A DNA stretch of 64,000 bases from Pantoea sp. WMus005 (lineage in GTDB: Bacteria > Pseudomonadota > Gammaproteobacteria > Enterobacterales > Enterobacteriaceae). The translations under genes and the position numbers were made by a program. Where the stretch lies: contig NZ_JACBXU010000008.1 in assembly GCF_013415305.1 (NCBI RefSeq), forward strand, positions 1 through 64,000, given 5' to 3'. The notes under the pieces were generated by a model, which was given only the letters and a program-made list of their open reading frames with translations, was not told the origin of the DNA and searched no databases. Within the stretch, counting starts at the first letter, position 1. The number at the start of each line of letters is the position of its first letter. This document shows positions 1-64,000 of the stretch, piece by piece.

Positions 1-77
1 GAACTCAGAAGTGAAACGCCGTAGCGCCGATGGTAGTGTGGGGTCTCCCCATGCGAGAGTAGGGAACTGCCAGGCAT
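1..77 (+). rRNA. rrf: 5S ribosomal RNA, 3' part (gene begins before the window)
   Basis: The first 77 bases match the last 77 of the 120-nt enterobacterial 5S rRNA, from GAACTCAGAAG to the closing CTGCCAGGCAT. Only the 5' 43 nt are outside the window. A strong terminator follows, so this is the distal end of an rRNA operon. The next genes are mobBA, as after rrnA in E. coli, so this is probably the rrnA-equivalent operon. No distal tRNA lies between the 5S gene and the terminator. Confidence 0.97.
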
Positions 78-90
78 TATATAAGTGAAG

Positions 91-120
91 AAGCCCCGCA
101 CGGAAGTGCGGGGCTTTTTT
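91..120 (+). terminator. rRNA operon terminator
   Basis: A perfect 10-bp stem (AGCCCCGCAC / GTGCGGGGCT) with a GGAA tetraloop is followed by TTTTT. It sits 14 nt after the 5S end and would stop rRNA operon transcription before it meets the oppositely oriented mobB. Confidence 0.93.
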
Positions 121-159
121 ACGTCTGCAGATCGTGAAAAAAAATTCTAATTACCTGAT

Positions 160-666
160 TCAGAACTTTTTCAGCCAGCCAGCAATGAAATCTGCAACGC
201 TATCCGGACGATTTATATCCAGTACCGGCACGCTCAACGCTAATTTCTGGTCGCTGGCGACGGCGATCACCTGCTCATCCAGCAACTCATCGATCCCTCC
301 CTTGATCCCGGCACGCCATAGAACAATTTTAGGCACCGGTTCCTCTTTAAAGCCCTCGACCAGCACTATCTCCAGCGTAGAGTGATCCATGCGGCTGAGC
401 AGATAAGGCAAATCAATCGACGTTTTTTCCGGCGTTTCACACATCAATGCCCATCGCTCTGAACTGGCTACCATCACCTGACTGGCCCCGGCTTTTCTTA
501 GCAGATAGCTGTCTTTACCTGGCGTATCCACATCCATCTGATGATGCGTGTGCTTAATCAGTCCGGCGCGAATACCCCGACTACTAAGAATTGGTATAAC
601 CTGCTGCAACAACGTCGTTTTGCCGGTTCCACTCCAGCCAGCAATCGCGAGTAAGGGGACTGACAT
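160..666 (-). CDS. mobB: Molybdopterin-guanine dinucleotide biosynthesis adapter protein MobB
   Basis: GTP-binding accessory protein of molybdenum cofactor maturation; it assists MobA in converting Mo-molybdopterin to the guanine dinucleotide form. A P-loop (GWSGTGKTTLL) is near the N-terminus, followed by the family's GLIKHTHH and PGKDSY motifs and a LVEGFK motif. The start was placed at the ATG at 666 (MSVPLLAIAGW), matching E. coli MobB, rather than at an upstream start that would overlap mobA. That leaves 1 bp after the mobA stop, so the two are translated as a tight pair. Length 168 aa, close to the family norm. Confidence 0.93.
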   Translation of the reverse strand: MSVPLLAIAGWSGTGKTTLLQQVIPILSSRGIRAGLIKHTHHQMDVDTPGKDSYLLRKAGASQVMVASSERWALMCETPEKTSIDLPYLLSRMDHSTLEIVLVEGFKEEPVPKIVLWRAGIKGGIDELLDEQVIAVASDQKLALSVPVLDINRPDSVADFIAGWLKKF

Positions 667-667
667 A

Positions 668-1234
668 TTAACCTCTCTCATTCAGATCATCAGGCGTATT
701 GATATTGCGGAAGGCGGCTTCATCATCATCGAGCTGAACAGCATGACCGCCGTGATCGCGCAGGAAGTGCATCAGACGTCGTTCACCAGCCTCAAGGTAT
801 TCATAAAGAGGTGCAGCCAAATCACGGTGAATCAGAGCAAGCGTCGGGTGATCACGCAACTGTGAGCGAACCCAGACGGCCGGTGCTTCTCCGCGTTGTT
901 CGACCAGTTGTTCAACGAAGTTAAGAGGAATGGCAGGCGTATCACAGGAGCAAAAAACAGCCCATTCGCCGTCGATGGCGAGCAACGCACTGTAGATACC
1001 AGCCAGCGGACCCGGATAATTATCAAAAACATCCTGAACAACCCGATACCCGCTTAACTGATAACGATCAATATTGCGATTGGCGTTAATCATGACAATG
1101 TCGACTTGTGGCCTGAGCCGTTCAAGGACATGCTGATAAAGCGGCCTGCCCTCCAGTTGCACTAATCCTTTGTCCTGACCACCCATACGGCGGCCCAGAC
1201 CACCGGCCAGAATGATGCCGGTTAATATTGTCAT
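668..1234 (-). CDS. mobA: Molybdenum cofactor guanylyltransferase MobA
   Basis: Transfers GMP from GTP to molybdopterin to form the MGD cofactor of DMSO-reductase-family enzymes. The N-terminal nucleotide-binding signature LAGGLGRRMGGQDKGLV is present, followed by NANRN and the FDNYPGPLAGIYSAL region. At 188 aa it is slightly shorter than E. coli MobA (194). It is first in a two-gene operon with mobB and divergent from yihD, so a promoter must lie in 1235-1281. Confidence 0.95.
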   Translation of the reverse strand: MTILTGIILAGGLGRRMGGQDKGLVQLEGRPLYQHVLERLRPQVDIVMINANRNIDRYQLSGYRVVQDVFDNYPGPLAGIYSALLAIDGEWAVFCSCDTPAIPLNFVEQLVEQRGEAPAVWVRSQLRDHPTLALIHRDLAAPLYEYLEAGERRLMHFLRDHGGHAVQLDDDEAAFRNINTPDDLNERG

Positions 1235-1281
1235 GACTATACCCTCGCTGATGACACACTGTGAATACGGGAGAAACCTGA

Positions 1282-1557
1282 ATGAAATGCCATCGTTTAA
1301 ACGAATTGATCGAGTTGCTACAACCCGCCTGGCAAAAAGAGCCTGACCTGAATCTGGTCACATTTTTACAGAAACTGGCTCAGGAATCTGGATTCCGTGG
1401 CCCGTTAAGTGAATTAACTGACGATGTATTAATTTACCATCTCAAAATGCGTGACTCAGCCAGCGATGATGAGATCCCTGGGCTGAAAAAAGACTATGAA
1501 GTTGATTTCAAAACAGCCCTGCTCCGCGCAAGGGGGGTCATTAAACAGGACAAGTAG
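1282..1557 (+). CDS. yihD: YihD family protein (DUF1040)
   Basis: A 91-aa cytosolic protein matching E. coli YihD almost residue for residue ([17 protein letters not shown], the [14 protein letters not shown] block and the RARGVIK end). The biochemical function is unknown. It lies between mobA (divergent) and srkA (same strand, 45 bp downstream), the same place as in E. coli. Confidence 0.94.
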
Positions 1558-1602
1558 TGTTATCCTTGGCTGCTATTTGCAAGGGCAACCACAGGTAACA
1601 TG

Positions 1603-2589
1603 ATGAGCGACGCTGCTTTTAACTTCCAGACATTGAATCCCGACGTATTGCTTGATGCGCTGTGGGATACAGGAATTCGCGTCGAATCAGGTCTGACAGC
1701 CCTGAACAGCTATGAGAACCGGGTTTATCAATTCAGCGATGATGAAAAACGCCGCTATGTTGCGAAGTTTTATCGCCCGCAGCGCTGGCGTGCTGAACAG
1801 ATTGCTGAAGAGCATCAGTATGCACTCGATCTGCTGGCTGACGAGGTGCCCATCGCGGCGCCACTGCGCTTAAAGGGCGAGACACTGCACAGCCACGCAG
1901 GCTTCTTCTTTGCCGTATTTCCCAGCCTGGGTGGACGGCAATATGAGACAGACAATGAAGATCAGATGGAATGGGTAGGCCGCTTTCTGGGCCGCATTCA
2001 TCAGACCGGGCGTAAAGCGCTGTTTAGCCAGCGGCCGACGATGGGGCTGGATGAGTACCTGCATGAGCCCCGGCAGGTGCTGGAGCAATCGCTATTAGTG
2101 CCTGCATCGCTTAAGGCTGCATTACTACAGGCGATTGATAAGCTGGGTAACGCGCTGCAGCAACAATGGCACACGACGTGGGAGCCGCTACGATTACATG
2201 GCGACTGCCATCCGGGTAATATCCTGTGGCGTGATGGACCGCTGTTCGTCGATTTGGATGATGCCCGTAATGGCCCGGCGGTACAGGATCTGTGGATGCT
2301 GATCAGCGGCGACAGACAGGAACAGCGTATTCAGTGGGATATTCTGCTGGAGGCTTACAGTGAATTCAGTGATTTTGATATTAATGAATTGTCACTGATT
2401 GAACCTTTACGCGCTATGCGCATGGTTTATTATCTGGCCTGGGTTGTCCGACGCTGGCAGGATCCCGCTTTTCCTCGCGCTTTCCCCTGGATGACAGATG
2501 AAGATTTCTGGCGCAGGCAAATTTCACTCTTTACCGAGCAGGAGAAGCTGTTGCAGGAACCTCCTCTGCAGCTGACACCGCAATATTAA
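1603..2589 (+). CDS. srkA: Stress response kinase A (YihE/RdoA)
   Basis: Aminoglycoside-phosphotransferase-fold Ser/Thr kinase that protects cells from stress-induced death. It is co-transcribed with dsbA under envelope stress in E. coli. The catalytic loop LHGDCHPGNILW and the metal-binding VDLDDARNGP motif are both present and intact. The second of two adjacent ATGs (1603) is preferred: it gives 328 aa, the E. coli length, and better spacing from the AGG at 1593. It is followed by dsbA after 26 bp. Confidence 0.95.
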   Translation: MSDAAFNFQTLNPDVLLDALWDTGIRVESGLTALNSYENRVYQFSDDEKRRYVAKFYRPQRWRAEQIAEEHQYALDLLADEVPIAAPLRLKGETLHSHAGFFFAVFPSLGGRQYETDNEDQMEWVGRFLGRIHQTGRKALFSQRPTMGLDEYLHEPRQVLEQSLLVPASLKAALLQAIDKLGNALQQQWHTTWEPLRLHGDCHPGNILWRDGPLFVDLDDARNGPAVQDLWMLISGDRQEQRIQWDILLEAYSEFSDFDINELSLIEPLRAMRMVYYLAWVVRRWQDPAFPRAFPWMTDEDFWRRQISLFTEQEKLLQEPPLQLTPQY

Positions 2590-2615
2590 TGACGTAGTCA
2601 GGAGAATTTTTCACG

Positions 2616-3245
2616 ATGAAAAAAATTTGGTTTGCACTGATGGGTTTAGTGCTGGCATTCAGCGCGTCTGCTGCCCAGTTCACTGAAGGTAAACAATATG
2701 TAAGTCTGCCGAAACCCGTGGCCGGCGAACCTCAGGTGATGGAGTTCTTCTCCTTCTTCTGCCCGCACTGCTATCAGTTTGAACGCATTTATCACGTCAA
2801 TGACGCGGTGAAAAAGAATCTGCCTGCTGACACTAAACTGGTGAAATACCACGTCGATTTCCTCGGTGGTGACCTGGGACCGGTTGTGACTCAGGCCTGG
2901 GCTGTGGCGATGGCGCTGGGCGTTGAAGATAAGGTGACAGTACCGATCTTTGATGGCATTCAGAAAACACAGACCATCACCGATCCTGCCAGTCTGAAGG
3001 AGACCTTTGTCAAAGCGGCCGGTATCTCCGCTGCTGACTACGATGCTGCATGGAACAGCTTCGCTGTAAAAGCGCTGGTTGCACAACAGCAGAAAGCTGC
3101 TGCGGATGTTGATCTGCGCGGTGTGCCAGCGATGTTCGTGAATGGTAAATATATGGTGAACAACGGCGGCCTCGATACCAGCTCTATGGATAATTTCGTC
3201 GCAGACTATGCCAACGTGGTTAAATTCCTCGTAAGCCAGAAGTAA
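2616..3245 (+). CDS. dsbA: Thiol:disulfide interchange protein DsbA
   Basis: Periplasmic oxidant that introduces disulfide bonds into secreted proteins and is re-oxidised by DsbB. A signal peptide covers about residues 1-19 ([19 protein letters not shown]). The thioredoxin-fold active site CPHC lies in [12 protein letters not shown], and the cis-proline loop is [12 protein letters not shown]. Length 209 aa, as usual. It is preceded by an AGGAGA Shine-Dalgarno and followed by a strong terminator, so it closes the srkA-dsbA operon. Confidence 0.97.
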
Positions 3246-3265
3246 TCAGCCTTACCATCCCATTT

Positions 3266-3291
3266 AACGCCAGCTCTGCTGGCGTTTTTTT
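3266..3291 (+). terminator. dsbA terminator
   Basis: Stem ACGCCAGC / GCTGGCGT with a 3-nt loop, followed directly by a run of seven T. It lies 20 nt after the dsbA stop. Confidence 0.92.
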
Positions 3292-3622
3292 ATGCCATTG
3301 AACAGAGACGCAAATTTTGTCCATCTCCAGTGCATAAATTTAATATCCACACAAGGGATCACGTAATTAAAATTGCCGATCGGGTCACGGAAATTAAATA
3401 AACAAATGAAAAATATAGACTTTATCCGGGGTTAAAATCTTTAAGATCCTGAAATACAGCGCGTTATAATTTTTACGCACAAAGTTATCCACAGAATGAT
3501 CGTTGCGATCTTACCTCCAGAACCGTCAAAAACGCTACATATCCTGCGCCTTAGTTCACCATTTCCGCCAGCTTGTGGCATCCTTATAGACCAACCCATA
3601 GCAACGAAGACTACACAGACTT
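3292..3622 (+). promoter_or_regulatory. dsbA-polA intergenic region with DnaA-box-like sites
   Basis: No gene is visible here, although E. coli has yihF and yihG in this interval. A perfect DnaA box TTATCCACA is at 3485-3493, and a one-mismatch copy ATATCCACA is at 3343-3351. The stretch between them is AT-rich. The polA promoter must lie here but could not be placed confidently. DnaA-dependent stimulation of polA is known in E. coli, so the perfect box is probably functional. Confidence 0.6.
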
Positions 3623-6409
3623 ATGGCGCAAATAGCAGAAAATCCCCTCATTCTGGTTGATGGCTCATCCTATCTTTATCGCGCGTATCACGCGTTTCCG
3701 CCGCTGACCAATAGTGCAGGTGAACCCACTGGCGCCATGTACGGCGTGCTTAACATGCTGAAAAGCCTGCTGGCGCAATACAATCCGAGTCACGTTGCTG
3801 TGGTGTTCGATGCGAAGGGCAAAACCTTCAGGGATGAGTTGTTCGAGCATTACAAATCTCACCGTCCGCCGATGCCAGACGATCTGCGGGCGCAGATCGA
3901 GCCGCTGCATGAGATGGTACGGGCGATGGGGCTGCCGTTGCTGGCTGTGAGCGGCGTTGAAGCCGATGATGTCATCGGTACGCTGGCGCTGGAAGCGGAG
4001 AAAAAAGGCCTCTCAGTACTAATCAGCACCGGCGACAAAGATATGGCTCAGTTGGTCACCCCAGCCATCACGCTGATTAACACTATGAGCAATACCATTC
4101 TGGGCCCGGAAGAGGTTGAGCAGAAATATGGTGTGCCGCCCGCCTTGATCATCGATTTTCTGGCCATGATGGGCGACAGCTCAGATAACATCCCAGGCGT
4201 GCCGGGTGTGGGTGAGAAAACCGCACAGGCTCTGCTACAGGGTCTGGGCAGCATGCAGACGATCTATGACAATCTGGACAAAGTGGCCGATCTCGGATTT
4301 CGTGGTGCTAAAACCATGGCGACCAAACTTGAGCAGAATCGTGATGTGGCGTTTCTCTCCTATCAGCTGGCGACCATCAAGACGGACGTTGAGCTGGCGC
4401 TGCCCTGTGAAGAGCTCACGGTCACTGAACCCAACGTTGAGGCACTGCAGACCCTGTTCAGTCGTTATGAGTTCAAACGCTGGCTGAGTGACCTGCAGGA
4501 CGGTAAATGGCTGCAGGGCAAAAAGAGTCATACTCAGGCGCAAACGGCGCTGTCCGATGAACCCGTTGCTGTAGTTGAAACCAGCAGCGTGTTACCGACC
4601 GAGGGTTATGTCACGATCCTGGATCAGGAACACTTTGATAGCTGGCTGGAGAAGCTGAAAAAAAGCGAAGTGTTTGCCTTTGATCTGGAGACCGACGCGC
4701 TGGATACCCTGAGCGCTAACATCGTCGGTATCAGTTTCGCGGTGGCGCCCGGTGAAGCCGCCTACCTGCCGGTTGCTCATGACTATCTTGATGCGCCTGA
4801 TCAACTGGATCGTGCAGCCGTTCTGGCACAGCTCAAGCCCTTGCTGGAAGATGAAAACGCCTGGAAAGTGGGCCAGAACCTGAAATACGATCGTGGCGTC
4901 CTGAAGAACTACGACATTGAACTGGCCGGTATCAAATTCGACACCATGCTTGAGTCCTATATTCTCAACAGCGTGGTGGGTAAGCATGACATGGATAGTC
5001 TGGCCGCTCGCTGGCTTAACCATAAAACGGTCACCTTCCAGGAGATCGCCGGTAAAGGCAAAAATCAGCTGACGTTCAATCAAATCGCGTTAGAGCAGGC
5101 ATCGCATTATGCTGCCGAAGATGCTGATGTGACCCTGCAATTGCATCTGAAGATGTGGCCAGAGCTGGAGAAAGAAGCAGGCCCGAAAAAAGTCTTCGAG
5201 CAGATTGAGATGCCGTTACTGACGGTGATTTCCCGGATAGAGCGCAATGGCGTGCTAATCGATCAATCCATCCTGGCGCAACACTCTAAAGAGCTGACTG
5301 CCCGACTGGCGGAGCTGGAGTCAAAGGCGCATGAGCTGGCAGGCGAACCCTTTAATCTCTCATCCACCAAACAGCTTCAGGTGATCCTGTTTGAAAAGCA
5401 GGGGATTAAACCCACGAAGAAAACACCCGGCGGTGCGCCTTCAACCAGCGAAGAAGTGTTAGCTGAGCTGGCACTCGACTATCCGCTGCCTAAGGTGATT
5501 CTTGAGCATCGTGGCTTATCCAAACTCAAGTCGACCTATACGGATAAACTACCGCTGATGATTAATTCGATAAGCGGGCGCGTGCATACCTCATATCATC
5601 AGGCTGTTACCGCCACCGGACGTTTATCTTCTGCCGATCCGAATCTGCAAAACATCCCGGTGCGTAATGACGAAGGACGCCGAATTCGTCAGGCATTTGT
5701 GGCGGCCAAAGGCCATCGCATTGTGGCAGCAGACTATTCACAAATTGAGTTGCGTATCATGGCGCATCTCTCCCAGGACAAAGGATTGCTGGACGCGTTT
5801 GCCCAGGGCGAAGATATTCACCGCGCCACGGCATCCGAAGTGTTTGGTGTGGCGCTGGATAAGGTCAGCGGCGAACAGCGTCGCAGCGCCAAGGCGATCA
5901 ATTTTGGTCTGATTTATGGCATGAGCGCATTTGGTCTGTCGCGTCAGCTAAATATCGGTGCGGGCGAAGCGAAGAAGTATATGGACCTCTACTTTGAACG
6001 CTATCCGGGCGTACTGCGCTATATGGAGAACACCCGCCAGCTGGCCGCAGGTAAGGGCTATGTCGAAACGCTGGAAGGCCGTCGTCTATGGCTGCCAGAT
6101 ATTAAATCCAGCAACGCGATTCGTCGGAAAGCCGCAGAACGCGCCGCGATCAATGCGCCAATGCAGGGAACGGCAGCAGATATTATCAAGCGCGCGATGA
6201 TTGCTGTGGATGAGTGGCTGGAACAGCAAAAAGATAAAGACGTCCGAATGATCATGCAGGTTCACGATGAACTGGTATTCGAAGTGAAAACGGAGGCGGT
6301 TGAAGAGGCCAGCCAGAAAATTCGTGCGCTGATGGAAGGCAGCGTTCAGCTTGACGTCCCTTTGCTGGTCGAAGTCGGGGTAGGCAACAACTGGGATGAA
6401 GCCCACTGA
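3623..6409 (+). CDS. polA: DNA polymerase I
   Basis: Repair and Okazaki-fragment-processing polymerase, 928 aa (the E. coli length). Three domains are visible. The N-terminal 5'-3' exonuclease (about 1-300) has [13 protein letters not shown] and [11 protein letters not shown]. The 3'-5' proofreading domain has an intact FDLETDALD motif. The C-terminal polymerase has motif A ([12 protein letters not shown]), the O-helix [14 protein letters not shown] and motif C ([10 protein letters not shown]). The gene stands alone, followed by the Spot 42 RNA gene as in E. coli. Confidence 0.98.
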
Positions 6410-6640
6410 TTCACGTCCTGAGGTCGGTTCCGCAGGGCGGTATCGGCCAGTGATCAGCTATAAGAAAATCGTTTGATTAACCGGTTTAGCGTGGTGAAAA
6501 CGGGCATTGAGAGAAAGTGCTTTTCTAACTACTTATCGTCTAAACACTTTTTTCGTCATTAAACTACATCGCAACGCTATTTTTGTGATGTGCATGGTAA
6601 AAAAAGCCCTGTTTGATGTAAGTAAGCAACAAAAAAGCCT

Positions 6641-6668
6641 TTGTCACGCACAGAAAATCAGGTAAAGT
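6641..6668 (+). promoter_or_regulatory. spf promoter
   Basis: TTGTCA (6641-6646), a 16-bp spacer and TAAAGT (6663-6668) lie 7 bp before the expected Spot 42 start at 6676. A TGTGA half-site at 6584-6588 could be part of a CRP operator (spf is repressed by cAMP-CRP in E. coli), but its second half is degenerate. Confidence 0.75.
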
Positions 6669-6675
6669 TCGTCGC

Positions 6676-6782
6676 GTAGGGTACAGAGGTAAGATGTTCT
6701 ATCTTTCAGACCTTTTACTTCACGTAATCGGATTTGGCTGAATTTAGCCGCCCCAGTCATTCTGTGACTGGGGCGTTTTTTA
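6676..6782 (+). ncRNA. spf: Spot 42 small regulatory RNA
   Basis: Hfq-dependent sRNA that represses genes for secondary carbon-source use when glucose is abundant. From GTAGGGTACAGAGGTAAGAT the sequence matches E. coli spf across the unstructured target-pairing regions. It ends in the GCCCCAGTCA / TGACTGGGGC terminator hairpin and a T run. It is about 107 nt, against 109 in E. coli; the short stretch before the terminator is shortened. It lies directly after polA, the conserved location. Confidence 0.96.
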
Positions 6783-6826
6783 TTGGGCTTTTTGCATCGC
6801 CAGCTTCAGCAGCACAGGGCTGCCAC

Positions 6827-7462
6827 TTACTCTTCCGCGTCCTGATCCTCAACCGCAGGTTCAAGCGTATTAAACCAGCTGTCCAGCTTCTGACGAACCT
6901 TATCCACACCGATTTTCTTCAGCGATGAAAAGAGTTCTACCTGCACATCACCAACAAAATCGAGTGCGGCTTCACGCACGACATTGAGCTGTGCTTTTCG
7001 GGCACCTGAAGCCAGTTTGTCTGCTTTAGTCAGAAGCAACAGCACCGGAATGCCGCTTTCTACTGACCACTGAATCATCTGCCGGTCGAGATCTTTCAGC
7101 GGGTGACGGATATCCATCAGGATTACCAGGCCTTTCAGCGCCTGACGTTTTTGCAGGTATTCACCTAGCGCGCGCTGCCACTTCAGCTTCATCTCTTCCG
7201 GGACTTCGGCATAACCGTAACCGGGCAGATCGACCAGACGCTTACCCTCTTTAACCTCAAACAGGTTAATCAACTGCGTACGCCCTGGCGTTTTACTGGT
7301 ACGCGCCAGACCCTTCTGATTGGTTAACGTATTCAGCGCACTCGATTTTCCCGCGTTCGAGCGGCCAGCGAAAGCCACTTCAATTCCGGTATCGGCAGGC
7401 AGATGGCGGATGTCCGGCGCGCTCATGACAAAGTGGGTAACGTGATAATTCAATTCAGACAA
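6827..7462 (-). CDS. engB: Ribosome biogenesis GTPase EngB (YihA/YsxC)
   Basis: Essential TRAFAC GTPase needed for assembly of the large ribosomal subunit. G motifs: GRSNAGKS (G1), DLPGYGYA (G3) and LLTKADK (G4). The start is a TTG at 7462 (protein begins [11 protein letters not shown]), supported by alignment to E. coli YihA and a GGAG Shine-Dalgarno 8 nt upstream. Length 211 aa. It faces spf/polA convergently and is divergent from csrC. Confidence 0.95.
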
Positions 7463-7552
7463 GGTGACACTCCAGAAAACGCATTAATGCAATGCGGGCG
7501 ATTATACGCGTTATGGCGCTAAAGTGCTCAACAGCGTCTCATTAGCCACCTT

Positions 7553-7711
7553 TGTAAGAGATTTGCCATTGAGGCTGCAGGTTATTTCGCTTTTTAACTG
7601 AATTATTAAAAATAAAAATAATTATAATTCAATGCTTTAGAATGAATCGTTCTTTTTTCGAACAAACTATTTGCGGCGCTGACTTGAGGCTTTTACCAGT
7701 TGGTCTACATT
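7553..7711 (+). promoter_or_regulatory. csrC upstream region and promoter
   Basis: A TTGAGG (7684-7689), 16-bp spacer, TACATT (7706-7711) pair fits a sigma-70 promoter starting transcription near 7718. A TGTAAG half-site (7553-7558) about 165 bp upstream resembles one arm of the UvrY recognition palindrome; the second arm is not clear. The stretch between them is AT-rich. Confidence 0.5.
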
Positions 7712-7717
7712 AATGTG

Positions 7718-7950
7718 CAGTGCACGGCAGCACCCATCAGGATGATGTGCTCAGGGATACCAGGAGGGTTTTGAGCGTTGGAATGGACCAGGTCAGGGAT
7801 TGCGGACCAGACAGGGATAAGGAAAAGCTCAGGAGTTGAGCAGGCGCGGGATTGACTGGGATGTTACGAGCCGAAAAGGATTTAAAACATGATTCCTTCC
7901 TGTGAAGGTATGAAATAAGGCGACAGCTTGAGCTGTCGCCTTTTTTCTTT
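7718..7950 (+). ncRNA. csrC: CsrC small RNA (CsrA-sequestering)
   Basis: Sponge RNA that binds many copies of the translational regulator CsrA. About 13 GGA triplets, several as AGGA or AGGGA, lie in roughly 145 nt (7739-7880), the pattern of CsrA-binding hairpin loops. The 3' end is a terminator (AGGCGACAGC / GCTGTCGCCT plus T6) followed by TTTGTCTACTTTCTGCTAG, very like the end of E. coli csrC. The location between engB and yihI is also that of csrC. The body sequence has diverged and the 5' end is inferred from the promoter, so the start may be off by several bases. Confidence 0.88.
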
Positions 7951-8014
7951 GTCTACTTTCTGCTAGATTTCGCCGCAATTCTATACTGAATAAAAAAAGC
8001 CGGGACCGAATACT

Positions 8015-8539
8015 ATGAAGCAACCTGCACGAGCTGCTCACGGCAAACCTGCCGTTAAAGCCAAACGCAAATCGCGTGACGATATCAACCATGAAGCACG
8101 CGATCGTAAACGTGATAAAAAGCATCGCGGACATGCATCTGGTAGCCGTGCTAATCCGACGGCATCCGAAAACAATGGCGGAAGTCAGACGAATAATGTG
8201 AAAGATCCGCGCATCGGGAGTAAAAAACCGGTGGCGCTGATTGCTGACGGGAAAACCACAGCCGTTAAGCCAAAGAAAAGCGTTGAAAAACCAGCCGCTG
8301 AGAAGAAAGTACGCCTGACGCCAGAAGAAGAACTGGCGAAGCTGGAAAATGATGAGCGTCTGGATACGCTGCTGGATCGGCTGGAAAATGGCGAAACGCT
8401 GTCGGCTGAAGATCAGGGTTGGCTGGATGCCTCGCTGGACCGTATCGACGAACTGATGGAGCAGTTGGGCATTGTGATGGATGATGCCGAAGATGAGCAG
8501 GCTGAAGAGGATATGTATCGTCTGCTGAAGGGCAACTAA
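8015..8539 (+). CDS. yihI: Der GTPase-activating protein YihI
   Basis: Stimulates the GTPase Der and so modulates late 50S assembly. The protein has a highly basic, lysine-rich N-terminal half (about 1-100, with [14 protein letters not shown]) and an acidic helical C-terminal half ([24 protein letters not shown] onward, ending [12 protein letters not shown]). This is the family architecture. Length 174 aa. It shares its neighbourhood with engB, another ribosome-assembly GTPase gene. Confidence 0.94.
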
Positions 8540-8550
8540 GCAAATTTGAT

Positions 8551-8573
8551 CGGCATGCGGTTTCCGCATGCCG
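8551..8573 (+). terminator. Hairpin after yihI
   Basis: A perfect 10-bp stem (CGGCATGCGG / CCGCATGCCG) with a TTT loop lies 12 nt after the yihI stop. It has no proper U tract, so it may be an inefficient terminator or an RNA-stabilising structure that lets some transcription continue into the small ORF and hemN. Confidence 0.55.
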
Positions 8574-8593
8574 CGCTTATCAGGTAAACGACA

Positions 8594-8770
8594 ATGTTTT
8601 GGCCTGGATCAATTTTCGCGCTGCTGGCGACGTGTTATCTGCTGTGGTTATTGTTTAAACTACGACGCCTGTCGCGGCTGAAGCAACGTTTACGTCGGGT
8701 CTCATCCCGCTCACCTTTCATCTCCTCTTCTTCGCGACCTTCTCTCAGACGACGTCACCGGAAGGAGTGA
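8594..8770 (+). CDS. Small membrane-anchored, Arg/Ser-rich protein upstream of hemN
   Basis: A 58-codon ORF beginning ATG TTT TGG CCT. Residues about 4-22 form one hydrophobic segment (IFALLATCYLLWLLF), followed by a strongly basic tail rich in Arg and Ser (LKQRLRRVSSRS onward, ending RRRHRKE). The stop codon lies inside the hemN ribosome-binding region: TGA is at 8768-8770, the hemN AGGAG is at 8763-8767 and its ATG is at 8773. Translation of the two genes is therefore probably coupled. The hydrophobic-then-basic design favours a real inner-membrane peptide. It could also be the shortened relic of a larger single-pass protein. No function is assigned. Confidence 0.55.
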   Translation: MFWPGSIFALLATCYLLWLLFKLRRLSRLKQRLRRVSSRSPFISSSSRPSLRRRHRKE

Positions 8771-8772
8771 GC

Positions 8773-10146
8773 ATGCCATCGCAGCAGATTGAGTGGGATC
8801 AGGCGTTAATTGAAAAGTACAATTACGCTGGCCCGCGTTATACCTCTTATCCCACCGCGCTGGAGTTCAGCGAGCAGTACACGGAAACTGATTTCCAGCA
8901 TGCCGTCGCGCGTTATCCTGATCGTCCGCTATCGCTCTATGTTCACATTCCCTTCTGTCATCGTCTCTGCTACTTCTGCGGCTGCAATAAGATTGTGACG
9001 CGCCAGCGCCACAAAGCAGACCGCTATCTGGATGTGCTTGAGCAGGAGATTATTCAGCGTGCGCCGCTGTTTCGTGAGCGTAAGGTCACACAGCTTCACT
9101 GGGGGGGCGGCACACCAACCTTCCTCGACAATGCGCAGATTTCGCGGCTGGTGGGTTTGCTGAAGCAGCACTTCAGCGTGACCGATGATGTTGAAATGTC
9201 GATCGAGGTTGATCCCCGGGAAATTGAGCTTGATGTGATCGATCACCTTGGATCGCTGGGATTTAATCGTCTGAGCATGGGCGTGCAGGATTTCAATAAA
9301 TCGGTGCAGGAACGGGTTAATCGGGTACAGGACGAAGAGGTGATTTTCGGCCTGATGGCGCGCGCGCGTGAACAGGGCTTCAGCTCAACCAGCATCGACC
9401 TGATCTATGGTTTGCCCCTGCAGACGCCAGCCAGCTTTGCCTGGACGCTGGAGCGGGTCATGGCGCTGAATCCGGATCGCCTTAGCGTGTTTAACTATGC
9501 GCATCTGCCGGCCATGTTCGCAGCACAGCGCAAAATCAAAGAGGATGAACTGCCCTCCGCTCAGCAAAAGCTGGATATTCTGCAGCAGACCATCGCGACC
9601 CTGACTCAGCAAGGCTACCAGTTTATCGGAATGGATCACTTTGCGAAGCCGCAGGATGAGCTGGCCATCGCGCAGCGTGAAGGGCAGTTGCATCGCAATT
9701 TCCAGGGATACACGACGCAGGGCGACAGTGACTTACTGGGGCTTGGCGTCTCAGCCATCAGCATGATTGGTGACAGCTATGCGCAGAACCAGAAAGACCT
9801 TAATACCTGGTATAGTCGTGTGGAACAGCAGGGAAATGGCCTGTGGCGCGGTATCGCCCTAACCGACGATGATTGCCTGCGTCGTGATGTGATTAAAACG
9901 CTGATTTGTAACTTCTCGCTGGATTTTGCCGCGACAGAAGCGCGATGGCGAATTCGCTTCATCGACTATTTTGCTGAGGATCTGGCGCTGCTGAAACCGT
10001 TAATCGCTGACGGGCTGGTTGTACAAGCGGCTGGCGGGCTTGAGGTGACGGGAATTGGCCGCTTACTGATTCGTAATATCTGTATGTGCTTTGATCGCTA
10101 TCTGCGTCAGAAAGCGCGTCAGCAGCAGTTTTCGCGCGTTATCTGA
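8773..10146 (+). CDS. hemN: Oxygen-independent coproporphyrinogen III dehydrogenase
   Basis: Radical-SAM enzyme converting coproporphyrinogen III to protoporphyrinogen IX in anaerobic haem synthesis. The 4Fe-4S ligating cysteines are in HIPFCHRLCYFCGC, with the SAM-binding GGGTP soon after. The start was placed at ATG 8773 (MPSQQIEWD), 457 aa, matching E. coli HemN; the GTG at 8767 is part of the Shine-Dalgarno AGGAG and an unlikely start. It is convergent with glnG, separated by a shared terminator. Confidence 0.96.
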   Translation: MPSQQIEWDQALIEKYNYAGPRYTSYPTALEFSEQYTETDFQHAVARYPDRPLSLYVHIPFCHRLCYFCGCNKIVTRQRHKADRYLDVLEQEIIQRAPLFRERKVTQLHWGGGTPTFLDNAQISRLVGLLKQHFSVTDDVEMSIEVDPREIELDVIDHLGSLGFNRLSMGVQDFNKSVQERVNRVQDEEVIFGLMARAREQGFSSTSIDLIYGLPLQTPASFAWTLERVMALNPDRLSVFNYAHLPAMFAAQRKIKEDELPSAQQKLDILQQTIATLTQQGYQFIGMDHFAKPQDELAIAQREGQLHRNFQGYTTQGDSDLLGLGVSAISMIGDSYAQNQKDLNTWYSRVEQQGNGLWRGIALTDDDCLRRDVIKTLICNFSLDFAATEARWRIRFIDYFAEDLALLKPLIADGLVVQAAGGLEVTGIGRLLIRNICMCFDRYLRQKARQQQFSRVI

Positions 10147-10151
10147 AGAAA

Positions 10152-10176
10152 CGGGCTGGCAGGTCATGCCAGCCCG
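10152..10176. terminator. Bidirectional hairpin between hemN and glnG
   Basis: A perfect 10-bp stem CGGGCTGGCA / TGCCAGCCCG with a 5-nt loop fills most of the 41-bp gap between the convergent hemN and glnG stops. No long T run is present on either side. Confidence 0.7.
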
Positions 10177-10187
10177 AACCGAACCGC

Positions 10188-11597
10188 TTATTCCATGCCA
10201 AGCTCTTTCAGCTTGCGCGTCAGGGTGTTTCGTCCCCAGCCCAGCAAACGTGCCGCTTCCTGCTTGTGGCCTTGCGTATGACGCAGCGCAGTGGTGAGCA
10301 GCGTACGCTCCATCTCCGGCTGTGCCTCCGACAGTAGATTCTGATGACCGGAACGCAGGGCGCGGTCGGCCCACTGTGCCAGCAGCGTTGCCCAGCTGTC
10401 AGGCAGCGACTGTACCGGATTTTCAGGGGTGCTGGATTCAAACAGTTCGCCGGGCAGATCCTGAATCAGCACTTCCTGACCCGCAGCCATTACCGTCAGC
10501 CAGCGGCAGGTATTCTCCAGCTGACGCACGTTACCGGACCAGTGCAGCCGGGTTAAGGCTGTTTCGGTTTCCGGATGCAGAATCTTCGCTTCCACGCCCA
10601 GCTCACGTGCCGCCACCTGCAGGAAGTAACGCGCCAGACGCGGGATATCTTCGCGACGCTCACGCAGCGGCGGCAGATGCACGCGGATCACATTCAGGCG
10701 ATGGAACAGGTCCTCACGGAACTTGCCTTCCTGCACCCGTAACTCCAGGTTCTGGTGGGTTGCGGCGATAATACGCACATCCACTTTGACTGGCGCATAG
10801 CCACCGACGCGATAGAACTGACCATCGGCCAGCACGCGCAGCAGACGGGTCTGCACATCCAGCGGCATATCACCGATCTCATCCAGAAACAGCGTGCCGC
10901 CATCCGCCTGCTCAAAACGGCCCTGACGGATCTGGTTCGCCCCGGTAAAGGCGCCTTTCTCGTGACCAAACAGTTCTGACTCAATCAAATCTTTGGGTAT
11001 TGCCGCCATATTCAGCGCGATAAAGGGCGCTTTAGTGCGTGGGCTATGGCGATGCAGCGCATGGGCTACCAGCTCCTTACCGGTACCGGACTCACCGTTG
11101 ATCAACACGCTGATCGAAGAGCGTGATAACCGTCCGATGATGCGGAACACATCCTGCATCGCAGGGGCTTCACCAATGATATCGGTGGTCGGTCCGCTGA
11201 CCGGCTGATTACGCGGTTGCTGCTGCTCCTGATAATGACTGATAGCACGTTCTACCAGCGCCACCGCTTCGTCAATATCAAACGGTTTAGGCAGGTAATC
11301 AAAGGCACCCTGCTGATAGGCGCTGACGGCAGCATCCAGGTCCGAATGCGCTGTCATTATGATGACCGGAAGCATCGGATGACGTTGTTTAATCTGTTTC
11401 AGCAGCGCCAGGCCATCCATACCGGGCATGCGAATGTCTGACAGTAAAACGTCCGGGGTTTTGGTTGAGAGGGCATCCAGCACCTCGCTTGCGCTATCAA
11501 AAGTCGCACAGCTCAAACCGGCTCCAGTGAGCGCGCGTTCAAGCACCCAGCGGATGGAGCTATCGTCATCGACGATCCAGACTATCCCTCGTTGCAT
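10188..11597 (-). CDS. glnG: Nitrogen regulation protein NtrC (GlnG)
   Basis: Response regulator and sigma-54 activator of nitrogen-limitation genes, 469 aa. The receiver domain (about 1-120) has the phospho-acceptor Asp in [12 protein letters not shown]. The central AAA+ domain has GESGTGKE (Walker A) and the sigma-54-contacting GAFTGA loop. The C-terminal Fis-like helix-turn-helix is in [21 protein letters not shown]. It is last gene of glnA-glnL-glnG and starts 7 bp after the glnL stop. Confidence 0.98.
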
Positions 11598-11604
11598 AGA
11601 AACC

Positions 11605-12654
11605 TCACTGGCGAATAGGCAGGTAAACCGAAAATTCGGTGTGTCCTGGCCAACTGTTAAATTCTATTTTTCCTGAATGTTGATCAATCAGGCTACGGGC
11701 GATGGAGAGGCCTAAACCGGTTCCGCCTTCACGTCCGCTGACCATCGGATAAAACAGCGTATCCTGCAGCTGGGCCGGAATGCCGGGACCATCATCTTCA
11801 ATATCTATACGTGCCACCAGGCGATAACGCGTGCCGTGCAGCGTGAGCTGGAAAGCCGTGCGGGTGCGGATAATGATGGTGCCGCCATCGTCTCCCAGCG
11901 CCTGAAGCGCATTGCGCACCACGTTAAGCAGCACCTGTTCGATCTGATCGGGATCGTGCGGCAGTTCTGGCAGGCTGGGATCGTAATCCCTTACCAGCGA
12001 GACATTATCCGGCAGCTCCATCGACACCAGATTAACCACCCGTTCAGCGACCTGATGAATGCTCTGCGTGATGTGCATGCCAGGCTGCTGCGGCCCTAAA
12101 AGGCGATCCACCAGGTTCCGCAAGCGGTCGGCCTGTTCAATAATCACTTTGGTGTATTCGTTCAGCGAGGGATCGGGCAGGGCGCGGGATAAAAGCTGTG
12201 CCGCACCGCGCAATCCGCCCAGCGGATTTTTAATCTCATGGGCCAGACCGCGAACCAGATCGCGAGCGGCTACCTGCTGGGCATGCTGTAACTGCTCCTG
12301 ACTAAGCCGGCGCTGATTATCCATCGGCGCCATTTCCATCAGAATTAAACCATCGGGTAACCGCTGGGCGGTCAGCGACATAATGTGTGCGCGACCATCA
12401 ACGACCAGCGTAACCTCACTGTCAGTAAATCCCTGGCCAGCCTCAAGACTCTCGCGCATCACCTCAATATTCAGCGAAAAGTAGCCGGTTAACTCCGGTA
12501 ACGGCGTGCCGAACAGTTTGCGTGAGCTTTGCGCCAGTAATTGCTGCGCCGCCGGGTTGGCGTAATGAATAACCAGATCGTTATCCACCAACAAAATACT
12601 GTTGATTAAAGCGTTGAGTATCTGCCCTGCATCGGGCAGAGAGCCAGTTGCCAT
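11605..12654 (-). CDS. glnL: Nitrogen regulation sensor kinase NtrB (GlnL)
   Basis: Cytosolic histidine kinase/phosphatase acting on NtrC under control of PII. A PAS domain (about 10-110) precedes the phosphorylated His in [12 protein letters not shown]. The kinase ATPase boxes follow: [10 protein letters not shown] (N box), DDGPGIP (G1) and [10 protein letters not shown] (G2). The start at 12654 ([11 protein letters not shown]) gives 349 aa, equal to E. coli NtrB, and has a GAGGAA Shine-Dalgarno. An NtrC palindrome lies just upstream. Confidence 0.97.
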
Positions 12655-12666
12655 AAAACGTTCCTC

Positions 12667-12683
12667 TGCACCAACCCGGTGCA
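12667..12683. promoter_or_regulatory. NtrC operator in the glnL leader
   Basis: TGCACCAACCCGGTGCA is a perfect 6-bp-arm palindrome fitting the NtrC consensus. It sits 12 bp upstream of the glnL ATG. In E. coli NtrC represses the internal glnL promoter from a site in this region, so the same autoregulation is inferred. Confidence 0.8.
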
Positions 12684-12732
12684 TTTTAGTCTTAAAGCCG
12701 AAAGGAGGGCGAATGAACGGTGAATTCGCGGA

Positions 12733-12758
12733 GAAAAAAGCCCATCCGAAGATGGGCT
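12733..12758 (-). terminator. Terminator between glnA and glnL
   Basis: Read on the minus strand, the stem AGCCCATC / GATGGGCT with a TTCG tetraloop is followed by TTTTTTC. It would end most glnA transcripts and leave lower expression of glnLG. Confidence 0.88.
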
Positions 12759-12792
12759 AAAAGTTTCCACGGCAACAAAATCGTTTGACCAG

Positions 12793-14202
12793 TTAAACGC
12801 TGTAGTAAAGCTCGAACTCAACCGGATGTGGCGTCATGCGAACGCGATCCATCTCTGCTTTACGCAGTTCGATGTAAGCCTCGATCGATTCGTCAGTGAA
12901 TACACCGCCACGGGTCAGGAACTCGCGGTCTTCGTTCAGTGCATTCAGCGCTTCTTCCAGAGAACCTGCAACTTTTGGAATCTCAGCTTCTTCTTCCGGT
13001 GGCAGGTCATACAGGTTCTTATCCATCGCATCGCCAGGATGGATTTTGTTGATGATGCCATCCAGGCCAGCCATCAGCAGAGCGGTAAACGCCAGGTATG
13101 GGTTAGCCGCTGGATCCGGGAAGCGCGCTTCGATACGACGAGCTTTCGGGCTGGCAACAACCGGAATACGGATTGAGGCTGAGCGGTTACGGGCAGAATA
13201 AGCCAGCATAACCGGTGCTTCGTAACCCGGGACCAGACGCTTGTAAGAGTTGGTGGTCGGGTTCGCCAGTGCGTTGATTGCTTTAGCGTGCTTGATGATA
13301 CCGCCAATGTAGAACAGCGCCATTTCAGACAGGCCGCCGTACTTATCGCCGGCAAACAGGTTCTGGCCACCTTTAGAGAGTGACATATGGCAGTGCATGC
13401 CTGAACCGTTGTCGCCAAACATTGGCTTCGGCATAAAGGTCGCCGTTTTGCCGTAAGCGTGGGCAACGTTATGAACGACATATTTGTAGATCTGAATTTC
13501 GTCTGCTTTTTTAGTCATGGTATTGAAGCGGGTTGCCACTTCGTTCTGACCTGCAGTCGCCACTTCGTGGTGATGCGCTTCAACAACCAGGCCCATCTGC
13601 TCCATCGTCAGACACATGGCAGAACGGATGTCCTGTGATGAGTCGACTGGTGGAACCGGGAAGTAGCCGCCTTTCAGGCCTGGACGGTGACCTTTGTTAC
13701 CGCCTTCGTACTCTTTACCGGTGTTCCATGCCGCTTCGATATCGTCGATAGCCACATGTGAACCGGAAGTCGATGAACCGAAACGAATGTCATCGAACAG
13801 GAAGAATTCTGGTTCTGGTCCAAACAGCACCGTATCCGCGATGCCGGAAGAGCGCAGGTAATCTTCAGCGCGCTTAGCGATAGAGCGTGGGTCGCGGTCG
13901 TAGCCCTGCATAGTGCCTGGCTCAAGAATGTCACAACGGATAATCAGCGTAGAATCTTCGAAGAACGGGTCCATGACCGCCGTGGTGGCGTCAGGCATCA
14001 GCACCATGTCTGATTCGTTAATGCCTTTCCAGCCGCCAATAGACGAACCATCGAACATTTTGCCTTCTTCGAAGAAGTCAGCATTAACCTGGTGAGCAGG
14101 GATCGTAACGTGCTGTTCTTTACCTTTGGTATCGGTAAAACGCAGGTCAACAAACTTAACTTCATGCTCGTTCATCATCGAGAGAACGTGTTCAGCGGAC
14201 AT
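12793..14202 (-). CDS. glnA: Glutamine synthetase, type I
   Basis: Dodecameric ATP-dependent glutamate-ammonia ligase. The start was placed at 14202 ([10 protein letters not shown]), giving 469 aa with an AGGAGA Shine-Dalgarno; longer in-frame starts run into the promoter. Visible motifs are [11 protein letters not shown], the active-site MHCHMSLSK and [13 protein letters not shown]. The adenylylation tyrosine is in NLYDLPPEE (about residue 398), so activity should be under GlnE control. It heads the glnALG operon. Confidence 0.98.
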
Positions 14203-14350
14203 ACTCAACTCTCCTGGAAATGGTCTTTCATTATCTACATGGCGAGGAAACGTCGTTTCCGGAATCCGTGGAAGGACAAAATTCCCTGACCCACTTCTTT
14301 CGGCACGCTCTTCAACCGACAACTGACTGGCGTTTACGCTTGATTTAGAT

Positions 14351-14369
14351 AAAGCGAATTCTGTGCCAA
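14351..14369 (-). promoter_or_regulatory. glnAp2 sigma-54 promoter
   Basis: On the minus strand, TTGGCACAGAATTCGCTTT matches the -24/-12 consensus and differs from E. coli glnAp2 by one base. The predicted start is near 14343, leaving a leader of about 140 nt before the glnA ATG. Confidence 0.93.
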
Positions 14370-14444
14370 CTTTCCTGATGTTGCTTAAATCGCCTTGTGC
14401 TGCACCTTTATGTCATTACACGGCTGCACCATGATGATTTTTGC

Positions 14445-14459
14445 GCACCATAATGGTGC
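14445..14459. promoter_or_regulatory. NtrC enhancer site 1 of glnA
   Basis: GCACCATAATGGTGC is a perfect 6-bp-arm palindrome. Its centre is about 109 bp upstream of the predicted glnAp2 start, essentially the E. coli position (-108). Confidence 0.93.
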
Positions 14460-14476
14460 TTTTTGATGATCGCCCA

Positions 14477-14491
14477 GCACTATTTTGGTGC
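14477..14491. promoter_or_regulatory. NtrC enhancer site 2 of glnA
   Basis: GCACTATTTTGGTGC lies three helical turns (32 bp) upstream of site 1, again the E. coli spacing (-140). Cooperative NtrC binding to the pair is expected. Weaker half-sites (GCACC at 14402-14406 and 14426-14430) fall where E. coli has its low-affinity governor sites. Confidence 0.9.
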
Positions 14492-14639
14492 ATAAGACCA
14501 ACTTAGTGCATTTTCTGCACCGGGAATAGGGCAAATATGCATCTATCTAATAAACTTTCAGTGAAAAGTGTGATGGTGTTCAGTCTTCCGCTTAATCAGT
14601 GTACAATAACGCGCTATTTCTAATGCCTGAGGCAAAGCT

Positions 14640-16463
14640 GTGATCGAAAATTTGCGTAACATCGCCATCATCGCGCACGTTGACCATGGAAAGACCACCC
14701 TGGTTGACAAACTGCTGCAACAATCCGGTACTTTTGATGCCCGTACCGAAGCAACAGAGCGCGTGATGGACTCCAATGATTTGGAGAAAGAGCGTGGGAT
14801 TACCATCCTCGCAAAAAACACCGCCATTAAGTGGAATGACTACCGTATCAACATCGTTGATACCCCGGGACACGCCGACTTCGGTGGTGAAGTTGAGCGC
14901 GTCATGTCCATGGTGGACTCGGTGCTGCTGGTTGTAGATGCGATGGATGGCCCTATGCCGCAAACCCGCTTCGTGACCAAAAAAGCGTTCGCGCATGGTC
15001 TGAAGCCGATTGTGGTTATCAACAAAGTAGACCGCCCTGGTGCGCGTCCGGATTGGGTTGTAGATCAGGTATTTGACCTGTTCGTTAACCTGGATGCCAC
15101 TGACGAGCAGCTCGACTTCCCTATCATTTTCGCCTCTGCGCTGAATGGTATTGCAGGTCTTGAGCACACCGACATGGCTGACGATATGACCCCGCTGTAT
15201 CAGGCAATCGTTGACCATGTTGCGCCTCCGAAGGTTGAGGCTGATGCCCCACTGCAGATGCAAATCTCTCAGCTGGACTACAACAACTATCTGGGCGTGA
15301 TCGGCATCGGCCGCATCAAGCGCGGTAAAGTTAAGCCTAACCAGCAAGTCACTATCATCGATAGCGAAGGCAAAACCCGTAACGGTAAAGTCGGTAAAGT
15401 TCTGACTCACCTGGGTCTTGAGCGTATCGACAGCGATCTGGCAGAAGCGGGTGATATCATTGCTATCACCGGTCTGGGCGAGCTGAACATCTCTGACACT
15501 ATCTGTGATCCACAGAACGTGCAGGCGCTGCCAGCACTGAGCGTCGATGAGCCAACCGTAACCATGTTCTTTAACGTCAACACCTCACCGTTCTGCGGTA
15601 AAGAAGGCAAGTACGTGACTTCACGTCAGATCCTTGAGCGTCTGAACAAAGAACTGGTTCACAACGTGGCACTGCGTGTTGAAGAAACCGAAGATTCTGA
15701 CGCCTTCCGCGTATCAGGTCGTGGTGAGCTTCACCTCTCTGTTCTGATCGAAAACATGCGTCGTGAAGGCTTCGAGCTGGCAGTATCCCGTCCGAAAGTT
15801 ATCTTCCGTGAAATCGATGGCCGTAAACAAGAGCCATTCGAGAACGTCACGCTGGATATCGAAGAGACGCATCAGGGTTCTGTTATGCAAGCCATGGGTG
15901 AGCGTAAAGGCGATCTGAAAAACATGGATCCGGATGGCAAAGGCCGCGTACGTCTCGACTACGTGATCCCAAGCCGTGGCCTGATTGGCTTCCGTAACGA
16001 ATTCATGACCATGACTTCCGGTACCGGTCTGCTCTACTCTACCTTCAGCCACTACGACGATATCCGTCCGGGCGAAGTGGGCCAGCGTCAGAACGGCGTC
16101 CTGATCTCTAACGGTCAGGGCAAAGCTGTAGCGTTCGCGCTGTTCGGTCTGCAGGATCGCGGTAAGCTGTTCCTGGGCCACGGTGCAGAAGTCTATGAAG
16201 GCCAGATCATCGGTATTCACAGCCGTTCTAACGATCTGACAGTGAACTGTCTGACCGGTAAGAAACTGACCAACATGCGTGCTTCAGGTACCGATGAAGC
16301 AACAACACTGGTTCCACCGCAGAAAATGACGCTGGAGCAGGCGATCGAGTTCATTGATGATGACGAACTGGTAGAAGTGACGCCACTGTCAGTGCGTATC
16401 CGTAAACGTCATCTGACTGAAAACGACCGCAAACGTGCTTCACGTGGTCCTAAAGAGGCATAA
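14640..16463 (+). CDS. typA: Ribosome-associated translational GTPase TypA/BipA
   Basis: EF-G-like GTPase implicated in 50S assembly and in stress and low-temperature growth. G motifs: [25 protein letters not shown] and [11 protein letters not shown], followed by domain II and the BipA-specific C-terminal domain. Length 607 aa, as in E. coli. The start is GTG at 14640 ([11 protein letters not shown]), the same start-codon choice as in E. coli. It is divergent from glnA. The yihL-yihW genes that follow typA in E. coli are missing. Confidence 0.97.
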
Positions 16464-16483
16464 CTGCCTCTTTAAATGATAAA

Positions 16484-16508
16484 GAGCCCCGCATGCGGGG
16501 CTTTTTTT
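16484..16508 (+). terminator. typA terminator
   Basis: Stem GAGCCCC / GGGGCTT with an eight-T tail. It is preceded by a second hairpin, AAAGAGGCA / TGCCTCTTT (16452-16473), that spans the typA stop codon. Confidence 0.9.
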
Positions 16509-16672
16509 TGCCTGAAATTCGGGCTTCTCAAGCCGGGCCAGCGAATATTTGTGCGAGTTGCTGCGCGCTTAACCCACCTCCTGCCGTTTGCGCTTTTCTC
16601 TCCCCGAGTGCCTGTTCAGCCTGCACTTTTGCCGCTAGAGTGAATACTCCAGGGAACAGAAGGAGAGACACC

Positions 16673-17269
16673 ATGCTGTATATCTTTGATTTGGGCAATG
16701 TGATTATCGATATCGACTTTAACCGCGTGCTGGGTGTCTGGAGTGACTTTAGTCGTGTACCGCTGGCTTCGCTGCAAGGCCATTTCCAGATGGATGAAGC
16801 GTTTGAGCAACACGAACGTGGCGAGATCAGTGATGAAGATTTCGCGCTGGCGCTGTGTGAGAAGCTCGAAATCGCGCTGAGCTATGAGCAGTTCGCGGCG
16901 GGCTGGCAGGCTGTCTTCGTTGACGTGCGGCCGGAAACCCTGGTGCTGATGAACCGGCTGCGGCTGGAAGGTCATCGCGTGGTTATCCTCTCTAACACTA
17001 ACAAGCTACATTGCGAATTCTGGCCGACCCAGTACCCGGATGTGCAGCAGGCGGCAGATAAAATCTATCTCTCTCAGGAGTTAGGCATGCGTAAACCGGA
17101 AGCCCGGATTTATCAGCATGTGCTGGACGCAGAAGGTGTGACTGCCGATCAGACGGTGTTCTTTGATGACAATCCACAGAATATTGAGGCGGCCCGCGCT
17201 CTGGGTATTGAAAGTGTACTGGTTACTGACAGTAAAACGGTACCCAGCTGGTTTGCAGGTTTACAGTAA
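16673..17269 (+). CDS. yihX: Alpha-D-glucose-1-phosphate phosphatase YihX
   Basis: HAD-superfamily phosphatase (E. coli YihX hydrolyses glucose-1-phosphate). Motif I FDLGNVIIDIDF at the N-terminus has the first Asp of a HAD DxxxxV variant. Motif II is VILSNTN, motif III has the Lys in GMRKPEARIY and motif IV is VFFDDNPQN. The start at 16673 has a good AAGGAGA site and gives 198 aa. It begins a yihX-yihY-dtd-fabY gene string with gaps of a few bases or overlaps. Confidence 0.95.
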   Translation: MLYIFDLGNVIIDIDFNRVLGVWSDFSRVPLASLQGHFQMDEAFEQHERGEISDEDFALALCEKLEIALSYEQFAAGWQAVFVDVRPETLVLMNRLRLEGHRVVILSNTNKLHCEFWPTQYPDVQQAADKIYLSQELGMRKPEARIYQHVLDAEGVTADQTVFFDDNPQNIEAARALGIESVLVTDSKTVPSWFAGLQ

Positions 17270-17272
17270 CTC

Positions 17273-18142
17273 ATGATGTCACGTAAATTTCGTCCTGGGC
17301 TGCACGCGTTCTGGTTATGGCTCAGGTTGTTGTGGAAACGCATTGATGAGGATGGCATGACGACCCAGGCCGGTAATCTGGCTTATGTCTCACTGCTGGC
17401 GCTGGTACCACTGATTGCAGTGGTATTTGCTCTGTTTGCGGCGTTTCCGGTCTTCTCTGATATCAGCGTGCAGTTAAAGCAGTTTGTCTTCAACAATCTG
17501 ATGCCCGCTGCCGGTAACACGCTGCAACGCTATCTTGAGCAGTTTGTGGCTAACGTAAACCGGATGACGGCGGTCGGGGCGGTTGGCCTGATCGTGACCG
17601 CCTTACTGCTGATGCATTCGGTCGATACCGCGTTAAATACCATCTGGCGCAGCAATAAGAAGCGGCCAATGGTTTACTCCTTTGCGGTCTACTGGATGAT
17701 CCTGACGCTCGGCCCATTGCTGGCTGGTGCCAGCCTGGCGATCAGCTCCTATCTGCTGTCGCTACGGTGGATTAATGCGACTGGCGTCACCAGCCTGGTC
17801 GATCAGATGCTGCGCATTTTCCCGCTTCTGCTGTCGTGGCTCGCCTTCTGGTTGCTCTACAGTATTGTTCCCACCCAGCGTGTGCCGCCGCGGGATGCGC
17901 TGATTGGCGCGCTGGTAGCCGGTGCGCTGTTTGAGCTGGGTAAAAAGGGCTTTGCGCTCTATGTTACTATGTTCCCTTCCTATCAGCTGATCTACGGCGT
18001 ACTGGCCGTGATCCCTATTCTGTTTCTCTGGGTCTACTGGACCTGGTGTATTGTGTTGTTAGGCGCTGAAATAACCGTCGCGCTCGCCGACTATCGGGAG
18101 TTAAAAAAACAACACAGAGAAGAGCAACGCGAGGAAACATGA
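17273..18142 (+). CDS. yihY: YihY family inner-membrane protein (UPF0761)
   Basis: A 289-aa polytopic membrane protein matching E. coli YihY, once misnamed RNase BN. Five to six hydrophobic segments are visible, including [39 protein letters not shown] and [20 protein letters not shown]. It carries the conserved [10 protein letters not shown] block. The function is unproven; catalysis of tRNA processing is not expected. It starts 3 bp after yihX and ends in an ATGA overlap with dtd. Confidence 0.94.
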
Positions 18143-18579
18143 TTGCATTGATTCAGCGCGTGCAGCGCGCCAGCGTCAGCGTTGACCAGACAGTGATTGG
18201 TGAAATCGGTGGCGGGTTACTGGTTTTGCTGGGCGTGGAAAAGGGGGATGACAACGCGCGTGCGGAGCGTCTCGCAGAACGCGTACTGGGCTATCGCATC
18301 TTTAGTGATGAGCAGGGAAAAATGAACCTGAGTGTTCGCCAGGCGGGCGGAAGCGTGCTGGTGGTGTCGCAGTTTACGCTGGCCGCAGATACGCAAAAAG
18401 GGATGCGCCCCTCATTTTCGGGTGGTGCTGAGCCTGTTGAAGCCGAACGTCTGTATAACTATTTCAGCGACTACTGTCGTCGCCAGCAGGGGATTACCAC
18501 GGCGAACGGCCGTTTTGCTGCAGACATGCAGGTCTCGCTGGTGAATGATGGTCCTGTGACATTCTGGTTGCAGGTGTGA
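18139..18579 (+). CDS. dtd: D-aminoacyl-tRNA deacylase
   Basis: Removes D-amino acids (and glycine from tRNA-Ala) mischarged onto tRNA. The 146-aa protein has the DTD signatures [18 protein letters not shown] and, near the C-terminus, the NDGPVTFWL motif with the Gly-cisPro pair. Its ATG overlaps the yihY TGA by four bases, so translation is coupled. Confidence 0.96.
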
Positions 18580-18635
18580 GATCGTCAGCTGAGCGGCAGG
18601 GAACGGGCCACATATCCGAGCGGGAGAAACATTAC

Positions 18636-19583
18636 ATGTATCACCTTCGCGTGCCACAGACGGCGGAAGAGCTGGATATCTATTATCAGTTCCGCTGGGA
18701 GATGTTACGTAAACCTTTGCGTCAGCCACAGGGATCGGAACGTGATGCCTGGGATGCCCTGGCGCATCATCAGATGGTGGTTGATGAACAGGGAGATCCG
18801 GTTGCCATTGGCCGTCTCTATATCAATGCCGATAATGAGGCCGCTATCCGTTTCATGGCCGTTCACCCTTCGGTGCAGGGGAAAGGGCTGGGTACGCTAA
18901 TGGCGATGACCCTGGAGTCCGTGGCGCGTCAGGAAGGGGCTAAGCGGGTGACCTGCAGTGCCCGCGAAGATGCTGTCGCGTTCTTTGCTAAACTCGGCTA
19001 CATCAACCAGGGCGAGATTACCGCGCCACAGACGACGCCGGTACGCCACTTTCTGATGATCAAGCCGGTCGTCACGCTCGATGATATCCTGCATCGTGCC
19101 GACTGGTGCGGGCAGCTGCAGCAGGCCTGGTATGATCACATCCCGCTCAGCGAGAAGATGGGAGTCCGTATTCTGCAGTTTACCGGCCAGAAATTTATCA
19201 CCACCATGCCGGAAGCCGGCAACCAGAATCCACACCAGACACTGTTCGCCGGCAGCCTGTTCTCGCTGGCAACGCTGACCGGCTGGGGATTGATCTGGTT
19301 GCTGCTGCGTGAGCGCCATCTCGGCGGTACCATTATTCTGGCGGATGCACACATCCGCTACAGCCATCCTATCAGTGGACGGCCTGGCGCGATTGCCGAC
19401 CTCGGCTCACTAAGTGGCGATCTCGATCGTCTGGCGCGTGGACGTAAAGCGCGCGTGCAGCTTGAGGTGGAGCTTTTTGGCAATGATGAGTGTGGCGCGG
19501 TGTTTGAAGGGGTCTATATCGTCCTGCCCGCCGATCCGGATGGGCCGCTGGAAGAGGGCGGTTCCGGCGCACGTATCAATTAA
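18636..19583 (+). CDS. fabY: GNAT/hot-dog fusion protein YiiD (FabY/MadA), fatty-acid initiation
   Basis: Matches E. coli YiiD throughout. The N-terminal half is a GNAT fold with the acyl-CoA loop [12 protein letters not shown]. The C-terminal half is a thioesterase-like hot-dog domain ([11 protein letters not shown], then [19 protein letters not shown]). The protein supports fatty-acid initiation independently of FabH, and a malonyl-ACP decarboxylase activity has been attributed to it. The ATG at 18636 ([13 protein letters not shown]) gives 315 aa; an in-frame GTG at 18576 overlapping the dtd stop would add 20 residues and cannot be excluded, because the E. coli protein also has a short N-terminal extension. 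Confidence 0.9.
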
Positions 19584-19615
19584 CATTAAGGGCCGCATCT
19601 GCGGCCCTTAATGTT
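19582..19615. terminator. Bidirectional hairpin at the fabY/yicH boundary
   Basis: A perfect 16-bp stem, AACATTAAGGGCCGCA with its complement and a TC loop, exactly fills the gap between the convergent fabY and yicH stops. It probably serves both genes. It also marks the join between two gene blocks that are far apart in E. coli. Confidence 0.85.
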
Positions 19616-19616
19616 G

Positions 19617-21296
19617 TTAATGTACCTGGCCTGCCTGCATGGTCTGCTGTACCTGCTGATTGTCCGTTGTCACCGACAGCGTGCCATTAACAGTCGGGCG
19701 TAATGGCTGGCCTGCGGCTAATGCGCCGCTCAGTTGCAGCTGAATATTGCTGTCACCGGTTAATGGCAATGCGGGCCATCCCCAGTTCTGCAATACATTC
19801 ACCGGCACCGCGCGACCCGTCAGTTGCAGCGTCAGCGGACGCGCTGGCTGCTGGCCTACGGTAGCCGTTCCTTCAAGCAGTCCTTTGTTACTGAACGCAC
19901 TCAGCTCGGTAACCTGAATCTGCTGCGGGTCCGCACTCAGCGCAATCGACGGATGACGCAGATCGGTACGGTTAAAGGTCGACTCTGCCGCGTTCAGGCT
20001 AAGTTTACCCGACCAGATCCCCCACTGATGCTGCTGCGCCAGCAGCAGGTTCTCGCCGGAGCCATCCAGTGAGGTCAGCTGGAAGGGAAACGCCGGATTG
20101 ATGTCGATAATCAGGTTACGGTTAGAGGTGAAACGCGTCACTTCTACGCTATCCAGCCACTCAGGCAGTGTCGCCTGCCAGCGGTCACGCCAGTCCTGCG
20201 GCAGGGTGTATTCCAGTCCGGCAACGGCCAGATTTTTCAGCGTCAGGCGTTTATTGCTGCGTGACCAGTCACCGTCAGCCCGAATCACCCCATTCGCCCA
20301 GCGCGAACTGAACTGCGTCAGCGCCAGACCCTGCGGGGAGAAGTCCAGATTAACGATGGGATCATTAAGCTCGAATCCACCGTTGATAAAATTGCTGGCA
20401 TTCAGCGCCAGCGAACCATCGTTACTCTGCCAGTCATCTCCCTGCCAGCTAACGTTTCTCAGTGTCAGATCCAGATCCGTCACCGCCCAGTCAGGCCCCT
20501 GCAGACGGGCGTCGGTCATGTCGAGTCGTGTAATGGCAATAGAGGGAACAACCTGCAGGCTATGCAGGAAATCTTTCAGGCTGCTGGTGGTCTGCAGACG
20601 AATGTCGTTCAGTCGCAGCTGATTAATTTTCCAGTTGCCCTGGGCATCGCGCTCACCGTTACCGGTCATGGAGCCACGCGCCAGATCGGCACCAATATTG
20701 TCAAAGCGCATCCGCCCCTGAGAAACACTCCCCTGAATCAGGACGTTTTCACCCGGTACCTTATTCAGCGTCATGCTGCCTGCACTCATCTGGAAACGGG
20801 CATCGCGACCCAGCATATCCAGGGCTGTGGGTTTCCACGGCAAAATGCCGCCATTAACCTGCTGAGCAAACAGCGGTAATGCGCTGTTGGGGCTGTCGAT
20901 GCGCATATTATTAAGTTGCAGGCGATCGGCCTGAATCGGTAGCGCGCTGCCTGGTGCGAGATTGGCCAGATTGACTTCTCCATCGCGCAGCTCAAGACTG
21001 CTGAAATGGAACGGATCGCTGAACTGAATCAGTGCCAGACCGAGATCAACACGTTTCGCCACCAGCACTGCAGGCTGCCCATCATGACCAAAGCTGAAGT
21101 CATCCAGAATGATGTGAGAGGGAGAGGAGAAATTGTGTTCAATTTTACTCAGGGAGAGATGCCATTCGGTTTTGTCGCTCACCCAACGGCTAAACCAGCC
21201 TGCACCCCACTGTGTCTGCAGCAGTACATAGATCACGACCAGGGTGAAAAGCAGCAGCAAAAGTAAGGTGAGGAAAAACTTTCCAAGAAATTTCAT
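19617..21296 (-). CDS. yicH: AsmA-family envelope protein YicH
   Basis: A 559-aa AsmA-like protein (E. coli YicH is 569) with one N-terminal membrane anchor (about residues 7-28) and a long beta-rich periplasmic region. Such proteins are thought to take part in lipid traffic between envelope membranes; YicH's own role is unknown. It carries the conserved PSHIILDDFSFGHDGQPA, GPDWAVTDLDLTLRN and QNWGWPALPLTGD segments. The start at 21296 has a GGAAGGA site. Confidence 0.93.
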   Translation of the reverse strand: MKFLGKFFLTLLLLLLFTLVVIYVLLQTQWGAGWFSRWVSDKTEWHLSLSKIEHNFSSPSHIILDDFSFGHDGQPAVLVAKRVDLGLALIQFSDPFHFSSLELRDGEVNLANLAPGSALPIQADRLQLNNMRIDSPNSALPLFAQQVNGGILPWKPTALDMLGRDARFQMSAGSMTLNKVPGENVLIQGSVSQGRMRFDNIGADLARGSMTGNGERDAQGNWKINQLRLNDIRLQTTSSLKDFLHSLQVVPSIAITRLDMTDARLQGPDWAVTDLDLTLRNVSWQGDDWQSNDGSLALNASNFINGGFELNDPIVNLDFSPQGLALTQFSSRWANGVIRADGDWSRSNKRLTLKNLAVAGLEYTLPQDWRDRWQATLPEWLDSVEVTRFTSNRNLIIDINPAFPFQLTSLDGSGENLLLAQQHQWGIWSGKLSLNAAESTFNRTDLRHPSIALSADPQQIQVTELSAFSNKGLLEGTATVGQQPARPLTLQLTGRAVPVNVLQNWGWPALPLTGDSNIQLQLSGALAAGQPLRPTVNGTLSVTTDNQQVQQTMQAGQVH

Positions 21297-21387
21297 AGCA
21301 TCCTTCCCGAGTTAAATCCGGTGAGAGGTTGTTATGCCTGAATTACCGTTACAGCTCAACAGCCTGGATGTAAATCCGAATAATTAG

Positions 21388-21409
21388 CAGGCAGGCCGAA
21401 GCCTGCCTG
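21388..21409 (-). terminator. Hairpin after xanP
   Basis: A perfect 9-bp stem CAGGCAGGC / GCCTGCCTG with a 4-nt loop lies 5 bp beyond the xanP stop. It has no long T run, so its efficiency is uncertain. Confidence 0.6.
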
Positions 21410-21414
21410 TGGCC

Positions 21415-22788
21415 TTACTTCTCTTGCGGAAAAATCAGGTTAAGCACGATTGCGGTAATGCCGCCCGCCGCAATGCCTGAAGAGAGCAGGGTTTTCAGCC
21501 AGTCAGGCGCAAACTGCAGGATCAGCGGCTGCTGGGAAACGCCCAGGCCCACCGCCAGTGACAGCGCGATAATCATAATGGCGCGGCGGTTAAGCGGCTC
21601 ACGTGACACAATGCGAACACCCGAGGCGGCGATGGTACCGAACATCACAATGGTTGCGCCGCCGAGTACCGGTTCAGGGATCATCTGCACCAGACCGCTC
21701 ACCGCCGGGAACAGCCCCAGCACAATCAGCATCAGCGCAACAACAAAGCCCACGTAGCGGCTGGCTACGCCGGTTAACTGAATCACACCATTGTTCTGAC
21801 CAAAGCAGGAGTTAGGGAAGGTATTAAACAGCGCGGAGACAAAAGAGTTGAGGCCGTTAGCCAGCACGCCGCCTTTCAGGCGTTTCATATAGAGGGGGCC
21901 GCTGACTGGCTGCTCTGACACATCCGAAGTGGCGGTGATATCACCGATGGTTTCCAGGGAGGTCACCATAAACACCAGCATCAGCGGGATGAGGAGATTC
22001 CAGTCGAATCCCAGTCCGTAATAGAGCGGGGTCGGCACTACAATCAGCGGCTGATTATCGGGGATACCGGCTGCAGGCAGCATGCCCATCGCCCAGGCCA
22101 GCAGATAGCCCACGGCCATCGCAATCACCAGGGAGGCAACGCGCAGGTAGGGGTTCTTCTGCCGGTTAAGTAGCACGATCACCAGCAGCACGGCGCCGGC
22201 CAGCATCAGATTTTTTGGCGCGCCAAAGGTATGGTCGTTCATCGCGCTGAAACCGCCGCCAATTGAGGTCAGTCCCACCTGAATCAGTGACAGCCCAATA
22301 ATCATCACCACGATACCGGAAACCAGTGGCGTAATAATCCGGCGAGCCAGATGCAATACGCGTGACAGCACCATTTCGGTACAGGAAGCCACCATCAGCG
22401 TGCCAAATAGCGCCGCCATCATGGTGGGCACGTCAGCGCCGCCATTTTTCAGCGCCATACCACCCATTATCAAAGGCGTGACGAAGTTGAAGCTGGTGCC
22501 CTGAATCGACAGCAGGCCCGAACCCACCGGCCCCCAGGTTTTGATTTGCAGCAGTGATGCCACGCCCGAAGCAAACAGCGACATGCTGATAACGTGCCGG
22601 GTATCTTCTGCGGGCAGGCCCAGCGCCTGACAGATCAGAATGGCGGGTGTGATAACCGCAACAAACATCGCCAGCAGATGCTGACCCGCGGCAAACAATG
22701 TTTGCGGCAGAGGTGGACGATCTTCAAGACGATAAATCAGTTCGCTTTGCGTGGCGGAAGGCTGGTCTGGCTGAGGATTGGTGGACAT
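21415..22788 (-). CDS. xanP: Xanthine permease XanP (NAT/NCS2 family)
   Basis: Proton-coupled xanthine importer of the inner membrane, 457 aa with about 14 hydrophobic segments. The family signature is in [20 protein letters not shown] (Gln-Asn-x-Gly with a downstream Thr-Gly). The substrate-binding helix is in [14 protein letters not shown], and a conserved TM3 motif is [12 protein letters not shown]. It lies downstream of recG; gltS, which separates them in E. coli, is absent. A near-consensus PurR box lies about 55 bp upstream of the start. Confidence 0.95.
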
Positions 22789-22840
22789 CGTCTGTTCTTC
22801 CCAAAAAATAATGTGGCGATTGTAATCATCCGCCGGGCAA

Positions 22841-22856
22841 AAGCAATCGTTTGCCC
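22841..22856. promoter_or_regulatory. Candidate PurR operator upstream of xanP
   Basis: AAGCAATCGTTTGCCC matches the PurR consensus ANGCAANCGNTTNCNT at 10 of 11 specified positions in either orientation. It is embedded in a larger palindrome (22832-22859, GCCGGGCAAA / TTTGCCCGGC) in the recG-xanP gap. That hairpin may also serve as a recG transcript end, so the same sequence has two possible roles. Confidence 0.5.
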
Positions 22857-22892
22857 GGCATGGATATGAAAGCCGACTCGAAGGGATATCAT

Positions 22893-24971
22893 TCAGACGT
22901 TGGTAAAACGGGTGTTCTCTGGCAGCCAGCGTTCGATCAGGGCGCTGGCCTGCTCGGGATAGTGCTGGTGGATGTGGCGCGCCACACGCTGAACTTCTGG
23001 CACCATCGCCGCATCGCGCAGCAGGTCGGCCACTTTAAATTCGGCGTTACCGGTCTGACGTGTACCCAGCAGTTCACCCGGTCCGCGAATCTCCAGATCG
23101 AACTGGGCAATAACAAAGCCGTCATTGCTGTCGCGCAGCACCTGCAAACGCTTCTGCGCTGTCTTGCTCAGCGGCGCTTTGTAGAGCAGCACACAGTGCG
23201 ATGCCACAGCACCACGACCCACACGGCCTCGCAACTGATGCAGCTGCGCCAGCCCTAATCGCTCAGGGTTTTCGATAATCATCAGGCTGGCATTCGGCAC
23301 GTCCACGCCGACCTCAATCACGGTCGTCGCGACCAGCAGCTGGAGTTCATTCGCTTTAAACGCCTGCATTACCGCCTGTTTTTCCGCAGGCTTCATACGG
23401 CCATGCACCAGTCCGATGTTTAAGTCGGGCAGCGCGGTTTTCAGGGATTCCCAGCTGGCTTCTGCCGCCTGTGCTTCCAGTAGTTCTGACTCTTCAATCA
23501 GCGTGCAGACCCAGTAGGCCTGACGCCCTTCGCGGCAGGCATGCTCAACACGTGCCACAATCTCGTCACGTCGGGTATCGGGGATGGCCACGGTGGTCAC
23601 CGGAGTACGTCCCGGCGGCAGCTCATCGATGGTTGAGGTATCGAGATCAGCGTAAGCGGTCATCGCCAGGGTGCGCGGAATAGGTGTGGCGGTCATGATC
23701 AGCTGATGCGGATGGAAACCCTGCTCCTCGCCTTTTTCCCACAAGGCCAGTCGCTGGTGGACGCCGAAGCGGTGCTGCTCATCAATAATGACCAGCGCCA
23801 GACGATTGAACTGTACCTGCTCCTGAAAAAGAGCGTGTGTGCCCACGACCATCGCCACCTGACCGCTGGCTATCGCTTCCTGCTGTGCCTGGCGGGCTTT
23901 GCCTTTCTGTTTTCCGGCCAGCCAGCCCACGTCAATCCCCAGTGGCGCAAACCACTGGCGCAAGTTACTGGCATGCTGTTCAGCCAGCAGTTCGGTCGGC
24001 GCCATCAGCGCAACCTGCTTGCCATGGGCGATAACATTCAGCGCAGAGAGCGCAGCAACCAGTGTCTTACCCGAGCCGACGTCGCCCTGCACAAGTCGCA
24101 TCATCGGGAAATCATTGGCCAGATCTTTCTCTATCTCCGCTACCACGCGTTTCTGCGCATTGGTTGGTGAGAAAGGCAGCGCGGCCAGCAGCTGATCACT
24201 GAGATTGTGTCGCGGCGGCATCGGCAATGCGTAATAGCGCTGAGCACCGGCGCGCACCGCCAGCATGCTGAGGTTGTGCGCCAGCAGCTCTTCCAGAATT
24301 AATCTGCGCTGTGCCGGATGACGTCCACTTTCCAGCTCGCTGAGTCTGAGATCGGGCGGCGGACGATGCAGTGTGCGCAGCGCATCAGGCAGACTGATTA
24401 AGCCGCCGCTTAACTCCTTCGGCAACAGCTCGGCAATCGGGCAGCTTTCCAGCAGCGTGAGTGCCTGGTCAGTGAGATTACGCAGTGTGGCCTGTCGAAT
24501 GCCTTCGGTGGTGGGATAAACCGGCGTTAAGGTCTCTTCCAGCGCCACATTGCTCTGTTCACCCTGAATACGGTATTCAGGATGAATAATCTCAGCGCCA
24601 CGCTGACCGCGCTTAATCTCACCATAGGCGGTAACGCGACGTCCCGGCGACAGGTTGTTCTTCATCCCGGCATTGAAATTAAAAAAGCGCATCGTCAGTA
24701 CGCCGCTACCATCGCTGATCTGGCACACCATCATCCGGCGGCGCCCAAAGGTGATATCAGTGTGCAGCACTTCGCCTTCTACTGTGGCCCAGATACCGGG
24801 CAGCAGATCGTCAATGGCATAGAGTTGGGTGCGATCTTCGTAGCGAAGGGGGAGATGGAGCAGGAGATCCTGAATGGTGTGCAGGTCAATTTTGGCCAGT
24901 TTAGCTGCCTGGCTGGCACCGACGCCGGTCAGGGTACTGAGCGGGATGGCATCCAGCAGACGGCCTTTCAT
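22893..24971 (-). CDS. recG: ATP-dependent DNA helicase RecG
   Basis: Superfamily-2 helicase that remodels stalled replication forks and recombination intermediates. The N-terminal wedge domain is followed by helicase motifs: GDVGSGKT (I), the DEQH box in [11 protein letters not shown] (II), [12 protein letters not shown] (III) and QLRGRVGRG (VI). Length 692 aa (E. coli 693). Its ATG overlaps the trmH stop by 4 bp, so it is the last gene of the gmk-rpoZ-spoT-trmH-recG run. Confidence 0.97.
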
Positions 24972-25666
24972 CTTCTTTTACCCGTCGACTGCATGGTTGC
25001 CCACCAGGTGGGGTCGGCGTCGACTTCACCCTGTGCATTAATGCGCGGATAAGGTAGACCTTTCTGCTTTGCGACCCGCGCCAGCACCGGGAATCCACCT
25101 TCGAACAGCAGGCGTTGCTGTTCATCTTCATCCAGCAGGCTGTAATCGCGCAGGTAAAGACCAGCGTTCTGCCGCTGCCGCTGGGCTTCATAGAGGATTA
25201 GCGCACAGGCAACCGAGACATTAAGCGACTGCACCATACCTACCATTGGAATCACAATCTGCCGATCGGCCAGCGCCAGGGCTTCTTCAGTGATGCCGGT
25301 TTTTTCCTGACCCATAAGGATGCAGGTCGGAAGGGTATAATCGATCTCACGGAAATCCACAGCATCGGCGGAGAGATGGGTGGCTAAAACCTGCATCTTC
25401 TGCTGTTTCAACTGTTTTACGGCATCGCCGATGGTGGGATGGGTGACCACTTTCACCCAGCTGTTGCTTCCGGCAGATGCGGAAGCCTGAGTACGCATCC
25501 GCTGGCTCGGCCAGACGGCATGCACTTCATGGATGCCGACAGCGTCAGCTGTGCGGATCACCGCTGAAACATTATGTGGCTTATGCACCTGCTCCATGCA
25601 GACCGTCAGGTCGTGCTGGCGGAGTGCCAGCATCGCCTGAATTCGGGCAAAACGTTGATCGTTCAT
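24968..25666 (-). CDS. trmH: tRNA (guanosine(18)-2'-O)-methyltransferase TrmH
   Basis: SPOUT-class (trefoil knot) methyltransferase forming Gm18 in the D-loop of tRNAs. Motif 1 is VHKPHNVSAVIRTADAVG with the catalytic Arg, motif 2 is ILMGQEKTGI and motif 3 is IPMVGMVQSLNVSVACALILYE. Length 232 aa. It starts 2 bp after spoT and overlaps recG by four bases. Confidence 0.96.
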   Translation of the reverse strand: MNDQRFARIQAMLALRQHDLTVCMEQVHKPHNVSAVIRTADAVGIHEVHAVWPSQRMRTQASASAGSNSWVKVVTHPTIGDAVKQLKQQKMQVLATHLSADAVDFREIDYTLPTCILMGQEKTGITEEALALADRQIVIPMVGMVQSLNVSVACALILYEAQRQRQNAGLYLRDYSLLDEDEQQRLLFEGGFPVLARVAKQKGLPYPRINAQGEVDADPTWWATMQSTGKRR

Positions 25667-25668
25667 GC

Positions 25669-27777
25669 CTAATTACGGTTACGGTGGACTTTGATCACAT
25701 CGGGCATCACGCGAATTTTACGCATGATATTCGCCAGATGGACGCGATCACGTGCGGTCAGGCGGATGAAAGCACTGTAGACGCGGCCATCACGCTCTTC
25801 AGTATTCAGGCTCTGAATATTGGAACCGGCCGTGTTGATTGCTGCCGTCAGATTAGCCAGCGCGCCCTGATGGTTAAACATGTCGACTTTAATTTCCGCC
25901 ACGAACTCCTGCTCGGTGACGATATCCCACTCGACCGGCATGAATTTTTCCTGCTCTTTCTGGTAACCACGAATATTCCGACAGGATTCATGATGCACCA
26001 CCAGACCTTTGCCGGGACTGACATGGGCAACAATCGGGTCACCAGGAATCGGTCGGCAGCATTTGGCGAAGGTAATCAACACGCCATCTGCGCCTTTGAT
26101 TGGCAGTTTACCCCGCTTGCTGTTACTGCTGATGACGTTGCTGTCAGACTGCAGCAGGTTCTTCGCCACCACCACGCTCATCGCATTGCCCAGACCGATT
26201 TCCGCCAGCAGATCGTCAAGCGAGGTCAGCTTCATACGATCCAGCTCCTGCCTGATATTCTCAGGTGGAATTTCAGCCAGTTTTCGGCTTCCGCCCAGCG
26301 CATGACTGAGCAGGCGGCGACCCAGATTGACGGAGTCTTCACGCTTGAGGTTTTTCAGCAGCTGGCGAATTTTGGCGCGGGCTTTGGAACTGACGACAAA
26401 GTTGAGCCAGGCAGCGTTAGGACGGGCGCCCGGCGCGGTGATGATCTCAATCGTCTGACCGCTGGTCAGGGATTGCGACAGCGGATAAGGCTGGCGATCA
26501 ACGCGTGCGCCGACGCAGGCATGGCCAATATCGGTGTGAACCGCATAGGCGAAGTCTACCGGTGTCGCACCGGTTGGCAGCTCAACAATGCGGCCTTCAG
26601 GCGTAAAGACGTAGATCTCATCCGGGAAGAGATCGGACTTCACGCTTTCAATAAATTCAAAGGAGCTGCCCGCACTCTGCTGTAGTTCCAGCAGGCTTTG
26701 TAGCCAGCGCTGAGCGCGAATCTGTGCGGTGGTGCCACTTTCGCCCGCCTGTTTATAAGCCCAGTGCGCAGCGACCCCCATTTCCGCCATCTGATCCATA
26801 TCCTCGGTGCGAATCTGCACTTCAACCGGCACGCCGTGCGGACCGATCATCGAAGTATGGAGGGATTGATAGCCGTTAGCTTTGGGGATGGCGATGTAAT
26901 CTTTAACGCGGCCCGGGCGCGGCTTATACAGGCTGTGCATCTGGCCCAGAACGCGATAGCAGGTATCCAGATCTTTCACGATGACGCGAAAGGCATAGAT
27001 ATCCATGATCGAGTGAAAACGCTGCTCTTTCAGCGTCATTTTGCGGTAGATCGAGTAAAGATGCTTTTCGCGACCGCTGACGCGGCAGGGAATGCCCGCT
27101 TCCTGCAAACGGCCATCGATCTCAGAAAGAATCTTCTGGATCATCTCTTTACGATTACCGCGTGCGGCTTTCACCACCTCTTTAATTACCCGATAACGAT
27201 TCGGATAAAGTGCCTCAAAACCAAGCTCTTCCAGCTCTGTTTTAAGATGGTGAATACCCAGTCGGTGCGCCAGCGGACTGTAAATCTCTAACGTTTCCAG
27301 CGCGATACGGCGACGCTTGTCCGGGCGTAATGCACCAAGGGTGCGCATATTGTGGGTGCGGTCAGCCAGCTTGATGAGAATGACGCGGATATCCTGCACC
27401 ATCGCCATAATCATCTTGCGGAAGTTTTCTGCCTGCGCTTCTTTCTTGTCGCGGAACTTCAGCTTATCCAGCTTGGAAACGCCTTCGACCAGCTCTGCCA
27501 CACTTTTACCGAACAGCTGTTCCATGTCCTGATAAGTGGCAGGCGTATCTTCGATCACGTCATGCAGCAGCGCGGCCATGAGGGTTTCATGGTCGAGCTT
27601 CATTTCCGCCAGAATACAGGCCACGGCAACAGGATGGGTGATATAAGGCTCACCGCTGGAGCGTGTCTGTCCCTCGTGGGCATCACGTGCGACAAGGTAG
27701 GCTTGCTGGAGGCGCTTGATCTGCTCCTCTGGCAAGTATTTTTCAATCAGTTGATTGAGACTTTCAAACAGATACAA
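25669..27777 (-). CDS. spoT: Bifunctional (p)ppGpp synthase/hydrolase SpoT
   Basis: Makes and degrades the alarmone (p)ppGpp. The N-terminal HD hydrolase domain (HPVAVACILAEM, HDVIEDTPATY) is followed by the weak synthetase domain, TGS (DEIYVFTPEGRIVELP), a helical/zinc-finger region (CCRPIPGD) and a C-terminal ACT domain. Length 702 aa, as in E. coli. The start is a TTG at 27777 (protein MYLFESLNQL), the same unusual start codon used by E. coli spoT. It lies 20 bp after rpoZ. Confidence 0.98.
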   Translation of the reverse strand: MYLFESLNQLIEKYLPEEQIKRLQQAYLVARDAHEGQTRSSGEPYITHPVAVACILAEMKLDHETLMAALLHDVIEDTPATYQDMEQLFGKSVAELVEGVSKLDKLKFRDKKEAQAENFRKMIMAMVQDIRVILIKLADRTHNMRTLGALRPDKRRRIALETLEIYSPLAHRLGIHHLKTELEELGFEALYPNRYRVIKEVVKAARGNRKEMIQKILSEIDGRLQEAGIPCRVSGREKHLYSIYRKMTLKEQRFHSIMDIYAFRVIVKDLDTCYRVLGQMHSLYKPRPGRVKDYIAIPKANGYQSLHTSMIGPHGVPVEVQIRTEDMDQMAEMGVAAHWAYKQAGESGTTAQIRAQRWLQSLLELQQSAGSSFEFIESVKSDLFPDEIYVFTPEGRIVELPTGATPVDFAYAVHTDIGHACVGARVDRQPYPLSQSLTSGQTIEIITAPGARPNAAWLNFVVSSKARAKIRQLLKNLKREDSVNLGRRLLSHALGGSRKLAEIPPENIRQELDRMKLTSLDDLLAEIGLGNAMSVVVAKNLLQSDSNVISSNSKRGKLPIKGADGVLITFAKCCRPIPGDPIVAHVSPGKGLVVHHESCRNIRGYQKEQEKFMPVEWDIVTEQEFVAEIKVDMFNHQGALANLTAAINTAGSNIQSLNTEERDGRVYSAFIRLTARDRVHLANIMRKIRVMPDVIKVHRNRN

Positions 27778-27797
27778 GGGCGACCTGCAGGTGGCTG

Positions 27798-28073
27798 TTA
27801 ACGACGACCTTCAGCGATAGCGGTAACGGCCTGTAACTCAGCGGCTTCCTGCTCTTGCTGTTCCTGACGATCACGCACATCTAAAATCTGATTGGTGACC
27901 AAACCTTCTTCGATCTCGCGCAGGGCGATAACGGTAGGTTTATCGTTCTCTTCCGGAACCAGCGGATCTTTGCCGCCAACCTGCATCTGACGTGCACGAC
28001 GTGCAGCGACCAACACCAGGTCAAAACGATTACCAACTTTTTCTACTGCGTCCTGAACGGTTACGCGTGCCAT
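27798..28073 (-). CDS. rpoZ: DNA-directed RNA polymerase omega subunit
   Basis: A 91-aa RNA polymerase subunit that helps beta' fold and contributes to a ppGpp-binding site. It begins [31 protein letters not shown] and ends in a Gln/Glu-rich helix, as in E. coli. Its place beside spoT is conserved. Confidence 0.98.
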
Positions 28074-28127
28074 AGGTGTGCTACTCCACAGATGAAGAAA
28101 TGACTGCGCATCATACTGAAACTGTAT

Positions 28128-28889
<762 letters not shown>

Positions 28890-28964
28890 TTAAACCTTTA
28901 TTGCTACGGCCTCCCTTCCGAAACCTAACATCACTCCTGGCTGACGCTAACTCATTAATATTGA

Positions 28965-31298
<2,334 letters not shown>

Positions 31299-31638
31299 AG
31301 CAGACTCCGGTAAGGCGACGGCATTGATCAGGAGACGGCGACTGAGGTTTTCTGGCGATCGGCGTCCGGGATGAGCGCAGTTTATACCAGCCAGCCCCGG
31401 CTTCGGCATAGAAAGTCTTTTTTGCAGAGGTGATGCCGTAAACGCATGAGATAAAGGAGTGGAAAAGTGTGCTGCGGGTTTGTAAATCGCGCCTGATGGT
31501 ATCTGGCTCTGGACTGGCGGGGCTTGACTGACCGTAACCGTCAGACAGGAACTTGAGGCAAATCAGTTTATAAAGGAGATAAAAAAGGCTGTATGCAACG
31601 GATAAATAAATAATTCAGCAGGGAAATAAACGACAGGT
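31299..31638. other. Non-coding stretch downstream of the half flippase
   Basis: About 340 bp between the yicG start and the flippase terminator. No convincing ORF, RNA gene or repeat is visible, and there is no trace of dinD, the gene that occupies the yicG-yicC interval in E. coli. The yicG promoter must lie here. Confidence 0.5.
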
Positions 31639-31639
31639 T

Positions 31640-31675
31640 TAAAAAAAGAAAAGGCGTGCTGGTTAACAGCACGCC
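31640..31675 (-). terminator. Terminator after the half flippase gene
   Basis: On the minus strand, a perfect 9-bp stem GGCGTGCTG / CAGCACGCC is followed by TTTTCTTTTTTT. It lies about 50 bp past the flippase stop, so the shortened gene still has a well-formed 3' end. Confidence 0.9.
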
Positions 31676-31722
31676 AACGCATCATTTCGGATGCTCAGAG
31701 CCCACCATACAGACTTATTTTA

Positions 31723-32367
31723 TTATTTGTTTCTTGCACGCACTTTAGTAAACGCATTCAGACTAAAGTGGTATTCCGGCTGAAACCATGAACGACCATA
31801 GTAGCAGTAAATCAGCATGCGAATAGAGGCCATCGCAAGGTAACCCCAAATCGCACATAATACTGAAGGTGTCAGCCAGACGGTAAATAAGGTTACCGCA
31901 AGCCCGGCTAATACTGAGGACGTTTCAGCAAAAGCGATACGGGTATATTGTTTTTCGCGCTGTAATATCGCACGGTAATGCTGGCCCTGTGGGATGATAA
32001 TAAACACCACTGAGACCATCTGCAGCATTAATGCCAGTTGCGGTTGATCAAACAGGCTGTTCAGCAGGTGGCTGGCCGTAAATAACAGACCAAACACAGC
32101 GATACCCATCAACATATTACCCCAATAGATCGTGGAGAGATCATTGATAGAGAGCATGCAGCGGCGGATCAGCGTATTGGAGAAGCCGCGATCGGCCAGA
32201 GTGTCGATTGCCAGCAGAGCAATCACGGCAATCGCCAGCAGGTTCAGTTCATTCGCCTGCAGTATCTGCGCCAGCAATGAGAGCTGCAGTACGCCGATGC
32301 CAATAATTTTGATTGAGGAGAGCAGAGACCATTTTGCGCTATTAAGACTGCTTTCACGTATTGCCAT
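31723..32367 (-). pseudogene. Half-length polysaccharide flippase (Wzx/MOP superfamily), N-lobe only
   Basis: The reading frame encodes about 214 aa resembling the start of Wzx-type oligosaccharide flippases (AKWSLLSSIKIIGIGVLQ; the LADRGFSNTLIRR loop; YRAILQREKQYTRIAFAE). About six hydrophobic segments are visible, where full-length members have 12-14 in about 480 aa. It ends at WFQPEYHFSLNAFTKVRARNK, in the linker that normally joins the two six-helix lobes. The rest is absent; a terminator follows directly. The ATG at 32367 (MAIRESS) best fits the family start, but 32388 and 32424 are in frame. It is probably a remnant, though a functional half-transporter is possible. Confidence 0.65.
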
Positions 32368-32445
32368 AATATACTCGTTAGAGTCCATCGACTCTGTGAG
32401 AATTAAATAGTTGTGTAACGGCAAGTAGGGGTTGCTGTGACACCG

Positions 32446-32715
32446 TTAGTTAGTGCAATTTTTCCGGCCGAAGCCCTTAAAACCTCTCGAGGCTTGCCAT
32501 GTTATTATGTGTTCAATCAAATGATGCCCGGATAAATAAAAGCTATCCCTGGTAAATTCTCTGTTTCGTGTCATGGCGGGATCCCATGCAGCTAATAAGA
32601 ATCCCGCCAGATCACGAATAAATCCTGTTGTAGTTTTATATTCTCCAGCCAGCATCCTTGCGGCAATCTCAACGCATTCTTTTTGTGACAACTAAGGATA
32701 CGTTGAGCGGTCCAT
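32446..32715 (-). pseudogene. Unidentified ORF interrupted by an in-frame amber codon
   Basis: An ATG at 32715 with an AGGA Shine-Dalgarno 8 nt upstream opens MDRSTYP. It is followed by TAG (32692-32694), after which the same frame continues for 81 codons (LSQKECVEIAARMLAGEYKT onward, ending GRKNCTN). The downstream part alone would need a TTG start without a ribosome-binding site. The simplest reading is one small gene of about 89 codons broken by a nonsense mutation at codon 8. The protein family is not recognised. It has mixed helical composition and no membrane segment. Confidence 0.45.
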
Positions 32716-33148
32716 GACTTTTTTCCTGCTTTATCATTATGGGTATTGCTGTGTGTGGAATGATTTATACATTGTTTTATTTAATTTAACACCATAAGAA
32801 AAGTCTGATTACGCGACAACAGAAATAAATGGTTTCACTCTATGCATGATAAATATTAAATCCCCAGCAGAGCAGTAATAAACAATTGTTGATGATTAAT
32901 GTATGCGTTGGAAAGAAAGTGTTCACATGCAAGGTCAGGAGGCCTGAAATCAGGGGATCTACCTCTCTGTCAGGGGCATTTGCCAGGAATTTTCCTGGCA
33001 GCGATTCTTAAGCACGGGTTGTGGTAAATATGTAATGGGGGTGAGTAATCAGATAAGCGCTTTATGCTTTATTGTTAGAATTTTTTCTATTTTTTTTCAT
33101 TAACGACCAGTGATAAGTACAGAGAAAAAAGCGAGCTAAGTCATTGAT
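32716..33148. other. AT-rich intergenic stretch with one palindrome
   Basis: About 430 bp without a convincing gene. It is noticeably AT-rich at both ends. Near the middle is the palindrome TGCCAGGAA / TTCCTGGCA (32981-33000), with no T run on either side. No insertion-sequence end or duplication was recognised. Confidence 0.5.
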
Positions 33149-33544
33149 CTATTGTGTCAGAAGCTGGTTGAGTTTCTCCAGATCGCTGCTAACCCATTCA
33201 ATATCAAGCTTAAATCGCTCATCTGAAGTAAATGGCTGGCGAAAAACCGTTACGATCACTTCGGCGCCCTGTTCGTTAGCTATCACGCGCATCGGCACGT
33301 AGATCTCCTTTCCTGAGCCGCTATCAATCCAGTGATCCATAACGCCAAACGGATTATAGGGTGAGAACCGGATCTTCACATTGCCCTGAGGGCCTTTAGC
33401 ACGCCAGCGGTTGCCATCGGGTTCCAGTGCGCTTTGTGTCAGCCCGGAAGCCCACTTAGGGAAAAATTCTGGCTTCCAGATAGTTTCATAAAGATCTAAC
33501 CACTGACGTGGAATTGTCAGGCTCAGAGTGCGCGAGGAGAGCAT
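33149..33544 (-). CDS. SRPBCC family (START/Bet v1-like) protein
   Basis: A 131-aa soluble protein with features of the polyketide-cyclase/AHSA1-type SRPBCC fold: an N-terminal strand-helix (SLTIPRQWLDLYETIWKPEFFPKW), alternating strands around GNVKIRFSPYNPFGVMDHWI, and a long C-terminal helix (SSDLEKLNQLL). These proteins bind small hydrophobic ligands; the ligand here is unknown. The start at 33544 has a GGAGG site 5 nt upstream. It is on the same strand as the PLP enzyme upstream of it, separated by 136 bp. Confidence 0.75.
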   Translation of the reverse strand: MLSSRTLSLTIPRQWLDLYETIWKPEFFPKWASGLTQSALEPDGNRWRAKGPQGNVKIRFSPYNPFGVMDHWIDSGSGKEIYVPMRVIANEQGAEVIVTVFRQPFTSDERFKLDIEWVSSDLEKLNQLLTQ

Positions 33545-33680
33545 GTAACCTCCGGTAGATAGGCTAAAAAGGCATTAAAGCATGGGCCCAGGCTTGTTAA
33601 AACGTTGTTACAGCAGAAGTGTGGTGTTGACAGGGTTTCGTACAAACGACAGACAACGGATGAGGCTGTCTGTCTTTGAT

Positions 33681-34838
33681 TCAGATGAAATTGCCGCGCG
33701 CAGAAATTGTATGCTCTTCGCTATGACCGCTGGTGTAACGAAGTATAAAGCCATCTGACTGGGCCATAACTGCGCAACTGTGATTCGGGAAGATACGCAG
33801 CAATGTGCCGACTTCCGGGCGGCGATCCTGATAAAGCAGAAAACCGTGCTCCTCCGATAACTTCGTCACCTCATATGTGTGGCCCGCTTCGTCAGCTGCA
33901 ATACCAAAGCCGCTGGCGTTGGTGCCATGCGGTCCTTTATCCGAACTCAGCATTTTCGACCCGGCATCCACAATCGCAAAATGTTCGTTCACCGCGACCA
34001 CGCGTGTAATGACACTCATTGCCAGCTGATCCACGTGACTCAACCCAAGGCGGCAGGCAGTGAGATCCAGCAGGGCATAGTTGCCGGGCCTGATTTCATT
34101 AATACAGGGCGCAATGTCTGCTGCCAGCGCGGTAGGCGTTGAACCTACTGAGAGTGGGCAGTCAGTAAACCCAGCAGCCTGCAGTTTTGCCTTTACTCGC
34201 TGCATCAGTGTTGTTTCCTGCCGCGCCACATCGGCAATGGCCGCAGCGTTACCGGCACCATAAGCGTGACCCGCATGCGACACTAATCCGGCAAAGCGTA
34301 ACCCTTTGTCCTGCAGCGCCTGGGCAATCAGCACCGCTTCATCTGTATCTGGATTAACGCCAATCCGATGTAATCCAACATCAACTTTAATCGCCACCGC
34401 CAGTTCGCATTCTGGTTGCTGCTGACTGGCCTCAGCAATCGCTGCCACACCCTGCAGTCTGTCCGCAATCAGGGTGAGTCTGACCCGGTGAAGCACGGCG
34501 AGGCGCAGTAATTCTGCCACGCTTTGCGGGTGTACAACCGGATAGGCCAACAGCAAATCACTAACGCCACCCTGAATGAAACTGATGCCTTCGCTGGGTT
34601 TAGAGACGGTAATACCCTGTGCGCCGGACGCAATCTGACGCTGTGCAATCCAGACGCTTTTATGTGTTTTGATATGCGGACGCAGTGTGGCGCCAGCGGC
34701 ACTGGCTTTGCGCTGCATATACTGCAGGTTATGCTCCAGGCGATGTGCATCTACTTCAATATAGGGCGTAAGGCGATCATCAATCAGCGGGCGCTGCCAC
34801 TGCTGTGTATCGTTGATATTCATAAGATTGTCCGGCAT
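33681..34838 (-). CDS. DSD1/D-threonine-aldolase-like PLP enzyme
   Basis: A 385-aa fold-type III PLP enzyme. An alanine-racemase-like N-terminal barrel carries the PLP-binding Lys in RPHIKTHKS (about residue 57), followed by GLHRIGV, SHAGHAYG and the phosphate-binding SVGSTPTALA. The C-terminal domain has RIFPNHSC, whose His-x-Cys pair is the metal site of D-serine dehydratases and D-threonine aldolases. The substrate is probably a D-beta-hydroxy amino acid, but it cannot be told from sequence. The start is uncertain (34838 or 34823), since neither has a clear ribosome-binding site. It lies in the yicG-yicC variable segment. Confidence 0.85.
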   Translation of the reverse strand: MPDNLMNINDTQQWQRPLIDDRLTPYIEVDAHRLEHNLQYMQRKASAAGATLRPHIKTHKSVWIAQRQIASGAQGITVSKPSEGISFIQGGVSDLLLAYPVVHPQSVAELLRLAVLHRVRLTLIADRLQGVAAIAEASQQQPECELAVAIKVDVGLHRIGVNPDTDEAVLIAQALQDKGLRFAGLVSHAGHAYGAGNAAAIADVARQETTLMQRVKAKLQAAGFTDCPLSVGSTPTALAADIAPCINEIRPGNYALLDLTACRLGLSHVDQLAMSVITRVVAVNEHFAIVDAGSKMLSSDKGPHGTNASGFGIAADEAGHTYEVTKLSEEHGFLLYQDRRPEVGTLLRIFPNHSCAVMAQSDGFILRYTSGHSEEHTISARGNFI

Positions 34839-34971
34839 TTCACGAGGTAAGAGGATTCATCATTCCTTAATTACCTCTCTGATACCAGCCTGCCTGCCGC
34901 AGAACAGGTGTGCTGAATAGCTGAAGTTATTGGGACAGAGGAAGCGGACGTAACGCATGAGGGGATCAGCA

Positions 34972-35008
34972 GATAAAAACAATAAAGCAGGCGCGTGGCC
35001 TGCTTTAT
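34972..35008 (-). terminator. Terminator after lpxP
   Basis: An 11-bp perfect stem (ATAAAGCAGGC and its complement) with a 5-nt loop. On the minus strand it is followed by TGTTTTTATC. It begins 9 bp past the lpxP stop. Confidence 0.9.
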
Positions 35009-35016
35009 CAGTTAAC

Positions 35017-35940
35017 TCAGACGTAGAGCGATTTTTCACCCGGTGGGCGGGTTTTGAAGCGACGGTGCAGCCAGAGATATTGTTCGGGCGCACGCAGAAT
35101 CTGATTTTCGATCACTTTGTTCATATAAGCTGCAGCAGCAGCCTCGTCCGTATGAGGGTAATTTTCCAGCATCGGTTCGATGATCAAGTGGTAGCCATCA
35201 TTTCCTGGATTACGAATCAGCATAATCGGCACCATCGCTGGCTTCGCCAGACGCGACAGAACAAACGTCCCGTTAGTGGTGGCGGCTTTTTCCACTGCAA
35301 ACAGCGGCGCAAAGGTGCTGCCTTTAGGGCCGTAATCCTGGTCAGGCGCAAACCAGACCGATTCACCCTGTTTCAGGGCATTAACCATACCGCGTAGATC
35401 ACGACGGTCGATCATCGCTTTATTAGAGCGCATCCGACCTTTAGTCTGCACATATTCCATCGCCTGGTTATTGTGGGGGCGGTACATCGCCATCATTGGC
35501 TGACAGAGTCCGCTGATGCGGCCACCCAGTTCCAGTGACATGAAATGCACACCAATCAGCATCACACCACGATTTTCTTTCTGCGCAGCATGCAGGTTTT
35601 CCATTCCCGATACTTTAAACAGACGTCTTACTGCACGGTCAGACCAGAACCAGGCAATACCGGTTTCAGCCAGGGCCATGCCCAGCGACGCAAAGTTGCC
35701 GGCAATCATATGCTCTGTTTTTTCTTCGCTGATGCCCGGGAAGCAGAGTTCGATGTTCCGTCGGGTGATGCGTTCGCGGCGCTGCAGGAAATGACGGGAA
35801 ATTTTGCCCGCGCCGGTACCGAGACGCATAAGAACAGGATAGGGAAGCTGGACCAGAAGCCAGAGCACACCAAGGCCAAACCAGGTAAACCAATAACGCG
35901 GATGCAGCAGCGAACTGCTAAATTTTCCGTTGTTTTTCAT
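35017..35940 (-). CDS. lpxP: Lipid A late acyltransferase, LpxP-type
   Basis: Inner-membrane acyltransferase of the LpxL/LpxP/LpxM family that adds a secondary acyl chain to Kdo2-lipid IVA. An N-terminal membrane anchor (YWFTWFGLGVLWLLVQLPYPV) precedes the HX4E catalytic motif in GVHFMSLELGGR and the WFAPDQDYGPKGS block. Diagnostic stretches (FMSLELGGR, QPMMAMYRPHNN, SNKAMI) look closer to E. coli LpxP, the cold-induced palmitoleoyl transferase, than to LpxL. The ATG at 35940 with GAAGG upstream gives 307 aa, near LpxP's 306. The position between the variable genes and yicC is not the E. coli location. Confidence 0.88.
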   Translation of the reverse strand: MKNNGKFSSSLLHPRYWFTWFGLGVLWLLVQLPYPVLMRLGTGAGKISRHFLQRRERITRRNIELCFPGISEEKTEHMIAGNFASLGMALAETGIAWFWSDRAVRRLFKVSGMENLHAAQKENRGVMLIGVHFMSLELGGRISGLCQPMMAMYRPHNNQAMEYVQTKGRMRSNKAMIDRRDLRGMVNALKQGESVWFAPDQDYGPKGSTFAPLFAVEKAATTNGTFVLSRLAKPAMVPIMLIRNPGNDGYHLIIEPMLENYPHTDEAAAAAYMNKVIENQILRAPEQYLWLHRRFKTRPPGEKSLYV

Positions 35941-36366
35941 TAACAACCTTCATGGAATAGGGGGAAGTATCGCATAAAGAGCACTTCCATGAGTCTTAAA
36001 GCGGTACGGCTGTACTGATTTCGACCAGTACTTTATCAAAAAGTGCCTTCAAAGAAAGGGAAACTCCGGAATCTACAGGATTGACCTGTTTCATGGAGAG
36101 GCGTTAATACCGGCTGTAAAAATACATTAATCCTATAAAATCTTTACTTTTCAATATCTTAATCGAATCCTGAAGAAGGCTTTAATTGTAAGCGAGGCCA
36201 TTTCAGGAACAGTCTGGAAATGATTATTTATTTATCTTTACCTGATTCTGATGCTGGCTGCGCTGAAAAAGCGATTAATTGTGGCGGAAGGCGCTAATGC
36301 TTTAAGTGCTGATAGCAGCTGAAAGGGGTAACAAAGCGCTGCTGCGAGCGCTTTGTTGGGTAGAAA
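35941..36366. other. Intergenic stretch between yicC and lpxP
   Basis: About 425 bp with no supportable gene. It is AT-rich between 36110 and 36245. A stem AACAAAGCGC / GCGCTTTGTT (36330-36357) lies just past the yicC stop and probably ends yicC transcription despite a poor T run. The lpxP promoter should lie in the AT-rich half. No E. coli dinD remnant is visible. Confidence 0.5.
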
Positions 36367-37230
36367 TTACTCAATATTCTGAATCTGCTCGCGCATCTGT
36401 TCAATCAGCACTTTTAGTTCGATCGCTGAAGTGGTGATTTCTGCGTTAATCGACTTTGATGCCAGCGTATTCGACTCACGATTGAACTCCTGCATCATGA
36501 AATCGAGACGGCGGCCAACGGCCTCTTTCTTTTTCAGGATGTTGTAGGTCTCTTTCACGTGCGCATCCAGACGATCCAGCTCTTCAGAGACGTCGACACG
36601 CTGCGCCATCATCACCAGTTCCTGCTCAAGGCGATTGTTTTCCAGCTGGACTTCAGCATCTTCCAGCTTGGCGACCAGACGCTCACGCTGCCATTTAATC
36701 ACTTCAGGCATCTGCGCGCGCACTTTGCTGACTTCCTGTGAGACGCCTTCCAGACGTTGCTCAATCATCGCTTTCAGTGCAGTGCCTTCGCTTTCACGTG
36801 CCGCAATAAAATCATCCAGCGCACCATCCAGTGCCTGTAATAACTGCGTGTTGATAGCATCCAGATCCTGCTCCTGCGCAGACATCACACCCGGCCAGCG
36901 CAGAATATCCAGCGGATTAATCGCGCCTTCATCGCTCTGCATTTTTACCCAGTTGGCAACCTGCACCAGCTGTTTAGCCAGCGTTTCATTGAGCATCAGC
37001 TCGCCCTGCGCGCTGGGATCGGCATCATAACGCAGGTTGCACTCAATTTTACCGCGCGTCAGACGCTGGCGAATGCGCTCGCGGATAACCGGCTCCAGCC
37101 CACGAAACTGCTCCGGCAGACGGATATAAGTTTCCAGATAACGCTGGTTAACGGAACGCAGCTCCCAGGCGGCGCTGCCCCATTCGCCTTTGGCTTCACG
37201 GCGGGCATAAGCGGTCATACTGCGGATCAT
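36367..37230 (-). CDS. yicC: YicC family endoribonuclease / RNase adapter
   Basis: A 287-aa cytosolic protein nearly identical in layout to E. coli YicC: N-terminal MIRSMTAYAR, the VNQRYLETY motif, a long coiled-coil-prone middle and the C-terminal GRRLDFMMQEFNRESNTLASK signature. YicC has been linked to degradation of small RNAs such as RyhB. Convention places it divergent to rph; here a lipoprotein gene and nupC lie between them. Confidence 0.96.
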   Translation of the reverse strand: MIRSMTAYARREAKGEWGSAAWELRSVNQRYLETYIRLPEQFRGLEPVIRERIRQRLTRGKIECNLRYDADPSAQGELMLNETLAKQLVQVANWVKMQSDEGAINPLDILRWPGVMSAQEQDLDAINTQLLQALDGALDDFIAARESEGTALKAMIEQRLEGVSQEVSKVRAQMPEVIKWQRERLVAKLEDAEVQLENNRLEQELVMMAQRVDVSEELDRLDAHVKETYNILKKKEAVGRRLDFMMQEFNRESNTLASKSINAEITTSAIELKVLIEQMREQIQNIE

Positions 37231-37385
37231 AAGCGGTACTCATTTGCGGAAAGATGGGTGAAGTATAGCGAGGCGAGCCACGGCATAACAGGCATAAGCG
37301 TCTCACAGGAAAATAACGAACCATTTCCGCTTTTAGTGACAGCCACTTATGATGAACGCTGACCCCTTGTGAGGATGACTAATCT

Positions 37386-37811
37386 ATGTCTCGCGTTATT
37401 GCTCTTCCTGTTGTGATGGCGCTGCTGCTGGCGGGTTGCCAGATTCGCCACGCGCCGCCGACTAAACCGCAACCCATCTGTGCGGGTGGCGATATGATGA
37501 TGCAGACCACGTTGTGGTTTGGACTAAGCAAGCCAGATGGCGGCAGTGTGAGTTCACTCGACTGGATGAACTTCGTAGATAACGAAGTCACGCCACGTTT
37601 CAAAGCGGGATTGTCGGTCTATGACGCTAAAGGTCAGTGGCTGGGCGAGAACGGTAAGCTGGCACGAGAGAACAGTAAGGCATTGATGCTCATCCATGGT
37701 ATCGATCACGCCACCAATCAGGATATTGAGGCGTTACGCAATCTCTACAAAAAACGGTTTGATCAGGAGTCGGTGATGCGGGTAGATGCGCCCGTCTGTG
37801 TCGGATTCTAG
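37386..37811 (+). CDS. DUF3574 domain lipoprotein
   Basis: A 141-aa protein with a lipoprotein signal peptide: hydrophobic residues 5-16, lipobox LLAG-C and acylation at about Cys18. The mature part matches the DUF3574 pattern (TLWFGLSKPDGG, VTPRFKAGLSVYDAKGQW). Asp is not at +2 after the cysteine (Gln follows), so outer-membrane sorting is expected. The function is unknown. It is divergent from yicC and convergent with nupC, an insertion relative to E. coli. Confidence 0.85.
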   Translation: MSRVIALPVVMALLLAGCQIRHAPPTKPQPICAGGDMMMQTTLWFGLSKPDGGSVSSLDWMNFVDNEVTPRFKAGLSVYDAKGQWLGENGKLARENSKALMLIHGIDHATNQDIEALRNLYKKRFDQESVMRVDAPVCVGF

Positions 37812-37819
37812 GGCGAAAG

Positions 37820-37841
37820 CGGGCGGCAGCACTGCCGCCCG
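37820..37841. terminator. Bidirectional hairpin between the DUF3574 gene and nupC
   Basis: A perfect 10-bp stem CGGGCGGCAG / CTGCCGCCCG with a CA loop lies in the 38-bp gap between two convergent stops. No T run is present. Confidence 0.7.
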
Positions 37842-37849
37842 TTGAATCA

Positions 37850-39034
37850 TCAGATAAACAGGCCCGCAAAGGCCGCAGAGAGCAGGCTGACCAGCGTGGA
37901 GCCATAGACCAGCTTCCAGCCAAACCGGGAAACCACATTTCCCTGTTTCTCGTTCAGGCCTTTTATTGCGCCCGCTACAATGCCGATCGAGGCAAAGTTA
38001 GCAAAGGAGACCAGGAACACCGACAGAATACCCAGCCCGCGCGCACTCATGCTCGACGCGACTTTCTGCAGTTCAATCATCGCCACAAATTCATTCGCAA
38101 CCAGCTTGGTCGCCATGATGCTGGCTGCCTGCAGGGCATCGGCTTTGGGAATACCAATTAGCCAGGCCAGTGGATAGAACAGATAGCCGAGCAGCTGCTG
38201 GAAGCTGTAGCCGAACACCGCCGCAAACACCGCGTTCACGGCAGCAATCAGGGCAATAAAGCCAATCAGCATCGCCAGAATGATCATCGCAACTTTGAAA
38301 CCGGCAAGTATGTACTCGCCCAGCATCTCAAAGAAGCTCTGCTCTTCATGCAGCTTTTCCAGCGCGATAGGCTGCTCATCCCGGCTTTCCATCGGGTTGA
38401 TGATCGACAGGATAATAAAGGTGCTGAACATGTTAAGCAGCAGGGCCGCAACCACATACTTCGGTTCAATCATCGACATATAAGCCCCGACAATCGACAA
38501 CGAAACGGTGGACATCGCGGTCGCTGCCATGGTGTAGAGACGGCGCGGCGGGATATCGCCCAGAATCCCTTTATAGGCGATAAAGTTTTCTGACTGACCC
38601 AGAATCAGTGTGCTGACGGCGTTAAACGACTCCAGCTTGCCCATGCCGTTAATCTTCGACAGCAGTGTCCCGAAAATACGGATCAGCAGGGGCAGAATAC
38701 GCCAGTGCTGTAATATGCCGATCAGCGCTGAAATAAAGACAATCGGGCAAAGCACGCCAAGGAAGATAAATGCCAGCCCCTGTTTGCTCATTCCGCCAAA
38801 CACAAACTCTGTGCCCTGTGCGGCAAAGCCCAGCAGCGTCTCAAAGAAACCGGCGAACGAGCTGACCAGCGCCAGACCTCCGGCAGAGTGAAGGAAGAAC
38901 CAACCCAACGCGGCTTCCACCACAATCAGTTGAACAATAAAGCGCAGACGAATCTGTTTACGGTCATGACTGACCAGCAGCGCAAGGGCGAAAATCACCA
39001 CCAGCGCCAGCAGGAAATGAAGAATGGCGGCCAT
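37850..39034 (-). CDS. nupC: Concentrative nucleoside transporter, NupC type
   Basis: Inner-membrane CNT-family proton/nucleoside symporter, 394 aa (E. coli NupC 400). The conserved QSENFIAYK motif that binds ribose and base, [20 protein letters not shown], and VANEFVAM with the C-terminal [25 protein letters not shown] are all present. NupC is a better match than the longer NupX/YeiM relatives. It is divergent from rph; E. coli nupC is located elsewhere. Confidence 0.9.
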
Positions 39035-39121
39035 ATGTCTTTTTTATCAGAGAGAAAGGAAAGCGCATTTAGCCACAGCTGGCAGGGAATTTCATCTGAT
39101 GCCTGCGCCGGACCTGCGTAA

Positions 39122-39150
39122 GAGACAGCGGGCAAGGAAGTCCGTATAAT
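39122..39150 (+). promoter_or_regulatory. rph-pyrE promoter
   Basis: GAGACA (39122-39127), a 17-bp spacer and a perfect TATAAT (39145-39150), about 28 bp upstream of the rph start. Placement is by motif only. Confidence 0.7.
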
Positions 39151-39184
39151 GCGCAGCCAATCATTAGCAAGCCGGAGAATACCC

Positions 39185-39901
39185 ATGCGTCCAGCAGGCC
39201 GTAGCGCACAACAGGTGCGTCCAGTCACATTGACCCGCAATTACACCAAACACGCAGAGGGTTCCGTTCTGGTGGAATTCGGCGAAACGAAAGTGCTTTG
39301 CACTGCCTCCGTAGACGAAGGGGTTCCGCGTTTCCTTAAAGGCCAGGGCCAGGGTTGGGTTACCGCCGAATATGGCATGCTGCCGCGTTCGACCCACAGC
39401 CGTATGGCGCGTGAAGCCGCAAAAGGCAAGCAGGGCGGGCGAACGCTCGAGATTCAGCGTCTGATCGCCCGTTCACTGCGCGCCGCGGTGGATCTGAAAG
39501 CCCTGGGTGAATTTACCATCACGCTTGACTGTGACGTGATTCAGGCCGATGGCGGCACCCGTACCGCATCAATCACTGGCGCCTGTGTGGCACTGGCTGA
39601 TGCGCTGAACAAACTGGTAGCCAGCGGCAAGCTGAAAGCAAACCCGATGAAGGGCATGGTCGCAGCGATTTCAGTGGGCATCGTCAGGGGCGAAGCGTTA
39701 TGCGATCTGGAGTACGTTGAAGACTCAGCCGCAGAAACCGACATGAACGTCGTGATGCTGGAAGATGGCCGCATGATCGAGGTGCAGGGCACTGCCGAGG
39801 GCGAACCGTTCAGTCATGAAGAATTGCTGACGTTACTGGCGCTGGCACGCGGCGGAATTGAGGAATTAATTCAGGCGCAGAAAGCAGCGCTGGAAAATTG
39901 A
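39185..39901 (+). CDS. rph: Ribonuclease PH
   Basis: Phosphorolytic 3'-5' exonuclease for tRNA 3' maturation. The start at 39185 ([14 protein letters not shown]) gives 238 aa, the full wild-type length. Conserved RNase PH blocks [32 protein letters not shown] and [19 protein letters not shown] are intact. The C-terminus runs to QAQKAALEN without the frameshift that truncates E. coli K-12 rph, so the normal translation-coupled control of pyrE should operate. Confidence 0.97.
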
Positions 39902-39907
39902 TGTAAC

Positions 39908-39934
39908 AGGCGACCTCAGAGTCGCCTTTTCTTT
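39908..39934 (+). promoter_or_regulatory. pyrE attenuator (intrinsic terminator in the rph-pyrE gap)
   Basis: Stem AGGCGAC / GTCGCCT followed by TTTCTTT, beginning 6 nt after the rph stop. In enterobacteria a ribosome closely following RNA polymerase through rph suppresses this terminator when UTP is low, raising pyrE expression. Spacing and form fit that mechanism. Confidence 0.88.
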
Positions 39935-39950
39935 ATTTGAGGAGTGAGAA

Positions 39951-40592
39951 ATGAAAGCCTGGCAGCGTCAGTTTATTGAATTCGCCCTGAACAAACAGGT
40001 GCTGAAGTTCGGTGAGTTCACTTTGAAGTCCGGGCGTAAAAGCCCCTATTTCTTTAATGCCGGTCTGTTTAACAGCGGACGGGATTTAGCGCTGCTGGGA
40101 CGCTTCTACGCGCAGGCGCTGGTGGATGGTGCTGTGGATTTCGATCTGCTGTTCGGTCCGGCCTATAAAGGCATTCCGATTGCCACCACTACAGCGGTGG
40201 CGCTGGCGGATCATCATGACCGCGATGTGCCTTACTGCTTCAACCGTAAAGAAGCCAAAGATCACGGTGAAGGCGGTCTGCTGGTGGGCAGCACGCTGCA
40301 GGGTAAAGTGATGCTGGTAGACGATGTGATCACCGCCGGCACAGCGATTCGTGAGTCGATGGATATTATCGGCGCGCACAACGCTACCCTGGCTGGCGTG
40401 CTGGTTTCGCTTGATCGTCAGGAGCGAGGACGCGGAGAAATGTCGGCGATTCAGGAAGTGGAACGTGATTACGGCTGTAAAGTAACCGCGATTATCACAC
40501 TGGCAGACCTGATCGCCTGGCTGGAAGAGAAGCCGGAGATGGCCGATCATCTGGCCCAGGTCCGTGCTTATCAGAAAGCATACGGGATTTAA
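39951..40592 (+). CDS. pyrE: Orotate phosphoribosyltransferase
   Basis: Adds the ribose-phosphate of PRPP to orotate in de novo pyrimidine synthesis. The 213-aa protein has the PRPP loop [17 protein letters not shown], the flexible catalytic loop around [13 protein letters not shown], and [18 protein letters not shown] at the N-terminus. It has a strong AGGAG site. It is controlled by the attenuator in front of it. Confidence 0.98.
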
Positions 40593-40596
40593 CAGA

Positions 40597-40615
40597 GGCG
40601 GGCGCGATGCCCGCC
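40597..40615. terminator. pyrE/slmA shared terminator
   Basis: A 7-bp GC stem GGCGGGC / GCCCGCC with a 5-nt loop lies in the 35-bp gap between the convergent pyrE and slmA stops. It is followed by TTCTC on the plus strand. Confidence 0.75.
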
Positions 40616-40627
40616 TTCTCTGACTCT

Positions 40628-41224
40628 TTACGCCAGCTGTGCGGCAATCAGCGGCCAGCGAGCCTCAAAGTCTGCGGTAGGACTAAAACGAAACTCAGAA
40701 CGGACATACCGCGACAATAAGCCTTCACAGAACGCCAGCAGCTGACTTGCCAGTAACGCCTCATCAGCCTGAAAGGCTTCGCCCTCTCGCATTTTCCGTT
40801 CACGCATGACCTGTCGCAGTTGCACTTCAATCCGCTCGAACAGTTGATTGATACGTCCCTGCAGTCGGTCCTGCTCAAACATCAGCGCATGGCCGGTCAG
40901 AATGCGCGTCAGTCCCGGATTACGCTCACCAAATCCCAGAATCAATTGCACGATCAGACGCAGACGCGTCATGGTCTCTTTTTCATCCTTGAGGATCAGA
41001 TTGATGCGGGTAATCAGACTGTCTTCGATAAACTCAATCAGGCTATCGAACATTCGTGTCTTGCTGGGGAAATGACGATACAGCGCCGCTTCGGAAACCC
41101 CCACCGTGGCTGCCAGTTTGGCTGTAGTAATACGCTGACTACCATCTCCCGACTCCAGCATCTGCGCCAGCGCCTGCAAAATCTCTTCGCGACGATTCCG
41201 CTTCGCGACTTTTTTTTCTGCCAT
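40628..41224 (-). CDS. slmA: Nucleoid occlusion factor SlmA
   Basis: TetR-family DNA-binding protein that blocks FtsZ assembly over the nucleoid. The helix-turn-helix is in [24 protein letters not shown] (about 31-55), with the usual all-helical dimer domain after it. Length 198 aa, the E. coli length. It follows dut at a 119-bp distance on the same strand. Confidence 0.97.
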
Positions 41225-41343
41225 GACCTTAAAGACCCCTGAAATTCACCTAAAAACAGGCAACACCTACGCATCTGCCACAGGAACGCGTCCTGCGGCG
41301 ATGAGGAAAAATAACGGGCGTAAGTGAAAGTCGGTAATGCGGG

Positions 41344-41802
41344 TTACTGGCGGCCGGAGTGGCCGAAGCCGCCTTCGCCGCGCTGGCTGGCGTCGAAATC
41401 TTCGACCAGGTTAAATTCCGCCTGGACTACCGGTACAAACACCAGTTGTGCCATGCGATCGCCGGGCTGCAGTGAGAAGCTTTCCTGGCCACGATTCCAG
41501 ACCGATACCATGAGCTGTCCCTGATAGTCCGAATCAATCAGACCCACCAGGTTGCCCAGCACGATGCCATGCTTGTGGCCAAGGCCTGAGCGCGGCAGGA
41601 TGACAGCGGCCAGATCGGGGTCGGCGATATGAATCGCCAGGCCGGTCGGAACCAGTGTCGTGGTGCCTGGTTCGATGTTGAGAACATCATCAATACAGGC
41701 GCGTAAATCTAACCCAGCGGAACCTGAAGTGGCGTAGGTCGGCAGTGGAAACTCTTTGCCGACGCGCGCATCCAGAATCTTAACGTCTATTTTTTTCATC
41801 AT
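41344..41802 (-). CDS. dut: Deoxyuridine 5'-triphosphate nucleotidohydrolase (dUTPase)
   Basis: Trimeric enzyme hydrolysing dUTP to dUMP. All five motifs are visible: GSAGLDLRA (1), [11 protein letters not shown] (2), [11 protein letters not shown] (3), [10 protein letters not shown] (4) and the C-terminal [11 protein letters not shown] (5). The start at 41802 ([10 protein letters not shown]) gives 152 aa and overlaps the end of coaBC by 23 bp, as in E. coli. Confidence 0.97.
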
Positions 41803-43000
41803 AACGGCTGACAATCTCGTCTATTAATTGTTGGCCAAGGAGAGACTTATCGCTGAGCGGTAAGCGTTTTTCTCCATCCTGCCAAAAAAGGTGAAGAGCA
41901 TTGGTGTCGCTATTAAATCCCTGACCGGCCTTAGCGACGTCGTTAGCGCAGATCAGGTCCAGATTTTTGCGCACACGTTTTTGCCGGGCGTATTCTTCCA
42001 CATTCTGTGTTTCAGCAGCAAATCCAACGACGAATGGCCGGTTTTCGTGAAGAGCAGCCACGCCGGCAACAATATCGGGATTCTTTACCAGGTGCAGCGT
42101 GACGTTATCATCACCGCCCTGTTTCTTGATTTTATCGGCCGCAATATCGGCTGCCCGGTAGTCTGCCACGGCTGCGCTTGCAATGAAAATATGTTGTTTA
42201 TCTATCTCACTCATCACAGCGGCCTGCATCTCCAGCGCGCTGGTAACATCAATGCGCCGCACACCGGCAGGTGCAGCCAGGGTGACCGGGCCGCTGACCA
42301 GCGTCACCTGTGCGCCGCGGCTGGCCGCGGCTGCGGCAATAGCAAAGCCCATTTTACCGGAGCTGTGATTCGTGATGTAGCGCACCGGATCCAGTGCCTC
42401 TCGGGTCGGGCCGGCGGTAATCATAATATTGAGATGTTGCAGATCGTTGACGGGCGAGGCCCACTGCACCGCATGGTCAACAATCGCCAGCGGGTCAAGC
42501 ATCCGACCCGGCCCGACGTCACCACAGGCCTGGCTGCCGCTGTCCGGTCCCCAAATCAGCACGCCTCGCTCGTGGAGCGTCTGAAGGTTTTGCTGGGTCA
42601 CCGCCGCGCGATACATCTGCTGATTCATGGCAGGCACCACCGCGACGGGTGAAGCCGTCGCTAACACAGCGGTCGTCACCAGATCATTTGCCATACCGGC
42701 AGTAACACGGGCAATCAGGTCGGCAGTGGCGGGTGCCAGCACAATCAGATCGGCCCATTTTGCCAGTTCAATATGACCCATCGCTGCTTCCGCAGCGGGA
42801 TCAAGGAGATCGTCAAAAACCGGATAGCCGGAGACGGCCTGCAGGCTGAGCGGGGTAATAAACGCTTTGGCGCCCTCTGTCATCATTACGCGCACATCTG
42901 CCCCGCGATCGCGCAGGCGGCGTACCAGCTCAGGTGCTTTATAAGCGGCGATACCGCCGCTTACGCCAAGAAGAATTCTTTTGCCGGCTAATCCCATCAT
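41780..43000 (-). CDS. coaBC: Bifunctional phosphopantothenoylcysteine decarboxylase/phosphopantothenate-cysteine ligase
   Basis: Two consecutive steps of coenzyme A synthesis. The N-terminal flavoprotein CoaC domain has the catalytic His in [13 protein letters not shown], plus PAMNQQMY and [13 protein letters not shown]. The C-terminal CTP-dependent CoaB domain has [28 protein letters not shown] and the Lys-containing KIKKQ. The start at 43000 gives 406 aa with GAGG 8 nt upstream; the neighbouring ATG (42997) is nearly equal in merit. It is divergent from radC. Confidence 0.96.
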
Positions 43001-43180
43001 GATGTTGGCCTCACTAAGCTCTCTGCCGCTCGCGGCGGCGAATGCACGGACTTTATCACAAAAGTACGGATGCGCCTTTTCAGCGACTGCGTTTGCGAGC
43101 CGCCTCGTAGATTGCAGCTCCACTAATAGCCGCGTTCTCCAGGATAGGCCATTCTGAGGCTCATCTCAGGGAGAGCGAAC

Positions 43181-43837
43181 ATGAAAGTTAAGGGACCACG
43201 GGAAAAACTTCAGACGCTGGGTGCCCATTCGCTCAGCGATACTGAACTGCTGGCCATTTTTCTCCGTACCGGATCGCCCGGGCAAAATGTCCTTGAGCTG
43301 GCCGGGCAGATGCTGGAGGGTTTTGGCTCGCTTTATCAGCTCATGACGTCAGACAAAGCAGCACTCAGTAAAATCAAAGGCGTCGGCGATGCCAAGCTGG
43401 CGCAACTTCACGCAATTGCCGAACTGGCGAAGCGCTTTTTCGCCAGCAAGCTGGCCCGCGAAAGCGCAATGGAGAATCCACAAATCACGCGTCAGTATCT
43501 GCAAAGTCTGTTAGCCCATCAGGAGCGTGAGATCTTTATGGCCCTGTTTCTGGATAACCAGCATCGGGTCCTGCGGGCACAAAATATGTTCTCGGGCTCC
43601 ATTAACAGCGTGGAAGTGCACCCCCGCGAGATCGTCCGTGAAGCGCTGAAGCTCAACGCGGCCGCCCTGATACTGGCGCATAATCACCCGTCGGGTATGG
43701 CCGAACCCAGCAGGGCAGACCGTGAAGTGACGCATAAAGTCAGCGAAGCCTGCCAGCTACTCGACATCCGTTTGCTCGATCATCTGGTGATAGGTCACGG
43801 CGAATATGTCTCCTTTGCGGAGCGTGGATGGCTCTGA
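43181..43837 (+). CDS. radC: RadC family JAMM/MPN+ protein
   Basis: A 218-aa homologue of E. coli RadC (YicR). An N-terminal helix-hairpin-helix-like region ([17 protein letters not shown]) precedes the metalloprotease-like JAMM motif with HNHPSG and the Asp seven residues later (EPSRAD). Radiation repair was an early misassignment; the function remains uncertain. It lies upstream of rpmB as in E. coli. Confidence 0.94.
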
Positions 43838-43905
43838 TACCGGGAAATTTCACGCCAGGTGGCGGCTTTTTGCCCGATCATTCGGGATCTTTATCTGTTC
43901 GGGAC

Positions 43906-43934
43906 TTGAGCACTTGGGCTGAGCGGCGTATACT
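43906..43934 (+). promoter_or_regulatory. rpmB promoter
   Basis: TTGAGC (43906-43911), exactly 17 bp, then TATACT (43929-43934). The expected start is near 43941, leaving a long leader of about 138 nt before the rpmB ATG. Confidence 0.85.
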
Positions 43935-43940
43935 ACGCCA

Positions 43941-44315
<375 letters not shown>

Positions 44316-44331
44316 GGTACTAAGGAACTGA

Positions 44332-44502
<171 letters not shown>

Positions 44503-44518
44503 TTTTAGTGTTCTGCTA

Positions 44519-44545
44519 AAAACCCGGCTCCGGCCGGGTTTTTTG
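44519..44545 (+). terminator. rpmBG terminator
   Basis: Stem AACCCGGC / GCCGGGTT with a short CTCC-region loop and a TTTTTTG tail, between rpmG and mutM. Partial read-through probably supplies mutM transcripts, since the gap is only about 70 bp. Confidence 0.9.
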
Positions 44546-44571
44546 TTTGTGTAAAACGCTGAGGAGAGGGT

Positions 44572-46629
<2,058 letters not shown>

Positions 46630-46630
<1 letters not shown>

Positions 46631-47904
46631 TAGTGGGTCCGGGGTGGCAGATGCGGTTCGAGTAACTGTAGCAGACGCTGGAGTGCACCCTGATTCTGAT
46701 GCAGCACGTCCACCGCATGGCGTCCGTAATAACGGCGGTAATCATCATCCTGCAACAGATTGGTGACCTCTTTTTCCAGCGAAATCACGTCGGTAACGGT
46801 GATCAGTCCCTGACCTTCCTGCAATTTGCTGCAGATATCTTTGAAATTCCAGATATGGGGTCCCATCAGAACCGGAAGTGCATGGGCGGCAGGTTCAAGC
46901 GGGTTGTGTCCACCCCGTTCAACCAGGCTGCCACCGACAAACGCCAGATCGGCAATGCCATAAAGCAGCATCAGTTCCCCCATCGAATCACCAATGACCA
47001 CCTGCGTTGAGCCAGAAGGGATCTCGCCGCTGCTGCGCAGGATAAAACTAAATCCTCGTGCCTGCGTCAGTTCGCGGGCATCGTTGAAGCGCTCGGGATG
47101 GCGGGGAACAAGAATCAGCAGCAGATCCGGAAACGTCTGCAACAGGCGGCGATGGGCATCCAGCACTATAGCCTCTTCGCCTTCGTGCGTGCTGGTAGCG
47201 ATCCACACCGGACGGCGCGGCGCCCACTGGCGACGCAGTGTCACCGCTCTGGCGGCCAGTTCTGGCGTGACGGAAATATCAAATTTCAGGCTGCCGGTGA
47301 CTGTCAGTTGTGAACGTTTAAGGCCCAGACTCAGGAAGCGGTCACCATCTTCTGCATTCTGCGCCGCAATCAGCGTGATGCTCTGCAACAACTGGCGCAT
47401 GAATTTACCGAGCTTGCGGTAGCCTTTAGCGGATCGCGCCGAAAGGCGGGCATTGGCGATCACCAGCGGAATATTGCGCTGGTGCAGGATGCGGATAATG
47501 TTCGGCCATAGCTCGGTTTCCATGATGATTACCAGCCGTGGGTTGACCGTATCCAGAAAACGATTAATCGAACCCGGCAGGTCATAAGGCAGATAAACGT
47601 GATGCACATCTTTGCCAAAAGCAGACTGCGCGCGTTCAGAGCCGGTCGGCGTCATAGTCGTCACGGTAATCGGCAGGGTCGGGTAACGGTGACGCAGCGC
47701 CCGCACCAGCGGAATAGCGGCCAGGGTTTCACCCACAGAGACCGAATGGAGCACAATGCCGTCGGGCTTCACTTTGCCGACACAATAGCCATAGCGTTCT
47801 GCCCAGCGCTTGCGATAGGCAGGCGCTTTACGACCGCGCAGCCACAGGCGCAGCCAAATCAGTGGCTGAATTAAGTAGAGCAATGCGGTGTAAATGGTCG
47901 TCAT
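46630..47904 (-). CDS. waaA: 3-deoxy-D-manno-octulosonic acid (Kdo) transferase
   Basis: Inner-membrane-associated GT30 enzyme that adds two Kdo residues to lipid IVA. An N-terminal membrane segment ([20 protein letters not shown]) is followed by [14 protein letters not shown] with the catalytic Glu, then [15 protein letters not shown] and [19 protein letters not shown]. Length 424 aa. Transcription with waaE and coaD is likely; a 92-bp gap separates it from the upstream core genes. Confidence 0.97.
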
Positions 47905-47996
47905 AGTTACCGTTACAGCAGGTTCGCGTCTAAAAACAGATTAAAATCAGATGACGGCATGTTATCAGAAACCCTGCATGCACTCATCCCACATTG

Positions 47997-49130
47997 TCAG
48001 TTGCTATTCAGTACCTGCTGATAAAGCGAGGTCAGTGACAGCGCCAGTCGTTGTGGGCTGTAAGGTTCAATTTTGCGCCGTGCCGCCTCACCCATTCGTG
48101 AATCCAGGGAAAGTGCCGGTATTGCGTTAATGGCCTTATTTAACCCATTGATATCCAAAGCATCACAAACGAAGCCTTCCTGACCAGCGGTAATAAATTC
48201 TGCGCCACCGCAACCGGTGCTGGTAATCACCGGTAAGCCGCAGGCCATCGCCTCCAGCACCACATTCGGGAATGGATCGTAGAGCGTGGGCAGCAGCAGG
48301 CCGTCCGCCGCGTGATAGTACGGCTGCACGTCCTGTTGTACGCCGATAAAGCGCAGGCGATCCAGACAGTTAAGCTGGTTTGCCAACTGCTGATAACGCT
48401 GTAATTGCTTATCCTGACCTACCACGATCAGATAACGATCGCTGGCGGCCAGCGCCTGGATTGCCGCTTTCAGTCCCTTACGTTCAAAGCCGGAGCCGAC
48501 ATAAATCAGTACGGTAGCGGCATCGGGCAGTTCCAGTTGCTGACGGGTAGCGCGACGAGCCGCTTCCGTGGCGGGCTGAAAACGGCTGGCGTCGATAGCG
48601 TTATGAATAACATGGATTTTACCGGCGTCGAGCGAGAAACAGCGCAGGATATCCCGCTTTACCATCTCCGAATTACAGATCACCGCTTTTAGCGTCGGAG
48701 AGTTAAACATCTCCGCTTCCGCCTGCAGCACATAGCGATGGTAAGGACTGAGCGCCGCACTCAACCGTTGCCAGGATGAGACGATGCGGGCGCGCTGTTC
48801 CAGCCAGACGCGATGCACCCCATCACCGGCGCGGAAAATGTCACAGCCTGCGATGCGCTCATGGCTTTGCACAATATCGAACTTTTCTCGTTCCCAGCAG
48901 GCGCGGGCTGCGCGGGCAAAGCCGCGCTCACGGGATATCCGGCCCAGCTTTGCCGGATTGCAGATATGCAGATGCCAGTCCGGATTAGGCGTGCCCTGCC
49001 AGCTACGGGTAATGATATTGAGATCGAGCTGTTCGGTGCCCAGCGCTTCCAGCGCGCGTGAGATAAAACGCTCGGCACCGCCATCCGGACGATATTTCTG
49101 ACGGACAATCGCCAGCCGTAGCTTACTCAT
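47997..49130 (-). CDS. LPS core glycosyltransferase, WabG/WaaG-like (GT4)
   Basis: A 377-aa GT-B enzyme. The N-terminus LAIVRQKYRPDGGAERFISRALEAL and QSHERIAGCDIFRAGDGVHR are typical of WaaG/WabG. The C-terminal nucleotide-sugar domain has YVGSGFERKGL and the GT4 acidic motif PTLYDPFPNVVLEAMACGLPV. In Klebsiella and Serratia the matching enzyme WabG adds galacturonic acid to heptose II; E. coli WaaG adds glucose. Which sugar is used here cannot be decided by reading. It overlaps waaQ by 8 bp. Confidence 0.88.
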   Translation of the reverse strand: MSKLRLAIVRQKYRPDGGAERFISRALEALGTEQLDLNIITRSWQGTPNPDWHLHICNPAKLGRISRERGFARAARACWEREKFDIVQSHERIAGCDIFRAGDGVHRVWLEQRARIVSSWQRLSAALSPYHRYVLQAEAEMFNSPTLKAVICNSEMVKRDILRCFSLDAGKIHVIHNAIDASRFQPATEAARRATRQQLELPDAATVLIYVGSGFERKGLKAAIQALAASDRYLIVVGQDKQLQRYQQLANQLNCLDRLRFIGVQQDVQPYYHAADGLLLPTLYDPFPNVVLEAMACGLPVITSTGCGGAEFITAGQEGFVCDALDINGLNKAINAIPALSLDSRMGEAARRKIEPYSPQRLALSLTSLYQQVLNSN

Positions 49131-50199
49131 TCAGGTAGGTCCTCGCTGCCGCGACCACATCCTTCACCGGAATGGCCGAGAGATAACGCTGGTCAGTTTT
49201 AGTATCGATGGAGTCGGGTGAGGGCAGTGGGCCATAATCGCCTGCCCAGATGACATGATTATTGTCACCCCAGGGCCGCCAGTGCTGAAGCTTGGTCGGG
49301 CCAAACAGCGCAATGCAGGGCGTTTCAAGCGCGGCAGCCATGTGCATCGGCGCAGAGTCGACACCTATAAACAGCCGGGCGTGATCGATCAGCGCTGCCA
49401 GCTGCGGCAGAGTAAACTGGCCCGCCAGAGAAACCACATCCTTTGATGCACAGAGCGCCCGAATGCGGTTAATCATCGCCAGCTCCTGCTTGTCCGGCCC
49501 GGCGGTGAGCACCACTTTGCGGCCAGGCTGCGCCAGCTGATCGAGTGTGGCGGCAACGCTCTCTTCTTCCCAGCATTTGAAGCCCCAGCGTGAGGTCGGC
49601 TGCACCACGATATAGGGTGCGGTGACATGATGTTCCGCCAGTCTTGTCAGTACAGTTTGCCGGTCAGCATCGCTGTAGTGCATTGAAACGCGAGCGCCGT
49701 CGCTGCTGATGCCGAGGGGCGCCAGCGCCGACATATTCTGCTCAACGGTATGCAGTTTGCTGTGATTGTGTGTGGGGACCAGGTCGTTGTGACACCAGCG
49801 CCACAGAACATTATCACGTTTTTTAAAAGCGAAGCCGATACGAACGGGTGCCGCAGAGAGCCGGGTAATCAAAGCCGCACGCCACTGATCGGCCAGATTA
49901 ATCACCAGATCATAATCGGCGTCACGCACGGCACGAATTAATGCACGCTCATGGCCCAATTTGCGCCAGGTGCCCTCCTGCTTCCATTTGCGGTCGATGA
50001 CGTGCAAATGGCGGATAGCCGGATGCGCCTCCAGCATCGGACGCGTCTCCTTATAGAGCAACACGTCAATGCTGGCCTGAGGATAACGCTCATGAAGCGC
50101 ATTGATGGCCGGCGTTGTGAGCAGCATGTCACCATGATGGCGCAGCTTTATCAGTAATATATTTTTTGGAGAGAAGTTTGCTGGAGTCAGGCTGGCCAT
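49123..50199 (-). CDS. waaQ: LPS heptosyltransferase III WaaQ
   Basis: GT9 heptosyltransferase that attaches the side-branch heptose III. Marks: ILLIKLRHHGDMLLTTPAINAL, NLADQWRAALITRL, and the ADP-heptose site FIGVDSAPMHMAAAL with ALFGPTKLQHWRPW. The ATG at 50199 gives 358 aa; the longer frame would need a TTG. It sits between the wabG-like gene (8-bp overlap) and a GT2 gene. Confidence 0.92.
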   Translation of the reverse strand: MASLTPANFSPKNILLIKLRHHGDMLLTTPAINALHERYPQASIDVLLYKETRPMLEAHPAIRHLHVIDRKWKQEGTWRKLGHERALIRAVRDADYDLVINLADQWRAALITRLSAAPVRIGFAFKKRDNVLWRWCHNDLVPTHNHSKLHTVEQNMSALAPLGISSDGARVSMHYSDADRQTVLTRLAEHHVTAPYIVVQPTSRWGFKCWEEESVAATLDQLAQPGRKVVLTAGPDKQELAMINRIRALCASKDVVSLAGQFTLPQLAALIDHARLFIGVDSAPMHMAAALETPCIALFGPTKLQHWRPWGDNNHVIWAGDYGPLPSPDSIDTKTDQRYLSAIPVKDVVAAARTYLNE

Positions 50200-50272
50200 A
50201 AACAAGAGTTCTCAGAATTCAGTGAACCGATTGTAGGGCAAACCCTTTTTAGGATAAAGCCAGCCTCAAAGG

Positions 50273-51259
50273 TTATTTATCACGCCAGCGATAGAGCCGC
50301 GCCAGCCATAACAGCAACTGATACCACTGCTTAATTCCCCGGGCATTACGTAACATGCGCAGGTGTGTCCCGGTCGCGAACAGATCGGCAATGATTGCCT
50401 GGCGTGAGCGGGCGTCAGGCTCTCGTCTCACACTGTGACAAACGCTGAGCGCTTCATGGGTCACCTGATAGTGAAATGACGGGTAGATCGTCACGTGGTC
50501 ACGATAACGATTGTTGAGCTCTTCCAGCAGCCGCGCAATCTTCAGGTAATGACGCTGATATTCAACGTTACGCTCACCGGTGCGTTTGCGGTTGCTGATG
50601 GAGGCGTCGTGCATATAGTAGCGATAGAGCACCGCTTCGGTATAACGCACACGTTTTGCCAGCAGCATAAACTCGGTGGTCCAGGGAATATCCTGATGAT
50701 GCAGGCCCGGTTCGAACTGCAGCTGATGCTGCTCAATCAGCTTCCGGCGATAGATACCCAGCCAGACCACATGCATATAACGACGGGTTTTCAACGCGGT
50801 ATTGAGCCAGTCGGCACCGCTCAGTACCGGCGTGCTGCGCAAACGGTCCAGGGGAATAAGCGGCTTTACCCGCTGGCTATGTTTGAAAAACCACTCAGCA
50901 TTGCACTGTGCTGCATCCAGATTGTCTGCTTCCGCCAGCGTTACGAGCGTCTGATACATATCGGGCTGCATTGTGTCATCTGCGTCAGGAAAGGTGACAT
51001 ATTTCCCGCGAGCTATCGCCAGACCCGCATTACGCGCGCGCGAAACACCGCCATTTTCCTGATGAACCACGCGAATATGAGAATGCTGCTGTGCATACTG
51101 GTCGGCACGCTCGCCTGAGCCGTCGGTGGAACCATCATCGACAATAATGATTTCCAGCGCGGTCAGTGTCTGCGCCAGCAGTGAGTGCATGAACTCATCA
51201 AACATGCTGCCCGCGTTGTACATCGGGGTAATAATACTCAGCAGAGGAGAAGTACTCAT
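50273..51259 (-). CDS. Family 2 glycosyltransferase of the LPS core locus
   Basis: A 328-aa inverting GT-A enzyme: LSIITPMYNAGSMFDEFMHSLL, IIIVDDGSTDGSG, and the metal-binding FPDADD. A helical C-terminal region ends in a basic tail (LLLWLARLYRWRDK) that may contact the membrane. The acceptor is unknown. The start was placed at ATG 51259 (MSTSPLLSI); an upstream in-frame TTG would extend it by 22 residues of poor coding quality. It is separated from the upstream GT8 gene by 327 bp. Confidence 0.85.
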   Translation of the reverse strand: MSTSPLLSIITPMYNAGSMFDEFMHSLLAQTLTALEIIIVDDGSTDGSGERADQYAQQHSHIRVVHQENGGVSRARNAGLAIARGKYVTFPDADDTMQPDMYQTLVTLAEADNLDAAQCNAEWFFKHSQRVKPLIPLDRLRSTPVLSGADWLNTALKTRRYMHVVWLGIYRRKLIEQHQLQFEPGLHHQDIPWTTEFMLLAKRVRYTEAVLYRYYMHDASISNRKRTGERNVEYQRHYLKIARLLEELNNRYRDHVTIYPSFHYQVTHEALSVCHSVRREPDARSRQAIIADLFATGTHLRMLRNARGIKQWYQLLLWLARLYRWRDK

Positions 51260-51586
51260 GACAATATCTGCACCAGCGTTGTATTCACTGCGAAAGGACG
51301 TTGCCTTGTCATAAATCATTTCCAAATCAGCAGAATGAAATCGGGGAGTTCATGATTATAAAACGGTGTAGCTTCCCTGCTTTACTAAAAACCACGCCCG
51401 ACAATAATAATGCGCTATATGCGCTTTTTTTATGCAAATTGGTCGCGCAGGTAAACAGATTAGTATGTTGGCTTTCTGTCAGCGTCGTTTTTATAGCGGT
51501 ATTGGCAAACAGCAGGCGGGATAAATGACGGGAAAGTCAGGCACTGCAATAACAGCGCCTGCATCAATCTGATAAACCTGTATGCG
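51260..51586. other. 327-bp gap inside the core cluster
   Basis: This is the only sizeable break in the hldD-to-waaQ string, where most neighbours overlap or nearly touch. It is AT-richer than the flanking genes and includes a candidate small ORF on the plus strand (51352-51528). It could hold an internal promoter for GT2-waaQ-wabG. Confidence 0.5.
51352..51528 (+). CDS. Candidate small membrane protein antisense to the core operon
   Basis: A 58-codon frame beginning MIIKRCSFPALLKTT, with a GGGGAG site 4-5 nt before the ATG. It has one hydrophobic segment (LVCWLSVSVVFIAVLA, about residues 37-52) and a basic tail (NSRRDK). It lies wholly in the gap, opposite in direction to the surrounding genes. 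It is too short to exclude chance. Confidence 0.25.
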   Translation: MIIKRCSFPALLKTTPDNNNALYALFLCKLVAQVNRLVCWLSVSVVFIAVLANSRRDK

Positions 51587-52591
51587 CTATTGCTCGCTCT
51601 GTTTAAAAAACTTGAGACTGACATACTTCATCATCCAGCTCAGGCTTTCAGCATACTGTTTCTGATGCCATTTTACGCGAGCGAATCGCTTCATCTCTTT
51701 ATAATGCTTTGGCGTATCAAGGGGTTGTGCAGCCCAGGGTGAGCGCTGGTAATAGCTGTGGTAGCGCTGGGCAAGGTCGCTGCCCGCCCATGCATGCCAG
51801 GGTTTGCATTTACCGGTGTAGTGGATCATCACCGTCTCTTCAGGCACGCCCGAGTGATCCCAGACTTTATTAGCGATGATGTCGTAAATCTGGTTATAAC
51901 GGTCCGGCAGGATCAGGATCTCATCTTCCAGCACGATATTCAGCGCATCCTGATCGGGAAAACCAAATTCTGCGCCCCGCGACACCAGCACCTCGGTAAT
52001 GCGCGCGGTGGTCTGCCTTTCGAGCCAGCGTGGAATATTGATCAGCATAAAGCCGGAGTTGAAATAGTGATGATGCTTCAGCCCCAGCCGTGTGCACTGG
52101 TTCTGTCGCGCACGTGGCGTGTCATTACAGGCGGCCAGCGTGTAATCCGTGATATCCAGGGTGAACAGGGGAGAGTAATCACCTACTACCAGGGTATCTG
52201 CATCAATATAGATTACCCGATCGCTGTAGCTCGCCACGGTTCCAGGAATAAGGAAACGGTAGTGGATACTTTTAGGGTAGCGTCCGACCGCAGGCAACTG
52301 ATCAACCCAGTCACTGTTAAAGATATGCAGCGTGATGGCCAGACGATGACCTGAGGCCAGCGAACGCAGTTTTTCCATATCCTCATCATGTAGCGAGTCT
52401 GAGAAAATATGAGCGTGGAAAGCCGTATCGGGATGATGGCTGAGAAGTGAAAACAACGTAATGCCCAGGCCACGCGCGTAGGCGTGGTTAATGCCAAACG
52501 CAACGTGAACCGGATTGTCATCCGTGTCAGCAAGCGTGTTAACCAGCAGCTGACTTTGCTGAACGGCATCAGCAAGAGGGGTAATTGCCAT
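51587..52591 (-). CDS. Family 8 glycosyltransferase of the LPS outer core (WaaO/WaaI-like)
   Basis: A 334-aa retaining GT-A enzyme. N-terminal VHVAFGINHAYARGLGITLFSLL and YRFLIPGTV lead to the metal-binding DxD motif VIYIDADTLV. HYFNSGFMLINIPRW, DQDALNIVLEDEI and IHYTGKCKPW are the further GT8 marks, as in E. coli WaaO, WaaI and WaaJ. It likely adds galactose or glucose alpha-linked to the outer core; the exact linkage is unknown. It starts 9 bp after the GT9 gene. Confidence 0.88.
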   Translation of the reverse strand: MAITPLADAVQQSQLLVNTLADTDDNPVHVAFGINHAYARGLGITLFSLLSHHPDTAFHAHIFSDSLHDEDMEKLRSLASGHRLAITLHIFNSDWVDQLPAVGRYPKSIHYRFLIPGTVASYSDRVIYIDADTLVVGDYSPLFTLDITDYTLAACNDTPRARQNQCTRLGLKHHHYFNSGFMLINIPRWLERQTTARITEVLVSRGAEFGFPDQDALNIVLEDEILILPDRYNQIYDIIANKVWDHSGVPEETVMIHYTGKCKPWHAWAGSDLAQRYHSYYQRSPWAAQPLDTPKHYKEMKRFARVKWHQKQYAESLSWMMKYVSLKFFKQSEQ

Positions 52592-52600
52592 TACGCTTCA

Positions 52601-53677
52601 CTATTCCAGATTATGAGTAATAAACGTTTGTATTCTAGTCAGTTTATCGTGATCCAGCCCGAATAATTTTTCAGCAGGCTGATCAAACTTAAAACGGGTG
52701 GCAAAAACGAACGTCGACGCAGCAATATCATCCGGTCCGATAAACAAAACATTATTGACTGGACGCTGCTCCCTGACTTCACACGGCCCATAAAGCATGA
52801 TGATCGGGATCTGCTGCGCATCCGCAATATAGGCATTGCCAGAGTCAGAGGAGATATAAAAATCCATCTGCGAAATGGCCCACGGAACCTCTTCCAGTTT
52901 TAGCTCACCAATCAGACTGACGATATTCTCTTTCGGGCCGGTCAGGCTCAGTAACTCATCCAGCCACGGCTGCTCGGCTGGCGGACCAAACACATAAAAA
53001 GTGCAGGGCAGGTCAGACAGCGACGCCATCAGCTGCTGCCAGATGCTGGCAGGAATCGTCTTTGCTTTGTTACCGGCAGAAATACTGATGCCTATTTTAA
53101 TGCCGCTGCGCGGATTCTGTAGCGCGGCGGGCGGCACGGACGGCTGCCAGAGCGGCGAGGTCGCGTGTTTAGGGAAATCGGTGTAGCGATAGTTGCGGTT
53201 AATCAGCTTCAGGTAACTGTCGAGCGTTAAGTCTGTCTTCGCATGGTCGACAATGCCGGTGGCGCTGCGATAGAAGGTCTTATGGTAAGACTTACGCACA
53301 TAGGTACGCAGAAACTGTTTGTTCGGTGCGTTGCATAACGCGGCAAAGAACAGGTTTACGCTGTTTGGCTGCACCAGATAGACATTGTCATAGCGGTTCA
53401 TCAGGGTGAACGCGAGCTTCAGTTTGGCAAAAAAGCTGCGCTTTGCGTCTTCAATCAGAAAATAACGGCAGACCGTGTCATCGTGACGCGCCAGCGGCTC
53501 TACCGCTTTGCTGATCAACAGCTCAGACTGACCCAGGGCGCGCAGCATCGGGGTGATATTGATAAAATCACCAATCTTCGCCGTCTGGATGATTAAGCTG
53601 CGTCCGGTTGGCCGATAGAACAGCCGCATTATGGCCCGGACAGGCAGCAGTAGCAGGTAGATCAGCACATAGTTCAT
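52601..53677 (-). CDS. GT9 heptosyltransferase-family protein
   Basis: A 358-aa protein with an N-terminal hydrophobic stretch (YVLIYLLLLPVRAIMRLF). GT9 marks include the strand-loop SLIIQTAKIGDFINITPMLRAL and the C-terminal nucleotide site FYISSDSGNAYIADAQQIPIIMLYGP. It is more divergent than waaC, waaF and waaQ, and its sugar is not known; a fourth heptose or a related sugar is possible. It overlaps waaC by the four-base ATGA, so it belongs to the same operon. Confidence 0.8.
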   Translation of the reverse strand: MNYVLIYLLLLPVRAIMRLFYRPTGRSLIIQTAKIGDFINITPMLRALGQSELLISKAVEPLARHDDTVCRYFLIEDAKRSFFAKLKLAFTLMNRYDNVYLVQPNSVNLFFAALCNAPNKQFLRTYVRKSYHKTFYRSATGIVDHAKTDLTLDSYLKLINRNYRYTDFPKHATSPLWQPSVPPAALQNPRSGIKIGISISAGNKAKTIPASIWQQLMASLSDLPCTFYVFGPPAEQPWLDELLSLTGPKENIVSLIGELKLEEVPWAISQMDFYISSDSGNAYIADAQQIPIIMLYGPCEVREQRPVNNVLFIGPDDIAASTFVFATRFKFDQPAEKLFGLDHDKLTRIQTFITHNLE

Positions 53678-54651
53678 GGCGTGTTTTCCGTAATAACGGC
53701 CTGCAGTTTTTCTGCTACCGTGTCAGCAGTCAGCTCCGCCAGATTATGATTCGGGGCGCTCAGTGCCTGTTGGTTCTGACCGTACCCGCCAATCAGGCCG
53801 GGATCGGTCGGGCCATACAGCGTGAGATTGGGGCGATCCAGCGCCGCCGTCAGATGGCTTAATCCGGTATCGACGGAGACCACTGCCCGGGCGCCCGCCA
53901 GCTGTTGGGCTATCGCTTCAAGCGTCAGCTTAGGCAGCACCTCAACATGCTCAAAACCTTCTGCAAGGCGCAGTGCGCGTTGATGCTCGTGTTCAGCACC
54001 CCAGGGCAGTTTCACTCGCAGACCGCTCGGCTGCATCTGTTCAATCAGCTGTCGCCAGTGCGATTCCGGCCAGTGCTTGTTATCACGGGTCGTGGCATGC
54101 AGGAAGACCAGGTAATGCTGTGCGTCAGCGGGCAGATGATGCAGGAAGTGTCCCGCAATTGCGTAGTCACCCTGGTGTTGCGGCTTTTCATAGCCCAGGC
54201 TTTTGGCAAACAGTTCGCGCGTCCGTTCAACCGCGTGCTGTCGCTTACTGACCTCATGGCGGACGTCATACCACCAGCTGGCAAACGGCTCACGCGCGCT
54301 GCGACTGTCCTGGCCATGCTTCACCCCTTTCGATAAACGGGTGACCAGTGCGGCACTTTTGATCAGTCCCTGCGCATCAATCACGACATCATACTCACGT
54401 GACTGTAACTCGCGCTTAAACTGCACGCGCTCTTCACGCTGCTGACTGCCAAACCAGTGTTTGCGCCAGCGGCGAATCGCAACCGGTAACACTTTGTCGA
54501 CGGCAGGATGCCAGCCTGGGATCTGCGCAAAATTCTCTTCCACCACCCAGTCGAAGCGGATGCCGGGAATGGCATGCATCGCATCTGTCAGAGCAGGAAG
54601 GGAATGCAGAACATCGCCCATGGAGGAGGTTTTAACAATCAGGACGTGCAT
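53674..54651 (-). CDS. waaC: LPS heptosyltransferase I
   Basis: Adds the first L-glycero-D-manno-heptose to Kdo2-lipid A. The 325-aa GT9 enzyme begins MHVLIVKTSSMGDVLHSLPALTDA, and has the conserved VIDAQGLIKSAAL and AVVSVDTGLSHLTAALDRPNLTLYGPTDP. An AGGAGG site precedes the ATG. It overlaps waaF by 13 bp and the next GT9 gene by 4 bp. Confidence 0.97.
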   Translation of the reverse strand: MHVLIVKTSSMGDVLHSLPALTDAMHAIPGIRFDWVVEENFAQIPGWHPAVDKVLPVAIRRWRKHWFGSQQREERVQFKRELQSREYDVVIDAQGLIKSAALVTRLSKGVKHGQDSRSAREPFASWWYDVRHEVSKRQHAVERTRELFAKSLGYEKPQHQGDYAIAGHFLHHLPADAQHYLVFLHATTRDNKHWPESHWRQLIEQMQPSGLRVKLPWGAEHEHQRALRLAEGFEHVEVLPKLTLEAIAQQLAGARAVVSVDTGLSHLTAALDRPNLTLYGPTDPGLIGGYGQNQQALSAPNHNLAELTADTVAEKLQAVITENTP

Positions 54652-55694
54652 GGCACCTCCTGTGGCGCGAGCAGTTCGCTCAGCGTCTGATGTACGCGCG
54701 CAGGCTGGATATCGATCAGGCTCTGGTGATAGCCCTGTTCGGCATCGCCTTTGCGCACTTTGTGATAGCCGGTAATCAGGCGAATAATGCGCGCCTGACG
54801 TGCCAGCGGCGGCGTGAAGTCAGGGCTGCTGGGGCCATAGAGCGCGACCAGTGGACGATCCAGTGCCGCGGCGATATGCATCAGGCCGGAGTCATTGCTG
54901 ACCACAGCACGGCATTGCGCCAGCAGAATTACCGCCTGTTCCAGCTGGGTTTCACCCGCCAGATTACGGCAATGGCCACGCGCCTCGTCAGGCAGCGCAG
55001 CGATAATCTCTTCGCCGGTCGGGCGGTCTTTGGCGGAGCCGAACAGCACGATCTGGAAGCCGTCAGCAATCAGCTGGTGGGCCAGCGTGGCGTAGTGATA
55101 GTGCGGCCAGCGTTTGGCCGGGCCAAATTCTGCGCCCGGACAAAAACCGATGATCGGACGGGTCGCCGCGAGCTGAAACTGTGCAGCCGTCTCAATCTTT
55201 TCCTGCTCTTCAACCTGCAATTTTGGCCACAACAGCGGCTGTGGCAGCTGCGCCGCCGAGGCAACAGGTATGTCGTAACCCAGCGCAACATAGCGCTCAA
55301 CCATCAGCGGAAATGCGGCTTTATCCAGCACCCGCAAATCGTTCAGCAGGCCATAACGCATTTCACCGCGCCAGCCGACGCGGCGTTTTATTCCAGCGAA
55401 GAAGGGGACCAGCGCCGACTTAAAAGAGTTAGGCAGCACATAAGCACGGTCGTAATGACTGGCGCGTAGCATTTTTCCCAGTCGGCGACGCTCACCAATG
55501 CCCAGTGCGCCATGCCCGAGCGGCATCGCCAGCGCCTGATTCACCTCCGGCATGCGTGACAGCAACGGACGGCACCACGCAGGAGCCATCACGTCAATCA
55601 CTGCATCCGGATGTTCGGCCTTGAGTGTGCGATAGAGACTTTGCGACATCATCATATCGCCGACCCACGACGGGCCGATTACCAGAATTTTCAT
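54639..55694 (-). CDS. waaF: LPS heptosyltransferase II
   Basis: Adds heptose II to heptose I. The 351-aa GT9 enzyme begins MKILVIGPSWVGDMMMSQSLY, has AYVLPNSFKSALVPFFAGI and PGAEFGPAKRWP, and the nucleotide site AVVSNDSGLMHIAAALDRPLVALYGPSSP. It starts 17 bp after hldD. Confidence 0.97.
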   Translation of the reverse strand: MKILVIGPSWVGDMMMSQSLYRTLKAEHPDAVIDVMAPAWCRPLLSRMPEVNQALAMPLGHGALGIGERRRLGKMLRASHYDRAYVLPNSFKSALVPFFAGIKRRVGWRGEMRYGLLNDLRVLDKAAFPLMVERYVALGYDIPVASAAQLPQPLLWPKLQVEEQEKIETAAQFQLAATRPIIGFCPGAEFGPAKRWPHYHYATLAHQLIADGFQIVLFGSAKDRPTGEEIIAALPDEARGHCRNLAGETQLEQAVILLAQCRAVVSNDSGLMHIAAALDRPLVALYGPSSPDFTPPLARQARIIRLITGYHKVRKGDAEQGYHQSLIDIQPARVHQTLSELLAPQEVPCTS

Positions 55695-55711
55695 CGCCGG
55701 AGCAGCTTCCT

Positions 55712-56644
55712 TTATGCGTTGCGGTTCAGCCAGACCATATATTCAGCAACGCCCTGGGCCACTGTTTTAAATGGCTTGTCGTAGCCAGCGGCACGCAGCT
55801 TCGTGAGATCGGCCTGGGTATAAGCCTGATAGCGTCCTTTGAGTTTTTCCGGGAACGGGATGTACTCAATCTGACCTTTCTGATGAAATCTGAGTACCGC
55901 ATCAGCCACTTCCTGGAAGGATTCGGCGCGGCCTGTGCCACAGTTGTAAATCCCGGAGACACCATTTTCCCAGCACCACAGGTTCACTTCAGCCACATCA
56001 TCCACGTGGATGAAATCACGCTTAAAGCCGTCACTGCCTTCAAACAGTTTTGGATTTTCATCGTTGCTGATCTGCGTGTTCAGATGGAAAGCCACACTTG
56101 CCATGCTGCCTTTATGGCCTTCACGCGGTCCGTATACATTGAAATAGCGGAAGCCGCACACCGGCGAATTCGCTTCCGGCAGCATCTGGCGGACATAGTG
56201 GTCGAACAGCATTTTGGAGTAACCATAAACATTCAGCGGCTGCTCATACTGGCGCTCTTCAATGAAATTCTCGTTGCGTCCGCCGTAGGTCGCTGCAGAA
56301 GAGGCGTAGAGGAACGGGATCTCGCGCTCAAGACAGAAGTGCAGCAACTCTTTGGAGTACTGATAGTTGTTCTCCATCATGTACTTGCCATCCCACTCGG
56401 TGGTGGATGAGCAGGCGCCCTGATGGAATATCGCTTCGATCGGGCCTAAATCATCGCCCGCCATCACGCTCATCAGGAACTCTTCTTTATCCATGTAATC
56501 GACGATATCCAGGTCGACTAAATTGGCAAACTTGGTGCCATCTTTCAGATTATCCACCACCAGAATGTCGGTGTGACCGCGATCGTTCAGCGCTTTGACG
56601 ATGTTGCTGCCAATCATTCCTGCGCCGCCAGTTACGATAATCAT
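55712..56644 (-). CDS. hldD: ADP-glyceromanno-heptose 6-epimerase
   Basis: NADP-dependent SDR epimerase making ADP-L-glycero-D-manno-heptose, the donor for waaC, waaF and waaQ. The nucleotide loop is [14 protein letters not shown], followed by the catalytic triad Ser-Tyr-Lys ([10 protein letters not shown] and the YGYSK motif). The start at 56644 gives 310 aa, as in E. coli. It is the first gene of the core operon and divergent from kbl. Confidence 0.97.
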
Positions 56645-56874
56645 GTTGTTACCTTCAACGTTGTGGGGTGAAACAGGAGGTTTCACACACGAATACCTCA
56701 CATCATAACATTTCATCAGGGTGCAGACAGCCAGATGACTCTGTAACACTTTGTGCGTACATCATCGCGGCGTGAACTATGCTGCAAAAATGACATTCTG
56801 TTGGGCGATTTATCGTGAAGAAGTGACCTGTTCAGTAAGATATGCCAGATTTTTGCCATCTGAGGAGAACAATG

Positions 56875-58071
56875 ATGCCTGCGCAATTTTATCAACAGCT
56901 TCGTCAGCAACTTGATGATGCACGTCAGGAAGGACTGTTTAAACAGGAACGAATCATCACTTCTGCCCAGCAGACGGAAATCGCGGTTGGCAGCGATCCG
57001 GCAGTGATAAACTTCTGCGCCAATAACTATTTAGGTCTGGCGAACCATCCGGCGCTGATTCAGGCGGCGAAAGAGGGTATGGATTCTCATGGTTTTGGCA
57101 TGGCGTCGGTGCGTTTTATTTGCGGCACGCAGGATAGCCATAAGCAGCTGGAAAAGCGTCTGGCAGAGTTTCTCGGCATGGAGGATGCCATTCTTTACTC
57201 CTCCTGTTTCGATGCCAACGGGGGCCTGTTTGAAACCCTGCTTGACGCACAGGATGCGGTCATCTCGGATGCGCTGAATCATGCATCCATTATCGACGGC
57301 GTCCGGCTGTGCAAAGCGCAGCGTTATCGCTACGCCAACAACGATATGGCGGCGCTGCGGGCCTGCCTGCAGGAAGCGCGCTATAAAGGCGCTCGCCATA
57401 TTCTGATTGCCACCGATGGCGTCTTTTCCATGGATGGGGTGATTGCGAATCTGTCCGCCATATGCGACCTCGCCGATGAGTTCTCCGCGCTGGTGATGGT
57501 GGATGATTCCCATGCGGTGGGCTTTGTCGGAAACGCCGGACGTGGAACTCATGAATACTGCGATGTTATGGGCCGGGTCGACATCATTACCGGCACGCTG
57601 GGTAAAGCGCTCGGCGGCGCATCCGGTGGCTACACCGCAGCAAAGGCCGAAGTGGTGGAGTGGTTGCGTCAGCGTTCCCGTCCCTATCTGTTCTCTAATT
57701 CGCTGGCCCCGGCCATTGTGGCCGCCTCGCTGCGGGTGTTGGATCTGCTCAGCGAAGGTGACGGGCTGCGTCAGCGTCTGTGGGACAATGCCCGCTACTT
57801 TCGGGAGCAGATGACGGCGGCGGGCTTTACGCTGGCCGGTGCCGATCACGCCATTATTCCGGTGATGCTGGGTGAAGCCAGTGTTGCTCAGGAGTTTGCC
57901 CGCCTGCTGCAACAGGAAGGTATTTACGTGACCGGCTTCTTCTATCCGGTGGTGCCAAAAGGTCAGGCACGCATTCGCACCCAAATCTCCGCGGCGCACA
58001 CCCAGCAACAGCTGGAACGTGCGGTGACGGCTTTTACCCGCATCGGCAAACAACTGGGCGTCATCGCCTGA
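56875..58071 (+). CDS. kbl: Glycine C-acetyltransferase (2-amino-3-ketobutyrate CoA ligase)
   Basis: PLP-dependent alpha-oxoamine synthase that cleaves 2-amino-3-ketobutyrate with CoA to glycine and acetyl-CoA. Marks: [27 protein letters not shown], and the PLP lysine in [14 protein letters not shown]. The second of two adjacent ATGs (56875) gives 398 aa like E. coli and lies 7 nt after GAGGAG. It is followed 10 bp later by tdh. Confidence 0.97.
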
Positions 58072-58081
58072 GGAGTCCGTC

Positions 58082-59110
58082 ATGAAAGCACTCGCCAAAC
58101 TGAAGAAGGAAGAGGGCATCTGGATGGTGACCGATGCGCCGGTTCCAGAGCCAGGTCACAACGATTTGTTGATTAAAATTCGTAAAACCGCCATCTGTGG
58201 CACCGATGTCCATATTTACAACTGGGATGACTGGTCGCGAAAAACCATTCCGGTGCCGATGATTGTCGGTCATGAATATGTGGGTGAGGTGGTTGCGACA
58301 GGGCAGGAAGTGAAAGGCTTTACGATTGGCGATCGGGTCTCGGGCGAGGGACATATCACCTGCGGGCACTGCCGCAACTGCCGTGCCGGGCGCACGCATT
58401 TATGCCGCAACACGATGGGCGTGGGCGTCAACCGCCAGGGCTGTTTCGCGGAGTATCTGGTTATCCCGGCCTTTAATGCGTTCAAAATTCCCGACAACAT
58501 CTCCGATGAGCTGGCGGCAATCTTTGATCCGTTCGGCAATGCGGTGCATACCGCACTCTCGTTCGATCTGGTCGGCGAAGATGTGCTGATCTCCGGCGCA
58601 GGTCCAATCGGAATCATGGCCGCCGCGGTCTGTCGTCACGTCGGTGCGCGCAACGTCGTGATCACGGACATCAATGAGTACCGGCTGGCACTGGCACGAA
58701 AAATGGGTGTCACGCGCGCGGTCAATGTGGCGAATGAAAATCTGCGGGAAGTGATGCATTCACTGGGCATGACGGAGGGATTTGATGTCGGGCTGGAGAT
58801 GTCGGGTGCGCCTCCTGCGTTTCGTAGCCTGCTGGAGGTGATGAATCACGGTGGGCGTATCGCACTGTTGGGCATCCCGCCGGGTGAAATGGCGATCGAC
58901 TGGAACCAGGTGATCTTCAAAGGGCTTTTCATCAAGGGAATCTATGGCCGTGAGATGTTCGAAACCTGGTACAAAATGGCGGCACTGATTCAGTCCGGCC
59001 TCGATTTAACGCCGGTAATCACCCATCGCTATAGCATTGACGATTTCCAGCAGGGCTTTGATGAGATGCGATCAGGACGCTCGGGGAAAGTGATACTGAG
59101 CTGGGATTAA
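58082..59110 (+). CDS. tdh: L-threonine 3-dehydrogenase
   Basis: Zinc-dependent NAD oxidoreductase that starts threonine catabolism and feeds Kbl. A medium-chain dehydrogenase of 342 aa: catalytic zinc ligands in [11 protein letters not shown] and GHEYVGEV, structural zinc [15 protein letters not shown], and the NAD site [14 protein letters not shown]. It forms the kbl-tdh operon. Confidence 0.97.
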
Positions 59111-59115
59111 ATTAA

Positions 59116-59133
59116 CGGCCGCCGGGGCGGCCG
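59116..59133. terminator. GC hairpin between tdh and the GT gene
   Basis: Perfect 8-bp stem CGGCCGCC / GGCGGCCG with a GG loop, lying in the 28-bp gap between convergent stops. No T run on either strand. Confidence 0.65.
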
Positions 59134-59138
59134 CGTGA

Positions 59139-60050
59139 TTAGCTTTGCTTCTTCTCTTCGTCGGTCAGGTAGCGCACTTTGCGCGTGTAGTCCTGACCTT
59201 TGAAGTTCAGCGGTTGTTGCGGATCGGCAAGGTATTTTTGCCATTCCGACAGCGGGAATCCGCCATGTGCGCCCACCACGTCAGACGGGATCACCGCCGA
59301 CTGACCGCCAATTTTCTTTGAGACCGGCCAGTTAGCCCATTCACCCAGATTGACGGTTTTAATATCCAGCATGTCCAGCAACACCGCGAGCGGCAGCTGG
59401 TCAGTCGGCGGCTGGCTGTCGTTCATCAAATTCCAGGTGTCATTAAACAGCGTCAGCCACAGCGGCGAAATGCGCTGCCAGACCTCACGCGTGGCAGCCA
59501 GGTAAGCGCCATTAACGTGGTCTGTCAGGTAGGGACGAATGCTGTGCTGATAGTAAGCGGGAATCGCCGCTTCTGGTGCACCCTCCAGCTTGGCAATCAT
59601 TTTACCCTGACGGAAGCTGGAGTAGAGATGGCCTGGCTTCATCATGATCTCAGGCATCTTAAGCAGATTGAGGTCGGAATCGATCATCAGAATGCCGTTG
59701 CCTTTTGCCTGCAGGGGCGCCTGCAATTTGATCAACCGGCTGCGATAGATCTGCTTGTAGCGATAGCTCTCTTCCCTGTGTGGCACATCCAGGGTTGCCA
59801 CGCGGGTTTTCACTGGCAGACTGCCAAAGGCGTGCGCGGGCTGATCGCTGACAATCACGATCTCTTCTGCCTCCGTCGCAAAGCGCGCCGCAAAATCGGC
59901 ACTGAGCAGGGCTTCTTCAATATAGTCAGCGCCAGTGCAGGGGATCACGACCGACGTGACCGGAACGGTCCCCTCACCCCCCTGATGCGAATAAGGCAGG
60001 TTATGGCGCGATCTGATATGGCGGTAACGGGGATTTAAAAAATTAAGCAT
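59139..60050 (-). CDS. Glycosyltransferase-like protein of uncertain family
   Basis: A protein of about 303 aa from the ATG at 60050 (MLNFLNPRYRHI), chosen because it overlaps the upstream GT4 gene by 8 bp. An N-terminal segment PVTSVVIPCTGADYIEEALLSA resembles a GT2-type start, and MIDSDLNLLKMPEI contains a DxD-like metal motif. The C-terminal part (SAVIPSDVVGAHGG) is unfamiliar. It was not assigned to a named gene. With its neighbour it occupies the place of E. coli yibD/waaH between tdh and yibQ. Confidence 0.7.
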   Translation of the reverse strand: MLNFLNPRYRHIRSRHNLPYSHQGGEGTVPVTSVVIPCTGADYIEEALLSADFAARFATEAEEIVIVSDQPAHAFGSLPVKTRVATLDVPHREESYRYKQIYRSRLIKLQAPLQAKGNGILMIDSDLNLLKMPEIMMKPGHLYSSFRQGKMIAKLEGAPEAAIPAYYQHSIRPYLTDHVNGAYLAATREVWQRISPLWLTLFNDTWNLMNDSQPPTDQLPLAVLLDMLDIKTVNLGEWANWPVSKKIGGQSAVIPSDVVGAHGGFPLSEWQKYLADPQQPLNFKGQDYTRKVRYLTDEEKKQS

Positions 60051-61272
60051 GGGGTTTCTTTTTAACGACGCTCTGCAGAATATTCTCGACGCCGCTGATA
60101 TAGGTTTCAATAGCGTACTGTTCACGTACGCGTTTCGCTGCCGCATTGATCAGGCGTTGACGTAAATCCGCATCCTGCCACAGCGCGGTCAGGTTTTGGG
60201 TCAGCTGCACTACATTGCCATAGTCAAACAGCAGCCCGGTTTCGTCATGACTGATCAATTCGGCAGTGCCGACTACGCGTGATCCTACAACGGCGGTATT
60301 TACCAGCATCGCTTCCAGCACGACTCTGGGTAAGCCTTCACTGCGAGAGGCAAGAATAAAGGTATCAAAGGCGGTGAGGTAATCCAGCGCATTGTTCTGA
60401 AAGCCCGTAAAGACCACATGATGCTGGATGTTCTCAGCGGTGGCGAGTTGCAGCAGATGCTGAAGCTCCGGACCCGCCCCGACAATCACCATCTTCCAGT
60501 CTGCATCGGGATTGGCACGTTTAAAGCGGCCCAGCGCCTGCAGAATATGGTGATTAGATTTACGTAATATCAGCGAGCCGATCGTGCCAAACACAAAGGT
60601 CGACGGAGAGAGTTTAAAGCGCTGGCGGACTTCAAGGCGGTCGGGCAGGGACTGATGAATATCGATAGCGTTATTGACGGTAAAACAGCGCTCCGCATCC
60701 ACACCATGGGTGCGCAGGGTGTTATTGACACCCTGTGACACCGCAATGACTGCCTGACAGTTCTGATTAACTATGTTGACCAGCCGCGGTTCCAGAACCG
60801 GATCGATACGGCAGTGTTGCACCACCGCAACCTCCAGGCTGCGCGCCGCCAGATACCCTTCCACATTGGTGCTCGGCTGGTTATTCATGTAGAGCGTGTC
60901 AAACTTCCCCAGCTGTAGCAGTGAATTAATTTTGCTGGCGTTGGGTATAATGCGCCAGTGGGTATCAATCTCATCGATGGCACGCTTCCTGAGCTTTTTA
61001 TTGAAAAACAGCAATGCCCTAGCGGCTTCTTTAACCAGTTTCGCCCAGCGTGGCTGCTTGATTTGTGGAATAAAAAAGACCGGAATAGCCAGCGCATTCA
61101 GCGTGGCCTCAATGGTTTCGTCGTTGCCACGGCTGTAGTTGTGATAGAAGCAGCAGGTGATATCAAACTTTTGACGATCGATACGTTTCAGCAGCTCCAG
61201 CATACTGTTGGTGCCGCCGCCCCACTCTCTGCCGTTATCCAGCAGCAGGATTTTTTGTTTATTAATCGTCAT
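60043..61272 (-). CDS. Family 4 glycosyltransferase
   Basis: A 409-aa GT-B retaining glycosyltransferase. The donor domain has FGTIGSLILRKSNHHILQALGRF, a VIVGAGPE block and the GT4 acidic motif in ASRSEGLPRVVLEAM. The N-terminal acceptor side has DNGREWGGGTNSMLELLKRI. The start was placed at 61272 (MTINKQKILLLD); a longer frame to 61365 is weaker. It is likely a cell-surface polysaccharide or LPS decoration enzyme, with unknown sugar. Confidence 0.85.
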   Translation of the reverse strand: MTINKQKILLLDNGREWGGGTNSMLELLKRIDRQKFDITCCFYHNYSRGNDETIEATLNALAIPVFFIPQIKQPRWAKLVKEAARALLFFNKKLRKRAIDEIDTHWRIIPNASKINSLLQLGKFDTLYMNNQPSTNVEGYLAARSLEVAVVQHCRIDPVLEPRLVNIVNQNCQAVIAVSQGVNNTLRTHGVDAERCFTVNNAIDIHQSLPDRLEVRQRFKLSPSTFVFGTIGSLILRKSNHHILQALGRFKRANPDADWKMVIVGAGPELQHLLQLATAENIQHHVVFTGFQNNALDYLTAFDTFILASRSEGLPRVVLEAMLVNTAVVGSRVVGTAELISHDETGLLFDYGNVVQLTQNLTALWQDADLRQRLINAAAKRVREQYAIETYISGVENILQSVVKKKPHA

Positions 61273-61376
61273 CCCTATTACTGCTCCCGCACAGCCCGTT
61301 CTAACCCGACCCAGGATTATAGTAATTTCTGCACATAAATGAACGCTTAGCCGACGACTTAGCATTCATAGCAAAT

Positions 61377-62279
61377 TCAGAACAGATTCTTTAGCGTCTT
61401 AAACAGCGGGCTGTTATTCACGCTTTCGCCTATTACCGTTAAGGCTCTGGTAGCCGGAACCGGCGCCAGCGGCTGTTTCGGTTTACACAAACCGGCAGGC
61501 TGGAAGCGTGGAGGTACCGGTTTTGGCGGAGCCACAGGCGTCTGTGAGCCGCTATGGAGTGATTCGTTCAGCAACTGGCTGGGACGAACCAGCGTAATGT
61601 CGGCTGGCAGCGTGGGTAACATCTGTTGCAGCACCCGTACGGTAGTCGGGTGAGGATGACCAATGGCAATCGCGTAACCGTTGCGCTGTGCCAGTTTCAC
61701 CGCCCGACTGAACTGCTGGCGGATGGCGTTAATATCCTGGCTGTCATCAAGGAATACCCGACGTTTTAACACTTTGACCTGGGTACCCTGCGCGGCAGGA
61801 ATCGCCTGACTATTGGCGATGGTCATGCTATCCAGGAAGTAGAGATTGTAGTGGTTCAGCGCCTGCATCACTTTCTGCATGCCGGGCAGGCTTGAGGTCA
61901 TTCTGCTGCCCATATGGTTGTTAAGTCCCACAGCATAAGGCACGTTGTTAACCGCATTGCGCATGATGCGTGAGACCTCTTCGCTGCTCATCTCCGGCGT
62001 TAAAGTATCTTTTTCCAGCGGCTGTTTGCTCAGGGGTGCCATCGGCAGATGGATCAGGACTTCGTGACCACTCTGATGCGCTTTAGTCGCCATTTCACGG
62101 GCGTGGGGCGCGTTGGGCAACACCGCCACTGAAATGGCCTGCGGCATCTGCAGGACTTTGTTCTCTTCGGTGGGGCGATAACCGACATCATCGATGACAA
62201 TCGCCAGTTTGCCCGCCTGCGCAGCGCAGGAGAACAGCAGGGCGCTCAACAGAACGGGAATTTTTCGACGTTGCAGCAA
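61377..62279 (-). CDS. yibQ: Divergent polysaccharide deacetylase family protein YibQ
   Basis: A 300-aa periplasmic protein with a signal peptide (KIPVLLSALLFSCAAQA). The NodB-like fold is marked by AIVIDDVGYR, LPMAPLSKQPLEKDTL, VGLNNHMGSRMTS and AIGHPHPTTVRVL. The start is a TTG at 62279, with AGGA upstream, immediately after envC. It matches E. coli YibQ, whose substrate is not established. Its pairing with envC hints at a peptidoglycan or envelope role. Confidence 0.9.
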   Translation of the reverse strand: MLQRRKIPVLLSALLFSCAAQAGKLAIVIDDVGYRPTEENKVLQMPQAISVAVLPNAPHAREMATKAHQSGHEVLIHLPMAPLSKQPLEKDTLTPEMSSEEVSRIMRNAVNNVPYAVGLNNHMGSRMTSSLPGMQKVMQALNHYNLYFLDSMTIANSQAIPAAQGTQVKVLKRRVFLDDSQDINAIRQQFSRAVKLAQRNGYAIAIGHPHPTTVRVLQQMLPTLPADITLVRPSQLLNESLHSGSQTPVAPPKPVPPRFQPAGLCKPKQPLAPVPATRALTVIGESVNNSPLFKTLKNLF

Positions 62280-62282
62280 AAC

Positions 62283-63584
62283 TTATTTTCCTAACCACGG
62301 AAGTGGATTGACGGCCTGTCCCTGACGTCGGATTTCAAAATAGAGCGACGGGGTACCGCGGCCACCACTGGTGCCCACCAGCGCGATAGGCTGTCCTGCC
62401 TTCACCTGCGTACCTACGCTCACCAACGCACTTTGGTTGTAGCCATACAGACTCATATCGCCTTTACCGTGTTCCAGCACCACGACCAGACCATAGCCCT
62501 GTAACCAGTCGGCCATCAGCACACGACCGTCAGCGATAGCTTTCACCTCGGTGCCTTCCCGCGCATCAATCACCAGCCCTTTCCAGCGCAGTTCACCCTG
62601 CAGCTGTTCACCAAAGCGGTGTTCAATACGTCCGCGTACTGGCCACAAGGCCTGTCCGCCCGCGCGACCCAGTCCACCGGTGCGGGCCACCAGTTCGCGT
62701 TCGCTCTGGGTTGGCTGATAGCTGGAACCTTTGGCTTTCGCCTGGGCCTGACGCTGACGCACTTTTTCCGCCTCACGCGCTTCACGGGCTGCGCGCTCGC
62801 GCGCCTCGCGTTCCGCACGGGCGATTTTATCCTGCAGACGGCTTTCGTTTTGACGCATCTCAACCAGATCGGCCTGATCTTTTTCCAGCGCACTTTCCAG
62901 TGACGTCAGGGTCTTTTTACGCGCTTCGCTCGCCTGTTGCAGCTTCTGCTGCTGGCCCTGCTGCTGCGCTAACAAATCTTTCTGCTGCTGCTGTTTCTGC
63001 TCCAGCGATGCGCGTTGCTGATCTAAATCCTGACGTGTCTTTTGCAGCGATTCGATACTTTTCTGGCGGGCAGCATTCAGATAACCGAAATAGGCCAGAA
63101 TACGCTCACTGCGCTGGCTCTCTTCACCGCCCATCAAGAGCTGTACACCGTTGTGCTTACCCTGGCGAAATGCCGCATCAAGTTGCTCTGAAAGCAGGCT
63201 TTCCTGACGAGTTTGCTGTTTTTCAAGACGGGTAATAGAAGAAGCGAGTTGTTTGATTTCGTCATTCAGGGCGGTAAGACTATTGCGTGTGTCACGTAGC
63301 TGTCGACTCGCCTGAGCAATGATTTTTTCCTGGCTCTGCAGCTGGTCGAGTAATTTGCTACGCTGCACCTTCTGCGCTTTGACGCTTTTCTCTTTCTCAG
63401 CAATGTTTTGCTGAATGGACTGCAGTTGAGATTTGCTGTCTTCTGCACTCCGGGCAACAGCAGGCAATAACAGTGCCCCCGCACAAAGCAGGCTAAGGGA
63501 GAGGCTGGACAAGTGTATGAACAACGGCAGGTTATCGCCGTTGGGACGGGTCCTTGTGTGCGAAACGGTTGTTTTTCCCTTCAT
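62283..63584 (-). CDS. envC: Murein hydrolase activator EnvC
   Basis: Periplasmic activator of AmiA and AmiB at the septum. A hydrophobic export signal near residues 25-50 is followed by a long Gln/Lys-rich coiled coil (about 50-250), then the degenerate LytM domain (WPVRGRIEHRFGEQLQGEL, GYGLVVVLEHGKGDMSLYGY). The LytM domain lacks the full zinc-ligand set, as expected for an activator. The start at 63584 gives 433 aa; longer frames to 63758 are unlikely. gpmM, normally upstream, is missing. Confidence 0.92.
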   Translation of the reverse strand: MKGKTTVSHTRTRPNGDNLPLFIHLSSLSLSLLCAGALLLPAVARSAEDSKSQLQSIQQNIAEKEKSVKAQKVQRSKLLDQLQSQEKIIAQASRQLRDTRNSLTALNDEIKQLASSITRLEKQQTRQESLLSEQLDAAFRQGKHNGVQLLMGGEESQRSERILAYFGYLNAARQKSIESLQKTRQDLDQQRASLEQKQQQQKDLLAQQQGQQQKLQQASEARKKTLTSLESALEKDQADLVEMRQNESRLQDKIARAEREARERAAREAREAEKVRQRQAQAKAKGSSYQPTQSERELVARTGGLGRAGGQALWPVRGRIEHRFGEQLQGELRWKGLVIDAREGTEVKAIADGRVLMADWLQGYGLVVVLEHGKGDMSLYGYNQSALVSVGTQVKAGQPIALVGTSGGRGTPSLYFEIRRQGQAVNPLPWLGK

Positions 63585-63836
63585 AGGCCAATGATTATTC
63601 CACGATGAACCGCCGCTTACCAGTGCTCCCCACTGGCATTTGCTTTTCCAGTTATGTCCACTTTCGCAATGGCATGGATTAAGCCTTACGCCATTTTTGC
63701 TATTCAGCCACTTTTTTTGGAAAATGGCGCACAAATCGATACTCTGGCCGCATAGCATCTGTACATGCGAAGTGGCGCAGGTATACTCAGAACCCTTGTT
63801 TTAGCTTATTAGCCCGGTCTGGAGTCGTTACCCCTC

Positions 63837-64000
63837 ATGCAAGAAATTATGCAGTTTGCAAGCAATCACCCCATCCTGAGTCTGGCATGGGTCGTTTTAC
63901 TCGTTCTGGTGATTGTGACTACCGTTAAAGGAATGTTCTCTAAGGTAAAAACGATCAGCCGCGGTGAAGCAACCCGCCTGATTAACAAAGAGGACGCGGT
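63837..64000 (+). CDS. yibN: Rhodanese-like membrane protein YibN, N-terminal part (runs off the window)
   Basis: The first 54 codons match E. coli YibN ([18 protein letters not shown], then [17 protein letters not shown]). A membrane anchor covers about residues 13-31 and precedes the start of the rhodanese domain, which lies beyond the window. E. coli YibN is linked to protein export via neighbours grxC and secB. It is divergent from envC across a 252-bp gap. Confidence 0.92.

Follow-up and report, generated by a model that had tools for sequence, protein, structure and literature searches.

The structure of the lipopolysaccharide (LPS) core determines phage adsorption and outer-membrane strength. 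To our knowledge, core genes have been assigned only in part in Pantoea, Enterobacter, Rahnella and related bacteria. The described system nearest in position to the locus analysed here is WaaH (YibD) of E. coli, a PhoB-inducible transferase which, according to PMC6358824, places GlcUA onto the side-chain heptose. We analysed a 64,000-nucleotide stretch of the Pantoea sp. WMus005 genome (contig NZ_JACBXU010000008.1, positions 1 to 64,000; hereafter the window), in which a pair of genes occupies the same tdh-yibQ interval and likely also serves core modification. The pair encodes a GT4 glycosyltransferase and a 303-aa protein, for which P1 is the label used here. WaaH, however, is a GT2-type enzyme without family-level likeness to P1 or GT4, its gene lies on the opposite strand, and an ortholog of it is present elsewhere in the window.

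Other described transferases can be compared with one member of the pair. WaaB and other core transferases share GT4 domains with the cassette GT4, which shares 21% identity with E. coli WaaB in an alignment of 187 columns but scores 68.2 bits with the LPS 1,6-galactosyltransferase model PRK09922.1, whose cut-off is 385. The GT8 enzymes WaaO and WaaJ are LPS core transferases with a DxD motif in the alignment; in contrast to this likeness, the profile-profile probability for P1 is 0.3%, and the window has a GT8 gene of its own. The CAZy GT6 enzymes resemble P1 in its predicted GT-A fold and DxD motif, and differ from it in sequence, in the invariant C-terminal blocks peculiar to P1 and in its LPS gene context. 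A literature search returned no description of the pair that we recognised, and three identifiers had no literature match; neither an enzymatic activity nor a solved structure or a mutant came to light.

The gene pair between tdh and yibQ

The features of the window discussed in this work are as follows.

50273..51325, minus strand: WaaH/YibD ortholog in the waa cluster (PRK10073.1 and identity to E. coli WaaH; homology starts at residue 22, so the start codon is uncertain)
51587..52591: GT8 of the window
52601..53677, minus strand: GT9 adjoining waaC, co-occurring with P1, outside the cassette (best NCBIfam match 28.7 bits against a cut-off of 134.6)
58082..59110, plus strand: tdh, flank of the pair
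59139..60050, minus strand: P1, 303-aa protein with a predicted GT-A fold, of an unclassified family (open reading frame, translation, family searches, models and fold searches)
60043..60050, minus strand: GT4/P1 overlap of 8 bases (the same in 41 of 64 measured loci)
60043..61272, minus strand: GT4 glycosyltransferase, 409 aa (PF00534 and PF13439, both above cut-off)
61316..61321, minus strand: TATAAT, possible -10 element of a promoter of the pair (enriched upstream of GT4)
61377..62279, minus strand: yibQ, flank of the pair

On the minus strand GT4 comes first and P1 follows; the pair shares its strand with yibQ and is convergent with tdh, and the window's own genome has one copy of P1. The first-pass annotation had described a two-gene glycosyltransferase cassette with an 8-bp overlap at 59139-61272, and these coordinates are exact. 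Its assignment of the cassette to the yibD/waaH position is right for the interval, which is the same as in K-12, but not for the orientation, as K-12 waaH lies on the tdh strand, convergent with yibQ.

The two genes are probably transcribed together, possibly from a promoter of their own. TATAAT occurs within 150 nt upstream of GT4 in 39 of 67 mutually related stretches, against a mean of 4.07 and a maximum of 10 in 200 mononucleotide shuffles, which preserved single-base composition only. A promoter and terminator scan based on two hexamers did not list the hexamer at 61316..61321; it returned one promoter-like and one terminator-like site, both under their shuffle means and neither at the conserved TATAAT. 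A Pho box scan upstream of GT4, which uses a crude score, reached 9.75 at best against a shuffled mean of 9.38, and the E. coli waaH control was equally indistinct (10.0 against 9.60).

GT4 belongs to Glycos_transf_1 and Glyco_transf_4, as both domains exceed the Pfam cut-offs (PF00534, 109.3 bits with a cut-off of 26.4; PF13439, 41.3 bits with a cut-off of 28.5). Every NCBIfam match is far under its cut-off (best 109.5 bits against 409), and therefore no donor or acceptor can be named for it. PRK10073.1, which we take to be the YibD model, is absent from the best 25 of its 33 NCBIfam matches, the last of which scores 28.7 bits. PMC9376448 deals with an unrelated Erwinia GT4. The highest 19-residue Kyte-Doolittle means of the two proteins are 1.0 and 1.5, and neither has a long hydrophobic segment.

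Predicted fold and motifs of P1

Searches of Pfam-A, NCBIfam, PHROGs and PDB sequences gave no significant match for P1. Against Pfam-A, with E up to 5, the single sequence retrieved only SAC9_GBDL_2nd (12.3 bits against 27), and neither Glyco_transf_6 (GT6) nor Glycos_transf_2 (GT2) was found; NCBIfam, PRK10073.1 included, and PHROGs gave zero matches, and those to PDB sequences were at chance level. The structure model built from 50 sequences (model 2) reached a pLDDT of 86.9 and a pTM of 0.90. In both Foldseek (best E 2.3e-10, TM 0.53) and VIA-align the best 50 matches listed were all GT6 enzymes (ABO transferases and alpha-1,3-galactosyltransferase), with a top VIA-align match at Z 15.8 and an rmsd of 3.8 over 229 residues at 10% identity; other families may occur beyond the 50 matches of VIA-align. 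By its predicted model, P1 thus has a GT6-like GT-A fold, and it is a GT-A protein that Pfam, NCBIfam and PHROGs leave unclassified. This predicted likeness at 10% identity fixes neither donor nor linkage; by analogy with GT6, P1 may act with a retaining mechanism. In a viral fold library, model 1 matched numerous GT-A proteins from both giant viruses and phages (best E 2.4e-10), which says that the fold is widespread and nothing more.

The first-pass annotation had seen in the 303-aa protein a possible undescribed transferase group with a GT2-like start. The former suggestion agrees with the predicted transferase fold and the empty family searches, and none of the four libraries searched clearly placed P1 in a known family that acts outside the envelope. 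The latter survives in weak form: a six-sequence GT2 set gave a profile-profile probability of 39.8% over 83 N-terminal columns, whereas the fold as a whole is nearest to GT6. Membership in GT8 was not supported by profile-profile comparison with two nine-sequence GT8 sets from relatives and E. coli WaaO/WaaJ (0.3% and 0.2%). Two comparisons against single sequences were likewise negative, one with E. coli HtrL/YibB (0.9%) and the other with the DUF6625 protein encoded in the Verrucomicrobial cluster described below (1.4%).

The MIDSDLN motif noted earlier is present, and all 50 sequences of the alignment share its D124, S125 and D126 without exception. The same holds for three further blocks, Q213-Q218 (QPPTDQ), N240-P242 (NWP) and G260-L267 (GAHGGFPL); the TDQ of the first presumably resembles catalytic motifs of other GT-A families. 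The invariant blocks are also kept in the Verrucomicrobial member, and orphan P1 copies without GT4 retain the DSD motif. P1 would depend on a metal and take its sugar from a nucleotide sugar; D124 and D126 would hold the metal and the diphosphate, and the three C-terminal blocks may shape the donor and acceptor sites.

Distribution, site turnover and mobile copies

Scanning 84,980 species genomes with two peptide patterns only retrieved 78 P1 loci, whose sources include Pantoea, Erwinia, Mixta, Enterobacter, Kosakonia, Buttiauxella, Rahnella, Mangrovibacter, Trabulsiella, Sodalis and one Verrucomicrobial record. The same GT4 lies directly upstream of P1 in 71 of these loci, some of the pairs being broken, and yibQ precedes GT4 in 69 of the 78. 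In 13 of the 78, mostly from Erwinia and Sodalis relatives, the pair was seen without an adjacent tdh; one of these 13 lies at the end of a contig. Six loci have P1 without GT4 (L091-L094, L103 and L107, a short contig), while in the Verrucomicrobial locus (L105) a distant GT4 (26%) occupies the upstream place. The overlap was measured in 64 of the 78 loci; the other 14 were broken, lay off the site or were truncated where a contig ends. The dN/dS ratios of P1 and GT4 are 0.04-0.13 in four comparisons, a fifth being saturated, and the distances of the two proteins correlate at 0.84 over 2080 pairs. Since both frames are conserved across genera, the cassette is more than chance. P1 need not act with GT4, however, because orphan and phage-borne copies have no such GT4 adjacent.

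Among 99 genomes near the window's own, P1 occurs in 33, including broken or remnant site copies in four (G014, G015, G040 and G055), and GT4 in 34; both are present in 33, GT4 alone in one (G059) and P1 alone in none. A class-wide search found P1 in one of 369 genomes, which is the window's own, and the E. hormaechei pair had no blastn match in 20,395 E. coli records. P1 or the pair is broken at L097, L100, L106 and L108 and in G014, G040 and G055, several of these being symbiont genomes.

At the tdh/yibQ site TRANSFERASES are gained and lost, and transferase genes are exchanged there. Of the 27 genomes of the genus lacking P1, 15 were examined at the site. In four, yibQ adjoins tdh. In nine, an unrelated GT4 of 366-370 aa adjoins tdh, with yibQ beyond the stretch; five of these genes are convergent with tdh and four lie on its strand. 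The remaining two are G059, which has the cassette GT4 alone, and one stretch that was cut short. The loci with the unrelated GT4 are L161, L164-L167, L169-L171 and L173.

Further genes were observed at the site in Enterobacter: a 266-aa WaaE-like GT2 between yibQ and GT4 in E. hormaechei (L048:3773-4573), and a 265-aa relative, also WaaE-like, between P1 and tdh (L069:6959-7756). The 606-kb linear record L117 (NZ_CP077309.1), labelled as a plasmid, contains the chromosomal gpmM-to-waaC stretch and is therefore probably a piece of chromosome.

Eleven P1 copies, five of them chromosomal, four from viral contigs and two from plasmids, form one branch (100/100) in a midpoint-rooted tree whose Verrucomicrobial row is very long. 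The plasmids with copies of this side clade combine genes for phage structure and packaging with genes for plasmid replication, and P1 is here cargo of P1-type phage-plasmids. The 95-kb pEuc3 encodes capsid, tail and baseplate proteins, a lysis protein, terminase, RepB and ParM. A second Pantoea plasmid, pFC61912-B_D, has a similar layout, with terminase, late promoter activating protein and RepB in the 30.6 kb covered, and DNA of the two plasmids recurs in five IMG/VR contigs. The mobile-clade P1 adjoins an acyltransferase gene of serine-acetyltransferase type, which is under NCBIfam cut-offs. A tblastn search of 50,697 phage records gave no match to P1. Relatives of P1 in the separate clade are encoded at L116:2999-3934, L118:9710-10645 and L111-L114, on Pantoea P1-type phage-plasmids and IMG/VR contigs. 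In G015, the P1 of the site is mostly lost beside an intact GT4, and an intact mobile-clade copy lies on another contig (L091 = G015:C1, and G015:C11); this one case is what substitution of the site P1 by a mobile copy would look like.

Association with LPS core genes and proposed role

The waa cluster of the window comprises waaA, waaC, waaF and genes for a HepIII-transferase-type GT9, a WaaE-like, a WaaG-like and a GT8 protein, and the cassette sits outside the waa operons. The GT9 gene adjoining waaC (52601-53677), whose product matches no NCBIfam heptosyltransferase model above cut-off, would link the two. Within the genus, this GT9 is present in 33 of 33 genomes with P1 and in 3 of 27 without (Fisher p 8e-14, treating genomes as independent though they are not); in an order sample of 345 genomes it is present in 7 of 7 with P1, from four genera, and in 2 of 338 without, neither set of counts being corrected for descent. 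GT9 is not dependent on the cassette, because it is present with neither P1 nor GT4 in G030 and G039, with GT4 but no P1 in G059, and without P1 in G466 and G589 of the order sample. Its gene comes directly after waaC where the cassette occurs in, among others, Enterobacter, Kosakonia, Buttiauxella, Rahnella and Mangrovibacter, and was not seen within the stretch fetched for the Erwinia, the Mixta and several of the Pantoea loci.

The Verrucomicrobial P1 (44% identity) lies in a run of GT4, GT2, GT4, P1 and GT4, with a GT9 1.6 kb further. The best counterparts of this run in the window are the WaaG-like GT4 (29%), the WaaE-like GT2 (27%), the cassette GT4 (26%), P1 itself and the waaC-adjacent GT9 (32%), and this compact LPS-type cluster thus mirrors five transferases of the window, in a single record that is possibly contamination. 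An orphan P1 in Trabulsiella guamensis (L092) has two notable genes nearby, one for a lipid A acyltransferase and one for a DUF535 protein.

Taken together, the gene order and structure, conservation, GT9 association, predicted fold and invariant motifs make it reasonably likely that GT4 and P1 form one transcription unit and are two soluble cytoplasmic glycosyltransferases acting on the LPS core. An envelope role had been proposed for the pair, and GT9 co-occurrence and the LPS gene context make a role in LPS its best reading; most likely, the pair decorates the inner part of the molecule. We infer from these data both the enzymatic activity and the LPS core as the acceptor. GT4 and P1 would each add one sugar, most simply in succession, to a core branch, and this acceptor would depend on the GT9 encoded beside waaC.

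The first-pass annotation had the pair take the place of waaH, that is, act as a local functional replacement of WaaH. The shared tdh-yibQ interval speaks for this, but the reading is very improbable and we rejected it, as the WaaH ortholog lies in the waa cluster of the same window, 8 kb from the cassette, with a PRK10073.1 score of 524.9 bits for 50276-51325 against a cut-off of 423, and is 54.7% identical to its E. coli counterpart in an alignment of 329 columns. In addition, all seven genomes of the order sample with P1 have a WaaH match at 37-55% identity, orthology being uncertain at 37%, and the pair lies on the opposite strand and differs from WaaH in fold class of sequence. Two genomes with WaaH at 82 and 86% are without P1. 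WaaH and the pair possibly share an acceptor.

Two other explanations concern the substrate and the nature of P1. That the pair acts on another surface polymer, such as exopolysaccharide, capsule, O-antigen or enterobacterial common antigen, would fit its place outside the waa operons, after a yibQ annotated in K-12 as polysaccharide-deacetylase-like, and GT4s of many exopolysaccharide systems match the cassette GT4 as highly as LPS ones do, all below cut-off. We nevertheless consider it unlikely, given the co-occurrence with the GT9 beside waaC, the heptosyltransferase-family GT9 in the Verrucomicrobial cluster and the open reading frame list for the end of the window, in which no flippase, polymerase or chain-length gene adjoins the pair. 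It is less probable still that P1 is a GT-A-fold protein other than a glycosyltransferase, either nucleotidyltransferase-like or a catalytically silent partner that regulates or anchors GT4: against its tight pairing with GT4 and its lack of family-level sequence matches to known transferase families stand the invariant DSD motif, which persists in copies that have no GT4, and the nearest solved folds, which are those of active GT6 enzymes.

The pair is thus real and conserved, and probably an LPS-core module, with one unclassified transferase family. If this is true, two candidate transferases and the waaC-adjacent GT9 belong together, and one of these transferases lies outside Pfam and NCBIfam. 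The LPS core of P. agglomerans is described as highly diversified in PMC10999674, and with a core-linked transferase on board, a P1-type phage may therefore alter its own kind of receptor. The mobile clade suggests that lysogens of P1-type phage-plasmids remodel the LPS core, and lysogenic conversion by its P1 is possible. More speculatively, and as a proposal that we hold only tentatively, P1 might found an unrecognised glycosyltransferase family and mark, together with the waaC-adjacent GT9, a core type scattered over the Enterobacterales and at least one Verrucomicrobial lineage, while the mobile clade might supply P1-type phage-plasmids with a lysogenic-conversion enzyme that alters the core and excludes related core-receptor phages.
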